Assembly (NCBI GenBank): GCA_943328505.2
Contig: CALQAH020000003.1
Location: forward strand, 27,600 to 91,599
DNA length: 64,000 bases
Reading direction: 5' to 3'
Source of the DNA: Rhizobium sp. Q54
GTDB lineage: Bacteria; Bacteroidota; Bacteroidia; Flavobacteriales; Flavobacteriaceae
Below are positions 1 through 64,000 of the stretch, one piece after another. Made by a program: the position numbers and the translations under genes. Each line of letters opens with the position of its first letter. The first letter of the stretch is position 1. The notes beneath the pieces were generated by a model. The model had not been told where the DNA came from and ran no database searches. It saw only the letters and a program-made list of their open reading frames with translations.

Positions 1-231
1 ATCGTTGGTGATATCAACCGTCGTAGAGGTCAAGTGAATGACATGGGAGACAGAGCTGGTGCTAAAACCATTAAAGCCGATGTGCCTTTATCAGAAATGT
101 TTGGTTATGTAACAACTTTAAGAACTTTATCTTCTGGTCGTGCAACATCAACAATGGAATTTTCACATTACGCTGAAACACCTGCAAACATTTCGGAAGC
201 AGTTATTAAAAAAGCAAAAGGAAACGCATAA
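1..231 (+). CDS. fusA: Elongation factor G, C-terminal fragment (5' truncated by window)
   Basis: Frame 1 reads [60 protein letters not shown] domain V; just upstream of rpsJ. Confidence 0.95.
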
Positions 232-243
232 TTTTTATCAACT

Positions 244-549
244 ATGAGTCAAAAAATTAGAATAAAATTGAAATCTTACGATCACATGTTGGTAGACAAA
301 TCTGCTGAAAAGATTGTAAAAACTGTAAAAAGTACAGGAGCTGTTGTTACTGGTCCAATTCCATTACCAACACATAAAAAGATATTTACTGTATTGCGTT
401 CTCCACACGTTAATAAAAAAGCGAGAGAGCAATTTGAAGTAAGTTCGTATAAAAGATTGTTAGACATTTATTCTTCATCTTCAAAAACTATTGACGCTCT
501 AATGAAATTGGAGTTGCCAAGCGGTGTTGAAGTTGAAATTAAAGTATAA
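244..549 (+). CDS. rpsJ: 30S ribosomal protein S10
   Basis: [25 protein letters not shown]... Confidence 0.98.
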
Positions 550-655
550 TACTTCTTTAAAAGTTTAAGATTTAAGTATTAGAAATTTGAAAATCTTTTT
601 AATACTTATTTCTTTATGAATAAAAAAAAATTTATTAATTAATAATTAGTTTAAT

Positions 656-1273
656 ATGTCTGGGTTAATAGGAAGAAAAATCGGCATGACTAGCATTTTC
701 GACGAGAACGGGAAAAATATTCCTTGTACGGTAATCGAAGCTGGACCTTGTGTCGTTACCCAAGTCAGAACCACAGCGGTCGACGGGTACGAAGCGTTGC
801 AACTTGGTTTCGATGACAAAACAGAAAAACACGCTACTAAAGCTGACTTAGGTCACTTTAAAAAAGCGGGAACTTCTGCTAAGAAAAAAGTCGTTGAATT
901 TCAAGAGTTTGCAAGCGAACAAAAATTAGGTGACGTTATTGACGTTTCTATTTTTCAAGAAGGAGAATTTGTAGATGTACAAGGTGTATCTAAAGGTAAA
1001 GGTTTCCAAGGAGTAGTGAAACGTCACGGTTTTGGTGGTGTTGGACAAGCAACTCACGGACAACACAACCGATTAAGAGCGCCAGGATCTGTAGGAGCTT
1101 CATCTTATCCATCACGTGTATTCAAAGGAATGCGTATGGCGGGAAGAATGGGAGGCGATAATGTAAAAGTTCAAAACCTTAGAGTTTTAAAAGTAGTAGC
1201 TGAAAAGAACCTACTTGTTATCAAAGGATGTGTTCCTGGATGTAACAACTCTTATGTAATCATTCACAAGTAA
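656..1273 (+). CDS. rplC: 50S ribosomal protein L3
   Basis: [20 protein letters not shown]...[18 protein letters not shown]. Confidence 0.98.
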
Positions 1274-1902
1274 TGGAAGTAAAAGTTTTAGATAAAACCG
1301 GAAAAGATACTGGAAGAAAAGTTCAACTTTCTGATTCAGTATTCGCAATTGAGCCAAATAATCACGCAGTATATCTTGATGTTAAACAATATTTAGCAAA
1401 TCAAAGACAAGGAACGCACAAAGCAAAAGAAAGAGCTGAAGTAGCAGGAAGTACTCGTAAGATTAAAAAGCAAAAAGGAACAGGTACAGCTCGTGCTGGT
1501 AGTGCAAAAAACCCATTATTCAAAGGAGGAGGAACTGTTTTTGGTCCAAGACCAAGAAGTTATTCTTTCAAATTGAATAAAACGGTAAAGAGATTAGCAA
1601 GAAAATCTGCGTTCTCTATAAAAGCAAAAGAATCAAATATTGTAGTAGTTGAAGATTTTACATTTGATACACCAAACACTAAAAATTTCATCCATGTTTT
1701 GAAAGCTTTAGGATTGGAGAATAAAAAATCTTTATTTGTGTTGGGTGATTCAAATAAAAATGTATATTTGTCGTCACGTAATTTAAAGGCTTCTAGCGTA
1801 GTAAGTAACTCAGAATTAAGTACTTACGCTATTTTAAACGCAAATAACTTGGTGCTATTAGAGGGTTCGTTAGAAGGAATTGAAGAAAATTTAAGTAAAT
1901 AA
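1273..1902 (+). CDS. rplD: 50S ribosomal protein L4
   Basis: KKQKGTGTARAGSAKNPLFKGGGTVFGPRPRSYSF motif; overlaps rplC stop. Confidence 0.98.
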   Translation: MEVKVLDKTGKDTGRKVQLSDSVFAIEPNNHAVYLDVKQYLANQRQGTHKAKERAEVAGSTRKIKKQKGTGTARAGSAKNPLFKGGGTVFGPRPRSYSFKLNKTVKRLARKSAFSIKAKESNIVVVEDFTFDTPNTKNFIHVLKALGLENKKSLFVLGDSNKNVYLSSRNLKASSVVSNSELSTYAILNANNLVLLEGSLEGIEENLSK

Positions 1903-1908
1903 CAGACC

Positions 1909-2199
1909 ATGAGTATCATAATTAAACCTATCATAACTGAGAAAATCACTAAACAAAGTGAAGTTCTAAATCGTTTTGGTTTTGTTGTTGACAATAAAGC
2001 TAATAAGGTTCAAATAAGAAAAGCTGTTGAAGCTGCTTATGGAATAACTGTTGTTAGCGTTAACACGATGAATGTAAGACCGGATAGAACTACTAAATAT
2101 ACAAAAAGTGGTTTGATAAGCGGTAAAACAAATGCTTACAAAAAAGCAGTTGTTCAAGTAAAAGAAGGAGAAACAATAGATTTTTATAATAATATCTAA
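1909..2199 (+). CDS. rplW: 50S ribosomal protein L23
   Basis: MSIIIKPIITEKITKQSE... Confidence 0.97.
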   Translation: MSIIIKPIITEKITKQSEVLNRFGFVVDNKANKVQIRKAVEAAYGITVVSVNTMNVRPDRTTKYTKSGLISGKTNAYKKAVVQVKEGETIDFYNNI

Positions 2200-2205
2200 T
2201 AGAAA

Positions 2206-3030
2206 ATGTCAGTTAGAAAATTAAAACCTATTACCCCGGGTCAGCGTTTTAGAGTTGTGAATGGTTTTGACGCCATCACGACTGATAAGCCGGAGCGATC
2301 ATTGATTGCACCGATAAAAAACTCAGGCGGTAGAAATAGTCAAGGAAAAATGACCATGCGTTATACAGGCGGTGGTCACAAACAAAGGTATCGTATGATC
2401 GATTTCAAAAGAACTAAAGACGGAATTCCGGCTTCAGTGAAATCAATAGAATACGATCCAAATCGTACTGCGTTTATCGCTTTATTAGCGTATGCTGATG
2501 GAGAAAAAACGTATATTGTTGCTCAAAATGGATTGCAAGTTGGACAAACTGTTGTTTCAGGTTCAGAAGCATCTCCAGAAATTGGTAACACCTTACCATT
2601 AAGTAAAGTTCCGCTAGGAACTGTAATTTCTTGTATTGAGTTGCGTCCAGGTCAAGGAGCCGTTATTGCTCGTTCTGCTGGAACATTTGCTCAATTAATG
2701 GCAAGAGATGGTAAATATGCAACTATTAAAATGCCATCAGGTGAAACAAGATTAATCTTGCTAACTTGTTCGGCTACTATAGGAGCTGTATCAAATTCTG
2801 ATCATCAATTAATTGTATCTGGTAAAGCAGGTAGAACAAGATGGTTAGGTAGAAGACCAAGAACAAGACCAGTTGCAATGAACCCTGTCGATCACCCAAT
2901 GGGTGGTGGTGAAGGTCGTTCTTCAGGAGGTCATCCACGTTCTAGAAACGGAATACCTGCTAAAGGTTATAGAACCCGTTCTAAAAAGAACCCGAGTAAC
3001 AAGTATATCGTAGAACGTAGAAAGAAATAA
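2206..3030 (+). CDS. rplB: 50S ribosomal protein L2
   Basis: [37 protein letters not shown]-terminus. Confidence 0.98.
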
Positions 3031-3036
3031 TAAGAT

Positions 3037-3315
3037 ATGGCACGTTCATTAAAAAAAGGACCTTTTGTACACTATAAATTAGATAAAAAAGTTCAAGAAA
3101 ATATTGAGAAAGGTAACAAAGGAGTTGTAAAGACATGGTCTAGAGCTTCAATGATTACTCCAGATTTTGTTGGTCAAACAATCGCAGTACACAATGGTCG
3201 TCAATTTGTTCCGGTTTATGTAACTGAGAACATGGTAGGTCACAAATTAGGAGAATTTTCGCCAACAAGATCGTTTAGAGGTCACGCTGGAGCAAAAAAC
3301 AAAGGTAAAAAATAA
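3037..3315 (+). CDS. rpsS: 30S ribosomal protein S19
   Basis: [18 protein letters not shown]...[16 protein letters not shown]. Confidence 0.98.
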
Positions 3316-3321
3316 GAAGCA

Positions 3322-3732
3322 ATGGGAGTTCGTAAAAGAGAAACAGCAGATGCAAGAAAAGAGGCCAATAAGTCTCTTGCCTTCGCAAAATTGAATAACT
3401 GCCCTACTTCACCTAGAAAAATGCGCTTAGTAGCGGACTTGGTAAGAGGTCAGAAAGTGGAAAGAGCACTAAATATTTTAAGATTTAGTTCTAAAGAAGC
3501 TTCTAGAAAATTAGAGAAATTGGTTTTATCTGTTATTGCCAACTGGCAAGCAAAAAACCCAGACGCTAATATGGAAGAAGCTCAACTATTTGTTAAAGAG
3601 ATCCGTGTAGATGGTGGAATGATGTTAAAAAGACTTCGTCCAGCTCCACAAGGAAGAGCACACAGAATAAGAAAACGTTCTAATCACGTTACAATCGTAT
3701 TAGGACAATTAGATAACACACAAGCAAATTAA
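3322..3732 (+). CDS. rplV: 50S ribosomal protein L22
   Basis: [26 protein letters not shown]; order. Confidence 0.98.
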
Positions 3733-3737
3733 TTAAG

Positions 3738-4499
3738 ATGGGACAAAAGACAAATCCAATAGGAAACAGACTTGGTATCATCAGAGGATGGGATTCAAAC
3801 TGGTATGGTGGAAATGATTATGGTGATAAAATCGCTGAAGATTATAAAATCAGAAAGTATATCCATGCTCGTTTATCAAAAGCTAGTGTATCAAAAGTAA
3901 TTATCGAGAGAACTTTGAAACTTGTAACCGTTACTATCACTACTGCTAGACCTGGTATTATTATCGGAAAAGGTGGCCAAGAGGTAGACAAGTTGAAAGA
4001 AGAACTTAAGAAAGTTACTGACAAAGAGGTTCAAATTAACATCTTTGAAATCAAAAGACCTGAATTAGATGCTTATCTAGTTGCGACTAGCATCTGTCGT
4101 CAAATTGAAAGTCGTATTTCTTACAGAAGAGCGATTAAAATGGCTATTGCTGCTGCAATTCGTATGAATGCAGAAGGAATTAAAGTTTTAATTTCTGGTC
4201 GTTTGAATGGCGCTGAAATGGCACGTTCAGAAGGTTTCAAAGAAGGTAGAGTTCCTCTATCAACTTTCAGAGCAGACATTGATTATGCACTTGCTGAAGC
4301 ACATACTACTTATGGTAGAATGGGTATCAAAGTGTGGATCATGAAAGGTGAAGTTTATGGAAAGAGAGATCTTTCTCCACTTGTAGGTATGGATAAAAAA
4401 CAATCCGGTACTGGTGGTGGTAAAGGTGGCGATTCTCCTAGAGGAGACAGAAAGCCTTTTAATAAAGATAGAAAACCAGACGCTCGTAAGAGAAAGTAA
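3738..4499 (+). CDS. rpsC: 30S ribosomal protein S3
   Basis: [27 protein letters not shown] motif GIIIGKGG. Confidence 0.98.
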
Positions 4500-4519
4500 A
4501 ATTTTTAAACTAAAGAAAA

Positions 4520-4945
4520 ATGTTACAGCCTAAAAGAACAAAATACCGTAAGGTACAAAAAGGTAAAATGAAAGGAAATGCACAAAGAGGGCATGAACTT
4601 TCTAGTGGAATGTTTGGGATTAAGTCAGTTCATGAAGAAGGAATGTTTCTTACTTCTCGTCAAATAGAAGCGGCTCGTATTGCTGCTACTCGTTTTATGA
4701 AAAGAGAGGGGCAATTATGGATTAATATATTTCCAGATAAACCAATCACAAAGAAACCTCTTGAAGTACGTATGGGTAAAGGTAAAGGTGCAGTAGAATA
4801 CTGGGCTGCTATTGTGAAACCAGGAAGAATAATGTTTGAAGTTGGTGGAGTTCCTCTATCAGTGGCTAAAGAAGCTTTGCGTCTTGCTGCACAAAAACTT
4901 CCGGTTAAAACAAAATTTGTCGTTGCTAGAGATTTCGAAGCATAA
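4520..4945 (+). CDS. rplP: 50S ribosomal protein L16
   Basis: [24 protein letters not shown]. Confidence 0.98.
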
Positions 4946-4958
4946 TCTAATAAATATT

Positions 4959-5150
4959 ATGAAACAATCAGAAATTATAAATCTATCTGCAGTTGAATTA
5001 CAAGAAAAGCTAAGTCAACTTAAGAAAGCGTATAGCGACTTAAAGCAAGCTCACGCTATCTCACCAATTGCAAATCCACTTCAAATTAGAAGTGCTAGAA
5101 GAGCCGTTGCTAGAGTAGCAACTGAACTTACAAAAAGAGAGTTACAATAA
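4959..5150 (+). CDS. rpmC: 50S ribosomal protein L29
   Basis: MKQSEIINLSAVELQEKLSQLKKAYSDLK; the ORF-track start at 4836 lies inside rplP, true start is ATG 4959. Confidence 0.95.
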   Translation: MKQSEIINLSAVELQEKLSQLKKAYSDLKQAHAISPIANPLQIRSARRAVARVATELTKRELQ

Positions 5151-5167
5151 TTGTATTCTACTGAAAG

Positions 5168-5428
5168 ATGGAAGATAAAAGAAATTTAAGAAAAGAAAGA
5201 GTTGGTGTTGTAACTAGCGACAAAATGGATAAGTCTATTGTAGTTGCCGAAGTTAGAAAAGTAAAACACCCATTATACGGTAAGTTCGTGTTGAAAACTA
5301 AAAAGTATCACGCACACGACGAAAAAAATGACTGTAACGTTGGAGACACAGTAAGGATAAGTGAAACTCGTCCTTTGAGTAAAACCAAATGTTGGAGATT
5401 AGTTGAAATCTTAGAAAGAGCTAAATAA
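5168..5428 (+). CDS. rpsQ: 30S ribosomal protein S17
   Basis: [33 protein letters not shown]. Confidence 0.98.
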
Positions 5429-5430
5429 TT

Positions 5431-5799
5431 ATGGTACAACAAGAGTCAAGATTAAAAGTAGCAGATAACACAGGAGCTAAAGAAGTTTTAACTATCCGTG
5501 TTTTAGGAGGTACCAAAAGAAGGTATGCCTCTGTTGGTGACAAAATTGTAGTTTCTATTAAAGATACTGCTCCTAACGGAAGCGTTAAAAAAGGAGCTGT
5601 TTCAACTGCAGTTGTGGTACGTACCAAAAAAGAAGTGAGAAGAGCCGACGGTTCTTATATCCGTTTCGATGACAATGCATGTGTTCTTTTGAATGCTGAA
5701 GGAGAGATGAGAGGAACTCGTGTTTTTGGTCCAGTAGCAAGAGAACTTCGTGAAAAACAATTCATGAAGATTGTATCATTAGCACCAGAGGTGCTTTAA
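5431..5799 (+). CDS. rplN: 50S ribosomal protein L14
   Basis: [40 protein letters not shown]. Confidence 0.98.
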
Positions 5800-5811
5800 T
5801 TAGTTAGTAAG

Positions 5812-6126
5812 ATGATAAAGCTAAAAATAAAATCAGGAGATATTGTAAGAGTTATTGCTGGAGACCATAAAGGCTCAGAAGGTAAAGTTCTTAAAGTAGA
5901 CCGTGAGAAAAATAAAGCGATTGTTGAAGGTGTAAACATGGTTTCAAAACATACGAAACCAAGTGCAAAAAGCCCTCAAGGAGGAATCGTTAAGAAAGAA
6001 GCTCCAATACAAATATCTAATATCTCTCTTATAGATCCAAAAACTAAGGAAACTACAAGAACAGGCGTTAGAGTAGAAGGAGATAAAAAAGTGAGATTTT
6101 CAAAAAAATCTAATCAAGTACTATAG
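5812..6126 (+). CDS. rplX: 50S ribosomal protein L24
   Basis: [47 protein letters not shown]. Confidence 0.97.
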
Positions 6127-6128
6127 TG

Positions 6129-6680
6129 ATGGCTTATATACCTAGACTAAAAGATGAATATAAGAACAGAGTAATCTCTGCTCTAAAAGAAGAATTCGGA
6201 TACAAAAACGTAATGCAAGTTCCAAAATTGGAAAAAATCGTTTTGAGTAAAGGAGTTGGTGCAGCAGTATCTGATAAAAAATTAATCGACTATGCAGTTG
6301 AAGAATTAACAAAGATTACTGGACAAAAAGCCGTTTCTACTATTTCAAAGAAAGACGTTGCGTCATTCAAATTGAGAAAAGGAATGCCAATTGGTGCAAA
6401 AGTTACTTTGCGTGGAGAAAAAATGTATGAGTTTCTAGATAGATTAGTGACTTCATCATTGCCACGTGTTAGAGATTTCAGTGGAATTAAAGCTACTGGT
6501 TTTGACGGAAGAGGAAACTATAACCTTGGGGTTTTAGAACAAATCATTTTTCCAGAAATTGATATTGATAAAGTAAACAAAATTTCAGGGATGGATATCA
6601 CTTTTGTAACCTCTGCCAAAACAGATAAGGAAGCAAAGTCGTTATTAGCAGAATTGGGATTACCTTTTAAAAAGAATTAA
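6129..6680 (+). CDS. rplE: 50S ribosomal protein L5 (ATG at 6126 or 6129)
   Basis: [39 protein letters not shown]. Confidence 0.97.
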
Positions 6681-6683
6681 GAC

Positions 6684-6953
6684 ATGGCTAAAGAATCAAT
6701 GAAAGCCCGCGAGGTTAAGAGAGAAAAAACTGTAGCGAAATATGCCGACAAAAGAAAAGCTTTATTAAAAGCTGGAGATTATGAAGGCTTGCAAAAATTA
6801 CCTAAAAATGCTTCTCCTGTGCGTTTACACAATCGTTGTAAATTAACTGGAAGACCAAGAGGGTATATGCGTCAATTCGGTCTTTCACGTGTAACATTCC
6901 GTGAAATGGCTAACCAAGGATTGATACCAGGAGTTAAAAAAGCTTCTTGGTAA
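6684..6953 (+). CDS. rpsN: 30S ribosomal protein S14 (zinc-independent form)
   Basis: [15 protein letters not shown]...[42 protein letters not shown]. Confidence 0.98.
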
Positions 6954-7028
6954 TTTAAAGAATTATAAATTGGTTAAAGGTTCATTTGATGAGTATCTCT
7001 TGAAAACCATAGCCGCAAATTAATACAC

Positions 7029-7427
7029 ATGTATACAGATCCAATTGCAGATTATTTAACAAGAGTTAGAAACGCCGTGGCTGCAAACCACAAAGTTGTC
7101 GAAATTCCTGCTTCTAATCTAAAAAAAGAAATTACCAAGATCTTATTTGATCAAGGGTATATCTTAAGTTACAAATTTGAAGACAACGCTGTTCAGGGTT
7201 CAATCAAAATTGCTTTGAAGTATGATAAAGATACTAAAGAGCCTGTAATAAAAGACATCCAAAGAATTAGTAAACCAGGTTTGCGTAAATATGCTGGTTC
7301 TTCAAAAATCCCAAGAATCCTTAACGGATTAGGAATTGCTATTGTTTCTACATCAAAAGGTTTGATGACTGGAAAACAAGCTAAGCAATTAAATGTTGGT
7401 GGAGAAGTAATCTGTTACGTATACTAA
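7029..7427 (+). CDS. rpsH: 30S ribosomal protein S8
   Basis: [17 protein letters not shown]. Confidence 0.98.
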
Positions 7428-7446
7428 TTAATTAAAGTTAAGTAAG

Positions 7447-7989
7447 ATGTCAAGAATAGGTAAAAATCCCGTTGTAATCCCTGCTGGTGTAACTGTTGAA
7501 GTTGCAGATAGTATCATTACAGTTAAAGGAAAATTAGGTCAACTAACACAAGATTACGCTGATGTAACTGTAAAAGTTGAAGAAGGTCAAGTATTAGTAG
7601 AAAGACCAACTGATAGTAAAGATCACAGAGCAAAACATGGATTGTATAGATCATTAATCAATAATATGGTTATTGGTGTTTCTGAAGGTTTTACAAAAGA
7701 ATTAGAATTGGTGGGAGTTGGTTATAGAGCTTCAAATCAAGGACAAAAATTAGATTTAGCGCTTGGTTTTTCTCATAATATTGTTTTAGAAGTTGCTCAA
7801 GAAGTAATTCTAGAAACAATATCTGAAAAAGGAAAAAACCCAATTGTTAAACTAACATCATATGACAAACAACTTATTGGAATGATTGCTGCGAAAATCA
7901 GAAGCTTCCGTAAACCTGAGCCTTACAAAGGAAAAGGAGTTAAGTTTGTTGGTGAAGTATTAAGAAGAAAAGCAGGTAAATCAGCTTAA
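7447..7989 (+). CDS. rplF: 50S ribosomal protein L6
   Basis: [19 protein letters not shown]...[13 protein letters not shown]. Confidence 0.98.
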
Positions 7990-8000
7990 AAAATAACATT

Positions 8001-8354
8001 ATGTCATTAACAAAAACTGAAAGAAGACAAAGAATTAGATTCAGAATCAGAAAAATTGTAAGCGGTACTGCTGCAAATCCAAGACTTTCTGTATTCAGAA
8101 GTAATAAAGAAATCTATGCACAGCTCATTGACGATGTGAATGGTGTTACTTTATTGGCAGCTTCATCTAAAGATAAAGGTGTAGATATTAAAGGTACTAA
8201 CGTAGAAATTGCAACAGCAGTTGGAAAACTAGTTGCAGAAAAAGCGTTAAAATCTGGAATTGAAACAGTAACCTTTGATAGAGGTGGTTATTTATATCAC
8301 GGCCGTATTAAATCATTAGCAGAAGGCGCAAGAGCAGCTGGACTTAAATTCTAA
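8001..8354 (+). CDS. rplR: 50S ribosomal protein L18
   Basis: [19 protein letters not shown]...[26 protein letters not shown]. Confidence 0.98.
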
Positions 8355-8360
8355 TAAGAT

Positions 8361-8885
8361 ATGTATAATAAATACAAAAACGTAGAGTTAGTAAAACCTA
8401 GCGGTCTTGAATTAAAAGATCGTTTGGTAAGTGTAAATCGTGTAACTAAAGTTACAAAAGGAGGAAGAGCTTTCGGTTTTTCTGCCATTGTAGTGGTTGG
8501 TGATGAAAATGGTGTTGTTGGACACGGATTAGGAAAATCTAAAGATGTTTCTGAAGCTATTGCTAAAGCAGTAGAAGATGCAAAGAAAAATTTAGTAAAA
8601 ATTCCTTTGAGTGGTCAATCAGTACCTCACGAACAAAAAGGTAAATTTGGTGGAGCTAATGTATTTTTGATGCCTGCATCACATGGTACAGGAGTTATTG
8701 CTGGCGGTGCTGTTCGTTCAGTACTTGAATCAGTTGGAATCCATGATGTATTATCAAAATCTCAAGGATCATCAAACCCTCACAATGTGGTAAAAGCTAC
8801 ATTTGATGCATTATTACAAATGAGAAGTGCTCATACTGTTGCAAAACAGAGAGGTATTTCTTTAGAGAAAGTTTTTAAAGGTTAA
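8361..8885 (+). CDS. rpsE: 30S ribosomal protein S5
   Basis: [39 protein letters not shown]. Confidence 0.98.
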
Positions 8886-8897
8886 TTCAAGGAAATT

Positions 8898-9077
8898 ATG
8901 GCTAAATTATTAGTAAAACAAGTAAGAAGCAAAATCAACTGTCCACTTACACAAAAAAGAGGATTAGAAGCTTTAGGTCTTCGTAAAATGGGTCAAGTTG
9001 TAGAACATGATTCCAATCCAACTATCCTTGGAATGATAAATAAAGTAAAACACTTAGTTTCTGTTGAAACTAAATAA
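8898..9077 (+). CDS. rpmD: 50S ribosomal protein L30 (below ORF-track cutoff)
   Basis: ATG 8898, 59 aa: [59 protein letters not shown]. Confidence 0.96.
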
Positions 9078-9089
9078 CAAATTATAGTT

Positions 9090-9542
9090 ATGAATTTAAG
9101 TAACTTACAGCCAGCTGAAGGTTCAACGCACAACCAAAACAAAAGGTTAGGTAGAGGAGAAGGTTCTGGTAAAGGTGGTACCTCTGCAAGAGGTCACAAA
9201 GGAGCAAAATCTCGTTCTGGTTATTCTAAAAAGATTGGTTTTGAAGGTGGTCAAATGCCATTGCAAAGACGTGTGCCTAAATTTGGTTTCACAAACGTCA
9301 ATCGTATCGATTATCAAGGGATTAATCTTGACACACTTCAAGGATTAGTAGATAATGGAATTGTAACCGATACTGTCGATTTTTCAGTAATTGTTTCCAA
9401 CCGTTTAGCTACTAAAAATGAAGTAGTGAAAATTTTAGGTAGAGGTGAACTAAAATCTAAATTAAAAGTAACCGCTCATAAATTTACTGCTACTGCAAAA
9501 GCTGCTATCGAAGCTGCTGGTGGAGAAGCTGTAATATTGTAA
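9090..9542 (+). CDS. rplO: 50S ribosomal protein L15
   Basis: KRLGRGEGSGKGGTSARGHKGAKSRSG. Confidence 0.98.
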   Translation: MNLSNLQPAEGSTHNQNKRLGRGEGSGKGGTSARGHKGAKSRSGYSKKIGFEGGQMPLQRRVPKFGFTNVNRIDYQGINLDTLQGLVDNGIVTDTVDFSVIVSNRLATKNEVVKILGRGELKSKLKVTAHKFTATAKAAIEAAGGEAVIL

Positions 9543-9553
9543 TTCAAATAAAA

Positions 9554-10897
9554 ATGAAGAAATTTTTTGAATCTTTAGTTAATGTTTGGAAAATAGAAGA
9601 ACTAAAAAATAGAATTCTAGTAACTCTAGGTCTTTTAGTAGTTTACAGATTTGGAGCGCATATTACGCTTCCAGGTATTGATGCAACACAATTAAACAGT
9701 TTAGCGGGTCAAACAAAAGATGGAATTGGTTCAATTCTAGATATGTTTACTGGTGGAGCGTTTTCTAAAGCATCCGTATTTGCGTTGGGTATTATGCCTT
9801 ATATCTCTGCTTCTATTGTGGTACAATTAATGGGAATAGCAATTCCTTATTTACAAAAACTGCAAAAAGATGGTGAAAGTGGTAGAAAGAAAATTAATCA
9901 AATTACACGTTGGTTAACAATCCTAATTACTTTAGTTCAAGGTCCAGGTTATATCTATAACTTATACAGAACTTTACCTGGTAACGCATTCCTTTTAGGC
10001 TTTGATTCTTTCTCATTCCTATTTTCTTCTGTATTAATTCTTACTACAGGAACAATATTCGCTATGTGGTTAGGAGAAAAAATAACTGATAAAGGAATTG
10101 GAAATGGTATTTCACTTTTAATTATGGTGGGTATTATTGCAAGATTACCCCAGGCATTACTTCAAGAATTTACTTCTAAAGTTACCAATAATAACGGTGG
10201 ACCAATGTTGTTGGTAATTGAAATCATTGTTTGGTTATTAGTAATTATTGCATGTATCCTATTAGTAATGGCAGTTAGAAAAATTCCAGTACAATACGCT
10301 CGTCGAACAACTACTGGAGATTTTGAAGAAGATATGATGGGAGGAAATAGACAATGGATTCCTTTAAAATTAAACGCAGCTGGTGTAATGCCAATCATTT
10401 TTGCTCAGGCGATTATGTTTATTCCTGCAGCAGTTGCTGGTCTGTCAAAATCTGATGCATCACAATCTATTGCTGGAGAGTTTAGTAATATGTTTGGTTT
10501 TTGGTACAATTTTGTTTTTGCAACTTTAATAATCGTATTTACATTCTTTTATACTGCTATTACAGTTCCAACAAATAAAATGTCGGATGATTTAAAAAGA
10601 AGCGGTGGATTTATCCCAGGTGTAAAACCAGGAATTGAAACAGCCGATTTTTTAGATAGAATAATGTCATTAATAACATTTCCAGGATCTTTATTCCTTG
10701 CATTACTAGCTGTGTTCCCAGCAATTGTAGTTAGCATGGATGTACAACAATCTTGGGCTATGTTTTATGGAGGTACTTCATTAATCATTATGGTTGGTGT
10801 TGCTATCGATACAATTCAACAGATAAATTCTTATCTATTGAATAAACATTATGATGGGTTGATGAAAAGTGGTAAAAATAGAAAAGCAGTAGCTTAA
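9554..10897 (+). CDS. secY: Preprotein translocase subunit SecY
   Basis: Ten-TM protein; ALGIMPYISASIVVQLM, GGFIPGVKPG. Confidence 0.98.
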   Translation: MKKFFESLVNVWKIEELKNRILVTLGLLVVYRFGAHITLPGIDATQLNSLAGQTKDGIGSILDMFTGGAFSKASVFALGIMPYISASIVVQLMGIAIPYLQKLQKDGESGRKKINQITRWLTILITLVQGPGYIYNLYRTLPGNAFLLGFDSFSFLFSSVLILTTGTIFAMWLGEKITDKGIGNGISLLIMVGIIARLPQALLQEFTSKVTNNNGGPMLLVIEIIVWLLVIIACILLVMAVRKIPVQYARRTTTGDFEEDMMGGNRQWIPLKLNAAGVMPIIFAQAIMFIPAAVAGLSKSDASQSIAGEFSNMFGFWYNFVFATLIIVFTFFYTAITVPTNKMSDDLKRSGGFIPGVKPGIETADFLDRIMSLITFPGSLFLALLAVFPAIVVSMDVQQSWAMFYGGTSLIIMVGVAIDTIQQINSYLLNKHYDGLMKSGKNRKAVA

Positions 10898-10903
10898 TTT
10901 TTT

Positions 10904-11119
10904 ATGGCAAAACAATCAGCAATAGAACAAGACGGATCCATAATTGAAGCATTATCAAATGCTATGTTTCGTGTTGAGTTAGAAAACGGACACATTGTAA
11001 TTGCACATATTTCTGGAAAAATGCGTATGCATTATATTAAATTATTACCTGGTGATAAAGTAAAACTAGAAATGAGCCCTTACGATTTGTCGAAAGCAAG
11101 AATTACCTATAGATATTAA
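10904..11119 (+). CDS. infA: Translation initiation factor IF-1
   Basis: [53 protein letters not shown]. Confidence 0.98.
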
Positions 11120-11131
11120 AGATATTCCAAA

Positions 11132-11248
11132 ATGAAAGTAAGAACATCAGTTAAAAAGAGAAGTGCCGAGTGCAAGATTGTACGAAGAAACGGCGTATTA
11201 TATGTGATCAACAAAAAGAATCCTAGATTTAAACAAAGACAAGGATAG
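11132..11248 (+). CDS. rpmJ: 50S ribosomal protein L36 (below ORF-track cutoff)
   Basis: 38 aa [38 protein letters not shown]. Confidence 0.97.
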
Positions 11249-11250
11249 TT

Positions 11251-11625
11251 ATGGCAAGAATAGCAGGGGTCGATATCCCAAAAAACAAAAGAGGAGTTAT
11301 CGCTTTAACCTACATCTTCGGAGTGGGCAGAAGTAGAGCAATTGAGGTTTTAGAAAAATCCCAAGTAAGCCAAGATAAAAAAGTTCAAGATTGGAATGAT
11401 GATGAAATCGGAGCAATTCGTGAAGCAGTATCATACTATAAAATTGAAGGTGAACTTCGTTCTGAAGTATCTTTACACATCAAACGTTTGATGGATATTG
11501 GTTGCTACAGAGGAATTCGTCATAGATCGGGTCTTCCATTAAGAGGACAAAGAACTAAAAACAATTCTAGAACTAGAAAAGGTAAAAGAAAAACTGTTGC
11601 TAACAAGAAAAAAGCAACTAAATAA
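11251..11625 (+). CDS. rpsM: 30S ribosomal protein S13
   Basis: [30 protein letters not shown]. Confidence 0.98.
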
Positions 11626-11633
11626 TAAGTAAT

Positions 11634-12017
11634 ATGGCAAAAGCAACTGCAAAAAAACGTAAAGTTATCGTTGAGTCAACTGGTGAAGCTCATATTAGCG
11701 CAACTTTTAATAACATCATTATTTCTTTAACCAACAAGAAAGGTGAAGTTATATCTTGGTCTTCAGCTGGTAAAATGGGTTTTAGAGGTTCTAAAAAGAA
11801 TACTCCATACGCAGCTCAAATGGCAGCAGAAGATTGTTCAAAAGTAGCTCTTGAAGCTGGTTTGAAAAAAGTAAAAGTATATGTTAAAGGTCCAGGTAAT
11901 GGAAGAGAATCTGCTATCAGATCTTTGCATAATGGTGGAATTGAAGTAACTGAAATCATTGACGTTACACCAATGCCTCACAACGGATGTCGTCCTCCTA
12001 AAAGACGTAGAGTTTAA
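11634..12017 (+). CDS. rpsK: 30S ribosomal protein S11
   Basis: [43 protein letters not shown]. Confidence 0.98.
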
Positions 12018-12111
12018 TAAGTAATAATAGTATAACAAAAAGATAGATACTGTAGATTATCGAAGGATATGACCTGAATTCATAATCTCTATCTTAACTT
12101 AAATTTTTAAA

Positions 12112-12717
12112 ATGGCAAGATATACTGGTCCAAGTACAAGAATAGCGCGTAAATTTGGCGAAGCTATATTCGGAGATGATAAATCATTCGAAAAAAGAAA
12201 TTACCCTCCAGGACAACATGGAATGTCCAAAAAAAGAGGAAAAAAATCTGAATATGCAGTTCAGTTGATGGAAAAGCAAAAAGCGAAGTACAGCTACGGA
12301 ATTCTAGAGAAACAATTCAGAAACTTATTTAAAAAAGCAGCAGCTTCTAAAGGTGTAACAGGTGAAATCCTTTTACAATTATGTGAAGCACGTTTAGACA
12401 ACGTTGTTTTTAGAATGGGTATTGCTCCAACAAGAAGAGCAGCAAGACAAATCGTTTCTCACCGACATATTACCGTTAACGGTGAATTAGTAAACATCCC
12501 ATCTTTCCACTTAAAAGCGGGAGATAAAGTGGCTGTTCGTGAAAAATCAAAATCTGTTGAAGCTATCGAGCGTTCATTAGCCAATTCATCTCATGTATAT
12601 GAGTGGATTACATGGAATAATGACACTATGGAAGGAACTTTCGTTTCTGTTCCTGCTAGATTGCAAATTCCAGAAAATATCAAAGAACAATTAATCGTAG
12701 AGTTGTACAACAAATAA
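12112..12717 (+). CDS. rpsD: 30S ribosomal protein S4
   Basis: [21 protein letters not shown]...[30 protein letters not shown]. Confidence 0.98.
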
Positions 12718-12738
12718 TAATTGACATTCGTCTAAATT

Positions 12739-13731
12739 ATGGCAATATTTAATTTTCAGAAGCCCGATAAAGTTATCATGATCGATTCAACCGATTTTGA
12801 AGGTAAGTTTGAATTCAGACCTTTAGAACCTGGTTACGGATTGACCGTAGGTAATGCACTTAGAAGAGTTTTACTTTCTGCTTTAGAAGGTTATGCTATT
12901 ACATCTATCCGTATGGATGGTGTTGAGCATGAGTTTTCTACAATTTCAGGAGTAGTTGAAGACGTTACAGAAATTATCCTAAATCTTAAACAAGTACGTT
13001 TCAAACGTCAAATAGAAGATGTAGATAATGAAACTGTTACGATTTCAATTTCAGGTAAAAACCAAATTACTGCAGGTGATTTTCAAAAATTCATCTCTGG
13101 TTTTCAAGTTTTAAATCCAGATTTAGTGATTTGTAATTTAGATAGCAAAGTAAATCTAAACCTTGAATTAACTATCGAAAAAGGTAGAGGTTACGTTCCT
13201 GCTGAAGAAAACAAAAAGCAAAACGCTGCCATTGGTACAATATTTACAGACTCTATTTTTACTCCGGTAAAAAATGTAAAATACACCATTGAAAACTTCC
13301 GTGTTGAGCAAAAAACAGATTATGAAAAATTAGTTTTTGAAATCAAAACTGATGGTTCAATCAATCCAAAAGATGCCCTTACCGAAGCTGCAAAAGTTTT
13401 AATTCATCACTTCATGTTATTCTCAGATGAGAGAATTACATTAGAAGCTGACGAAATAGCTCAAACAGAATCTTACGACGAAGAATCATTACACATGAGA
13501 CAATTGCTTAAAACGAAGCTTGTCGATATGGATTTATCAGTAAGAGCTTTAAACTGTTTGAAAGCAGCAGAAGTTGATACTTTGGGAGATTTAGTATCTT
13601 TCAATAAAAACGACCTTATGAAATTCCGTAATTTCGGTAAAAAATCTTTAACAGAACTTGATGAACTTGTTGCTGTAAAGAACTTAACCTTCGGAATGGA
13701 TTTAGGTAAATACAAATTAGATAAAGAATAA
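12739..13731 (+). CDS. rpoA: RNA polymerase subunit alpha
   Basis: [29 protein letters not shown]-terminal CTD. Confidence 0.98.
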
Positions 13732-13794
13732 ATAACTTCATATTTTGCTCTCCAAAGAGGATTGTAGCAAGATGAAAGTTTTAAAAAACACGTC

Positions 13795-14463
13795 ATGAGA
13801 CACGGAAAAAAATTCAATCACCTTAGCAGACAGACTGGACATAGAAAATCTATGTTAGCCAATATGGCTTGTTCATTAATTGAGCACAAACGTATCAATA
13901 CTACTGTTGCTAAAGCAAAAGCGCTTAAACAATTTGTTGAGCCATTAATAACAAAATCAAAAGAAGATACTACGCACAACAGACGTATCGTGTTCGCTAA
14001 CCTAAGAAGCAAATATGCCGTAACTGATTTGTTCAGAGACGTAGCAGCTAAAGTAGGAGATCGTCCAGGTGGATATACTCGTATCATCAAAGTTGGAAAC
14101 CGTTTGGGAGACAACGCCGATATGGCAATGATCGAGCTAGTAGATTTTAACGAACTATACAACGGAGGTAAAAAAGAAGAGAAAAAAGGAAGAACACGTC
14201 GTGCTAAGAAAACGAGTGCGCCAGTTGCAACTCCTGCAGCTCCTGCTCCAGTTGTAGAAGAAGTTGTTGACTCGAGCGAAAGCGAACAGGCGGAGCAAAC
14301 TCCAGTTGCTGAAGTGGAAACTCCTGCTGCAGAAGTAGAAACTCCAGAAGTTGTTGAAGAAACTCCAGTTGCAGAAGTTGAAGAGACTCCAGCTGATGAA
14401 GTTGAAGAGACTCCAGCGGACGAAGCTCCAGCTGACGAAGAATCTAAAGAAGAAAAAGAATAA
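13795..14463 (+). CDS. rplQ: 50S ribosomal protein L17 with acidic repetitive C-terminal extension
   Basis: [34 protein letters not shown] core, then ETP/VEE-rich tail. Confidence 0.97.
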
Positions 14464-14484
14464 TGAATTCGATTTCATGAATAT

Positions 14485-14519
14485 AAAAGGATAAGCTATT
14501 TAGTTTATCCTTTTTTTTT
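14485..14519 (+). terminator. Rho-independent terminator of ribosomal protein operon
   Basis: AAAAGGATAA-gctatttag-TTTATCCTTTTTTTTT hairpin plus T-tract after rplQ. Confidence 0.85.
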
Positions 14520-14598
14520 GCTCAAAATCGAAAACTCAATTTTTAAAGAATGTTTATAAACTATTATAAATCTTTTCTAAAATTAAAGAGTAAATAAA

Positions 14599-14606
14599 TA
14601 AATTTG
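14599..14606 (+). promoter_or_regulatory. Candidate -7 element (TANNTTTG) for carA
   Basis: TAAATTTG matches the Bacteroidota -7 consensus, upstream of carA. Confidence 0.5.
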
Positions 14607-14623
14607 CAACACATAACTAACTA

Positions 14624-14712
14624 CAAATGACTTGAGCGAAGCGACTGCAAGAGACCATTAAAAAACAATAACTACAACAAATGACTTGAGCTTGCGAAAG
14701 CATGACTCAATA
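14624..14712 (+). repeat. Two imperfect 54-bp-spaced repeats in carA leader
   Basis: CAAATGACTTGAGC at 14624-14637 and 14678-14691, each followed by hairpin-prone sequence. Confidence 0.7.
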
Positions 14713-14727
14713 TAAATATAAACTGGA

Positions 14728-15849
14728 ATGAAATACACGACACGACCACAAGCCATTTTACTACTCGCTGACGGAACCCTTTTTTACGGAAAATCTATTG
14801 GAATCTCAGGAACTACCTTTGGAGAAGTTTGTTTTAATACAGGAATGACAGGTTATCAAGAGATATTCACTGATCCATCCTATTTTGGTCAAATTATGGT
14901 AGCCACTAATCCTCACATTGGGAATTACGGTGTAAACGCTGATGAAGTAGAATCAGATAAAATAATGATATCGGGTTTAGTATGTAAAAACTTTAGCTTT
15001 AATCATTCCAGAGCCAATTCCGAAGGGAATCTGTATGACTATTTTGAGAAACAAAACCTAGTTTGTATATCTGATGTGGATACACGTGCCTTGGTAAGTT
15101 ACATCCGCGATAACGGTGCGCAAAATGCAGTCATTTGTACCGACGGAACTTCTGTGGAAGAATTAAAAAAACAACTAGAAATCGTTCCCGAAATGAATGG
15201 TTTGGAATTGGCTTCTAAAGTTTCTACAACCATACCTTATTTCTTTGGAAATGAAAATGCCAAATACAAAATTGCCGCACTCGATTTAGGTATCAAAATA
15301 AACATATTGAGAAATCTTGCCAAAAGAGACTGCTACATCAAAGTGTTTCCCTATAACACACCTTTCGAAGATTTAAAAGCATTTCATCCAGATGGCTATT
15401 TTCTATCCAATGGTCCTGGAGATCCCGAACCTTTATTTGGTGTTCAGGAAGTAGCAAAACAATTGATTGCAAGTGACAAACCGGTATTCGGGATTTGTTT
15501 AGGGCATCAAATTATTGGATTAGCCAACGGAATTTCAACCTATAAAATGTTTAACGGACACAGAGGCATCAATCATCCTGTAATGAATGTATTGACTGGA
15601 AAAGGCGAAATCACTTCGCAAAACCACGGATTTGCTGTCAGCAGAGAGGAGTTAGAAAAACATCCTGATCTAGAAATTACCCATTATCATATTAATGACA
15701 ATACTGTGGCTGGAATGAAAATGAAATCTAAAAATTGTTTCTCGGTGCAATACCATCCGGAAGCAAGTCCTGGACCACATGATTCAAGTTATTTGTTTGA
15801 TGAATTTATAGAAAATATTACGAATGCAAAAAAAACGCAAGCGGTTTAA
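14728..15849 (+). CDS. carA: Carbamoyl-phosphate synthase small subunit
   Basis: MTGYQEIFTDPSYFGQI; GATase motif FGICLGHQ; QYHPEASPGPHDS. Confidence 0.97.
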   Translation: MKYTTRPQAILLLADGTLFYGKSIGISGTTFGEVCFNTGMTGYQEIFTDPSYFGQIMVATNPHIGNYGVNADEVESDKIMISGLVCKNFSFNHSRANSEGNLYDYFEKQNLVCISDVDTRALVSYIRDNGAQNAVICTDGTSVEELKKQLEIVPEMNGLELASKVSTTIPYFFGNENAKYKIAALDLGIKINILRNLAKRDCYIKVFPYNTPFEDLKAFHPDGYFLSNGPGDPEPLFGVQEVAKQLIASDKPVFGICLGHQIIGLANGISTYKMFNGHRGINHPVMNVLTGKGEITSQNHGFAVSREELEKHPDLEITHYHINDNTVAGMKMKSKNCFSVQYHPEASPGPHDSSYLFDEFIENITNAKKTQAV

Positions 15850-15892
15850 GACACTAAAACGTTATCGTTGATAACATTTATAGTTTTCATTA

Positions 15893-15920
15893 TTGCAACA
15901 ATTCAGATAGAATATCTTTG
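15893..15920 (+). promoter_or_regulatory. Candidate promoter for eno (TTG-N17-TATCTTTG)
   Basis: TTG 15893-15895, TATCTTTG 15913-15920. Confidence 0.6.
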
Positions 15921-15942
15921 TAATAATAAACCTTTTTGTTAA

Positions 15943-17277
<1,335 letters not shown>

Positions 17278-17298
17278 TAGTATTTCTGTGAATAAAAA

Positions 17299-17320
17299 AA
17301 CCTTTGAATTTTCAAAGGTT
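17299..17320. terminator. Convergent terminator hairpin between eno and minus-strand gene
   Basis: AACCTTTGAA-TT-TTCAAAGGTT with A/T tracts on both sides. Confidence 0.75.
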
Positions 17321-17333
17321 CTTTATTTTTTAA

Positions 17334-17837
17334 TTATTCTTTCTTAGCGTCTTTGGGTAAGTTAGATGCTGCCATATCTCTAACACAATAGTATTTACTG
17401 CCTACTTTTTTGAATACACTGATGTAATTACCGCTTCTTTGTAGTGTATTGGTGGAATCTACAATTCTGTAGGCGCCAATTTCTACCACTTGATTGCCAT
17501 CATTGGAAACGTGCACTTCATTGGTTGTATTTGTAAGTTTAAAGCCTTTCGGAAACGCCGCAATATCCTGTCGAATAGAATTGTCAATGGCTGTTTTTCC
17601 TACCAAAGCCGATGCGTTTTGAGAATAGGTAATGGCGTCTTTATCATAATATTCTAACGACTCCATGTTTCCCGAATTATAGGCTGCAGTAAAGGCATTT
17701 TCCATACTTTGAATTTCTTTCTTAATTTGATCGTTGTCAACAACGACAACTTCAAGTTCTTCCTTTTTTGGATTACAAGCAATCATCAAAGTCGCAATGC
17801 TAGCGAATACCATACTTTTTACAATCTTGTTTTTCAT
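17334..17837 (-). CDS. Lipoprotein with NTF2/SnoaL-like (DUF4440-type) domain
   Basis: Signal with lipobox-like LMIAC; MENAFTAAYNSGNMESLEYYDKDAITYSQNA. Confidence 0.65.
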   Translation of the reverse strand: MKNKIVKSMVFASIATLMIACNPKKEELEVVVVDNDQIKKEIQSMENAFTAAYNSGNMESLEYYDKDAITYSQNASALVGKTAIDNSIRQDIAAFPKGFKLTNTTNEVHVSNDGNQVVEIGAYRIVDSTNTLQRSGNYISVFKKVGSKYYCVRDMAASNLPKDAKKE

Positions 17838-17993
17838 AATTATAGTGATTAAAAGTTATAAATAATGAATGTTAAGTCAGATTGGGAATTTAAATTTACT
17901 TATAATTTATTGAAAATCAGTAGTAATTTTTATTTTTTTGAAATGACAAAGTGTTTCTAATAGTAGTTAAAGATTAAAAAAATTAAATGTTGA

Positions 17994-19121
17994 CTATAGT
18001 TTCAATACTCTTTCCACAGCATTTTGAAGCGTCGTATCCTCTTTGGCAAAACAAAATCGGATGCATAGTGTTTGTTTGGCATCAGCATAAAAGGGCGATA
18101 ACGGAATCGTAGCCACACCAAATTCGGTAACCAATCGTTTGGTGAATTCTAAATCGTTTTCATTGGAAATAGCGGCATACGATGCCAATTGAAAATAAGA
18201 ACCTTCACAAGGCAATAACTCAAATCTAGTTTCTTGAAGTAAGCCACGAAAAAAATCTCTTTTTTGTTGGTAAAAAGTACGTAGGTCAGAAACCTTAACA
18301 CTATCCAAATAATCATTAATAGCATATTGCGCAACGCTATTCACACTGAAAACCAAATACTGATGCACTTTCTTAATCTCTTGCATCAACTGTTCGGGAG
18401 CGATAAGATAGCCCATTTTCCAACCCGTGATGTGAAAGGATTTTCCAAACGAAGAAACTGCGATACTTCTATTCCAAAGTTTTGGTCGATGGTGTATCGA
18501 AATATGTTGGTGCTCAAACGTAATGTATTCATAAACTTCATCCGAAAGCACAATCACATTAGGATACAAATCCAATAGTTGCTCCAATTGAACAAAGTCA
18601 TTTTCATTCCAAATTCTACCCGAAGGATTATGCGGATTGTTGGTGATAATCATTCGGGTTTTGGCATTCATGGCATTGCTAATAGCTTCCCAATTCGGGG
18701 TAAAATCATCCTTCAAGTTGATACGAATGGGTTTGGCATGGCACAAAACCACTGGCGTTTCATAACAATCGTAACTTGGATCCAAAATAATCACTTCTTC
18801 ATTTTGATGCACCAAGGCTTGAATGGCTGCAAAAATCCCTTCGGTAGCGCCAGCAGTAATTAAAATATCGGTATCTGGATTTACTTTTCTAGAATAAGAT
18901 TTTTGGGTAAGTGTTGCAATTTTTTCCAATAAAGGAGGAAAACCTGCCATGGGTAAATATTGATGCACTTCTTCCAATGCCCATTTAGCCAAACTGTTTT
19001 TCAACGGTTTGTCTACAGGGAAATTTGGAAAACCTTGGGAAAGATTGATGGCATTGTACTCTTTTGCCATTTGTGACATTAGGGTAAAGATAGTCGTGCT
19101 TACATTTGGAAATTTGGACAT
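17994..19121 (-). CDS. PLP-dependent aminotransferase (methionine aminotransferase-like, class I/II)
   Basis: NLSQGFPNFPVDKPL; NNPHNPSGRIW; SFGKSFHITGWKMGYL. Confidence 0.88.
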   Translation of the reverse strand: MSKFPNVSTTIFTLMSQMAKEYNAINLSQGFPNFPVDKPLKNSLAKWALEEVHQYLPMAGFPPLLEKIATLTQKSYSRKVNPDTDILITAGATEGIFAAIQALVHQNEEVIILDPSYDCYETPVVLCHAKPIRINLKDDFTPNWEAISNAMNAKTRMIITNNPHNPSGRIWNENDFVQLEQLLDLYPNVIVLSDEVYEYITFEHQHISIHHRPKLWNRSIAVSSFGKSFHITGWKMGYLIAPEQLMQEIKKVHQYLVFSVNSVAQYAINDYLDSVKVSDLRTFYQQKRDFFRGLLQETRFELLPCEGSYFQLASYAAISNENDLEFTKRLVTEFGVATIPLSPFYADAKQTLCIRFCFAKEDTTLQNAVERVLKL

Positions 19122-19245
19122 TATAAAGAAGGATCTTGATTTTGTTCAAATTTATGAAAATCAAGGCAACTTTCAATAAAGGAGTGTTTTAAGTAGTAAA
19201 TTTTAATTAAGAATATTAAAAATCTATTTGGTATGTTTTATAAAC

Positions 19246-20268
19246 TTATATAGAAGTAACCGTTGGACTCGCTATAGCACTATTGACGGAAGCTGTAATT
19301 TCAGCTATAAGTTTGGACAGTACTTTATTGTCTTTTCCTTTAGTCATTATGGTTAGCAAATAGGATTTGTTATTCAAGTAAATAATGGCCGATTCATGCA
19401 GTTGTATTTCTTGTGGATTCCCTGATTCTCCAAATTTATGAATCAGTTTGGTGTTTTTAGGCAGTCCTTTTACAATACCGTCTTTAAATTCACACTTACT
19501 CAGTAACTCAGCTGCAAATTCCGAGTTGTCTCTGTTTAAATAACTAGCATTATACAACGTTCTCATAAAAAGGGAATACTGTTGCACATTAAAAAAATAC
19601 TGTTGCGCATTAACTACTGGTTCCTCTAATCCTAAATCAGAAAATAATTTTTTAAAAATTGTAACATCCAAACTGGTAAACAAAAGTGCTGTTGCATTGT
19701 TATCTGAATATTCAATCATGTATTTTAAAAGCTCCCGAATTTTGTATTTCTTGCCAATTTGAATGCTTTTAGCAGTAAAAGCTACGTCTTTATTGATGGC
19801 AAATGGTTTTGAATAGGTTAACTCTTTGTCTAAAGATCCGGGTTTTTCTTCATTCATTCGCAAATAAGCAATTAATACAGGTACTTTGAATAAAGAACCC
19901 GGTTCATATTGCACGACTTCATTTACTACTGTCCAATCATTATATTCATAATCTCTAACATACACTGATGCTGCAGTTACATTTTGAAATTTGGTATAGT
20001 TAGCGATGATGTCTTGAATCGTGTTTTTCACATCACTCAAACGTTCGGATGGGCAATCTTCGTCTGTAAAAAGTATGGGTTTGATAAACTGATAGCCTTC
20101 CATTCTTTTAATGGTAGTAGCACAAGATGGTGAAGTAGCGTTGTTTTTAGATAAGGTATCTGAATTTTTTTTAAAAGAAAGGGTTATAAATAAAGTTACT
20201 GCAATAGTTATCACAAATAAACCAATAGTATAGTAAAAAGGAATTTTCTTTAAAATTATAGATTTCAT
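19246..20268 (-). CDS. Class A beta-lactamase-like serine hydrolase, N-terminal membrane anchor
   Basis: N-terminal TM; PGSLFKVP (SxxK), YSDNNAT (SDN), HKFGES in the KTG position. Confidence 0.7.
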   Translation of the reverse strand: MKSIILKKIPFYYTIGLFVITIAVTLFITLSFKKNSDTLSKNNATSPSCATTIKRMEGYQFIKPILFTDEDCPSERLSDVKNTIQDIIANYTKFQNVTAASVYVRDYEYNDWTVVNEVVQYEPGSLFKVPVLIAYLRMNEEKPGSLDKELTYSKPFAINKDVAFTAKSIQIGKKYKIRELLKYMIEYSDNNATALLFTSLDVTIFKKLFSDLGLEEPVVNAQQYFFNVQQYSLFMRTLYNASYLNRDNSEFAAELLSKCEFKDGIVKGLPKNTKLIHKFGESGNPQEIQLHESAIIYLNNKSYLLTIMTKGKDNKVLSKLIAEITASVNSAIASPTVTSI

Positions 20269-20456
20269 AAAAATATATGATTAAATTTAGGGATTACAAA
20301 TATATGTATTCATTATCTAAGAAATGAGCAATATTGTTTATGTAAATGTTAAATTTTATAGTAATTTAATAATCAAGTTACTAAAGTATTTCCCATTACT
20401 GATTTTAAATCACCTACCTTGACAAAATACTTGTCAAATCAAGTTGTGCCTGTGTG

Positions 20457-21047
20457 ATGGATGCTAGTTTTGAAACCTTGATTGCGAGTTATATTGAAAA
20501 CAAAGTGGGAATTTCCAACCATTTTTTGAGTGATGGGTTATGCCAACACCTGAAAGCCAATTTAGAAACTTTAAACGCCAACAATTTGCTACTAAAAGCA
20601 GGCGTTGGTAACGACAGTAAGCTACAACACAATAGCCTTATTCGAAGCGATACCATTTATTGGCTAGATAAAAAGCACAACAACATTCATGAAAATGAAT
20701 TCTTTGAAAAGATAGAAGCGTTTATACTTTACTTAAACCAGAGTTGCTATGCCGGAATTACCGATTATGAATTTCATTATTCGTTGTATGAAGCGGGCGA
20801 TTTTTACAAAAAACACCTCGACCAATTTCAAGACAACTCCAGCCGACAGTACTCCATGATTAGCTACCTCAATGCCGATTGGGAAACCAAAGACGGTGGC
20901 GAATTGCAAATTTACCAAACCAACAACAACCAAACCATTGCGCCCACACAAGGGAAAACGGTTTTCTTTAAAAGCAACGAATTGGAACACGAGGTTTTGG
21001 TTACCAATGAGCGACGGATGAGTGTTACGGGGTGGTTGAAGCGGTAG
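20457..21047 (+). CDS. 2OG-Fe(II) oxygenase (prolyl 4-hydroxylase-like)
   Basis: KKHLDQF (HxD), distal EHEV His, RMSVTGWLKR; ATG 20457 or 20460. Confidence 0.8.
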   Translation: MDASFETLIASYIENKVGISNHFLSDGLCQHLKANLETLNANNLLLKAGVGNDSKLQHNSLIRSDTIYWLDKKHNNIHENEFFEKIEAFILYLNQSCYAGITDYEFHYSLYEAGDFYKKHLDQFQDNSSRQYSMISYLNADWETKDGGELQIYQTNNNQTIAPTQGKTVFFKSNELEHEVLVTNERRMSVTGWLKR

Positions 21048-21082
21048 AGAAAAGTTATGAATTATTTTAAAATCAATCCATA

Positions 21083-23239
21083 TTAATCCCCAATCAAAAC
21101 CTCCAAAATACTAATAGCGGCTTCGCTTATCTTAGTTCCTGGTCCAAAAACTGCAACGGCTCCGGCATCAAACAAAAATTGGTAATCCTGCGCAGGAATA
21201 ACACCGCCCACGATGACCATAATATCTTGTCGGCCGTATTTTTTGAGTTCCTCAATTACTTGGGGCACTAGGGTTTTGTGTCCGGCAGCTAGTGAGGAAA
21301 CGCCCAAAATGTGCACGTCGTTTTCCACCGCTTGCTTAGCGGCTTCGGCTGGCGTTTGAAAAAGCGGACCAATATCCACATCAAAACCTACGTCGGCATA
21401 ACCCGTTGCGACAACTTTGGCACCACGGTCGTGACCGTCCTGTCCCATTTTGGCAATCATAATGCGGGGACGACGCCCTTCTTTTTTAGCGAAGGCATCT
21501 GCTAATTGTTTTGCTTTTTCAAAGCTTTCGTCGTTCTTAATTTCTTTACTATACACGCCACTAAAAGATCTAATTTGTGCTTTGTACCTGCCAAAAACTT
21601 CCTCGAGTGCATCACTAATTTCTCCTAATGTGGCTCGGTTTCGGGCAGCTTCTATGGCTAAAGATAATAAATTTTCATTTTGATGACTATCAGAATCTGT
21701 TGAATTGTTTAGCGAGGCTCTAGCACAATCTGTTAATCTTGTCAAACTGGCTTTTACTTTTTCACTATCTCGTGCCGCTTTTATTTGGTTAAGGCGTTCA
21801 ATTTGTTGCTTGCGCACCATATCGTTATCGACATCCAAAATCTGTAATGGGTCTTCTTTGTCCAAACGGTATTTGTTCACACCTACAATAATATCTTGAC
21901 TGCTGTCAATACGCGCTTGCTTTCTGGCTGCGGCTTCTTCGATACGCAATTTTGGAATTCCCGCTTCGATGGCTTTGGTCATGCCACCGAGTTCTTCTAC
22001 TTCTTCAATGAGTTTCCAGGCACTTTGAGCAATGTCATTCGTCAAACTTTCTACATAATAACTGCCTGCCCATGGGTCGACGGTTTTGCAAATTTTGGTC
22101 TCTTCCTGTAAAAAGATTTGGGTATTTCGGGCAATTCGTGCCGAGAAATCGGTGGGTAATGCGATGGCTTCGTCCAACGCATTAGTATGTAACGATTGTG
22201 TTCCTCCAAAGGCTGCGGCAGCCGCTTCAATGCAGGTTCGTGCTACGTTATTAAAAGGATCTTGTTCGGTTAAACTCCAACCCGAAGTTTGGCAATGCGT
22301 TCGCAAGGCCAAAGATTTTTCGTCTTTAGGATTGAATTGTTTGAGCAATTTGGCCCATAACATTCGAGCGGCACGCATCTTGGCAATTTCCATAAAATGA
22401 TTCATACCAATCGCCCAGAAAAACGAAAGGCGAGGAGCGAACTCGTCAATTTTCATTCCGGTGGCTAAACCTGTTCGTATGTATTCTAAACCGTCGGCTA
22501 AAGTGTACGCCAATTCAATATCGGCGGTAGCTCCTGCTTCCTGCATGTGATAACCTGAAATAGAAATAGAGTTGAATTTAGGCATTTTTTTGCTCGTATA
22601 TTCAAATATATCCGCAATGATTTTCATGGAAGGCGTTGGCGGATAGATGTAGGTATTTCGCACCATGAACTCCTTCAAAATATCGTTTTGTATGGTTCCA
22701 GAAAGCAATTCCACCGCAACGCCTTGTTCTTCGGCAGCGACTATGTAAAATGCTAATATGGGCAACACCGCACCGTTCATGGTCATGGAAACTGACATTT
22801 CATCCAGGGGAATTTGGTCGAAAAGGATTTTCATATCTTCTACCGAATCGATGGCAACTCCCGCTTTTCCCACATCGCCAAACACACGTTCGTGATCCGA
22901 ATCGTACCCGCGATGTGTGGCTAAATCAAACGCTACGGAAAGTCCTTTTTGTCCAGCAGCAAGATTTCTTCTGTAAAAGGCATTGCTTTCTTCGGCGGTG
23001 GAAAATCCTGCGTATTGGCGGACGGTCCAAGGTCGACGTACAAACATTGTGGAATAAGGTCCGCGTAAATTGGGTGCAAAACCGGCTGCGAAATCGAGGT
23101 GTTCTAATGCTGCAACGTCTTCTTCGGAGTAAAGGGGTTTTAGCTCAATATTCTCGGCAGTATGGAAGGTTTCTTTATTGGAAACTTCTAACTTCTGACT
23201 TCCTGCTTCTAGCTTTATATGTTGGATATTTTTTCTCAC
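21083..23239 (-). CDS. scpA: Methylmalonyl-CoA mutase large subunit
   Basis: [38 protein letters not shown]12-binding [37 protein letters not shown]. Confidence 0.96.
23183..23216 (-). repeat. Quasi-repeat (CTAGAAGC/AGAAGTTAGAAG) translated inside mutase N-terminus
   Basis: Minus strand AAAGCTAGAAGCAGGAAGTCAGAAGTTAGAAGTTT encodes [11 protein letters not shown]. Confidence 0.55.
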
Positions 23240-23259
23240 TTTAAAATGAAATTACATTT

Positions 23260-23550
23260 TTAGATTGGATATTTTTTCGGATTTTTTGAAGTATGAAAGC
23301 ATGATAAAATGTAAACTATCTTATTCTCTTCATCAATTTCAAAAAATAGTAAATAGGGGAATTTTGATACTGAAATTGCGTGATAGTTTTTATAACGAAT
23401 ACTAAAAAACGGATTTGTTTCTAATAAAAAACGGATTTCAGAAATTGTATCAATAAATTGATCTGAAACTTTTTGAGAAATTTTAGAATAGTAAAATTCG
23501 GCAGTTTCTATATCTTCTTGTGCATTTAAAGAAACAAAAATTTTATACAC
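23260..23550 (-). CDS. RelE/ParE-family toxin
   Basis: 96 aa YKIFVSLNAQEDIETAEFYYSKIS...FPYLLFFEIDEENKIVYILSCFHTSKNPKK; overlaps upstream antitoxin. Confidence 0.82.
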   Translation of the reverse strand: MYKIFVSLNAQEDIETAEFYYSKISQKVSDQFIDTISEIRFLLETNPFFSIRYKNYHAISVSKFPYLLFFEIDEENKIVYILSCFHTSKNPKKYPI

Positions 23551-23851
23551 CTTTTCTATTTTTTAATCTAGCTATAGATTCTTCTGCAGATATAAATGTT
23601 GATTTATCTTCTTTTGAACGTTTGTTTAATATTGATTCTAAAGATTCATCAATGTCTAGAGTTATTGATGGATCTTTTAAATATTCGGCACTTCGTTCTC
23701 TAACTTGATCTATTTGCCATTGAGGAATTGAAACATCAATATTTTGAGAAGGCATGATAATCACATCAACTTCTTCGGCATTAAAATCTTCAGGAAGAGT
23801 AATGCTTATTTTGTGATTTTTAACTTTTACGGTTTGTCTTATTGCTTCCAT
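23543..23851 (-). CDS. Cognate antitoxin (addiction-module component type)
   Basis: 102 aa; IPQWQIDQVRERSAEYLKDPSITLDIDESLESI; 8-bp overlap with toxin. Confidence 0.75.
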   Translation of the reverse strand: MEAIRQTVKVKNHKISITLPEDFNAEEVDVIIMPSQNIDVSIPQWQIDQVRERSAEYLKDPSITLDIDESLESILNKRSKEDKSTFISAEESIARLKNRKGV

Positions 23852-23877
23852 TGTTTCTTTTTGATAAAGTTATGAAA

Positions 23878-25275
23878 TTATTCATTTGCTAATCGTTCCT
23901 GTTCCATTTTCTCCGCCAATCGTTTTTCAATAATGGGGACAATTAATGTTTTGCGGGGATTTTGTTTTACAAACGGATACAATTCCAAATCGTGTTTCAT
24001 GCGGTCGTTTTTGTTGGGATATTTGTTGGTGCCCAACAAGGTTTCCTTTCCGCTGTTGAATAATTCCTGTTCTTTTTGAGCGCTTTCTGCAATTTTTCTT
24101 TGGATAGTTCCTTCGATTAATTGGGTAATGAATCCTCCTTTTTCTTCAATGTCTTTAAACAATAACAGGGCTTTTTCGGCTAGTTGTTCGGTAAGACTTT
24201 CAATGTAATAGGTTCCGTCGGCAGGATTATTTACCGCATCGAAATAGCTTTCTTTTTTTAAAATCAACAGTTGATTTCTGGAAATTCTATCGCCAAACTC
24301 ATTGTCTTTGTGGTACAAATTGTCATACGCCAAATTAGAAATCGCATTGGCACCACCCAAAATGGCACTCATGCATTCCGTTGTAGTTCGAAGCATATTG
24401 ACATTGTAATCGTATAAAGTTTTGTTGCGTTTGGTAGGCGTTGCGATGATATGGCAATCAAAATTGTGATGGTATTCTTTGGCTAAAGTGGCAAACAATA
24501 AACGCAAAGCGCGCATTTTTGCAATTTCAAAAAAGTAATTGGTGCCAATCGAAACCTCGAGGGTTATAGGATGTCCTATAGCTAAATTACGGTTGAAATA
24601 TTCATTGACATGAGCTAAAGTATACGCCAATTGTTGTACCATATTGGCACCAGCATTTTGATAAATTCCTGATTGGATATTTATAAAAGGAACTATAGGC
24701 ATTTCATTGTCAGGGTCTTCAGCTGATGGTGCAAATCCTTTTACTTTTTCTAACCCTCCAAAATCGGTCTCTAAATTAGAAAACCAATTGCCCTCTTTCA
24801 CTAATTGACCTATTGGATCTACTTGAATTATGAATTTGGAATTATCATTTCTGTAGGCATAATTCATAATAGCAAGCTGCATATAATCAATGTCCAAAAA
24901 TGGAAGATTAAAATAATAAACCGTATTTTCTATCGGAAGTCCTTGCATTAATTCTTCGATGGAAACATCCTTGTTTTCAATCGTAAAGCGAATACTTTCG
25001 GCACCGCGATTTAACGTATCTAAAGCACGTTCGTTTGATTTTTTAACATCGTGAACGAAGATATTTTGTAAAATAGAAAACGGATGTTCGGGCGTTTTTA
25101 TATTGAGTTTGGCGCGCGCTTCATCACTGTGGTAAAAGGGTTTTACTTTAATGCCTTCTGGACTTTCCCAAACTAAAGTTTCATTGTAATCGGCGCCTTT
25201 TAGTTCGTATTGAATTTGTTGTTTCCATTGTTTGGAAGACACAGGTTCGAACTCTTTGAATAATGAATCGTCCAT
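23878..25275 (-). CDS. mutA: Methylmalonyl-CoA mutase small subunit
   Basis: SSKQWKQQIQYELKGADYNETLVWESPEGIKVKPFYHSDE; mutase fold, no B12-binding domain. Confidence 0.92.
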   Translation of the reverse strand: MDDSLFKEFEPVSSKQWKQQIQYELKGADYNETLVWESPEGIKVKPFYHSDEARAKLNIKTPEHPFSILQNIFVHDVKKSNERALDTLNRGAESIRFTIENKDVSIEELMQGLPIENTVYYFNLPFLDIDYMQLAIMNYAYRNDNSKFIIQVDPIGQLVKEGNWFSNLETDFGGLEKVKGFAPSAEDPDNEMPIVPFINIQSGIYQNAGANMVQQLAYTLAHVNEYFNRNLAIGHPITLEVSIGTNYFFEIAKMRALRLLFATLAKEYHHNFDCHIIATPTKRNKTLYDYNVNMLRTTTECMSAILGGANAISNLAYDNLYHKDNEFGDRISRNQLLILKKESYFDAVNNPADGTYYIESLTEQLAEKALLLFKDIEEKGGFITQLIEGTIQRKIAESAQKEQELFNSGKETLLGTNKYPNKNDRMKHDLELYPFVKQNPRKTLIVPIIEKRLAEKMEQERLANE

Positions 25276-25287
25276 TTTGTAATGATT

Positions 25288-25635
25288 TTATAAAGATTTT
25301 GACTTTTCATCCGGAATGCTATCGTCTTCAAACTCGATGATATAAATATCTTCGCTATCTTTTTTCATGAAGTATTTTTCGCGCGCGTATTTTTCTATCT
25401 GATCTGGGTTTTTAAGATTTTTGATATTTTCCTGGTCTTTTCTAATTTCGTCTTGATAGTACTTTTTATTGTCCTCCAGTTCATCCAATTGTTTGTCCAA
25501 AACACGGTGTTCTAAATAGGAATAATTGTCTAAAAAAAGCATCCAAATAGTAAAAAAAGCCAACACGATAACGTATCTATTGCCTAGAATTTTTAGGATA
25601 GGATAGCTTTCGGATAGTTTTTTAAAATTACTCAT
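25288..25635 (-). CDS. Septum formation initiator (FtsB/DivIC family)
   Basis: Single TM plus coiled coil; KYAREKYFMKKDSEDIYIIEFE. Confidence 0.88.
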   Translation of the reverse strand: MSNFKKLSESYPILKILGNRYVIVLAFFTIWMLFLDNYSYLEHRVLDKQLDELEDNKKYYQDEIRKDQENIKNLKNPDQIEKYAREKYFMKKDSEDIYIIEFEDDSIPDEKSKSL

Positions 25636-25656
25636 AGGTTACTTTGTTTTGTAAAT

Positions 25657-26265
25657 TTATGTAATTCTTTGATTAATTACCGCACGAACCACGTCAATTG
25701 CAACAGTGTTGTATTTATCGTTTGGAATGATAATATCAGCATAGGCTTTAGTTGGTTCAATAAACTGTTGGTGCATTGGTTTTAATGTGGTTTGATATCG
25801 GTTAAGCACTTCTTCCATATCACGACCGCGTTCGGCAATGTCTCTTTTTAATCTTCGAATTAATCGCTCATCAGAATCGGCATGAACAAAAACTTTTACA
25901 TCAAACAAATCGCGTAATTCGGGATTGGCTAAGATTAGAATTCCTTCAACAATCATTACTTTCCGAGGATGTGTTTTGATGGTATCATCGGTTCTATTGT
26001 GTGTAACAAAGGAATAAACAGGTTGTTCAATGGTTTTGCCGTCTTTCAAATCTTTCAAATGTTGAACTAAAAGTTCAAAGTCGATAGCACGAGGATGATC
26101 AAAATTAATTAAAGATCTTTCCTCAAAACTTAGGTTGTGGTTTTCCTTGTAGTACGAGTCTTGTGAAATAATACCCACTTCGGTTTGTGGTAATTCATTC
26201 ATGATTTGATGTACAACGGTTGTTTTGCCGCTACCTGTTCCACCTGCAATTCCAATAATGAGCAT
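25657..26265 (-). CDS. udk: Uridine kinase
   Basis: IGIAGGTGSGKTTVV; SQDSYYKE; NFDHPRAIDFELL. Confidence 0.96.
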   Translation of the reverse strand: MLIIGIAGGTGSGKTTVVHQIMNELPQTEVGIISQDSYYKENHNLSFEERSLINFDHPRAIDFELLVQHLKDLKDGKTIEQPVYSFVTHNRTDDTIKTHPRKVMIVEGILILANPELRDLFDVKVFVHADSDERLIRRLKRDIAERGRDMEEVLNRYQTTLKPMHQQFIEPTKAYADIIIPNDKYNTVAIDVVRAVINQRIT

Positions 26266-26439
26266 AAATAGATGTATTTTTTTGGTTGGAACAAAAATAG
26301 GAATTTTATTGAGAGTGAATTTTATTTTTTTTGGAAATGTTATAAATGAAAAGACTTTTGTTTGGGTGGCAGGATTACTTCGTGATCCTGAGTTTGGGCT
26401 CTATTACCTATAAATCCTATTGCGTTTGTCAACGCAATT

Positions 26440-26500
26440 ATTTTTTATTGGAAAAAAATAGGCTACAATGAATTTTGCCTATTTTTTTCCAATAAAAAAT
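26440..26500. repeat. 24-bp perfect inverted repeat, 13-nt loop
   Basis: ATTTTTTATTGGAAAAAAATAGGC (26440-26463) / GCCTATTTTTTTCCAATAAAAAAT (26477-26500). Confidence 0.9.
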
Positions 26501-26527
26501 CCCTTCTGTTTTCACAGAAGGGATTTA
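26498..26527 (-). terminator. Terminator downstream of tRNA-Pro
   Basis: AAATCCCTTCTGT-tttc-ACAGAAGGGATTT; followed by TTTTTT on minus strand. Confidence 0.75.
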
Positions 26528-26531
26528 TCGG

Positions 26532-26606
26532 TCGGGGTGGCAGGATTCGAACCTGCGGCCTCCTGCTCCCAAAGCAGGCGCGATAACCGAGCTACGCTAC
26601 ACCCCG
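26532..26606 (-). tRNA. tRNA-Pro (anticodon TGG)
   Basis: Minus strand CGGGGTGTAGCGTAGCTCGGTTATCGCGCCTGCTTTGGGAGCAGGAGGCCGCAGGTTCGAATCCTGCCACCCCGA; acceptor, anticodon and T arms pair. Confidence 0.95.
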
Positions 26607-26726
26607 AAAGCGATTGCAAATATAACATTATATTTTATTATATAAAATTAATTGAAAGAATAACTCGGATTTATAAGTGAATAGTTTTTTCTAATTTTTT
26701 CTCAAGTTATTTTTCACTTAAAAGTT

Positions 26727-26734
26727 TACCTTTG
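26727..26734 (+). promoter_or_regulatory. Candidate -7 element (TACCTTTG) for trxB
   Basis: TANNTTTG match 34 nt before ATG 26768. Confidence 0.45.
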
Positions 26735-26767
26735 CCACAAATTAAAAATAATCTTATTTTAGAATAT

Positions 26768-27715
26768 ATGTCGGATACAATTGAAAAAGTAAAATGCTTA
26801 ATTATAGGCTCCGGACCTGCCGGATATACCGCTGCCATTTATGCCGCTAGAGCGAATATGAATCCTGTTTTATATCAAGGAACTCAACCTGGGGGACAAT
26901 TAACGACAACGAATGAAGTTGAAAATTGGCCAGGGAATCCAGAAGGAATAACGGGTCCAGAAATGATGGTGCAAATACAAGAGCAAGCACAACGATTTGG
27001 AACCGATGTACGTGATGGTTGGGCAACTAAAGTTGATTTTTCAGGTTCCGTGCATAAAGTATGGATAAATGATACTAAAGAAATTCATGCTGAAACAGTC
27101 ATTATTTCAACAGGCGCAACAGCCAAATATTTAGGAATTCCTTCAGAGCAGCATTATTTGCAAACGGGTGGTGGTGTTTCTGCTTGTGCGGTTTGCGATG
27201 GTTTTTTCTATAGAAATCAGGAAGTGGTGATTGTAGGTGCTGGAGATTCGGCTTGTGAAGAAGCTCATTATTTATCCAAACTTTGTAAAAAAGTGACGAT
27301 GCTTGTTCGTAGCGAAAAATTCAGAGCTTCCAAAATCATGGAAGAGCGCGTTAAAAAAACAGAAAATATTACGATTTTGATGAATCATGATACGGTAGAA
27401 GTGCTTGGTGATGGTCAAGTGGTGACTTCGGTAACGGCTAAAAATAAAACTACGGGTGACATTTTTGGAATTCCTGCTACGGGATTTTTTGTAGCGATTG
27501 GACACAAACCCAACACCGATATTTTTGCGGACTATTTGACACTTGATGAAACAGGTTATATTGTAAATATTCCAGGAACCTCTAAAACCAATGTGGCTGG
27601 AGTTTTTGTAGGAGGAGATGCTGCGGACCATGTTTACAGACAAGCGATAACGGCTGCTGGAACGGGATGTATGGCTGCTTTAGATGCCGAAAGGTATTTG
27701 GCTTCTTTGGAATAA
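26768..27715 (+). CDS. trxB: Thioredoxin-disulfide reductase
   Basis: LIIGSGPAGYTAAIYAARA; CAVCDGFFY; GGDAADHVYRQAITAAGTGCMAALDAERYL; start at MSDTIEK. Confidence 0.96.
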   Translation: MSDTIEKVKCLIIGSGPAGYTAAIYAARANMNPVLYQGTQPGGQLTTTNEVENWPGNPEGITGPEMMVQIQEQAQRFGTDVRDGWATKVDFSGSVHKVWINDTKEIHAETVIISTGATAKYLGIPSEQHYLQTGGGVSACAVCDGFFYRNQEVVIVGAGDSACEEAHYLSKLCKKVTMLVRSEKFRASKIMEERVKKTENITILMNHDTVEVLGDGQVVTSVTAKNKTTGDIFGIPATGFFVAIGHKPNTDIFADYLTLDETGYIVNIPGTSKTNVAGVFVGGDAADHVYRQAITAAGTGCMAALDAERYLASLE

Positions 27716-27731
27716 GTAAAATTATTGATAT

Positions 27732-27771
27732 AAAAATCCCGTCTAGTTTTATAACTTGACGGGATTTTTTT
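27732..27771. terminator. Convergent terminator hairpin
   Basis: AAAATCCCGTCTAG...CTTGACGGGATTTTTTT between trxB and minus-strand gene. Confidence 0.8.
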
Positions 27772-28603
27772 ATTTAGAAGGTTTTTTAGTTAAAACCGCA
27801 CTTTCGGTAAAGCGTTTTAATTCAATTTTAGGTTCGCCATATAACTGTATTTCTGATTTTCCAGAGGCATCGATGCTTACTTTAGTTGCGACCATGATTT
27901 TTGCAGTGGAATAACCTTCGGCTTTAATTTCGGCATTTTTAGCTATTAATTTTTCGCCATCTAAGGATGCGTTATTGTCTAAGGTTAAGTCGAGATCTAT
28001 AATGTCGCCTTCAATGTCTCCTTTTGATTTTTGATAGAGGTCAAATTTCATGGATGTTGAAGAAATCAAAGCTTTTAATTGAGCGCTTTTACTTAAGTCA
28101 ATTGTCGTTTTTTCTGATTTTAGATTGAGTTCCACTTTTGATTTGTCATTAGCCATTAAAGTGAACATTTTTGTTTTTGCATTCAAAAACAGTTTGGCAT
28201 AATCATAGGTTTTAAAAGTAATATTATCTAAAGTTATATCGGATAAAGCTGTTATGTTGGTTTCGTTTTTGGCAATTAACATTTTAAAGTCGTCGGTATA
28301 GGTTACTCGAACGCTTAGTTTTTTTGAACTTGTGATGTCTCTTGAGGTTGATAATTTTAGTGTATTTCCAGCCGATTTATATTCTACATATTCAATTAGA
28401 TTGTCATCGGCTTCAATTTCGATGGCACATTCATTTCCTTTTACTAAAAAGATTTCCAAGTTGTCTTCAACTTCTAAATTTTGAAAATTTTCAACTTCTT
28501 TTTGTTCCATTTTTACGATTTTGGAACCTTTTACTTTTTCTTTCTTTTGGGCGAAAGAAAGAAAAGAGCATAAAATGAAAGTAAGTGTAATTATTTTTTT
28601 CAT
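27770..28603 (-). CDS. DUF2807 (GIN-domain) exported protein
   Basis: Signal peptide; repeated beta-helix-like segments; FQNLEVEDNLEIFLVKGNECAIEIEADDNLIEYVEYK. Confidence 0.75.
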   Translation of the reverse strand: MKKIITLTFILCSFLSFAQKKEKVKGSKIVKMEQKEVENFQNLEVEDNLEIFLVKGNECAIEIEADDNLIEYVEYKSAGNTLKLSTSRDITSSKKLSVRVTYTDDFKMLIAKNETNITALSDITLDNITFKTYDYAKLFLNAKTKMFTLMANDKSKVELNLKSEKTTIDLSKSAQLKALISSTSMKFDLYQKSKGDIEGDIIDLDLTLDNNASLDGEKLIAKNAEIKAEGYSTAKIMVATKVSIDASGKSEIQLYGEPKIELKRFTESAVLTKKPSK

Positions 28604-28642
28604 AAAATGGTCATATAGGTTTTGTCAAAAATATAAAAAAAA

Positions 28643-28665
28643 ACATCCCAATTGGCATTGGGATG
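28643..28665 (-). terminator. Hairpin terminator between the DUF2807 genes
   Basis: CATCCCAAT-TGGC-ATTGGGATG; T-tract on minus strand. Confidence 0.65.
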
Positions 28666-28675
28666 CTTTATTAAC

Positions 28676-29416
28676 TTATTCTTTTGAAATGCTACCGCCA
28701 GAACTTTCTTCTTTGATAAGAGTTTTTGGAGCATGATTGTATTCAATTGAGCCACCACTGGAGGCTTTTGCTTTCAATAGTTCAATTGGATGTACCATTG
28801 TAGAACTTCCACTAGTTGATTCAGAAGTAATTTCGTTAACCATTAAATCTCCAGCTTTTATTTCACTGCCGCTTGATGACGATGAGGTTAAACTTAATGC
28901 TTTACCTTTTATCGTGATGGCGCTTCCACTCGTTGTTTCACAATCTACTGCGTCAATTTCAACTTCTATATCAATTTCACTTCCACTACTGCTTTTTACA
29001 TTTAAATTGGTTCCAAGAAATGTATTTTGTCCTGTAATATCTGCGCCACTTGTAGTTTCTAGACTTGTAATGGTTGGCATTTTTACTCGAATTGTTTTCG
29101 ACTCACATTCATCAATGTTTTCGTCAGTTGTAATAATAAGTGTGCCATTTTCAACTTTGGTAGTAATGTGTTCCAATAAATTTTCATCGGCTTTAACTTC
29201 TACAAAATAGGATTTAGATTGTTCCACTTCAACATTCAAACCACGACTTGCTTCAATTTTTGTAAAACTACCTTCAACATCACGTTTTTCAGTTCTTACA
29301 TCGCCATTACCATCGATGCCATTGCCAAAATTAAAGTTGGCGTGACAGGAAGTGAATAATATAGCCATTATTGTTGCAATAACGATTTTTGTACAAAAAA
29401 CTATAAATTTTACCAT
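28676..29416 (-). CDS. Head GIN domain (DUF2807) lipoprotein
   Basis: LFTSCHANFNFGNGIDGNGDVRTEKRDVEGSFTKIEASRGLNVEVEQS; serine-rich repeats. Confidence 0.82.
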   Translation of the reverse strand: MVKFIVFCTKIVIATIMAILFTSCHANFNFGNGIDGNGDVRTEKRDVEGSFTKIEASRGLNVEVEQSKSYFVEVKADENLLEHITTKVENGTLIITTDENIDECESKTIRVKMPTITSLETTSGADITGQNTFLGTNLNVKSSSGSEIDIEVEIDAVDCETTSGSAITIKGKALSLTSSSSSGSEIKAGDLMVNEITSESTSGSSTMVHPIELLKAKASSGGSIEYNHAPKTLIKEESSGGSISKE

Positions 29417-29418
29417 GA

Positions 29419-31176
29419 TTAGTTCGTTTTAATGATTTTTCCGTTAGCGTCTGTGGTTAATCTTCCTGGTTTTGATGATTTTAGTTTTGAAGTTTCGTTA
29501 ATAATGACAGATTCACCATTTACTTTTACAGTAGTTGTAGTTATACTATCCTTATTTTCTTCATTGGTTTGAATATCGATTGACTCAACATCATTAAATT
29601 CATTTTCATCGGATGGACAGTTTAAACATTTAACCTGAGAATCAGTCACTTTGTAAACGTAACTTTTATCGCTGAAATGCAAATTAAAGAACTCGTTATT
29701 AGATCTGTCATAATGCTGTACACTATCATCCGTCATGAATATCGTTCCTTCTGGTAAATAAAGATAGATTTCAACATTTTGATTTCTAAATTTACTGGAC
29801 ATTTCTGTCAATAAATAATTGTCTAAAATTAACTGATTTGCAACAATTTTGAAACCGTATTTGATTTTTTCTGCTCTTTGATTGGCTTCTGAGAATGATT
29901 TTCCTTCAGCTAATTTTTCAATTTGAATATAGGGTGTAAGTTTATCTGTGCTTTTCAATTGTATGGTTACATTGTTAGAATAAATCACTTCGTTTTTTGT
30001 TGAGTCTTGCTCAAATCTAAAATCATCAGTATCATAAATGCTTTTTGAAAAATAATCATTGTATACAAATTTAATTTTCAGCGTATCTGTTGCTTGTAAA
30101 GGAATATTTTCTTTTTGAACAATTTTACCATGATAAGCTCTTTCTGTCGATTGCTGAATTCCAATAACTATTAATGCTCCAACTGCAAATATCCAAATGG
30201 CTAACAAGCTATATTTTACAATACTACCAACAGATTTTAGATTAGCTACTAATAATTTTAATCCTAAGATGAAGAAGAAAAACAATGGTATTCCAACGGC
30301 TAAGAAGGTTAAAACTCCAAATACCCATAATGGAATGTTGGTGTAATTAACGGCTTCAACATATTTTTGCCAAGGAGCATTCATAAAAGAAGTAGATCCA
30401 AAAGTAAACATCCCTATAAATAGCCCAATTAATGAAATTATTGAAAAAACAACTATAATTGACCCTAACACTTTTGCAAATACTTTGAAGATACTCATAA
30501 ATATGTCTCCAATTCCACCCGCAATTTTTTCAGCACCTGTTTTTACTTGGTTGCCCATTTTGTCATAATCAGCACCTTTAAATTTATTAGTAACACTGTC
30601 AAACTCTTCTCTAACTTTCTTTTCAATATTAGAAATGGTAACTGGTTCACCAGTCATTTCTAATTTTTCAGATGTTGTTATGGCCTTTGGCATAGCTACC
30701 CAAAGAACAATATAAGCAATGAAACCAGTTCCAAATCCAAAGAATAATATCAAGAACAGAATTTTTAACCATACAGCGTCAATTCCAAAATAATGACCTA
30801 AACCAGTACAAACACCAGCAATAGTTCCTCTGTCTTTATCACGATACAGTTTTCTCGATTTTGTGTAGGGATAGTAGGGTTCTTTTGAGCTTGTTGTTGT
30901 GTCATTATCGTCATCAATTCTGTAATCTTCTGGTTGACCCATTACCACAATGACTTCATCAACATCTTTGTTATTGATTACATGTTTGTCGCTTTTTTGT
31001 TTTTCTATTAACAATTCTGCTACACGCATTTCAATGTCTTTCATGATTTCATCTTTACCAGAAGAGTTAGAAAGAGAACGTTTTATAGCGTCAAAATAAC
31101 GTGTTAATTTTTGGTATGCATCTTCATCTATGTGAAAGATTAAACCACCTATATTAATATTTACTGTTTTGTTCAT
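29419..31176 (-). CDS. PspC-domain membrane protein
   Basis: KLYRDKDRGTIAGVCTGLGHYFGIDAVWLKILFLILFFGFGTGFIAYIVLWVAMP. Confidence 0.9.
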   Translation of the reverse strand: MNKTVNINIGGLIFHIDEDAYQKLTRYFDAIKRSLSNSSGKDEIMKDIEMRVAELLIEKQKSDKHVINNKDVDEVIVVMGQPEDYRIDDDNDTTTSSKEPYYPYTKSRKLYRDKDRGTIAGVCTGLGHYFGIDAVWLKILFLILFFGFGTGFIAYIVLWVAMPKAITTSEKLEMTGEPVTISNIEKKVREEFDSVTNKFKGADYDKMGNQVKTGAEKIAGGIGDIFMSIFKVFAKVLGSIIVVFSIISLIGLFIGMFTFGSTSFMNAPWQKYVEAVNYTNIPLWVFGVLTFLAVGIPLFFFFILGLKLLVANLKSVGSIVKYSLLAIWIFAVGALIVIGIQQSTERAYHGKIVQKENIPLQATDTLKIKFVYNDYFSKSIYDTDDFRFEQDSTKNEVIYSNNVTIQLKSTDKLTPYIQIEKLAEGKSFSEANQRAEKIKYGFKIVANQLILDNYLLTEMSSKFRNQNVEIYLYLPEGTIFMTDDSVQHYDRSNNEFFNLHFSDKSYVYKVTDSQVKCLNCPSDENEFNDVESIDIQTNEENKDSITTTTVKVNGESVIINETSKLKSSKPGRLTTDANGKIIKTN

Positions 31177-31178
31177 GA

Positions 31179-31511
31179 TTACTTCTTTTTAGTTGTGATA
31201 ATGTTAACGGCATCTGACAATTCGGTCCAAGTACCGGTTAATTCGTTTAAAAATGTTTTTCCTAATTCGGTCAATTCGTAATATTTTCTTGGTGGACCTG
31301 AAGTAGATTCCTCCCAACGGTAGTTGAGTAAACCGTCATTTTTTAATCTTGTCAATAGCGGATAAATTGTACCCTCAACTACAAGCAATTTTGCGTTTTT
31401 TAAAGTGTCTAATATTTCAGAAGTGTAGGCTTCTTTGTCTTTTAAGACAGATAAGATACAAAATTCTAAAACACCTTTACGCATCTGTGCTTTTGTGTTT
31501 TCGATGTTCAT
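31179..31511 (-). CDS. PadR-family transcriptional regulator
   Basis: MRKGVLEFCILSVLKDKEAYTSEIL...VVEGTIYPLLTRLKNDGLLNYRWEESTSGPPRKYYELTELG. Confidence 0.93.
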   Translation of the reverse strand: MNIENTKAQMRKGVLEFCILSVLKDKEAYTSEILDTLKNAKLLVVEGTIYPLLTRLKNDGLLNYRWEESTSGPPRKYYELTELGKTFLNELTGTWTELSDAVNIITTKKK

Positions 31512-31732
31512 AATTTTCTTTTAATTTTTTTGATTACTATTCGTTTTTTGATTGATGATGATTATGCTTTTTAAATGATACTATTGATAGGCTATTAATT
31601 TCTTATACAAAGATACGGCCTAAAAAAAGTATTATGTAATGCAAAGTACTAATATTTAACATTAATTTAACATTTTAATTTTTAATGTAAAACTGTATTT
31701 ATTTTGTACTTTTATAGCAAAATCAACTGTTT

Positions 31733-32188
31733 ATGGAATTTTCTCCTTCAAAATTAAACGCTTTTTTATTCTTAAAATTACCATCCGCTTTTTGGTGTGG
31801 TGTTAGAGTTATTGAAATAAAACCGGAGAAATGCGTTGCCACAGTCACCCATAAATGGTTCAATCAGAATCCATTCAAATCGATGTATTTTGCAGTACAA
31901 GCTATGGCTGCTGAATTAACAACAGGAGCATTAGTGATGTATCAAATTAAAAAAAGTGGAAAGAGCATATCCATGTTGGTTGCCAATAATAAAGGGAATT
32001 TTTCTAAAAAAGCAACGGGAAAAATAATTTTTACTTGTACTGATGGACATCTCATTGAAGAAGCAATTTTCAAAACAATTGCAACTGGAGAAGGACAAAC
32101 CATTTGGCTAAAGTCTATTGGTAAGGACTCAAAAGGGGATCAAGTTTCTGAAATGGATTTTGAATGGAGTGTTAAACTTAAGGGATAA
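31733..32188 (+). CDS. DUF4442 hotdog-fold protein
   Basis: LPSAFWCGVRVIEIKPEKCVATVTHKWFNQNPFKSMYFAVQAMAAELTTGAL. Confidence 0.75.
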   Translation: MEFSPSKLNAFLFLKLPSAFWCGVRVIEIKPEKCVATVTHKWFNQNPFKSMYFAVQAMAAELTTGALVMYQIKKSGKSISMLVANNKGNFSKKATGKIIFTCTDGHLIEEAIFKTIATGEGQTIWLKSIGKDSKGDQVSEMDFEWSVKLKG

Positions 32189-32263
32189 ACAAAAGTTAAA
32201 CCTGCAACAATTAACTATTATTTATAGGCCTTTGGTTGTAGTTTTGTAGTAAAGAATCTCAAA

Positions 32264-33169
32264 ATGAAAATACTTATTACAGGTGCTACGGGTTTGATTG
32301 GAACCGAATTGGTCAAATTATTTTTAGAAAATGGCAATACCATCAACTATTTAACTACTTCAAAAGATAAAGTTCAAGATAAACCCAATTACTTTGGATA
32401 CTACTGGAATCCCGAAAATGGGAAAATTGATGAAAATAGTTTAATTGGTGTAGATGTTATCGTTCATTTGGCTGGAGCCAATATTGCAAAGCGTTGGACC
32501 AATGCCTATAAAAAAGAAATTATAGAAAGCAGAACACTATCTTCTGAATTACTCTTTAACGTTTTAAAAAATAATCCACACCAAGTAAAACAAATCGTTT
32601 CCGCTTCAGGAACGGCTATTTATCCCGAGAGTCATTCAAAAATTTACGATGAAACGGATACTGAAATTGATAATAGTTTTTTAGCAAATGTTGTTTTGAA
32701 GTGGGAGGAAAGCGTAGATAGATTCCAAACTTTAGGGCTAAAAGTTGTCAAACTAAGAACTGGAGTTGTATTTGCTAAAAATGGTGGCGCATTACCCGAA
32801 ATGGTAAAACCTATAAAAATGGGCATTGGTGCTGCTATGGGAAATGGTAAACAAATACAATCATGGATACATATTACAGATTTGGTTGCCTTATATTATT
32901 TTGTTGTTAAAAATCAATTGGAAGGTGTTTTTAATGCGGTTTCACCCAATCCAATTAGCAATGCAGATTTAACAAAAGCAATTGCTAAAACTTTGCACAA
33001 ACCACTTTTTATGCCCAATATACCAGAGTTTGTTATGAAAATAATTCTCGGAGAAATGAGTATACTCCTTTTTTCAAGTAAAAATTTAAGTTCAAAAAAA
33101 ATAGAAGAGTGTGGCTTTAAATTTAAGTTTCCAGAGATTCAAAAAGCACTCAATAACTTGTATCAATAA
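32264..33169 (+). CDS. TIGR01777-family NAD-dependent epimerase/SDR
   Basis: MKILITGATGLIGTELVKLF; GANIAKRWT; MGNGKQIQSWIHITDL. Confidence 0.9.
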   Translation: MKILITGATGLIGTELVKLFLENGNTINYLTTSKDKVQDKPNYFGYYWNPENGKIDENSLIGVDVIVHLAGANIAKRWTNAYKKEIIESRTLSSELLFNVLKNNPHQVKQIVSASGTAIYPESHSKIYDETDTEIDNSFLANVVLKWEESVDRFQTLGLKVVKLRTGVVFAKNGGALPEMVKPIKMGIGAAMGNGKQIQSWIHITDLVALYYFVVKNQLEGVFNAVSPNPISNADLTKAIAKTLHKPLFMPNIPEFVMKIILGEMSILLFSSKNLSSKKIEECGFKFKFPEIQKALNNLYQ

Positions 33170-33210
33170 AAAAAAGCACTCAATAACTTGTATCAATAAA
33201 AAAAAGCACT
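33141..33210 (+). repeat. 30-bp tandem duplication (2.3 copies) over gene end and terminator arm
   Basis: AAAAAGCACTCAATAACTTGTATCAATAAA at 33141-33170 and 33171-33200, AAAAAGCACT at 33201-33210. Confidence 0.97.
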
Positions 33211-33234
33211 ATCGATTTTATAGTGCTTTTTTTT
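33199..33234 (+). terminator. Terminator hairpin
   Basis: AAAAAGCACTAT-cgatttt-ATAGTGCTTTTTTTT. Confidence 0.85.
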
Positions 33235-33412
33235 ATAAAGATTGTTGAATTAATAATTATTTAAAGCTTTCTAGCTAACCTTGAGAAACGAATTATTTAA
33301 AATAATAAGAACAAAATTAATTAAAACGAAAACGTAATAGTCACAAAATTATATTAAAATTTCAATTTATTTTAAAGCGAAATTTATTTATTTTTAATAA
33401 AAAGTGTGACAA

Positions 33413-33445
33413 TTTGACATTATTAAACAAATGGCAATACTTTTG
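33413..33445 (+). promoter_or_regulatory. Candidate promoter for grpE-dnaJ (TTTG-N21-TACTTTTG)
   Basis: TTTG 33413-33416; TACTTTTG 33438-33445. Confidence 0.6.
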
Positions 33446-33465
33446 CAATTCAAGAGAAAAATAAA

Positions 33466-34041
33466 ATGTTTAAAAAAATATTCAAAAATACAAGTAAAAT
33501 GACTACCGAGAATACCGAAATAGACAAAGAATTAGAAGATACGATTTTAGAGAATAATGCAAATGGAGAACAACTAATTGTTGAAGAATTAACTATTGAA
33601 GAGCAATTAACCAAAGACTTAGCTGTAGAGAAAGATAAATTTTTACGTCTTTTTGCTGAATTTGAAAATTATAAAAGACGAACTGCCAAAGAAAGAATGG
33701 AGTTGTTTAAAACTGCCAATCAAGAAGTCATGCAAGCCATGTTGCCAGTAATGGATGACTTTGATAGAGCTTTAACAGAAATTAAAAAAACAGACGATTC
33801 TATCTTAATTCAAGGTGTAGAGCTCATACAAGAAAAATTAAGAAACACATTAATATCAAAAGGATTGGAGGAAGTTGAAATAAAAGTTGGAGATATTTTT
33901 AATGCCGATTTTGCAGAAGCTATTACTCAAATCCCAGCTCCTTCTCCAAATTTGAAAGGAAAAATTGTAGATGTAATTGAAAAAGGGTACAAGTTGGGTG
34001 ACAAAATAATCCGTTTTCCAAAAGTGGTTATTGGAAATTAA
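33466..34041 (+). CDS. grpE: Nucleotide exchange factor GrpE
   Basis: FLRLFAEFENYKRRTAKERMELFKTANQEVMQAMLPVMDDFDRAL. Confidence 0.95.
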   Translation: MFKKIFKNTSKMTTENTEIDKELEDTILENNANGEQLIVEELTIEEQLTKDLAVEKDKFLRLFAEFENYKRRTAKERMELFKTANQEVMQAMLPVMDDFDRALTEIKKTDDSILIQGVELIQEKLRNTLISKGLEEVEIKVGDIFNADFAEAITQIPAPSPNLKGKIVDVIEKGYKLGDKIIRFPKVVIGN

Positions 34042-34054
34042 TTCTTAATTGAAA

Positions 34055-35173
34055 ATGAAAAAAGATTTTTACGAAATATTAGGAATATCTAAAAATGCCT
34101 CTGAAGCCGAAATAAAAAAGGCCTACAGAAAGAAAGCAATAGAATTTCACCCTGACAAAAACCCAGGAAATGCTGAAGCCGAAGAAAATTTCAAAACAGC
34201 TGCCGAAGCCTATGAAGTATTAAGCGATCCTCAAAAGAAAGCCAAATACGATCAATACGGTCACCAAGCTTTTGATAATGGCGGCGGTGGCGGTTACAGT
34301 ACTGGCGGTATGAATATGGATGATATTTTCAGTCAATTTGGAGATATTTTTGGAAGTGCTTTCGGTGGCGGTGCCGGTTTCGGTGGAAATAATGGTGGTC
34401 AACGTAGAACTAAAGGGAGCAATCTTCGTATAAAAGTTAAATTAACTTTGGAAGAAGTAGCCAATGGAGTTGAGAAAAAAGTTAAAGTAAAACGGAAAAT
34501 ACAAGCTCAAGGTGTTAAATATAAAACCTGTTCTACCTGCAATGGACAAGGTCAAGTTTTAAGAGTTACCAATACAATTTTAGGCAGAATGCAATCCGCC
34601 TCTACATGTCCAACCTGCGGCGGTGCTGGACAAATGATTGAAAGTAAACCGAATGATGCCGATTCACAAGGAATGGTTATGGCTGACGAAACAGTCTCTA
34701 TAAAAATTCCAGCTGGTGTTGTTGACGGTATGCAATTAAAAGTTTCAAACAAAGGGAATGATGCTCCAGGAAATGGTGTGCCGGGAGATTTAATTGTAGC
34801 GATTGAAGAACAAGAACATGAATTTTTGAAACGTGAAGGTGAAAATCTTCATTATGATTTATATATCAGTTTTCCAGAAGCTGCCCTAGGAATTTCGAAA
34901 GATATTGAAGCAGTTAATGGAAAAGTAAGAATCAAACTTGAAGAAGGAATCCAATCAGGTAAGATTTTACGCTTAAAAGGAAAAGGTATTCCAAGTTTAA
35001 ATGGGTATGGAAGTGGCGATTTATTAGTTCATGTAAATGTCTGGACTCCAAAGACTTTATCTAAAGAGCAAAAGCAATTCTTCGAAAACTCAATGAGTAA
35101 CGAGAATTTTATTCCTAGTCCAGAAAAAAGTGATAAATCTTTTTTCGAAAAAGTAAAAGATATGTTTTCGTAG
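34055..35173 (+). CDS. dnaJ: Molecular chaperone DnaJ
   Basis: KKDFYEILGISKNASEAEIKKAYRKKAIEFHPDKNPG; HPD, G-rich region, CxxCxGxG zinc motifs. Confidence 0.97.
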   Translation: MKKDFYEILGISKNASEAEIKKAYRKKAIEFHPDKNPGNAEAEENFKTAAEAYEVLSDPQKKAKYDQYGHQAFDNGGGGGYSTGGMNMDDIFSQFGDIFGSAFGGGAGFGGNNGGQRRTKGSNLRIKVKLTLEEVANGVEKKVKVKRKIQAQGVKYKTCSTCNGQGQVLRVTNTILGRMQSASTCPTCGGAGQMIESKPNDADSQGMVMADETVSIKIPAGVVDGMQLKVSNKGNDAPGNGVPGDLIVAIEEQEHEFLKREGENLHYDLYISFPEAALGISKDIEAVNGKVRIKLEEGIQSGKILRLKGKGIPSLNGYGSGDLLVHVNVWTPKTLSKEQKQFFENSMSNENFIPSPEKSDKSFFEKVKDMFS

Positions 35174-35239
35174 TTTAAATTATTTTATTACATTTGAATA
35201 TTACTTGGAAACAAGTAATTTCTTTTTCATAGCAATTTT

Positions 35240-35283
35240 TCCCATCCTTGTTTTTTAAACATTATAAGGGTGGGTTTTTTTTG
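35240..35283 (+). terminator. Terminator after dnaJ
   Basis: CCCATCCTT...AAGGGTGGG followed by TTTTTTTT. Confidence 0.75.
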
Positions 35284-35427
35284 TAACAAATATTCCTGTT
35301 ATACTACTAATTCTCTACCTTTACCAAATGCAATAACAACTTCAAAAATCAATTGCAATACCAATTTTATATTGTTTTTGAAATTGACATTGCTATAGAA
35401 TTTGTAATTGATATTTAAAATAAATTT

Positions 35428-36348
35428 ATGAGTAATATACTTGAAGTGAAAAATGTAGTCAAACAATATGGCGATTACACAGCACTTAACAGCGTTTCAT
35501 TGACTGTCCCAAAAGGAAGTATTTATGGGCTTTTAGGTCCAAATGGAGCAGGAAAAACTTCTTTAATTAGAATTATCAATCAAATCACAATGCCGGATAG
35601 TGGTGAAATTATTTTAGATGGTGAAATACTCCAGCCTAAACACATCCAATCTATTGGTTATATGCCCGAAGAACGAGGTTTGTATAAAAACATGAAAGTC
35701 GGTGAGCAATGTTTATACCTTGCTCAACTAAAGGGTTTGACCCAACAAGAAGCTAAAAAAGAATTGGATTATTGGTTTGAACGTTTGGAAATTCAAGGTT
35801 GGTGGAATAAAAAAATCCAAGAACTTTCTAAAGGAATGGCACAAAAAATCCAGTTTGTAGTAACGGTTTTGCACAAACCAAAATTGCTTATTCTTGATGA
35901 ACCTTTTTCTGGTTTTGATCCTGTCAATGCCAATTTGATTAAAGATGAAATCATCGAGTTGAACAAACAAGGAACTTCAGTTATTTTTTCTACACACCGA
36001 ATGGAAAGCGTAGAAGAAATGTGTGATCATATTGCGCTAATACACAAATCCAATAAACTAATAGAAGGAAAATTAAGTGATGTAAAAAAACAATTTCGAA
36101 CCAACAGTTATGAAGTCGGAATTTTATCTAACAACATCGAAGGTTTGATGTTTGATTTGTCACAAAAATTCACGCTGTCTCAAACCGATTTCAAATCGTT
36201 AAACGATGAATTGAAATTAGAAGTGCAATTGGGTACAGCAACACCAAATGAATTATTGAATACCTTGATTCAAAGAGGTCAAGTAACCCATTTTGTTGAG
36301 AAAATTCCAAGTGTAAACGATATATTCATTAAAACGGTAACTGAATAA
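35428..36348 (+). CDS. ABC transporter ATP-binding protein (NatA-like)
   Basis: GLLGPNGAGKTSLIR; LSKGMAQKIQFV; LLILDEPFSGFDPVN. Confidence 0.93.
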   Translation: MSNILEVKNVVKQYGDYTALNSVSLTVPKGSIYGLLGPNGAGKTSLIRIINQITMPDSGEIILDGEILQPKHIQSIGYMPEERGLYKNMKVGEQCLYLAQLKGLTQQEAKKELDYWFERLEIQGWWNKKIQELSKGMAQKIQFVVTVLHKPKLLILDEPFSGFDPVNANLIKDEIIELNKQGTSVIFSTHRMESVEEMCDHIALIHKSNKLIEGKLSDVKKQFRTNSYEVGILSNNIEGLMFDLSQKFTLSQTDFKSLNDELKLEVQLGTATPNELLNTLIQRGQVTHFVEKIPSVNDIFIKTVTE

Positions 36349-37652
36349 TGAGCAAACTAATACTTATCATAAAAAGAGAATTTATTTCCAAAGTCCGAAA
36401 TAAATCATTCATTGTAATGACATTTTTAAGTCCGTTACTATTTGTTGGAATTGGCGTTTTTGTGGGTTATTTAAGCACCATGAAAGCCGATATGAAAACC
36501 ATTGCTATTCATGACGAATCTGGAATGTTTAGCAATGAGTTTAAAAATGATGAAGAATACAAATATGTAAATTTAACTTCAGTTCCATTACAAACCTTAA
36601 AAGACAGCATCGTCAGCGAAAGCTATGAAGGATTGTTGTTTATCCCAAAATCGGAGGATAGCAAAGTATTGCAAAATAAAATTCAATACATTTCCAATGA
36701 TAGCCCAAGTGTTATGTTTATTGAAAATTTGGAAGACGTTATCGCCCAAAAACTAACCGCCGAGAATTTCCAAAAAGCGCGCCTCGACACTTTAGCCATT
36801 AAAAATGCTAAAGCCGAAGTTTCCATTAATTTAGCAAAAGCTTCTGGCGAACAAGCGCTCAAAGGATTAAACGAAATAAAAATTGGTATTGGTGGATTGT
36901 TTGGCTATTTGATTATGATGTTTATTGTAATTTATGGTAATATGGTCATGCGAAGTGTTATCGAAGAAAAAACCAGTCGTATTATCGAAATCATCATATC
37001 CTCGGTAAAACCCTTCCAATTAATGATGGGGAAAATTATCGGAACCTCATTAGCAGGAATATTGCAATTTTTAATTTGGGCCATTCTTGGTATGACAGCC
37101 ATGTTTGTTATGTCCTCTATTTTTGGAGTCCAAATGGGTGCAAGTTCTGGAATGAAAGACCAAGTTGTCCAAACAGCACAAACTGAAATGGCAGGAACCA
37201 TTCAATTGTATATTAAAGAATTATGGAATTTACCCATTGCAACCATCTTATTATCCTTCATCATATACTTTATTGGGGGTTACTTTTTATATAGTTCTTT
37301 TTACGCCGCTATTGGCGCCGCCGTTGATAACGAAACCGATTCACAGCAATTTCTATTACCAATCATTATGCCTTTAATTCTTGGTGTATATATCGGTTTT
37401 TTCACGGTCATGAATGACCCAAATGGTGCAGTAGCAACCGTATTTTCCATGATTCCGTTAACATCACCCATCGTTATGATGATGCGAATTCCATTTGGTG
37501 TACCATGGTGGCAAATTGCTATTTCTATGACACTATTGTTCGCCACTTTCCTAGGAGTAGTATGGTTTGCAGCAAAAATATACCGCGTTGGAATTTTAAT
37601 GTATGGCAAAAAACCAACATGGAAAGAATTGTATAAATGGCTAAAGTATTAA
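36348..37652 (+). CDS. ABC transporter permease (NatB-like ABC-2 type)
   Basis: ABC-2 TM topology; MVMRSVIEEKTSRIIEIIISSVKPFQLMMGKIIG; overlaps ATPase stop. Confidence 0.9.
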   Translation: MSKLILIIKREFISKVRNKSFIVMTFLSPLLFVGIGVFVGYLSTMKADMKTIAIHDESGMFSNEFKNDEEYKYVNLTSVPLQTLKDSIVSESYEGLLFIPKSEDSKVLQNKIQYISNDSPSVMFIENLEDVIAQKLTAENFQKARLDTLAIKNAKAEVSINLAKASGEQALKGLNEIKIGIGGLFGYLIMMFIVIYGNMVMRSVIEEKTSRIIEIIISSVKPFQLMMGKIIGTSLAGILQFLIWAILGMTAMFVMSSIFGVQMGASSGMKDQVVQTAQTEMAGTIQLYIKELWNLPIATILLSFIIYFIGGYFLYSSFYAAIGAAVDNETDSQQFLLPIIMPLILGVYIGFFTVMNDPNGAVATVFSMIPLTSPIVMMMRIPFGVPWWQIAISMTLLFATFLGVVWFAAKIYRVGILMYGKKPTWKELYKWLKY

Positions 37653-37654
37653 AA

Positions 37655-37730
37655 GGTTATTTGGTTATTCGGTTATTTGTTTAAGGATATTACAAATTAC
37701 CAAATCCACAAATCCACAAATGAACACAAA
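37655..37730 (+). repeat. GGTTATTYG / ACAAATYCAC quasi-repeat block abutting response-regulator start
   Basis: GGTTATTTGGTTATTCGGTTATTTGT then ACAAATTACCAAATCCACAAATCCACAAATGAACACAAATG. Confidence 0.8.
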
Positions 37731-38893
37731 TGAGTAAAATACTAATCATAGAAGACGAAGCCTCAATCCGAAGAGTATTGACCAAAATACTTTCCGAGGA
37801 GAGCGATTCCTACAGAGTCGAAGATGCCGAAGATGGAATTCAAGGTCTTGAAAAAATAAAGAACAACGACTACGACTTAGTTTTGTGCGATATCAAAATG
37901 CCAAAAATGGACGGTGTTGAGGTTCTTGAAGCGGTTAAAAAAATCAAACCCGAAATTCCTATAGTCATGATTTCTGGTCATGGTGACATGGAAACAGCCA
38001 TTCAAACCATGCGTTTAGGCGCTTTTGATTACATTTCAAAACCACCCGATTTGAACCGACTTTTAAATACAGTTCGTAACGCTTTAGACAGAAAACAACT
38101 CGTTGTTGAAAATAAAATTCTAAAGAAAAAAGTCAGCAAGAATTATGAAATGGTTGGCGAATCTGAAGCTTTAAACATCATTAAAGCCATGGTCGAAAAA
38201 GTGGCGCAAACCGATGCTAGAGTTTTAATTACTGGACCCAACGGAACTGGAAAGGAACTTGTTGCGCATCAACTTCATGAAAAAAGCGCGCGTGCATCGT
38301 TTCCTTTAATTGAAGTGAATTGTGCTGCCATACCCTCTGAATTGATAGAAAGCGAATTGTTTGGTCACGTAAAAGGTGCCTTTACGTCAGCAGTAAAAGA
38401 CAGAGCTGGAAAATTTGAAGCTGCCGATGGAGGAACTATTTTCCTAGATGAAATTGGCGATATGAGTTTAGCAGCACAAGCCAAAGTATTACGTGCTTTA
38501 CAAGAAAATTTGATACAACGAGTAGGTGCTGATAAAGACATTAAAGTCAATGTTCGTGTCGTGGCAGCAACCAATAAAGATTTGAAAAAAGAAATAGCCG
38601 AAGGCCGTTTCCGAGAAGATTTGTACCACCGATTGGCAGTTATTTTAATCAAAGTGCCAGCTTTAAACGATAGACGTGATGACATTCCGTTATTGATTGA
38701 GCATTTTGCAACAAAAATTGCAGAAGAGCAAGGAAACGCCCAAAAGGAATTCTCCAAAGCTGCTATTAATTTATTACAAGAATACGATTGGACCGGAAAT
38801 ATCAGAGAACTGAGAAATGTAGTGGAACGATTGATTATTCTTGGAGGAAGTGAAATATCAGAAAGTGATGTGAAGCTTTTTGCAAGTAAATAA
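37730..38893 (+). CDS. Response regulator with sigma-54-type AAA+ domain, no evident Fis-type DNA-binding domain
   Basis: Receiver VLCDIKMPKMDG; GPNGTGKE Walker A; GAFTSA loop; WTGNIRELRNVVERLIIL; ends 20 aa later. Confidence 0.93.
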   Translation: MSKILIIEDEASIRRVLTKILSEESDSYRVEDAEDGIQGLEKIKNNDYDLVLCDIKMPKMDGVEVLEAVKKIKPEIPIVMISGHGDMETAIQTMRLGAFDYISKPPDLNRLLNTVRNALDRKQLVVENKILKKKVSKNYEMVGESEALNIIKAMVEKVAQTDARVLITGPNGTGKELVAHQLHEKSARASFPLIEVNCAAIPSELIESELFGHVKGAFTSAVKDRAGKFEAADGGTIFLDEIGDMSLAAQAKVLRALQENLIQRVGADKDIKVNVRVVAATNKDLKKEIAEGRFREDLYHRLAVILIKVPALNDRRDDIPLLIEHFATKIAEEQGNAQKEFSKAAINLLQEYDWTGNIRELRNVVERLIILGGSEISESDVKLFASK

Positions 38894-38970
38894 AACTATT
38901 ACACGGTTATAATGAAATACCTCAGTGAATCTCATTTTCACTCTGTGTATCTCTGTGAAACAAAGAAAAA

Positions 38971-39603
38971 ATGAAACTAAAAAAAATAAACGAAAACCTC
39001 CAAAAAGCCTTAGTGGAAAACGGTTTAACCGAAGCCAATGTAATGCAACTGGAAACATTTTCTACCATCAAAAGTGGTAAAGATGCTGTGATACAATCGG
39101 CAAAAGGTTCTGGAAAATCAACCACAATAATCATGAACGTGATACAACGAATGGAGAAATCCTTTGGCGAAAGCACCCGTGTTTTGGTGCTTGTTGAGAA
39201 TAAAGAACGCGTTTTAGAAATGGAGGAAATGTTTTTGAAATATGGAACCTATCACGATTTAAGTATACTCGGTGTTCACGAAAAAGGCGATATCGATTAT
39301 GATAAAAATATCATATCCATGGGATTGGATGTTTTAATTGGAACTCCCAACAAGATAAATGCCATGTTTTCGTCAGCTGGTTTTAACATCAATACCATAA
39401 AAATGTTTGTGGTAGATGATGCTGATGTACTTTTTAGAAACCGAATGGACGCTGTTGTCTTACGTTTATCCAATAGTATTGAAAAAACGCAACGTATTTT
39501 CTTTTGCACCACTTTAACCGAAAGAGTAGAAACATTGGCGGATAAAATCATGATAGAGCCAACTTTCTTTGAAATTGATGAAATGAATAACGAACAACAA
39601 TAA
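38971..39603 (+). CDS. DEAD-box helicase-like protein, single RecA domain, degenerate motifs
   Basis: 210 aa; AKGSGKST, GTPNKI, VDDADVLF, FCTTLTERV; no second helicase domain. Confidence 0.8.
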   Translation: MKLKKINENLQKALVENGLTEANVMQLETFSTIKSGKDAVIQSAKGSGKSTTIIMNVIQRMEKSFGESTRVLVLVENKERVLEMEEMFLKYGTYHDLSILGVHEKGDIDYDKNIISMGLDVLIGTPNKINAMFSSAGFNINTIKMFVVDDADVLFRNRMDAVVLRLSNSIEKTQRIFFCTTLTERVETLADKIMIEPTFFEIDEMNNEQQ

Positions 39604-39612
39604 AATAGCAAA

Positions 39613-39828
39613 ATGGGATTAATGAAAATATTTTCTGGAAGCGAAACATTAGCACTGTCACTTCAAAATAAAATCGAAGCCATCGGCGTTACTACCGTTA
39701 TTCGAAATAACAACCAAGCGAACGTACTACCAAGTATTCAAACAGAAAAAGCAGTTGAATTATTTATTCAAGAAGTCGATTTTGGAAAAGCAAGCCCAGT
39801 AATTGAGGAATTTCGATTGAGTATTTAA
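39613..39828 (+). CDS. Small DUF2007-like protein
   Basis: 71 aa; MKIFSGSETLALSLQNKIEAIGVTTVIRNNNQANVLPSIQTEKAVELFIQEVDFGKA. Confidence 0.65.
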   Translation: MGLMKIFSGSETLALSLQNKIEAIGVTTVIRNNNQANVLPSIQTEKAVELFIQEVDFGKASPVIEEFRLSI

Positions 39829-39858
39829 AATTTGTATTATGGATTCTAAAATAATAGC

Positions 39859-39987
39859 ATGTACGGTAATGGTTTACCAATAGATAAGGAAACCTGTAGA
39901 GATTTAATTAAAGAAACTGACAGCAGGATTTCTTCTGTGGATTATACGACTATTGAAGAATTAGAAAAAGAGATAGCTAATTGGTAA
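39859..39987 (+). CDS. Possible 42-aa small protein
   Basis: MYGNGLPIDKETCRDLIKETDSRISSVDYTTIEELEKEIANW; protein-like composition only. Confidence 0.3.
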   Translation: MYGNGLPIDKETCRDLIKETDSRISSVDYTTIEELEKEIANW

Positions 39988-40058
39988 ATACAAAAATCAA
40001 TAAATATATTTGAAATAATCAACTTAAACTATATAAAATTAATTTTCAAATTTTCAAA

Positions 40059-40088
40059 TTGCCTCATTTCCAAATTAACCTATCTTTG
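40059..40088 (+). promoter_or_regulatory. Candidate promoter for ABC-F gene (TTG-N19-TATCTTTG)
   Basis: TTG 40059-40061; TATCTTTG 40081-40088. Confidence 0.6.
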
Positions 40089-40148
40089 CACTTTTTTAAA
40101 ACGGTTTGGAAACTAAACTTCTAAACTCTTAAACATTCTAAACTTCTA

Positions 40149-41783
40149 ATGATTACAGTTAACGATATCTCCGTTCATTTTGGCGGAACCACACTTTTTA
40201 GCGATGTTTCTTTTGCTATTAATGAAAATGACAAAATTGCCTTGATGGGTAAAAATGGCGCAGGAAAATCTACATTATTAAAGATTATTGCAGGCGAAGC
40301 GAGGCCTTCAACCGGAAACATTTCGGCTCCAAAAGAAGCGGTTATTGCTTATTTGCCACAACATTTATTGGCTTCTGATGGTGCCACTGTGATGGAAGAA
40401 GCTTGTAAAGCGTTTGGAGAAATCTTTAAAATGAAAGCCGAAATCGATGCAATCAACGAGCAATTAACGATTCGAACCGATTATGAAAGTGATGCCTATA
40501 TGCAACTTATTGAACGAGTTTCCGATTTGAGCGAGAAGTTCTATGCAATTGAAGAAATTAATTATGAAGCGGAAGTAGAGAAAATTTTAATGGGTTTGGG
40601 TTTTGAAAGAGAAGATTTCACGCGTCAAACCTCAGAGTTTTCTGGAGGTTGGAGAATGCGAATTGAGTTGGCGAAAATTTTGTTACAAAAACCCGATTTG
40701 ATTTTACTCGATGAGCCAACCAATCACATGGATATCGAAAGTATCCAATGGTTAGAAGATTTCTTAATCAATTCAGCCAAAGCTGTTGTAGTCATTTCAC
40801 ACGATAGAGCGTTTGTAGATAATATTACCAACCGAACTATTGAAGTGACCATGGGAAGAATTTACGACTATAAAGCCAAGTATTCTCATTACCTCGAACT
40901 TCGAAAAGACCGACGTGTGCACCAACAAAAAGCGTACGACGAACAGCAACGAATGATTGCGGACAATAGAACTTTTATTGATCGTTTTAAAGGAACATTC
41001 TCCAAAACAGATGCCGTTCAGTCGCGTGTTAAAATGTTAGAAAAATTAGTCATTGTACAAGTGGATGAGGTGGATACTTCGGCATTAAAATTGAAATTTC
41101 CACCAGCCATTCGGTCAGGTCAATATCCTGTCGTGGTTAAAGATTTAGAGAAATCCTATGGGGATCATTTGATTTTTAAAGACGCCAATATTGTTATTGA
41201 ACGTGGCGATAAAGTTGCTTTTGTTGGTAAAAATGGTGAAGGAAAATCGACGATGATTAAAGCCATTATGAAAGAAATTGATATCAATGGCGGCAGTGTT
41301 GAAATTGGACACAACGCTCAAATTGGTTATTTTGCTCAAAATCAAGCCTCATTATTGGATGAAAATGGAACCATATTTTCAACTATTGACGATATTGCTG
41401 TGGGAGATGTGCGTACTAAAATAAAAGACATTTTGGGTGCTTTTATGTTTCATGGGGATGATATCACGAAGAAAGTAAAAGTACTTTCGGGTGGCGAAAA
41501 AACACGTTTGGCCATGATCAAATTATTATTGGAACCTGTGAATTTGTTGATTCTCGATGAGCCTTCGAATCACCTAGATATGAAAACCAAAGACATTATA
41601 AAAGATGCGTTGCGCGATTTTGATGGTACTTTGATTTTAGTTTCTCACGATAGGGATTTCCTGGACGGATTGGCTACCAAAGTTTTCGAATTTGGGCATA
41701 AGCGCGTAAAAGAACATTTTGAAGATATTAAAGGATTCTTAGCGCATAAGAGAATGGAATCGCTTAGAGAAATTGAAAAATAA
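40149..41783 (+). CDS. ABC-F family ATP-binding protein
   Basis: Two ABC domains (MGKNGAGKSTLLK; VGKNGEGKSTMIK), LSGGEKTRLAMIKLL, no TM. Confidence 0.94.
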   Translation: MITVNDISVHFGGTTLFSDVSFAINENDKIALMGKNGAGKSTLLKIIAGEARPSTGNISAPKEAVIAYLPQHLLASDGATVMEEACKAFGEIFKMKAEIDAINEQLTIRTDYESDAYMQLIERVSDLSEKFYAIEEINYEAEVEKILMGLGFEREDFTRQTSEFSGGWRMRIELAKILLQKPDLILLDEPTNHMDIESIQWLEDFLINSAKAVVVISHDRAFVDNITNRTIEVTMGRIYDYKAKYSHYLELRKDRRVHQQKAYDEQQRMIADNRTFIDRFKGTFSKTDAVQSRVKMLEKLVIVQVDEVDTSALKLKFPPAIRSGQYPVVVKDLEKSYGDHLIFKDANIVIERGDKVAFVGKNGEGKSTMIKAIMKEIDINGGSVEIGHNAQIGYFAQNQASLLDENGTIFSTIDDIAVGDVRTKIKDILGAFMFHGDDITKKVKVLSGGEKTRLAMIKLLLEPVNLLILDEPSNHLDMKTKDIIKDALRDFDGTLILVSHDRDFLDGLATKVFEFGHKRVKEHFEDIKGFLAHKRMESLREIEK

Positions 41784-42325
41784 ATTGTTTACATTGTACC
41801 TCTTGGGTGTAATTATTAAAAACGAAACTCCATACACGTCACTTCGTATGCATAGGATAAAGACCCGATCGAAGCGAACGGTGCGAAGCTAGAAGTTTTG
41901 TTTCGTTTCACTGAATAAAAAACAGTTGAATTTACTTTTTTACCAATTACACCCAACGATTTTTTTTCTATTTTTATGAATAAAGAGGCGGTTTGGTGTT
42001 GCATTTCATCGAATTTAGCACATCTTTTTTTTGTTCGTATCATCAAATAAGTGTTTCGTAACATTTTTTTAATTCATTGAAAATATTTTCTTAGTATTGC
42101 CTGTGATTTTAGAAAAATTTATTCCGAAGTACACAAGATTTCTAATTTTATTTTTTTCTGGAATTTCATAAGTGAAAAACTAACAAATTTTCACAAAAAA
42201 GAATACACTTTACTATACTATTCCAAAATTGTAATAAGCCTAAAGTTTATACTTTTTTAGTGCCTTATGGTTACTAATTAGTTATGTTTTTGGTGTAAGG
42301 AATTTGTTTTACTTTAAATAATTGA

Positions 42326-42384
42326 ACCCAACGGGTTATTAAATTAATTATTAAAAATTAATTATACCCAACGGATTATATTTG
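42326..42384 (+). promoter_or_regulatory. Direct repeat ACCCAACGGRTTAT x2 (40-bp phase) overlapping candidate -7 TATATTTG
   Basis: ACCCAACGGGTTAT 42326-42339; ACCCAACGGATTAT 42366-42379; TATATTTG 42377-42384. Confidence 0.6.
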
Positions 42385-42429
42385 CAACAAAAATAATAGT
42401 TTTGGCTATTAAAAAAAATAAAGAGATTT

Positions 42430-43512
42430 ATGAGTAAGGCTGACACGAATGATTTAGAAATTTCAAGATTTGAACTTCACAAAGTAGCGGATTTTTTACC
42501 TTACCCCTTTATTATAGCGGAAGTTATAGATGGGATACATTACAATACCTATTTGAATGAAAAATTTCTTTTAGAAATTGGCTATACTCTCGAAGAAATC
42601 CCAACTATTGAAAAGTGGTATGAGCACGCCTATCCCGATCAATTTAACAGGGATAGAGTTATAAGTGCGTGGGAGCAAGAACAAATTAAATCTCAAAATC
42701 AAGGTAAAGTTTTTGTTAAAAACAAATCGCAAGTAGTTTGTAAAAATGGGACTAAGCGCTGGTATGAAATAAAGGCTTCCGTTATTGATAAAATTCATGT
42801 GGTTGCTTTTGTCGATTTGGATAAAGAGATTATTTTGCAGGAAGAATTGAAAAGCATCAATCAAAATAATGACAGAATGCTTTCTGTTTTAGGTCACGAT
42901 TTGCGTAGTCCAATCGCTAATTTAACTTCCATTTCCGAAATGGCTTTGGGCAATGAAATTTCACAAAGTGAATTTGTCAATTTTATTCACTTGATAAATA
43001 ATCAGTCCAATCAAGTTTTAGAGATGTTGGAAACAACGCTAAATTGGGCCAAATTAAATTTCAATAGCTTACAGCAAAACGATATAAATATTGATGTTAA
43101 AACTTTAATTACAACTATTTTGGAGCTATATGAAACTGCATATAAATCCAAAGGAATTATTGTAAATATTGATGTAGACCATTCAAATACAATACATTCG
43201 GATATAGAAATTGTTACAGTTATTGTTAGAAATATTATTTCAAACGCTATTAAATTTACTCCACAAAATGGGATGATTACTATTAAACTCATTCAAAACC
43301 AGTTAACTATTATTGATAATGGAATTGGAATGACAGAAGCGATGATTAATGCTATTTGGAATAGTAATTACGCATCAAGAAGAGGTACTGATAACGAAAT
43401 TGGGATGGGAATGGGAATGCAATTGGTCTTAAGTTTATCCAGAAAAATTAAGGCTGCAATAACAATCCAAAGCGAACTTTCAAAAGGGACTTCTATAGTT
43501 TTGATTTTCTAA
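42430..43512 (+). CDS. PAS-domain sensor histidine kinase (orphan)
   Basis: H-box VLGHDLRSPIANL; N-box NIISNAIKFTP; IIDNGIGM. Confidence 0.92.
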   Translation: MSKADTNDLEISRFELHKVADFLPYPFIIAEVIDGIHYNTYLNEKFLLEIGYTLEEIPTIEKWYEHAYPDQFNRDRVISAWEQEQIKSQNQGKVFVKNKSQVVCKNGTKRWYEIKASVIDKIHVVAFVDLDKEIILQEELKSINQNNDRMLSVLGHDLRSPIANLTSISEMALGNEISQSEFVNFIHLINNQSNQVLEMLETTLNWAKLNFNSLQQNDINIDVKTLITTILELYETAYKSKGIIVNIDVDHSNTIHSDIEIVTVIVRNIISNAIKFTPQNGMITIKLIQNQLTIIDNGIGMTEAMINAIWNSNYASRRGTDNEIGMGMGMQLVLSLSRKIKAAITIQSELSKGTSIVLIF

Positions 43513-44339
43513 AACCAAAAATTAGTTTCTAGCTTTAACAGATAAATATCAGTTTTCATTACCTCATTATCATTATCTTCACAAAGCAGAAATTCCATTT
43601 GAGTTGCTGTTTTTTTATGCAATGTCAGCCCTTCAAATTTATTTGTGTCTGAAATTTTTTCAGTAAAATCAACTGCCATTGTTTGGAGGTTCATCCTTCC
43701 AATAAGGCTTCCCAATATTTCGCCATCATCATAGGTTGAGAGAGTGTCTTCGGCAGCAGCTAGGAAAAATATTTTGTCTTCAACCAAAATGGCGTCGGTA
43801 AAAGTGGCTGCTACTCCTTTAAGTTTTGGAAGTGTAATTAATTTAAATTGAACCGTTTTACTTTTGTTATCATAGCAAAAAACACCATTTTGTGCGTTTG
43901 CACCATTGCCTCGTTGAAAGAAATAGGTTAGTTCCTCAGTACTAATTACGCCTTCTATGTTTAGTTCATCAGCAGCAATTGAAATAGTATCTGCAAGTCT
44001 CTTGTAAATTCTAGTTAGATTTTTTTCTTTTACTTCCTTGTTTTCTAGATTATAAGTAACTCGCGTGTTTCTTATTTTGCTTGATCCCGAACCAAATAGG
44101 TAGAGTTTGTTATCGAATAAGGTTAGGGCTTCAAAATCGGCTTTGTCTTTTTTGGGACTAATTTCTGGACGGTTTTCAAAGAGCTTTATCTTTTCGAGTG
44201 ACTTTTCAGTTATTCTATATTGATAAAGGAAGTTGCTATTATCCGACACTATAAATAGAGAATTGTCTAGATAAACTATTCCTGATGCGGCACCAATTCC
44301 TTCGATGGTTATGAAAGGCAAAAGTTGAATTTTTTCCAT
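43509..44339 (-). CDS. Conserved hypothetical, probable beta-propeller-like protein
   Basis: 276 aa; GAASGIVYLDNSLFIVSDNSNFLYQYRI...NKFEGLTLHKK; ends overlap the kinase by 4 nt. Confidence 0.6.
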   Translation of the reverse strand: MEKIQLLPFITIEGIGAASGIVYLDNSLFIVSDNSNFLYQYRITEKSLEKIKLFENRPEISPKKDKADFEALTLFDNKLYLFGSGSSKIRNTRVTYNLENKEVKEKNLTRIYKRLADTISIAADELNIEGVISTEELTYFFQRGNGANAQNGVFCYDNKSKTVQFKLITLPKLKGVAATFTDAILVEDKIFFLAAAEDTLSTYDDGEILGSLIGRMNLQTMAVDFTEKISDTNKFEGLTLHKKTATQMEFLLCEDNDNEVMKTDIYLLKLETNFWF

Positions 44340-44366
44340 AAGTTTACAAATATAAATAGTTACTGT

Positions 44367-44632
44367 ATGAAAAGCATAAACCCAGATGATTTTAAAGTAG
44401 TAAATTCCATTTCATTGTCCAAATTGCCAACCGATTTAAAAAATGGTGCCGATGATGATAAAAAAGAAGAGAAGTTGGATGAGGTACAAGAGAAGCTAAG
44501 CAAGCTGCACGTTATATAGTAGCGAAAATTATTTGGGAAGAAATGCAAAAACACACGGATATTAAAGAACCTGAGTTGGATGAAAAAGTGAAGAAAGATA
44601 TTGAGCTATATAAAAATTATTTGAGAGGATAA
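44367..44632 (+). pseudogene. Polyphosphate kinase 2 (PPK2) remnant: N- and C-termini only, frame-shifted
   Basis: Frame A from ATG 44367: MKSINPDDFKVVNSISLSKLPTDLKN...EEKLDEVQEKLSKL then stop; frame B 44507-44632: ARYIVAKIIWEEMQKHTDIKEPELDEKVKKDIELYKNYLRG*. Confidence 0.82.
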
Positions 44633-44670
44633 AGAATAGATAAGTCAATTTGTTCTATTTGATATTAATT

Positions 44671-44702
44671 TTTGCCATTGCCATTGCCATCAGCTATCTT
44701 TG
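44671..44702 (+). promoter_or_regulatory. Candidate promoter for MATE gene (TTTG-N20-TATCTTTG)
   Basis: TTTG 44671-44674; TATCTTTG 44695-44702. Confidence 0.6.
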
Positions 44703-44720
44703 TGCTTTATAAAAAATAAA

Positions 44721-46103
44721 GTGAAACTATCTCAATATACAAAAGAGTTCTCCTATAATATTAAACTGGCTTATCCAGTAATCCTTGGTATGCTTGGTCA
44801 TACCTTGATTGGTATAGTCGATAATTTTATGGTTGGAAATCTCGGTTCAACAGAGTTGGCAGCCGTCTCTTTAGGGAATAGTTTTATATTTATTGGAATG
44901 TCAATTGGAATTGGTTTTTCAACCGCTATTACGCCTTTAATCGCAGAAGCCGATGCAGAAAAAGACGATAAAAAAATCCGTACCACATTTCATCACGGCT
45001 TGTTGCTGAGTACTATTTTAGGCATTGCCATTTTTATGTTGATTGTTTTGGCAAAGCCAATAATGCTTTTAATGAATCAACCCGCAGCAGTTGTTGATTT
45101 GGCGGCACCGTATATTGACTGGGTTGCTTTTTCTTTAATACCGGTGATTATTTTTCAAGGCTATAAACAATTTGCCGATGGATTGTCAGAGACTAAATAC
45201 TCGATGTATGCTATTTATTTGGCGAATGTAGTTCACATATTTTTTAACTATGTTTTGATTTACGGAATTTGGTTTTTCCCAAAGTTAGGAATCATAGGAG
45301 CCGCATTGGGGACAGTGATCTCAAGAATTATGATGGTGGTTTTTTTACATTATTTATTGAGTCGAAATGAAAAATTTAAACACTATTTTAATAATTTTAG
45401 TTTTCAAGAAATTAAAAAATCTATTTTAAAAAAAATCATCAATCTAGGATTGCCTTCGGCTATGCAAATGTTGTTTGAAGTAACCCTTTTTACTGCGGCA
45501 ATTTGGCTTTCGGGTTCCATAAGTAAAAACAGTCAAGCGGGCAATCAAATTGCATTAACGTTAGCAACTACTACTTTTATGTTTGCTATGGGATTGAATG
45601 TAACAGCAATGATTCGAGTGGGTAATCAAAAGGGAATTAATGATTTTAAAAATCTTATAGTAGTTGCGCGATCTATATTTTTATTAGCGATTGTTTTTGA
45701 AACTTTTTTTGCGCTTTTATTTGTCGTTTTTCATAATTATTTGCCTCATTTATTTTTAAACATGACCGATGCAAGTCAAACTATTGACAATGCAGAAATA
45801 ATAGCGATAACTTCTAAACTATTATTAGTTGCAGCGGTTTTTCAAATTTCTGATGGTATTCAAGTGGTTGTACTTGGTGCCTTGCGTGGCCTACAAGATG
45901 TAAAAATTCCCATGTATATTACTTTTGTTGCCTATTGGTTAATTGGATTTCCAATATCGTATTATCTTGGAAAATACACTTCTCTTGAGGCAACAGGTAT
46001 ATGGATTGGCCTTTTAGCTGGATTGTCTGCAGCCGCATTATTTTTATACATTCGTTTTCATAATTTGACAAAAAAGTTATTGCATGAAAATAAACAAGAA
46101 TAA
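44721..46103 (+). CDS. MATE family efflux transporter (GTG start at 44721 preferred)
   Basis: YPVILGMLGHTLIGIVDNFMVGNLGSTELAAVSLGNS; 12-TM pattern. Confidence 0.92.
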   Translation: MKLSQYTKEFSYNIKLAYPVILGMLGHTLIGIVDNFMVGNLGSTELAAVSLGNSFIFIGMSIGIGFSTAITPLIAEADAEKDDKKIRTTFHHGLLLSTILGIAIFMLIVLAKPIMLLMNQPAAVVDLAAPYIDWVAFSLIPVIIFQGYKQFADGLSETKYSMYAIYLANVVHIFFNYVLIYGIWFFPKLGIIGAALGTVISRIMMVVFLHYLLSRNEKFKHYFNNFSFQEIKKSILKKIINLGLPSAMQMLFEVTLFTAAIWLSGSISKNSQAGNQIALTLATTTFMFAMGLNVTAMIRVGNQKGINDFKNLIVVARSIFLLAIVFETFFALLFVVFHNYLPHLFLNMTDASQTIDNAEIIAITSKLLLVAAVFQISDGIQVVVLGALRGLQDVKIPMYITFVAYWLIGFPISYYLGKYTSLEATGIWIGLLAGLSAAALFLYIRFHNLTKKLLHENKQE

Positions 46104-46170
46104 AGTAACACAACTGTAACTATTATTTCATAGTTGCGTATAATCATGGAATAATAAAAAATAAATAAAA

Positions 46171-47076
46171 ATGATACTACTAATTATTATTGGGGTTTTT
46201 TTAATTATGGCGGGATTTTCACTAAGAGCAAATGACAATCCGCTTTCAAAGTTTTCAAGTATTTTTAAAATTTTTGGGTTTGTTTTGATTCTATTGGCTC
46301 TTTTTTCATCAATGTTCAAACAAATTGACGCAGGTAAAGTGGGTGTAAAATCCCTTTATGGAAATGTAGAACCCGATGTTTTACAAAGCGGTTTGCATAT
46401 CATAAATCCATTATTAGATGTTACAATTTTTGATGCTCAAACTCAAAATTACACCATGTCAGCTATTCATAATGAAGGCGCACAAGAAGGTGATGATGCG
46501 ATTCGCGTTTTATCCAACGATGGTTTGGAAGTTGTAATCGATTTAACGGTTTTATACCGAGTAATTCCAAATGATGCTCCAAAAATTCTAAAAGGAATTG
46601 GGGAAAATTACAACGATAAAATTGTAAGGCCAGTAACCAGAACCCGTATTCGTGACAACGCGGTTTATTATGATGCAGTTGCCCTATATTCAACAAAAAG
46701 AGAAGAGTTTCAACAACGAATTTTTAAAAGTATTGAAGCCGATTTTAAAGCGAGAGGTTTGGTTTTAGAGCAATTGTTAATTAGAAATATTAACCTTCCA
46801 GCTTCCGTAAAAACAACCATTGAAAGTAAAATTAATGCCGAACAAGATGCTCAAAAAATGACTTTTGTACTTCAAAAAGAAAAACAAGAAGCCGAACGAA
46901 AAAGAGTAGAAGCTCAAGGGATAGCCGATTATCAAAAGATTATCTCTACAGGTTTAACCGATAAACAATTACAATACGAACAAATAAAAGCACAGAAAGA
47001 AATTGCAACCTCTCCAAACACCAAAATTATTTTTATGGGAAAAGGGAGTGCGCCAGTGATACTTTCAGATAAATAA
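46171..47076 (+). CDS. Prohibitin/SPFH (Band 7) family protein
   Basis: N-terminal TMs; IDAGKVGVKSLYGNVEPDVLQSGLHIINPLLDV; coiled-coil EKQEAERKRVEAQGIADYQ. Confidence 0.9.
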   Translation: MILLIIIGVFLIMAGFSLRANDNPLSKFSSIFKIFGFVLILLALFSSMFKQIDAGKVGVKSLYGNVEPDVLQSGLHIINPLLDVTIFDAQTQNYTMSAIHNEGAQEGDDAIRVLSNDGLEVVIDLTVLYRVIPNDAPKILKGIGENYNDKIVRPVTRTRIRDNAVYYDAVALYSTKREEFQQRIFKSIEADFKARGLVLEQLLIRNINLPASVKTTIESKINAEQDAQKMTFVLQKEKQEAERKRVEAQGIADYQKIISTGLTDKQLQYEQIKAQKEIATSPNTKIIFMGKGSAPVILSDK

Positions 47077-47178
47077 TTAAAAAGAAAGATATATAATAGA
47101 CTTATAGATGATAGATTTCTTAAATAAAACTCATCACTGTCCATTATCTATTTGTCCATAATCTAACATCTAAAAAAA

Positions 47179-47409
47179 ATGGAATTACCAAAATTTTTAC
47201 TAGGAGACAACACCGATTTTCCCGAAGATATTTTTATCATTCACCTAGATTATCCTAGATTTATAATCAATCTAAAAGACGATGAGGTGGAATTTATGGA
47301 AGAAGCCGAAGATCTTGATGAAAGCGAATTAAATGCCGAAATGGAAGGTTTGATTGTGCTGGCGAATGATTTCTATGACAGAGAGATGGAACGTTACGAA
47401 AAGGAATAG
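47179..47409 (+). CDS. Conserved acidic small protein
   Basis: MELPKFLLGDNTDFPEDIFIIHLDYPRFIINLKDDEVEFMEEAEDL. Confidence 0.65.
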   Translation: MELPKFLLGDNTDFPEDIFIIHLDYPRFIINLKDDEVEFMEEAEDLDESELNAEMEGLIVLANDFYDREMERYEKE

Positions 47410-48492
47410 TTACTTAAAGTATTTTTTCAACAAAATCTGAGCAGCTGCAAAAGGGGATATTTCATCGTTTTGCACTGCTTTTTTGTTTGCCTCTAGTTCT
47501 TTTATGATTTCTGGATGATTGTAGAAATTGGATTTCAATTGCTCGTTAATGGTTTCCATCATCCAATATTGGTTTTGCTCTTTACGCTTTTCTGTGAAAT
47601 AGGTATTGGAAGTAGTTAAGACTAAATAATCCGAAATGGTTTGCCACACCGCATCAATTCCTGTATTTTCCATCGCACTACAAGTGGATACTGTAGGTGT
47701 CCAACCCGAATTTTTAGCTGGAAATAAATGTAACGCTCGATTGAACTCTGTTTTGGTCAATTTGGCTTTGGCTACATTATCGCCATCGGCCTTATTGATA
47801 ACAATAGCATCGGCCATTTCCATAATGCCACGTTTGATGCCTTGTAATTCATCGCCAGCACCAGAAATTTTTAGCAACAAAAAGAAATCCACCATACTGT
47901 GAACCGCAGTTTCACTTTGTCCTACACCAACCGTTTCTATTATAATCGTGTCAAAACCTGCTGCTTCACAAAGGATAATCGCTTCACGTGTTTTTCGAGC
48001 CACACCTCCTAAAGTTTCCCCCGAAGCCGATGGTCGGATGTAAGCGTTTTTGTCTTTCACCAATTCTTCCATACGGGTTTTGTCGCCCAAAATGCTGCCG
48101 TGAGAAATAGTACTACTCGGGTCAACCGCAAGCACGGCAACTTTTTTTCCACTACTCGTTAAATAGTTTCCAAATGCTTCAATAAAAGTACTTTTTCCAA
48201 CTCCGGGAACTCCTGTAATCCCTATTCGAACAGATTGGTTAGCATGAGGTAAACAAGCGTTGATTACTTCGTTCGCTTTCTCTAAATGGGAAACATTGGT
48301 GCTTTCCACTAAGGTAATTGCACGACTTAAAGCAGCAATATTTCCGGATAAAATCCCCTCAACCAATTCATTTGAAGACGGTAAAACCTTTCGAGATTGC
48401 TGTATTTTTATAACAGAATTGGTATTGACACTTTCGGGTTGTTCAATACCTTTGTTTTCGGTTAATGCTGATTTTTTTGATTGGTTTCCCAA
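47410..48492 (-). CDS. meaB: Methylmalonyl-CoA mutase-associated GTPase MeaB (ArgK family)
   Basis: IGITGVPGVGKSTFIEAFG; AVDPSSTISHGSILGDKTRM; IIIETVGVGQSE. Confidence 0.95.
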   Translation of the reverse strand: MGNQSKKSALTENKGIEQPESVNTNSVIKIQQSRKVLPSSNELVEGILSGNIAALSRAITLVESTNVSHLEKANEVINACLPHANQSVRIGITGVPGVGKSTFIEAFGNYLTSSGKKVAVLAVDPSSTISHGSILGDKTRMEELVKDKNAYIRPSASGETLGGVARKTREAIILCEAAGFDTIIIETVGVGQSETAVHSMVDFFLLLKISGAGDELQGIKRGIMEMADAIVINKADGDNVAKAKLTKTEFNRALHLFPAKNSGWTPTVSTCSAMENTGIDAVWQTISDYLVLTTSNTYFTEKRKEQNQYWMMETINEQLKSNFYNHPEIIKELEANKKAVQNDEISPFAAAQILLKKYFK

Positions 48493-48551
48493 AGTTGGAT
48501 TTTTAGTAAATAAAATTATGCTAATACAAACTTACACAAAAAAAATTCTTT

Positions 48552-49832
48552 GTGAACTTTGATAAAAACTTTGCTTTAGAACCGTTTAAAAAAAGTACTT
48601 TTGGAACATCAAAATTCATCATTGTGTCAACAGCAAATTCTATTATAGAAAATAAAACTGATGTACTACAGAAAACAGTTTTTTCAATCCTATTTTCAAT
48701 TAGTTTTGCGCATTTACTCAACGATTTAATTCAAGCCATAATTCCTTCAGTCTATCCAATTTTGAAGCAAAATTATGGACTTACGTTTACTCAAATTGGA
48801 CTAATTACCTTTGCATTTCAATTCTCGGCATCCATATTGCAGCCTTTTATTGGTTACTATACCGATAAACATCCCAAACCTTTTTCTCAAGTGTACGGCA
48901 TGCTATTTTCATTATTGGGGATCGTTTGCTTGGCTTTTGCAGATAGTTTTAATTGGATTATACTTTCGGTTATGCTTATAGGAACCGGTTCTGCAATATT
49001 TCATCCTGAGTCGGCTCGAATTTCTAATTTAGCATCGGGAGGAAAACGAGGTTTAGCACAATCTATTTTTCAAGTAGGTGGCAATTTAGGCACCGCACTT
49101 GGACCCTTATTAGTGGCTTTAATTGTAGTTCCCAATTCTCAAAAATATATTTTATGGTTTGTAATAGCGGCTGTAATAGGATTGGGTATTATCTCAAAAA
49201 TTGCATTTTGGTACAGAGACCATTTAATTCTAAGAAACAACAAAAAAGGAGAGTTTATCAATTTCCATAGTCTGTCTAAAAGCAAAGTCAAATTTGCGAT
49301 TGCGGTATTGTTAACACTCATTTTTTCTAAGTTTTTCTATTCGGCAAGTTTGTCTACGTATTATATTTTTTATGTTATGGACAGGTTTCATCTTTCTATT
49401 CAACAAGCTCAATATCATATGTTTATTTATCTTTTTGCCTATGCTTTAGGAACCATTTTAGGTGGTCCATTAGGCGATAAATTTGGACGTAAATACATCA
49501 TTTGGTTTTCGGTTTTTGGAGCAACACCTTTTGCATTGCTGTTGCCTTATGCCAATCTTTTTTATACCGATGTATTGATGATTATTATTGGAGTGATTAT
49601 TTCTTCAGCTTTTCCTGCCATCATTGTTTATGCTCAAGAATTATTGCCTAAAAAACTTGGAATGGTTTCTGGTCTTTTCTATGGTTTTGCCTTTGGAATG
49701 GGAGCATTAGGTTCTGCATTATTGGGAATCCTTGCCGATTACACTTCCATACAATTTGTATATAAAATTTGTTCATTCCTACCCATAATTGGTGCCATTT
49801 GTTATTTTCTCCCTAATCTTAAGAAGAAATAA
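48552..49832 (+). CDS. MFS transporter, fosmidomycin-resistance type; true start may be downstream
   Basis: SISFAHLLNDLIQAIIPSVYPILKQNYGLTFTQIGLITFAFQFSASILQP; first ~40 aa doubtful. Confidence 0.9.
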   Translation: MNFDKNFALEPFKKSTFGTSKFIIVSTANSIIENKTDVLQKTVFSILFSISFAHLLNDLIQAIIPSVYPILKQNYGLTFTQIGLITFAFQFSASILQPFIGYYTDKHPKPFSQVYGMLFSLLGIVCLAFADSFNWIILSVMLIGTGSAIFHPESARISNLASGGKRGLAQSIFQVGGNLGTALGPLLVALIVVPNSQKYILWFVIAAVIGLGIISKIAFWYRDHLILRNNKKGEFINFHSLSKSKVKFAIAVLLTLIFSKFFYSASLSTYYIFYVMDRFHLSIQQAQYHMFIYLFAYALGTILGGPLGDKFGRKYIIWFSVFGATPFALLLPYANLFYTDVLMIIIGVIISSAFPAIIVYAQELLPKKLGMVSGLFYGFAFGMGALGSALLGILADYTSIQFVYKICSFLPIIGAICYFLPNLKKK

Positions 49833-50031
49833 ACTACTTCAGATTATTAAGTAAGATTTATTACTCTTAATCGCTAAAGGTCTTAATCTGATGTAATAGT
49901 TTTTAACACTATAACGTTTTCGTTGATGATTTTTAAGATATAGGTGGTTATTTCTCATGTAAATTTTGTTAATTTAAAATTAATATATGATTGATATTAA
50001 AATAAAAACCATATACCCAAACTTTTTAATC

Positions 50032-51474
50032 ATGACCAGAACCAGACTTATTAAATGTTTTTTATTCTTGTTTTTTATCGGATTTAATTCCTGTAATACA
50101 ATTGAAAGCGCAGATAATCAAATATCCGATCAAAAAAAAGAAATTAAAGTAGTTAATGTTACGCAGCATGATGGTCGTCCATTTAGTACTGGTCAATCAA
50201 CATCAATTGCTGCTGCAAAATATGTTGCCAATCCAGGTGGTGGTGTAATGATGCAAGCCTTTTATTGGGATGTTCCATCGGGTGGAAATTGGTGGAATAC
50301 AGTTAATTCAAAAATAACAGATTGGGGTAATGCCGGCATAGGCTCTATTTGGCTTCCACCAGTATCTAAAGGTCAAAATGGGCCTTTTTCTATGGGATAT
50401 GATCCTTGTGATTATTTTGATTTTGGTGACTTTAATCAAAATGGATCTACTGAAACCCGATTTGGTTCCCGTACAGAATTAGTAAGTTTAATAACCAAAG
50501 CACATACTGAAAATATGCAGGTCTATGCGGATATTGTTATTAATCACTGCTCTGGTGGAAAATCTGAAGCTAATCCTTTTACGGGAGGAAATACCTATAC
50601 AAATTTTACAACTATAGCTTCAGGAAAATTTAAAAGAACGTATTCCGATTTCTATAAAAACTCTTTTGGAAACAACGATGAAGGTTCATTTGGGGGTTAT
50701 CCTGATTTATGTCATCAAGCTCAAAATGTTAAAGATTGGCTATGGTTACGAACCGATGGCGTTGGGAAATTTTATAAAAACACTATGAAATTTGACGGCT
50801 GGCGTTTTGATTATGTAAAAGGATATGCTGCAGGGGTTGTTAATCAATGGAAAACCAATGTTGGAGGATTTTCTATCGGAGAATATTGGGATGCTAATGT
50901 CAATTTGTTAGAAGCATGGGCAAACGCTGCCAATAGTTCTGTTTTTGATTTTGCTTGCTATTATAAGATGCACGATGCTTTTGATGGCAATAATTTAGCC
51001 CTTTTAAATGATGATATGATGTGGAAACGGAATCCATATAAAGCAGTTACTTTTGTTTCTAACCATGATACCAACCTAATTTGGAATAAAAATTTAGCGT
51101 ATGCTTATATTCTAACTGCGGAGGGTTATCCAACAATTTTCTACAGAGATTATGAAGAATGGTTGGACAAAGCCAAACTAAATAATCTGATATGGATTCA
51201 CAATAATAAAGCTACTGGAACTACCTCAATTCTTTATGCTGACAACGATGAATATGTTGCCAGAAGAAATGGTTATAATGGTAATCCCGGTTTGATAGTT
51301 TACCTCAATAATTCTTCATCTTGGCTAGAAAGATGGGTGCCAACCAACTGGTCAAATACTCAAATTAAGGATTTTACTGGTAATTCAAATTGGTATCCAA
51401 CCACTCAAGCCGGCACTTGGGTGAAAATTCAATGTCCTCCAAATAGCTATACCGTATGGTCAGTCAATATGTAA
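50032..51474 (+). CDS. Alpha-amylase (GH13) lipoprotein
   Basis: Lipobox IGFNSCNT; MMQAFYWDVPSGGNWW; VINHC; GWRFDYVKGY; FVSNHDTN. Confidence 0.93.
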   Translation: MTRTRLIKCFLFLFFIGFNSCNTIESADNQISDQKKEIKVVNVTQHDGRPFSTGQSTSIAAAKYVANPGGGVMMQAFYWDVPSGGNWWNTVNSKITDWGNAGIGSIWLPPVSKGQNGPFSMGYDPCDYFDFGDFNQNGSTETRFGSRTELVSLITKAHTENMQVYADIVINHCSGGKSEANPFTGGNTYTNFTTIASGKFKRTYSDFYKNSFGNNDEGSFGGYPDLCHQAQNVKDWLWLRTDGVGKFYKNTMKFDGWRFDYVKGYAAGVVNQWKTNVGGFSIGEYWDANVNLLEAWANAANSSVFDFACYYKMHDAFDGNNLALLNDDMMWKRNPYKAVTFVSNHDTNLIWNKNLAYAYILTAEGYPTIFYRDYEEWLDKAKLNNLIWIHNNKATGTTSILYADNDEYVARRNGYNGNPGLIVYLNNSSSWLERWVPTNWSNTQIKDFTGNSNWYPTTQAGTWVKIQCPPNSYTVWSVNM

Positions 51475-51489
51475 AATAATAATTTTAAA

Positions 51490-51536
51490 AAATAACGAAG
51501 CTGTTCAGAGAAAATTTGGGCAGCTTTTTGTTTTGT
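51490..51536 (+). terminator. Terminator after amylase
   Basis: AAGCTGTTC...GGGCAGCTTTTTGTTTT. Confidence 0.6.
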
Positions 51537-51578
51537 AATAATTAAACAATACTTACTTTTACGTTTCAATTTTTAACT

Positions 51579-52982
51579 ATGCAAATCACTCCTGAAATAC
51601 TTCAAAAATTAACTGACATACTAGGAGCAGCATTCGTTTTTACCGATCAAGAAACTCGAAATCATTATGGTCACGATGAAACCGAAGATTATGTGTTTCC
51701 GCCAAATGTGGTTTTAAAACCTGCCAATGCTCAGGAGATTGCGGCGATTTTAAAAGTAGCCAACGATTATAAAATCCCAACTACGCCAATTGGCGCAAGA
51801 ACGGGTTTGAGTGGTGGTGCTTTGTGCATTTATCAAGGTATTGGAGTTTCGACGGAACGATTGAATAAAATTATTACAATCGATGAACAAAACCTTCAAG
51901 TTGTTGTAGAACCTGCTGTAATCACTCAAGTTTTACGTGAAGCTGTTGCCGAAAAAGGATTGTTTTATCCACCCGATCCAAGTAGCCAAGGAAGTTGTTG
52001 GATAGGCGGTAACGTCGCCGAAAATGCTGGTGGCGCTCGTGCAGTGAAATATGGTGTGACCAAAGATTATGTTTTAAACCTTGAAGTGGTTTTGCCAACA
52101 GGCGAAATTATATGGACTGGTGCCAATACTTTAAAAAATTCTACAGGTTATAATCTCACTCAATTGATGGTAGGAAGCGAAGGAACACTAGGAATCATTA
52201 CAAAAATTGTGATGAAACTTTTACCAAAAGTGAATCACAATGTCTTGATGTTAGTTCCTTTTTACAATGCAACACAAGCCTGTGAAGCGGTTTCTGCTAT
52301 TTTTAGAGCAGGAATTGTTCCAAGTGCGTTAGAGTTCATGGAACGTGATGCGATTGATTGGACCTTGAAATACAATAGCAATATAAACGTCAATGTCAAT
52401 GAAAAAGTTCAAGCACATTTGTTGATAGAGGTAGATGGAAATTATCCTGAAATTCTCATGCAAGAAGCGGAAAAAATTATGACCGTTTTAGAACAATTTG
52501 AAATAGATGAGGTGCTTTTTGCCGACACGGAAGATCAAAAAAATGCACTTTGGAAAATGCGTCGTTCCGTAGCTGAAGCAGTGAAAGCCAATTCTATTTA
52601 TAAAGAAGAAGATACCGTTGTGCCAAGATATGAATTGCCAAAATTACTTAAAGGGATTAAAGAAATAGGTGCTAAATATGGTTTTAAATCCGTTTGTTAT
52701 GGTCATGCTGGCGATGGAAATCTGCATGTAAACATTATAAAAGGCACTATGTCTGATGAGGATTGGAATACGAAAGTTACCAATGGTATTCGTGAAATAT
52801 TTGAATTAACAGTTGCTTTAAAAGGAACTTTATCCGGAGAACATGGAATTGGTTTGGTTCAAAAAAATTATATGGATATTGCCTTTTCAAAAGTACATTT
52901 GGAACTTTTAGAAAGGATTAAGTTTGTTTTTGATCCCAATAATATTTTAAATCCTGGGAAGATTTTTCCGGACGGTTTATAA
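51579..52982 (+). CDS. FAD-binding oxidase (GlcD-like / lactate-glycolate oxidase)
   Basis: PIGARTGLSGGALC; GGNVAENAGGARAVKYGVTKDYVL; CYGHAGDGNLHVNI; SGEHGIGLVQK. Confidence 0.93.
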   Translation: MQITPEILQKLTDILGAAFVFTDQETRNHYGHDETEDYVFPPNVVLKPANAQEIAAILKVANDYKIPTTPIGARTGLSGGALCIYQGIGVSTERLNKIITIDEQNLQVVVEPAVITQVLREAVAEKGLFYPPDPSSQGSCWIGGNVAENAGGARAVKYGVTKDYVLNLEVVLPTGEIIWTGANTLKNSTGYNLTQLMVGSEGTLGIITKIVMKLLPKVNHNVLMLVPFYNATQACEAVSAIFRAGIVPSALEFMERDAIDWTLKYNSNINVNVNEKVQAHLLIEVDGNYPEILMQEAEKIMTVLEQFEIDEVLFADTEDQKNALWKMRRSVAEAVKANSIYKEEDTVVPRYELPKLLKGIKEIGAKYGFKSVCYGHAGDGNLHVNIIKGTMSDEDWNTKVTNGIREIFELTVALKGTLSGEHGIGLVQKNYMDIAFSKVHLELLERIKFVFDPNNILNPGKIFPDGL

Positions 52983-52991
52983 ACAAAAAAT

Positions 52992-53023
52992 ACCCCCAAA
53001 TAGTGTCTAACTTTTTGGGGGCA
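52992..53023 (+). terminator. Hairpin terminator after glcD-like gene
   Basis: CCCCCAAA-tagtgtctaact-TTTTGGGGG. Confidence 0.6.
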
Positions 53024-53043
53024 GTCTAAATTGGAGGATTTTT

Positions 53044-53154
53044 TTAATCCCTTTTCGGACTATTTTTCTTGTCTCGCTTTTCAGCTTTTTTTTCTTTAGC
53101 CGTTTTTAATGGCTCTTTTTTTACGGTTTTTTTTGCGTCTTGACTTTTTGCCAT
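53044..53154 (-). CDS. Very basic 36-aa small protein
   Basis: MAKSQDAKKTVKKEPLKTAKEKKAEKRDKKNSPKRD; ATG to TAA, below ORF-track cutoff. Confidence 0.55.
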   Translation of the reverse strand: MAKSQDAKKTVKKEPLKTAKEKKAEKRDKKNSPKRD

Positions 53155-53213
53155 GATATGAGTGTTTTAGGTTAGTTTTCCGAATTTATTGTAGTAAAGG
53201 TAAAAAATAAATA

Positions 53214-53795
53214 TTACAGACCCAATTCTTTTTTTATACTTTCGTTAAAAATTGTATCAAAAATTTGCTTTTGATTAGGGTCATCCAAATTGAAAAATTT
53301 CCATTGATTATTTGTGGTTTCATCAAAAACAGCTAAGTAAGTTGACATTTTTTTTACATTAAAACTGTTTCTTTTGGGCTCAAAAATCACAACTTTGGTA
53401 TTATTAATTTCTTGTAACCAAGTGGTTTTTTCAACTACTTTTTCAGGTGATAATTTGTTTTCAAAAAAGTAGCGCATAGGATTGCGGAAGGTAACCACAC
53501 AAAATGATTTTTCCTCTATTTTTCGAATAGGTCCAAATTGAAACGGCACCATTTCCAATTGCAATCGCAAACGGAATTCTTCATTTTGGTGTCTTAAATC
53601 TAGTTTTTCTAACAGTGATTCTTTTCCAATAATTTCTTCTATTTTTGGATAGGAGAGAAGAGCAATGGTCTCAAAATCCATAGTGTAATTGGCTTGGTAA
53701 AGCTGTCGGGTTGCTAACATTAAATTTTCTATAGATTGGCTAAAACCAAACGAAATGGATACAAAAAATAAAATAGCACAGAGTTTTATTTTCAT
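53214..53795 (-). CDS. Exported hypothetical protein
   Basis: Signal peptide MKIKLCAILFFVSISFGFSQS. Confidence 0.65.
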   Translation of the reverse strand: MKIKLCAILFFVSISFGFSQSIENLMLATRQLYQANYTMDFETIALLSYPKIEEIIGKESLLEKLDLRHQNEEFRLRLQLEMVPFQFGPIRKIEEKSFCVVTFRNPMRYFFENKLSPEKVVEKTTWLQEINNTKVVIFEPKRNSFNVKKMSTYLAVFDETTNNQWKFFNLDDPNQKQIFDTIFNESIKKELGL

Positions 53796-53806
53796 TAGAT
53801 ATTTTT

Positions 53807-54196
53807 TTATTGAGCTAAATAGTCTTTCAAAACCGGATCTGAATTTTTAAATGTTGGAGATTGTTCTGTAATGTTAGCGATACGCTTTTTGTTAAGTTTC
53901 AGGGTTACATCTGCTTCTGTAGTGAATAATAATGCAGATAGAAACGGATTATTGATATAGGTTGTTAAAATAGTAAAAGCTTCATCAATGCTGTGATTTT
54001 CGATTATTTCTTCTTGTTGGAATTTGAATTTTAAATTGAATAAAAGTTCATTATCCACTACAATCGTTCTCGTATAAATGTTCATCAATTGGGTGTTTCC
54101 TATCGTTTTTGCCAAGGTTAATTTTGCAAAGGTACCATCGGCTATACTTGCTTTAACACGATTAAAGAAAAGGGTAAAGGTTGGACTATTTGGCAT
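53807..54196 (-). CDS. Conserved hypothetical protein
   Basis: 129-aa ORF, coding-like, adjacent to exported gene. Confidence 0.55.
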   Translation of the reverse strand: MPNSPTFTLFFNRVKASIADGTFAKLTLAKTIGNTQLMNIYTRTIVVDNELLFNLKFKFQQEEIIENHSIDEAFTILTTYINNPFLSALLFTTEADVTLKLNKKRIANITEQSPTFKNSDPVLKDYLAQ

Positions 54197-54251
54197 TTTT
54201 AAGTAGATTTAGTATCGAAGCAAATTTAGAATTTGTTTTTGAAATTCAATC

Positions 54252-54289
54252 AAAAATCCCCAATTGCTTTCACAATCGGGGATTATATT
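54252..54289 (-). terminator. Terminator downstream of secA
   Basis: AATCCCCAATTG-ctttc-ACAATCGGGGATT. Confidence 0.7.
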
Positions 54290-54304
54290 TATTTGTAATG
54301 AAGC

Positions 54305-54350
54305 ACTTCGACAAGCTCAGTGTGACAAAACTGTGAACTGACCACTGAAA
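54305..54350. repeat. Dispersed-type motif CTTCGACAAGCTCAG plus CAGTG/CACTG-rich tail
   Basis: CACTTCGACAAGCTCAGTGTGACAAAACTGTGAACTGACCACTGAAAACT next to secA stop. Confidence 0.5.
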
Positions 54351-54351
54351 A

Positions 54352-57300
54352 CTAAATTAGTACCCATTCGCCATTAGCAATCATGCTCTCGGCTTTTTTG
54401 AATTTCATCGTTTCGGTTTTTCCACTCATTAAGTGTTTAATAGTCACGGTATCGTTACGATTAATTTTGGGTTGATCGCGAACAATGGTTTCTGTAACTT
54501 GACGTTGCTGGGTTTGTCCTGCTTCACGGTTGTCATTTTCACTACTGTGAATTTCGTCTTTACTTTCGGTATAATTCTCTTTTTGACGTACTTGTTTCGC
54601 TTCTTGAATGGTGTTGTTTTGTTGTGGTAAATCGCCTTTAAACAAGAACGAAATCACTTCTTTATTCACACCATTTAGCATATTGCTAAACAATTTAAAA
54701 GCTTCTAATTTATAGATAAGCAATGGATCTTTTTGCTCGTGAACTGCCAATTGCACCGATTGTTTTAGTTCGTCCATTTTGCGTAAATGTTTCTTCCAAG
54801 CTTCATCAACAATGGCTAACGTGATGTTTTTTTCAAAATCGGCAACGAGTTGTTGTCCATTGGAATCGTATGCTTTTTTCAAATCGGTTACCACATTTAA
54901 CGATTTTATTCCATCTGAAAAAGGAACAATAATACGCTCAAATTTGTTGCCTTCTTTTTTATAAACATCGGTTATGATAGGCAGTGCTTCGCGGGCACTT
55001 CTTTCTGTTTTTTCACTATAGTAATCTAGGGCAGCTTTATACACTTTACCCGTGATTTCCATTTCAGAATTTTTTATAAAATCGTTTTCCGAAATGGGAG
55101 AAGTGATGGAGAAATAACGAATTAACTCGAATTCAAAATTTTTGAAATCATTAGAACCTTTATTTTCTTCAACGATCAATTCGCAAGTATCGTACATCAT
55201 GTTGGCGATGTCTAATTTCAAACGCTCACCGTGTAAGGCATGACGACGACGTTTGTAGATTACTTCACGTTGTGCATTCATTACATCGTCATATTCCAAT
55301 AATCGTTTACGGGTTCCGAAGTTGTTTTCTTCTACTTTTTTCTGTGCTCGCTCAATCGATTTTGTCATCATCGAATGTTGGATAACCTCACCTTCTTTTA
55401 AGCCCATTCGGTCCATTATTTTGGCTACTCTGTCCGAACCAAACAAACGCATTAAATTATCTTCAAGAGAAACATAAAATTGAGAACTTCCAGGATCACC
55501 TTGACGACCTGCACGACCTCGTAACTGACGGTCAACACGACGTGAATCATGACGTTCCGTGCCAATAATTGCCAAGCCACCAGCTGCTTTTACTTCTGGG
55601 GAAAGTTTGATATCGGTTCCACGACCTGCCATGTTGGTTGCAATGGTTACCACTCCCGATTTTCCAGCTTCTTCAACTATTTGTGCTTCTTGCTTGTGCA
55701 TTTTGGCATTCAAAACATTGTGAGCTACGCCACGCATTTTCAACATTCGGCTTAACAATTCTGAAATTTCTACCGATGTGGTTCCAATTAAAACAGGTCT
55801 TCCTGCTTGCGATAATTGTGTAACATCTTCGATAACAGCGTTGAATTTTTCACGAACCGAACGGTAAATTAAATCTTCTTTATCAATTCTAGACATACCA
55901 CGATTGGTCGGAATTTCTACAACATCTAATTTGTAAATTTGCCAAAGTTCACCCGCTTCTGTTACCGCAGTTCCTGTCATACCAGCCAATTTGCTGTACA
56001 TACGGAAATAGTTTTGAAGCGTTATAGTGGCAAAGGTTTGTGTTGCCGCTTCAATAGTAACTTGCTCTTTTGCTTCAATAGCTTGATGCAATCCGTCTGA
56101 ATAACGACGACCGTCCATGATACGTCCCGTTTGCTCATCTACAATAAGAATTTTATTGTCCATGATTACATATTCTACATCTTTTTCAAAAAGCGTATAG
56201 GCTTTTAAAAGTTGTGTTAGCGTGTGTATTCTTTCGCTTTTGATACCAAAATCTTGGAATAATTTTTCTTTGGCATCCGCTTCTTTATCTTTTTCAAGGT
56301 TTTGTTTTTCGATTATGGCAATTTCTGTTCCAATATCTGGAAGTACGAAGAAATTTTCATCGGTATCTTGAGACAAGAATTTAATTCCGTTATCGGACAA
56401 TTCCACTTGATTATTTTTTTCTTCAATAACAAAATACAAAGCTTCGTCTACTTCCGGCATTTTACGGTTGTTGTCCGACATGTATTCATTTTCAGTTTTT
56501 TGTAGTAATTGCTTAACGCCTTCTTCACTCAAAAATTTGATTAGCGCTTTGTTTTTAGGCAAACTTCTGTAAGCTCTCAACAATTGAAAACCACCGTCTT
56601 TGGTGTTGCCTTCTTTGATTAATCGCTTGGCTTCCGTTAAAAATCCATTGGATAGCTGGCGTTGTAAATTAACAAGATTTTCAATTTTCGGTTTCAATTC
56701 GTTAAACTCGTGACGATCCCCTTGTGGCACCGGACCAGAAATAATTAAAGGTGTTCTGGCATCATCAATTAAAACCGAATCCACTTCATCCACAATCGCA
56801 TAATTATGTTTTCGTTGCACTAAATCGTCTGGAGAATGGGCCATATTATCTCTCAAGTAGTCAAAACCAAATTCGTTATTGGTGCCATAAGTAATATCTG
56901 CCTCGTAGGCTTTTCTTCTGGCATCCGAATTGGGTTGGTGATTGTCTATACAATCCACTGTCAATCCATGAAATTCAAATAATGGCGCTTTCCAGGTGCT
57001 ATCACGTTTTGCCAAGTAGTCATTCACGGTAACAAGGTGAACGCCATTTCCTGTCAAAGCATTTAAATACAAAGGCAATGTTGCAACCAACGTTTTTCCT
57101 TCACCTGTTTGCATTTCAGAAATTTTTCCTTCGTGCAATACAATTCCGCCAATTAACTGAACATCATAATGTATCATGTCCCAAGTGATTTCTTTACCTG
57201 CGGCATTCCATGTATTAGCCCAATTGGCCTCGTCTCCAACTAAAGTGATGTAGGATTTGGTAGCCGAAAGCTCTCTGTCTTTTGGTGTTGCAGTAACCGT

Positions 57301-57687
57301 AATGGAAGTGTTTTCTTTGAATCGTCTTGCGGTTTCTTTAACAACGGCAAAAGCTTCAGGGAGAATTTCTAAGAGCACTTTTTCCGAAATTTCGTAAGCG
57401 TCTTTTTCTAATGCGTCAATGGCATTATAAATTTCTTCTCTTTGATCGATATCAGACGTGTTTTCGGCTTCTGCTTTTTTAGCGGCAATTTCCTCATCTT
57501 GTTTGGATCTTGCTTGCTTTATTTTTTCTTTAAACGCTCCAGTTTTAGCTCTCAATTCATCGTGAGAAAGTGCGGCAATTGTTGGTTCTAAAGCTTTTAT
57601 TTTAGTAATGTAAGGTTGAGTTGCTTTAACGTCTTTTTGAGATTTATCGCCTACAAAAGCTTTTAGGATACTATTTATGAAACTCAT
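54352..57687 (-). CDS. secA: Preprotein translocase subunit SecA
   Basis: [64 protein letters not shown]. Confidence 0.98.
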
Positions 57688-57790
57688 AATGGTTTATTTA
57701 TATTTTTTTAAAGTCCCGAAACTTCGGGATGCAAATTTAAACAAAAAAAAAGCCCCAATAGGACTTTTCTCTGTTGTTGTAATTTATTTT

Positions 57791-58012
57791 TTAATATTCA
57801 TCCTCGTTCCAAAGATAATCTTCGTCTGTAGGATAATCTGGCCAAATTTCTTCCATTGATTCATATATTTCTCCTTCATCTTCTATTGATTGAAGATTTT
57901 CAACAACTTCAAGTGGCGCACCAGCTCGAATTGCGTAGTCAATAAGTTCATCTTTGGTTGCTGGCCAAGGGGCATCACTTAAATAGGATGCTAATTCTAA
58001 TGTCCAATACAT
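57791..58012 (-). CDS. DUF2795 family protein
   Basis: MYWTLELASYLSDAPWPATKDELIDYAIRAGAPLEVVENLQSI. Confidence 0.82.
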   Translation of the reverse strand: MYWTLELASYLSDAPWPATKDELIDYAIRAGAPLEVVENLQSIEDEGEIYESMEEIWPDYPTDEDYLWNEDEY

Positions 58013-58111
58013 CTGCTTAGATTTTTAATTCAATGCAAAAATAAATTTATTACTTAAAAAGTCAAGTTTTTTTTGAATTATTTTCAATTATGTTTAAGAA
58101 CGTTTTTTTTT

Positions 58112-58253
58112 TAGTGTTCAGTGTTCAGCAATTAGTGCTCAGTATTGTTTATAAAACAACTAGTTACTTCATGAAATTGAAATTCAAAATAATGTTTTAA
58201 ATTCTTATTTTTTTACTGATCACTGAATACTGATCACTGAACACTGAACACTA
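58112..58253. repeat. 17-bp perfect inverted repeat with internal degenerate CAGTRTTCAGTG copies
   Basis: TAGTGTTCAGTGTTCAG (58112-58128) / CTGAACACTGAACACTA (58237-58253). Confidence 0.9.
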
Positions 58254-58820
58254 TTTCCTCGGAATCCACTTCACTTCCTCAGCGTTCAGGTCAAATGACA
58301 ACTTCCGTGCCAAGACAAAAAGATAGTCAGAAAGTCGGTTTAAGTATTTAATTACCATTTCATCCGTTGGGTCAATTTCATGTAAATGTACTGCTAATCG
58401 CTCTGCTCTGCGGCAAACGCATCTTGCAATATGACAATATGACACGGTAGTATGTCCGCCAGGCAAAACAAAATGTGTCATTTGCGGAAGAGATTCTTCC
58501 ATAGTGTCAATTTCTTTTTCAAGCAATTCAATATCACTTTCAATGATTCCTAGTTTTTGTAAACGAGGTTGCCCATTTTTTAATTTTTCTTTTTCGGGTG
58601 GCGTTGCTAAAATAGCGCCAACGGTAAACAATCGGTCTTGAATTTCGATTAATATATTTTTATACAAAACATTCATATTTTGGTCACGAATAAGTCCAAT
58701 GTATGAATTTAATTCATCAACAGTTCCATAACTTTCGATACGAATATGGTTTTTTGCAACCCGTGTGCCGCCAAATAGAGAGGTTGTTCCTGTATCGCCA
58801 GTTTTTGTATATACTTTCAT
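58251..58820 (-). CDS. Cob(I)alamin adenosyltransferase, PduO type
   Basis: KVYTKTGDTGTTSLFGGTRVAKNHIRIESYGTVDELNSYIGLI; CRRAERLAVHL. Confidence 0.95.
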   Translation of the reverse strand: MKVYTKTGDTGTTSLFGGTRVAKNHIRIESYGTVDELNSYIGLIRDQNMNVLYKNILIEIQDRLFTVGAILATPPEKEKLKNGQPRLQKLGIIESDIELLEKEIDTMEESLPQMTHFVLPGGHTTVSYCHIARCVCRRAERLAVHLHEIDPTDEMVIKYLNRLSDYLFVLARKLSFDLNAEEVKWIPRK

Positions 58821-58834
58821 TTTAAAGTTTTTTT

Positions 58835-58903
58835 GGTTATTCGGTTATTCGGTTATTTGTTAATTTGATTATCGAATAACCAAATTAACAAATTACCAAA
58901 TTA
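58835..58903. repeat. GGTTATTCG quasi-repeat / inverted repeat block
   Basis: GGTTATTCGGTTATTCGGTTATTTGTTAATTTG...CGAATAACCAAATTAACAAATTACCAAATTAAC. Confidence 0.8.
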
Positions 58904-58904
58904 A

Positions 58905-59591
58905 CTATTTTGAAGTATCACTTTCAATCATTCCATCTTTTAAACGAATAATTCTGTGGGCATATTTTGCAATGTCTTCTTCGTGAGTTACAAGAATTAC
59001 AGTATTTCCATTGGCATGAATATCGCCAAAAAGCTTCATGATTTCTACCGAAGTTTTACTGTCTAAATTTCCTGTAGGTTCATCGGCAAGGATGATAGAG
59101 GGTTTGTTTACCAATGCTCTAGCAATAGCAACACGTTGACGTTGTCCACCAGAAAGCTGATTCGGTTGGTGATCCATTCTGTCGTCAAGACCAACCTGAG
59201 TAAGCACTTCGGTCGCTCTTATACTTCTTTCCGATTTGGAATAACCAGCATAAATCATGGGTAGGGCAACATTGTCTAAAGCAGTTGTTCTAGGCAATAA
59301 ATTAAAGGTTTGAAAAACGAAACCAATTTCTTTATTTCGAATTTCTGCCAAATCATCATCGTGCATTTGACTCACATCTTTGTTGTTTAAAATATAAGTT
59401 CCCGATGTAGGAGTGTCTAAACAACCTAAAAGGTTCATCAATGTTGATTTTCCAGAACCTGATGGTCCCATTAAGGCTACATATTCTCCTTTATTGATTT
59501 CTAAATCGATGCCTTTTAACACATAAACGATTTCATTTCCTAGAATAAAATCTCGTTTAATGTTGCTTATTTTGATTAATGGATTTGCCAT
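58905..59591 (-). CDS. ABC transporter ATP-binding protein (LolD/MacB-like)
   Basis: [56 protein letters not shown]. Confidence 0.95.
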
Positions 59592-59631
59592 TTTGATGGT
59601 ATGATAGTATTAAAATAGTAATTTTTTTAAG

Positions 59632-60702
59632 CTAAATCATAAGTAGTGTAAAAGTATTTTTTGTTACAGTTTTTACGATGATTTCTTGAGTCTTAGCGGG
59701 TAAGACCACCCTTTTTATGATCGCTTTAATAGTGGTTATGTTTAGTGGAAATTCCAAGAAAACATGAAGCATACTCAAGAAAAACAAAGCGGACAATCCG
59801 ACTTTATAATCATACCAATATAAAAACACACTTGAGGACCAAATGATTAAAATTATGGCGATTCTTGTTTTTGAAATATTTCTATTCCAGCCAATTATCG
59901 ATGTTTTGGAGAACCAATTCAAATAATGATACGTATAACAAAAGGCAATAAATATTTGAATTTTTATACCACTCGATGAAATTAAATGAAACTGACTACT
60001 ATTCACATCATTAAATAAATTGGAAATAGAATAATTTAAATTAACCATTCCAGAGGCAACATAATATTCTTGAATTGTTGTTGAAAATAGATAGGAGTCG
60101 GCATTAATATTTAAAAACGCAATTACAAAAGGGCAAAGAATCATTAAACCTATTGCAATACTACCAAATTTGTTTTTGGAACCCATGGTCCCGAAAATCA
60201 TGAATAAAAGGGCGAACACATAAACGTGAATAATTGTTGGTAAAAAAATACCCACCATAATTACTGAAAAGGTAAACTGAGTTAAAATAAAATTAGCGAT
60301 TGCAATGCAAAAAAGTAAATAGATAATTAGGGTCTTTACTTTTTGAATGTATATCAAACCTATGGATAAAAGAAAAGTAATGAGTACAATATTGTTTTTG
60401 TATTTTGAGATTGAAATGCCAAGTTTTTTGAAAAAAGCAATCTCATTGATGTGATTTAGATAGGGCAAGGTCAACAAAGAAGGAATAGAAATTAGGATAC
60501 AAAAAAGTAAAAAGAGCATGACCCATTTCTTGGTATGAACAAAGTATTTTTTTTTATCTAACCAACTAATTTCAGTTGCATAATGTAATGGTCCTAAAAC
60601 GGCATAAGAAAACAAAAACAATTCAAACGGCAGATAATACGCTACAACGAGTGAGATAAGTATCAAAAAAATATTTAAAGCATCAATGTTTTTGGCATTC
60701 AT
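59632..60702 (-). CDS. Polytopic membrane protein, unknown function
   Basis: 356 aa, many TM segments; histidines in GPLHYATE, TYHYLNWFSK, MLHVFLEFP. Confidence 0.75.
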   Translation of the reverse strand: MNAKNIDALNIFLILISLVVAYYLPFELFLFSYAVLGPLHYATEISWLDKKKYFVHTKKWVMLFLLFCILISIPSLLTLPYLNHINEIAFFKKLGISISKYKNNIVLITFLLSIGLIYIQKVKTLIIYLLFCIAIANFILTQFTFSVIMVGIFLPTIIHVYVFALLFMIFGTMGSKNKFGSIAIGLMILCPFVIAFLNINADSYLFSTTIQEYYVASGMVNLNYSISNLFNDVNSSQFHLISSSGIKIQIFIAFCYTYHYLNWFSKTSIIGWNRNISKTRIAIILIIWSSSVFLYWYDYKVGLSALFFLSMLHVFLEFPLNITTIKAIIKRVVLPAKTQEIIVKTVTKNTFTLLMI

Positions 60703-60773
60703 GAACTAATTCAATTTAAAGTTAGGTATAAATATATTAAAATATCTGAAAAGAGAAGGAAGTAAATTTAAAA

Positions 60774-61553
60774 TTACACTCGAATCACAAAATGATCTTT
60801 CTTTTGTTCCCTTCTAAAGAACACCAATCCCCATTGAAAAGTGTCAATAGTAACTTTAACTTTTGGATGGTTTTTTATGATTTCCCACGCTGCTTCCATG
60901 TCAGCCGACCAATGAATGTCGTCAAAAATCCAAATGGTTTCGTTAGAAATAGTTGGTAATAGTAATTCAAAATAGTCTAAGGTAGCTTTTTTGGAATGAT
61001 TGCCGTCAAAATAAATTAGTTGATAGTGCTCGGTGTTCGGTTGGCAGTTTTTGAGATACTTTGAAAATTCAGTGGTCACAAATTCAATGTTTTCAAGATT
61101 TTGCAATTGCAATTGATTTTTTGCAATTGACAGAGTATTTGAGCAACCTTCCAAAGTAATTATTTTGGATTTTGGATTTCCTAAGGAAAGGGCAGAAGTA
61201 GCTAATCCTAAAGAAGTTCCAATTTCTAAAATGGAAGTTGGTTGAAAATAAGTAACAATTCGATATAATAATTCAGCCCGTTTAGTAGAAATTCCAGCCG
61301 TTTTTGCAATTTTCGAGACTTGTCGGGTATTCGATTTGAACACTTTTGAACCAGCTCCAAAATCGGTAACTTCAATGGTGTTTTTATTTTCTAAAAGCGA
61401 GTTTCGATAGTTTTTTAGAAGGGTATATTCAGCATGCGATTTGGAATCGTAAAAGCATTTTGTCACCAAATCAAACACAAATGGCGAATGGACTCCGTGT
61501 TCGTTTTTGGAGTTCCAAAGGAATTTTATATAGGATTTTATGCTGTGTACCAT
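60774..61553 (-). CDS. Class I SAM-dependent methyltransferase
   Basis: ILEIGTSLGLATSALSLGNPKSKIITLEG; YFDGNHSKKATLDYFELL. Confidence 0.88.
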   Translation of the reverse strand: MVHSIKSYIKFLWNSKNEHGVHSPFVFDLVTKCFYDSKSHAEYTLLKNYRNSLLENKNTIEVTDFGAGSKVFKSNTRQVSKIAKTAGISTKRAELLYRIVTYFQPTSILEIGTSLGLATSALSLGNPKSKIITLEGCSNTLSIAKNQLQLQNLENIEFVTTEFSKYLKNCQPNTEHYQLIYFDGNHSKKATLDYFELLLPTISNETIWIFDDIHWSADMEAAWEIIKNHPKVKVTIDTFQWGLVFFRREQKKDHFVIRV

Positions 61554-61561
61554 TTATTTTT

Positions 61562-61650
61562 TGTTACACAGAGATTAACGGAGTTTCAGTGGAAATTCAT
61601 GGAGTTTTTTTTCTGTGTATCTCTTTTTTCTCTGTGCGTCTCTGTGAAAT
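61562..61650. repeat. CTCTGTG quasi-repeat block
   Basis: TTACACAGAGATTAACGGAG...TTCTGTGTATCTCTTTTTTCTCTGTGCGTCTCTGTGAAAT. Confidence 0.75.
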
Positions 61651-61653
61651 AAT

Positions 61654-63534
61654 TTATCCTTCAATCTTAGCGGAAAGTTCAAACCAACGTTCCTCTTTGT
61701 CTTCTATTTTACGGATAATATTTTGTAATTCTTTGGCCTTGTTTGTGATTTCAGTATCGGCAACTTTTCCTTCTGAAAATAGCTTTTCAATTTCTCTTTT
61801 TTGATGCTCCAAGTCTTTAATTTCACGTTCAATTTTTTGAAATTCTTTTTGCTCGTTAAAACTTAAATTGGAAGTATTATTATTTTGTTTCCAATCTTTC
61901 TTTTCGGCTTTGTTTTCTTCTTTTTGAACTACATCTGCACTGTCTTCATAGGCTCTGAAATCGGAATAATTTCCTGGAAAATCTTCAATAACACCATCGC
62001 CACGAAACACAAATAAATGGTCCACAATTTTGTCCATAAAATACCTGTCGTGTGAAACCACAAGTAAACAACCAGGATAATCCAAAAGAAAACTTTCCAA
62101 AACATTTAGCGTGACAATATCCAAATCATTGGTAGGTTCATCAAGTATCAAAAAGTTAGGATTTTGAATCAAAACGGTACACAAGTACAAACGTTTTAAT
62201 TCACCACCACTTAGTTTTTCAACAAAATCGTGTTGCTTTTTTCTATCAAAAAGGAATCGTTCTAATAATTGACCTGCAGAAATAATTTTACCTTTTGTTA
62301 ATGGGATATATTCACCGTATTCTTTAATAATATCGATAACTTTTTGACCCGGTTTTGGGTTAATGCCGCTTTGGGTATAATAGCCAACTTTTATTGTGTC
62401 TCCGGTGATAACTTTTCCTCCATCAACAGGAATTGTTCCTGTGATTAAATTCAAAAAAGTTGATTTTCCAGTTCCATTTTTACCAATAATTCCAATACGT
62501 TCGCCACGTTGAAAATCGAAACTAAAATTGTCTAAAATCACTCGGTCTTTAAACTTTTTAGAGATTTTATGAAGTTCGATAATCTTGCTGCCCATTCGTT
62601 CCATATTGATTTCCAATTCAACCACATTTTCTCTACGGCGACTTTGGGCTTTCTCTTTAATAACATAAAAATCATCTTGGCGAGATTTGCTCTTACAAGT
62701 TCTTGCTTTGGGTTGTCTTCGCATCCATTCAAGCTCTTTTACAAATAAGTTTTGAGCTTTATCAACACTTGAATTTTCGGAAGCAATACGCTCTTCTTTT
62801 TTCTCTAAATAATACGAATAATTTCCTTTATATTGGTATAACTTCCCGTTGTCGAGTTCTATTATTTCATTGCAAACACGTTCCAAAAAGAAACGGTCGT
62901 GTGTTACCATAAAAAGCGTAATATTTTCTTTGGCAAAATAGCTTTCTAGCCATTCAATCATTTCTAAATCAAGATGATTTGTTGGTTCATCAAGGATTAA
63001 TAAATCGGGACGATTAATAAGAATGATAGCCAATGATAAACGTTTTTTCTGTCCGCCCGATAGATTTTTCACTTTTAATTTAAAATCTTCCAACTTTAGC
63101 TTGAATAATATCTGCTTGAATTGTGTTTCAAAATCCCAAGCGTTATGTTGGTCCATTTTGTCAAATGCTTTTTGGTAAGCATCTTCATCTTCAGGGTTTT
63201 CTAATGCTTTTTCGTATTCTTCAATAACTTTTAAAATTTCATTATCCGAAGCAAAAACACTTTCTTCTATGGTTAATTCATCTTGCAAATTTGAATCTTG
63301 TGACAAAAAAGCCATGTTAATACCCTTTCTCAAAACTACATTTCCAGTATCGGGTTCATCATCACCATTGATGATTTTCATGATGCATGTTTTTCCAGAA
63401 CCATTCTTGGCAATAAATGCAATTTTTTGATCTTTATTGATTCCAAAGGAAATGTTTTCGAACAAAGTTCTTTCTCCAAAGGATTTAGATATATTTTCTA
63501 CAGAAAGGTAATTCACAATGTTAATTTTTTGCAA
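61654..63534 (-). CDS. ABC-F family ATPase (Uup-like); N-terminal start uncertain
   Basis: Two ABC domains; LSGGQKKRLSLAIILINRPDLLILDEPTNHLD; GIIGKNGTGKSTFL; C-terminal coiled coil. Confidence 0.94.
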   Translation of the reverse strand: MQKINIVNYLSVENISKSFGERTLFENISFGINKDQKIAFIAKNGSGKTCIMKIINGDDEPDTGNVVLRKGINMAFLSQDSNLQDELTIEESVFASDNEILKVIEEYEKALENPEDEDAYQKAFDKMDQHNAWDFETQFKQILFKLKLEDFKLKVKNLSGGQKKRLSLAIILINRPDLLILDEPTNHLDLEMIEWLESYFAKENITLFMVTHDRFFLERVCNEIIELDNGKLYQYKGNYSYYLEKKEERIASENSSVDKAQNLFVKELEWMRRQPKARTCKSKSRQDDFYVIKEKAQSRRRENVVELEINMERMGSKIIELHKISKKFKDRVILDNFSFDFQRGERIGIIGKNGTGKSTFLNLITGTIPVDGGKVITGDTIKVGYYTQSGINPKPGQKVIDIIKEYGEYIPLTKGKIISAGQLLERFLFDRKKQHDFVEKLSGGELKRLYLCTVLIQNPNFLILDEPTNDLDIVTLNVLESFLLDYPGCLLVVSHDRYFMDKIVDHLFVFRGDGVIEDFPGNYSDFRAYEDSADVVQKEENKAEKKDWKQNNNTSNLSFNEQKEFQKIEREIKDLEHQKREIEKLFSEGKVADTEITNKAKELQNIIRKIEDKEERWFELSAKIEG

Positions 63535-63610
63535 AAATACAGTATTGTTTTAAGTTTAAAACTTTAATACTTGCGAATTATATTTTTTTTAATTAAAAAT
63601 GTAAAAAACC

Positions 63611-63641
63611 TTTGTAAAAGTGATAAATATTTTTACATTTG
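63611..63641 (+). promoter_or_regulatory. rRNA operon promoter P1 (TTTG-N19-TACATTTG)
   Basis: TTTG 63611-63614; TACATTTG 63634-63641; followed by CACCCCGC. Confidence 0.75.
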
Positions 63642-63724
63642 CACCCCGCATAAGTGAATATGTTCTTATTTTTATTGTAAATGAGTTATTTAGAAATAGG
63701 GGTAAAAAATTATTTCAAAAAGGC

Positions 63725-63754
63725 TTGTTTAATAGAAAAGAATAATTACTTTTG
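63725..63754 (+). promoter_or_regulatory. rRNA operon promoter P2 (TTG-N19-TACTTTTG)
   Basis: TTG 63725-63727; TACTTTTG 63747-63754; followed by CACCCGC. Confidence 0.75.
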
Positions 63755-63944
63755 CACCCGCTTTGAGAATGAAGGCGATTTAAAATAAATGATTAAGAAT
63801 ACGTTCCTAGACATATTGAATTGACAGCCGTTTTAGAAGAGATTCTAAAACAAACAAAAAGAGAGTAAGATAATCGGAAGATTTGAATAAAGCTAGCATA
63901 TTCGTCTAAAATACGATGCAGAATTAATTCAGCATAACAATATA

Positions 63945-64000
63945 CGATGAAGAGTTTGATCCTGGCTCAGGATGAACGCTAGCGGCAGGCTTAACACATG
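63945..64000 (+). rRNA. rrs: 16S ribosomal RNA, 5' end (truncated by window)
   Basis: GAAGAGTTTGATCCTGGCTCAGGATGAACGCTAGCGGCAGGCTTAACACATG. Confidence 0.97.

Follow-up and report, generated by a model that had tools for sequence, protein, structure and literature searches.

Intact ppk2, the gene for a PPK2-type polyphosphate kinase, is present at one syntenic position in many Flavobacterium. The closest intact copy, as judged by its DUF6929 neighbour, is that of F. paronense (locus L084), which encodes 291 aa in 876 nt including the stop codon. Its product passes the TIGR03709 (PPK2_rel_1) model with 323 bits against a cut-off of 247, its best PDB match is 6an9, and a Pfam scan places PF03976 at residues 29-265. 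In intact relatives, the Walker A motif reads GMDTSGKDS. Between ppk2 and a gene for a MATE efflux transporter, many of these relatives (L084, L089, L093, and others) also carry an outer-membrane-barrel-like gene on the opposite strand, so labelled from sequence appearance rather than by a family search. In the window, meaning the whole 64,000-nt stretch of DNA analysed here, the same chromosomal place adjoins a divergent DUF6929 gene and then the MATE gene, as in F. paronense and others, but what lies there is a relic of ppk2. The outer-membrane-barrel-like gene is absent, with no detectable remnant at 44633-44722. The features of the locus are as follows.

43509-44339, minus strand: DUF6929 gene, the divergent gene next to ppk2 in relatives (PF22000, E 8e-77, and synteny)
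44367-44632, plus strand: ppk2 relic, 266 nt
44367-44507, plus strand: ppk2 5' remnant, codons 1-47, the N-terminal lead-in, ending before the Walker A region (ungapped alignment to intact relatives)
44507-44632, plus strand: ppk2 3' remnant, codons 251-291 and TAA stop, in a frame that differs from that of the 5' remnant (alignment to intact relatives)
44507-44509, plus strand: putative deletion junction, a 3-bp GCA that would fit both breakpoints (comparison with intact genes)
44367-44519, plus strand: 50-residue open frame produced by the fusion, 47 PPK2 residues and HVI, then TAG (translation)
44700-46103, plus strand: MATE efflux transporter gene, next downstream (TIGR00797, E 1e-86; PF01554)

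The initial annotation had read the frame that opens at ATG 44367 as a PPK2 N-terminus running into a stop, and a second, different frame as the PPK2 C-terminus; both readings hold. Translated from ATG 44367 to the TAG at 44517-44519, the first frame gives MKSINPDDFKVVNSISLSKLPTDLKNGADDDKKEEKLDEVQEKLSKLHVI, and from 44507 to the TAA at 44630-44632 the second gives ARYIVAKIIWEEMQKHTDIKEPELDEKVKKDIELYKNYLRG, 41 residues whose end is flush with the normal PPK2 C-terminus when aligned to intact genes. The original reading frame is thus destroyed by the TAG and by the placement of the two pieces in unlike frames. Against F. paronense PPK2, the first piece covers residues 1-46/47 (29/46 identical) and the second residues 251-291 (32/41 identical), both ungapped, and against the PPK2 of L103 they are identical at 35/47 and 31/40 positions. 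Across 13 intact Flavobacterium PPK2 proteins including that of F. paronense, the 5' remnant matches residues 1-46/47 ungapped at 63-74% identity. The 3' remnant aligns comparably to the other 12, and it is 75% identical to F. paronense residues 248-291. When the F. paronense protein was searched against the whole genome to which the window belongs, its two matches (E 9e-12 and 1.5e-13) fell only at the relic, which excludes a chance match. The pieces are therefore collinear on a single intact homologue of the same syntenic gene, residues 1-47 followed by 251-291, the outcome that had been proposed as a check on their common origin. Aligned to intact genes, the relic has lost residues 48-250 and with them the catalytic core, Walker A included; the roughly 200 aa previously estimated to be missing amount to 203 codons. 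Neither piece, scanned alone against Pfam and NCBIfam, gives PF03976 above its cut-off, as expected for a family that in the intact protein spans just residues 29-265. An SRI family match in the same scan (E 0.013) was below the SRI cut-off and was discarded.

The difference between the F. paronense gene (876 nt) and the relic (266 nt) is 610 nt, which is the length of the deletion if no further indel has occurred. As 610 is 1 mod 3, and so not a multiple of three, it accounts for the clash between the frames of the two pieces that had already been pointed out. The junction sequence is CTGCACGT. On the 5' breakpoint side, relatives have CTG CAR, with the Gln codon (CAR) next after codon 47, and on the 3' side several relatives have ATG GCA CGT. 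With the ancestral bases taken from these relatives, the GCA at 44507-44509 would suit both sides, giving approximately 3 bp of homology. We rejected recombination of long direct repeats, since the breakpoints have only these ~3 bp in common. The junction points instead to an illegitimate short-homology deletion, although ~3 bp is weak evidence that chance could also provide. We conclude that an ancestral class III PPK2 gene, encoding a polyphosphate:nucleotide phosphotransferase, stood between the DUF6929 and MATE genes, and that some 610 internal bases were lost, presumably in a single event, between two sites with ~3 bp in common. Codon 47 is thereby joined out of frame to codon 251, and the product ends at 50 residues without the whole catalytic domain.

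The deletion had also been described as recent, with both ends well preserved. Mean amino-acid identity to intact relatives is 0.69 for the N-terminal and 0.75 for the C-terminal piece of the relic, compared with 0.64 and 0.74 for the corresponding parts of the intact F. paronense protein, and changes at third codon positions predominate in both the relic ends and the intact gene. Since the retained ends are conserved like those of an intact gene, the loss looks recent, as far as a short sequence with saturated synonymous sites can suggest.

Could the deletion have arisen in the computer? The assembly is a draft in 87 contigs, and a real, intact ppk2 might have been collapsed or misjoined by the assembler, or the contig wrongly binned. 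We regard such an artefact as very improbable. The ~3 bp common to the breakpoints is far below the overlap that assemblers usually use, and the junction lies inside a long contig (the window spans C3:27600-91599), where the sequence to either side of it is conserved. Furthermore, similar yet different ppk2 relics occur in unrelated assemblies, including that of Flavobacterium sp. RSP15. To the view that the fusion instead created a new short gene, whose 50-residue peptide (or a C-terminal one of 41 residues) is functional and kept by selection, we give virtually no credence: both pieces are still open and well conserved, but such conservation is what one expects of a gene lost not long ago, the pieces are in unlike frames, the C-terminal piece does not begin with its own start codon, and a functional short peptide was rejected when no match extended across the fused ends in any other genome, among the matches listed for 397 genomes of the genus. 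We are highly confident that the relic is a ppk2 pseudogene made by an out-of-frame internal deletion.

A search for ppk1 or ppk2 elsewhere in the genome, suggested in the initial annotation, turned up an intact ppk1 and no match to PF03976 anywhere in the assembly, which is 97% complete. It is possible that a second, intact ppk2 lies in an assembly gap, which would mean two copies of which one was deleted. The remaining polyphosphate genes found in this genome (G000) are the following pair.

Contig C52, 1100-4142 (L120): ppk1 (705 aa) and ppx (296 aa), whole and adjacent

Because both genes are intact and adjacent, polyphosphate synthesis via PPK1 is probably retained, and the polyphosphate of the cell would now come from PPK1 alone.

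Other Flavobacterium have lost ppk2 at the same locus. In Flavobacterium sp. RSP15 (L090, approximately 3707-3827, minus strand), residues 1-16 and ~37-69 are left upstream of the DUF6929 gene. In L088 (~3857-3973), probably the same genome as G212, and in G343 (L118, ~5683-5800), approximately residues 4-43 persist with stops and without an ATG. No ppk2 remnant was detectable before the MATE gene in L086 and L087, and in L085 other genes occupy the ppk2 position. The L088 and G343 relics represent a common older ppk2 remnant of about 40 N-terminal codons. When intact and lost ppk2 are mapped, with corrected labels, onto a DUF6929 protein tree, 5 changes are required; setting aside L041, which has PPK2 elsewhere in its genome, brings this to 4. 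This is the tree of a single gene with several weak branches. For the count, L047 was scored as intact, its gene being truncated where the locus ends, and three loci were left out: L045 and L095, which have too little flanking sequence, and L105, which belongs to another genus. A single clade of the window with L085-L088 and G343 was disfavoured (p-AU 0.011), the group having been picked after inspection of the tree. These data indicate that loss at the locus proceeded by different events in L090, L088, G343, L086/L087, and L085, with at least 4 changes on the DUF6929 tree.

PPK2 (PF03976) is found in 314 of 397 genomes of the genus, and in 288/332 of those of good quality. We listed 20 genomes that lack it, and 63 other lacking genomes lie outside that set. 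Eleven of the listed genomes reach 90% completeness or more with contamination no higher than 5%, and 9 of these 11 are ~2.5 Mb or less; among good PPK2-bearing genomes, only 4/288 are that small. That PPK2-lacking genomes are mostly small is indicative only, as it concerns the genomes listed and ignores kinship. We tentatively suggest, as an idea somewhat short of probable, that small-genome Flavobacterium retaining ppk1 have been losing ppk2 from a single locus time and again, in independent events, the retention of ppk1 being taken from the window's own genome. If true, this would imply that these bacteria share either relaxed selection on PPK2-type nucleotide regeneration or selection against it, as part of a small-genome lifestyle. 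Among the titles and abstract openings covered by a literature search, none dealt with the loss of ppk2 in Flavobacterium.

The relic is an ordinary, textbook pseudogene, one stage of recurrent ppk2 loss, and no new system. Its value is as a clean snapshot of gene death through one internal deletion, and together with the other remnants at the locus it forms a graded series of ppk2 loss. For annotation, labelling either short frame a polyphosphate kinase would be wrong. Class III PPK2 (TIGR03709; 6AN9/6AU0, the latter labelled PPK3 Class III) has ends like both ends of the relic, a likeness drawn through its syntenic Flavobacterium members. In contrast to those enzymes, the relic is without residues 48-250, which make up nearly all of PF03976, and consequently cannot be an enzyme. 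The decayed loci L090, L088/G212, and G343 resemble the window in that pieces of ppk2 alone are left beside DUF6929. However, the breakpoints differ, and among these loci both ends of ppk2 survive in the window alone.
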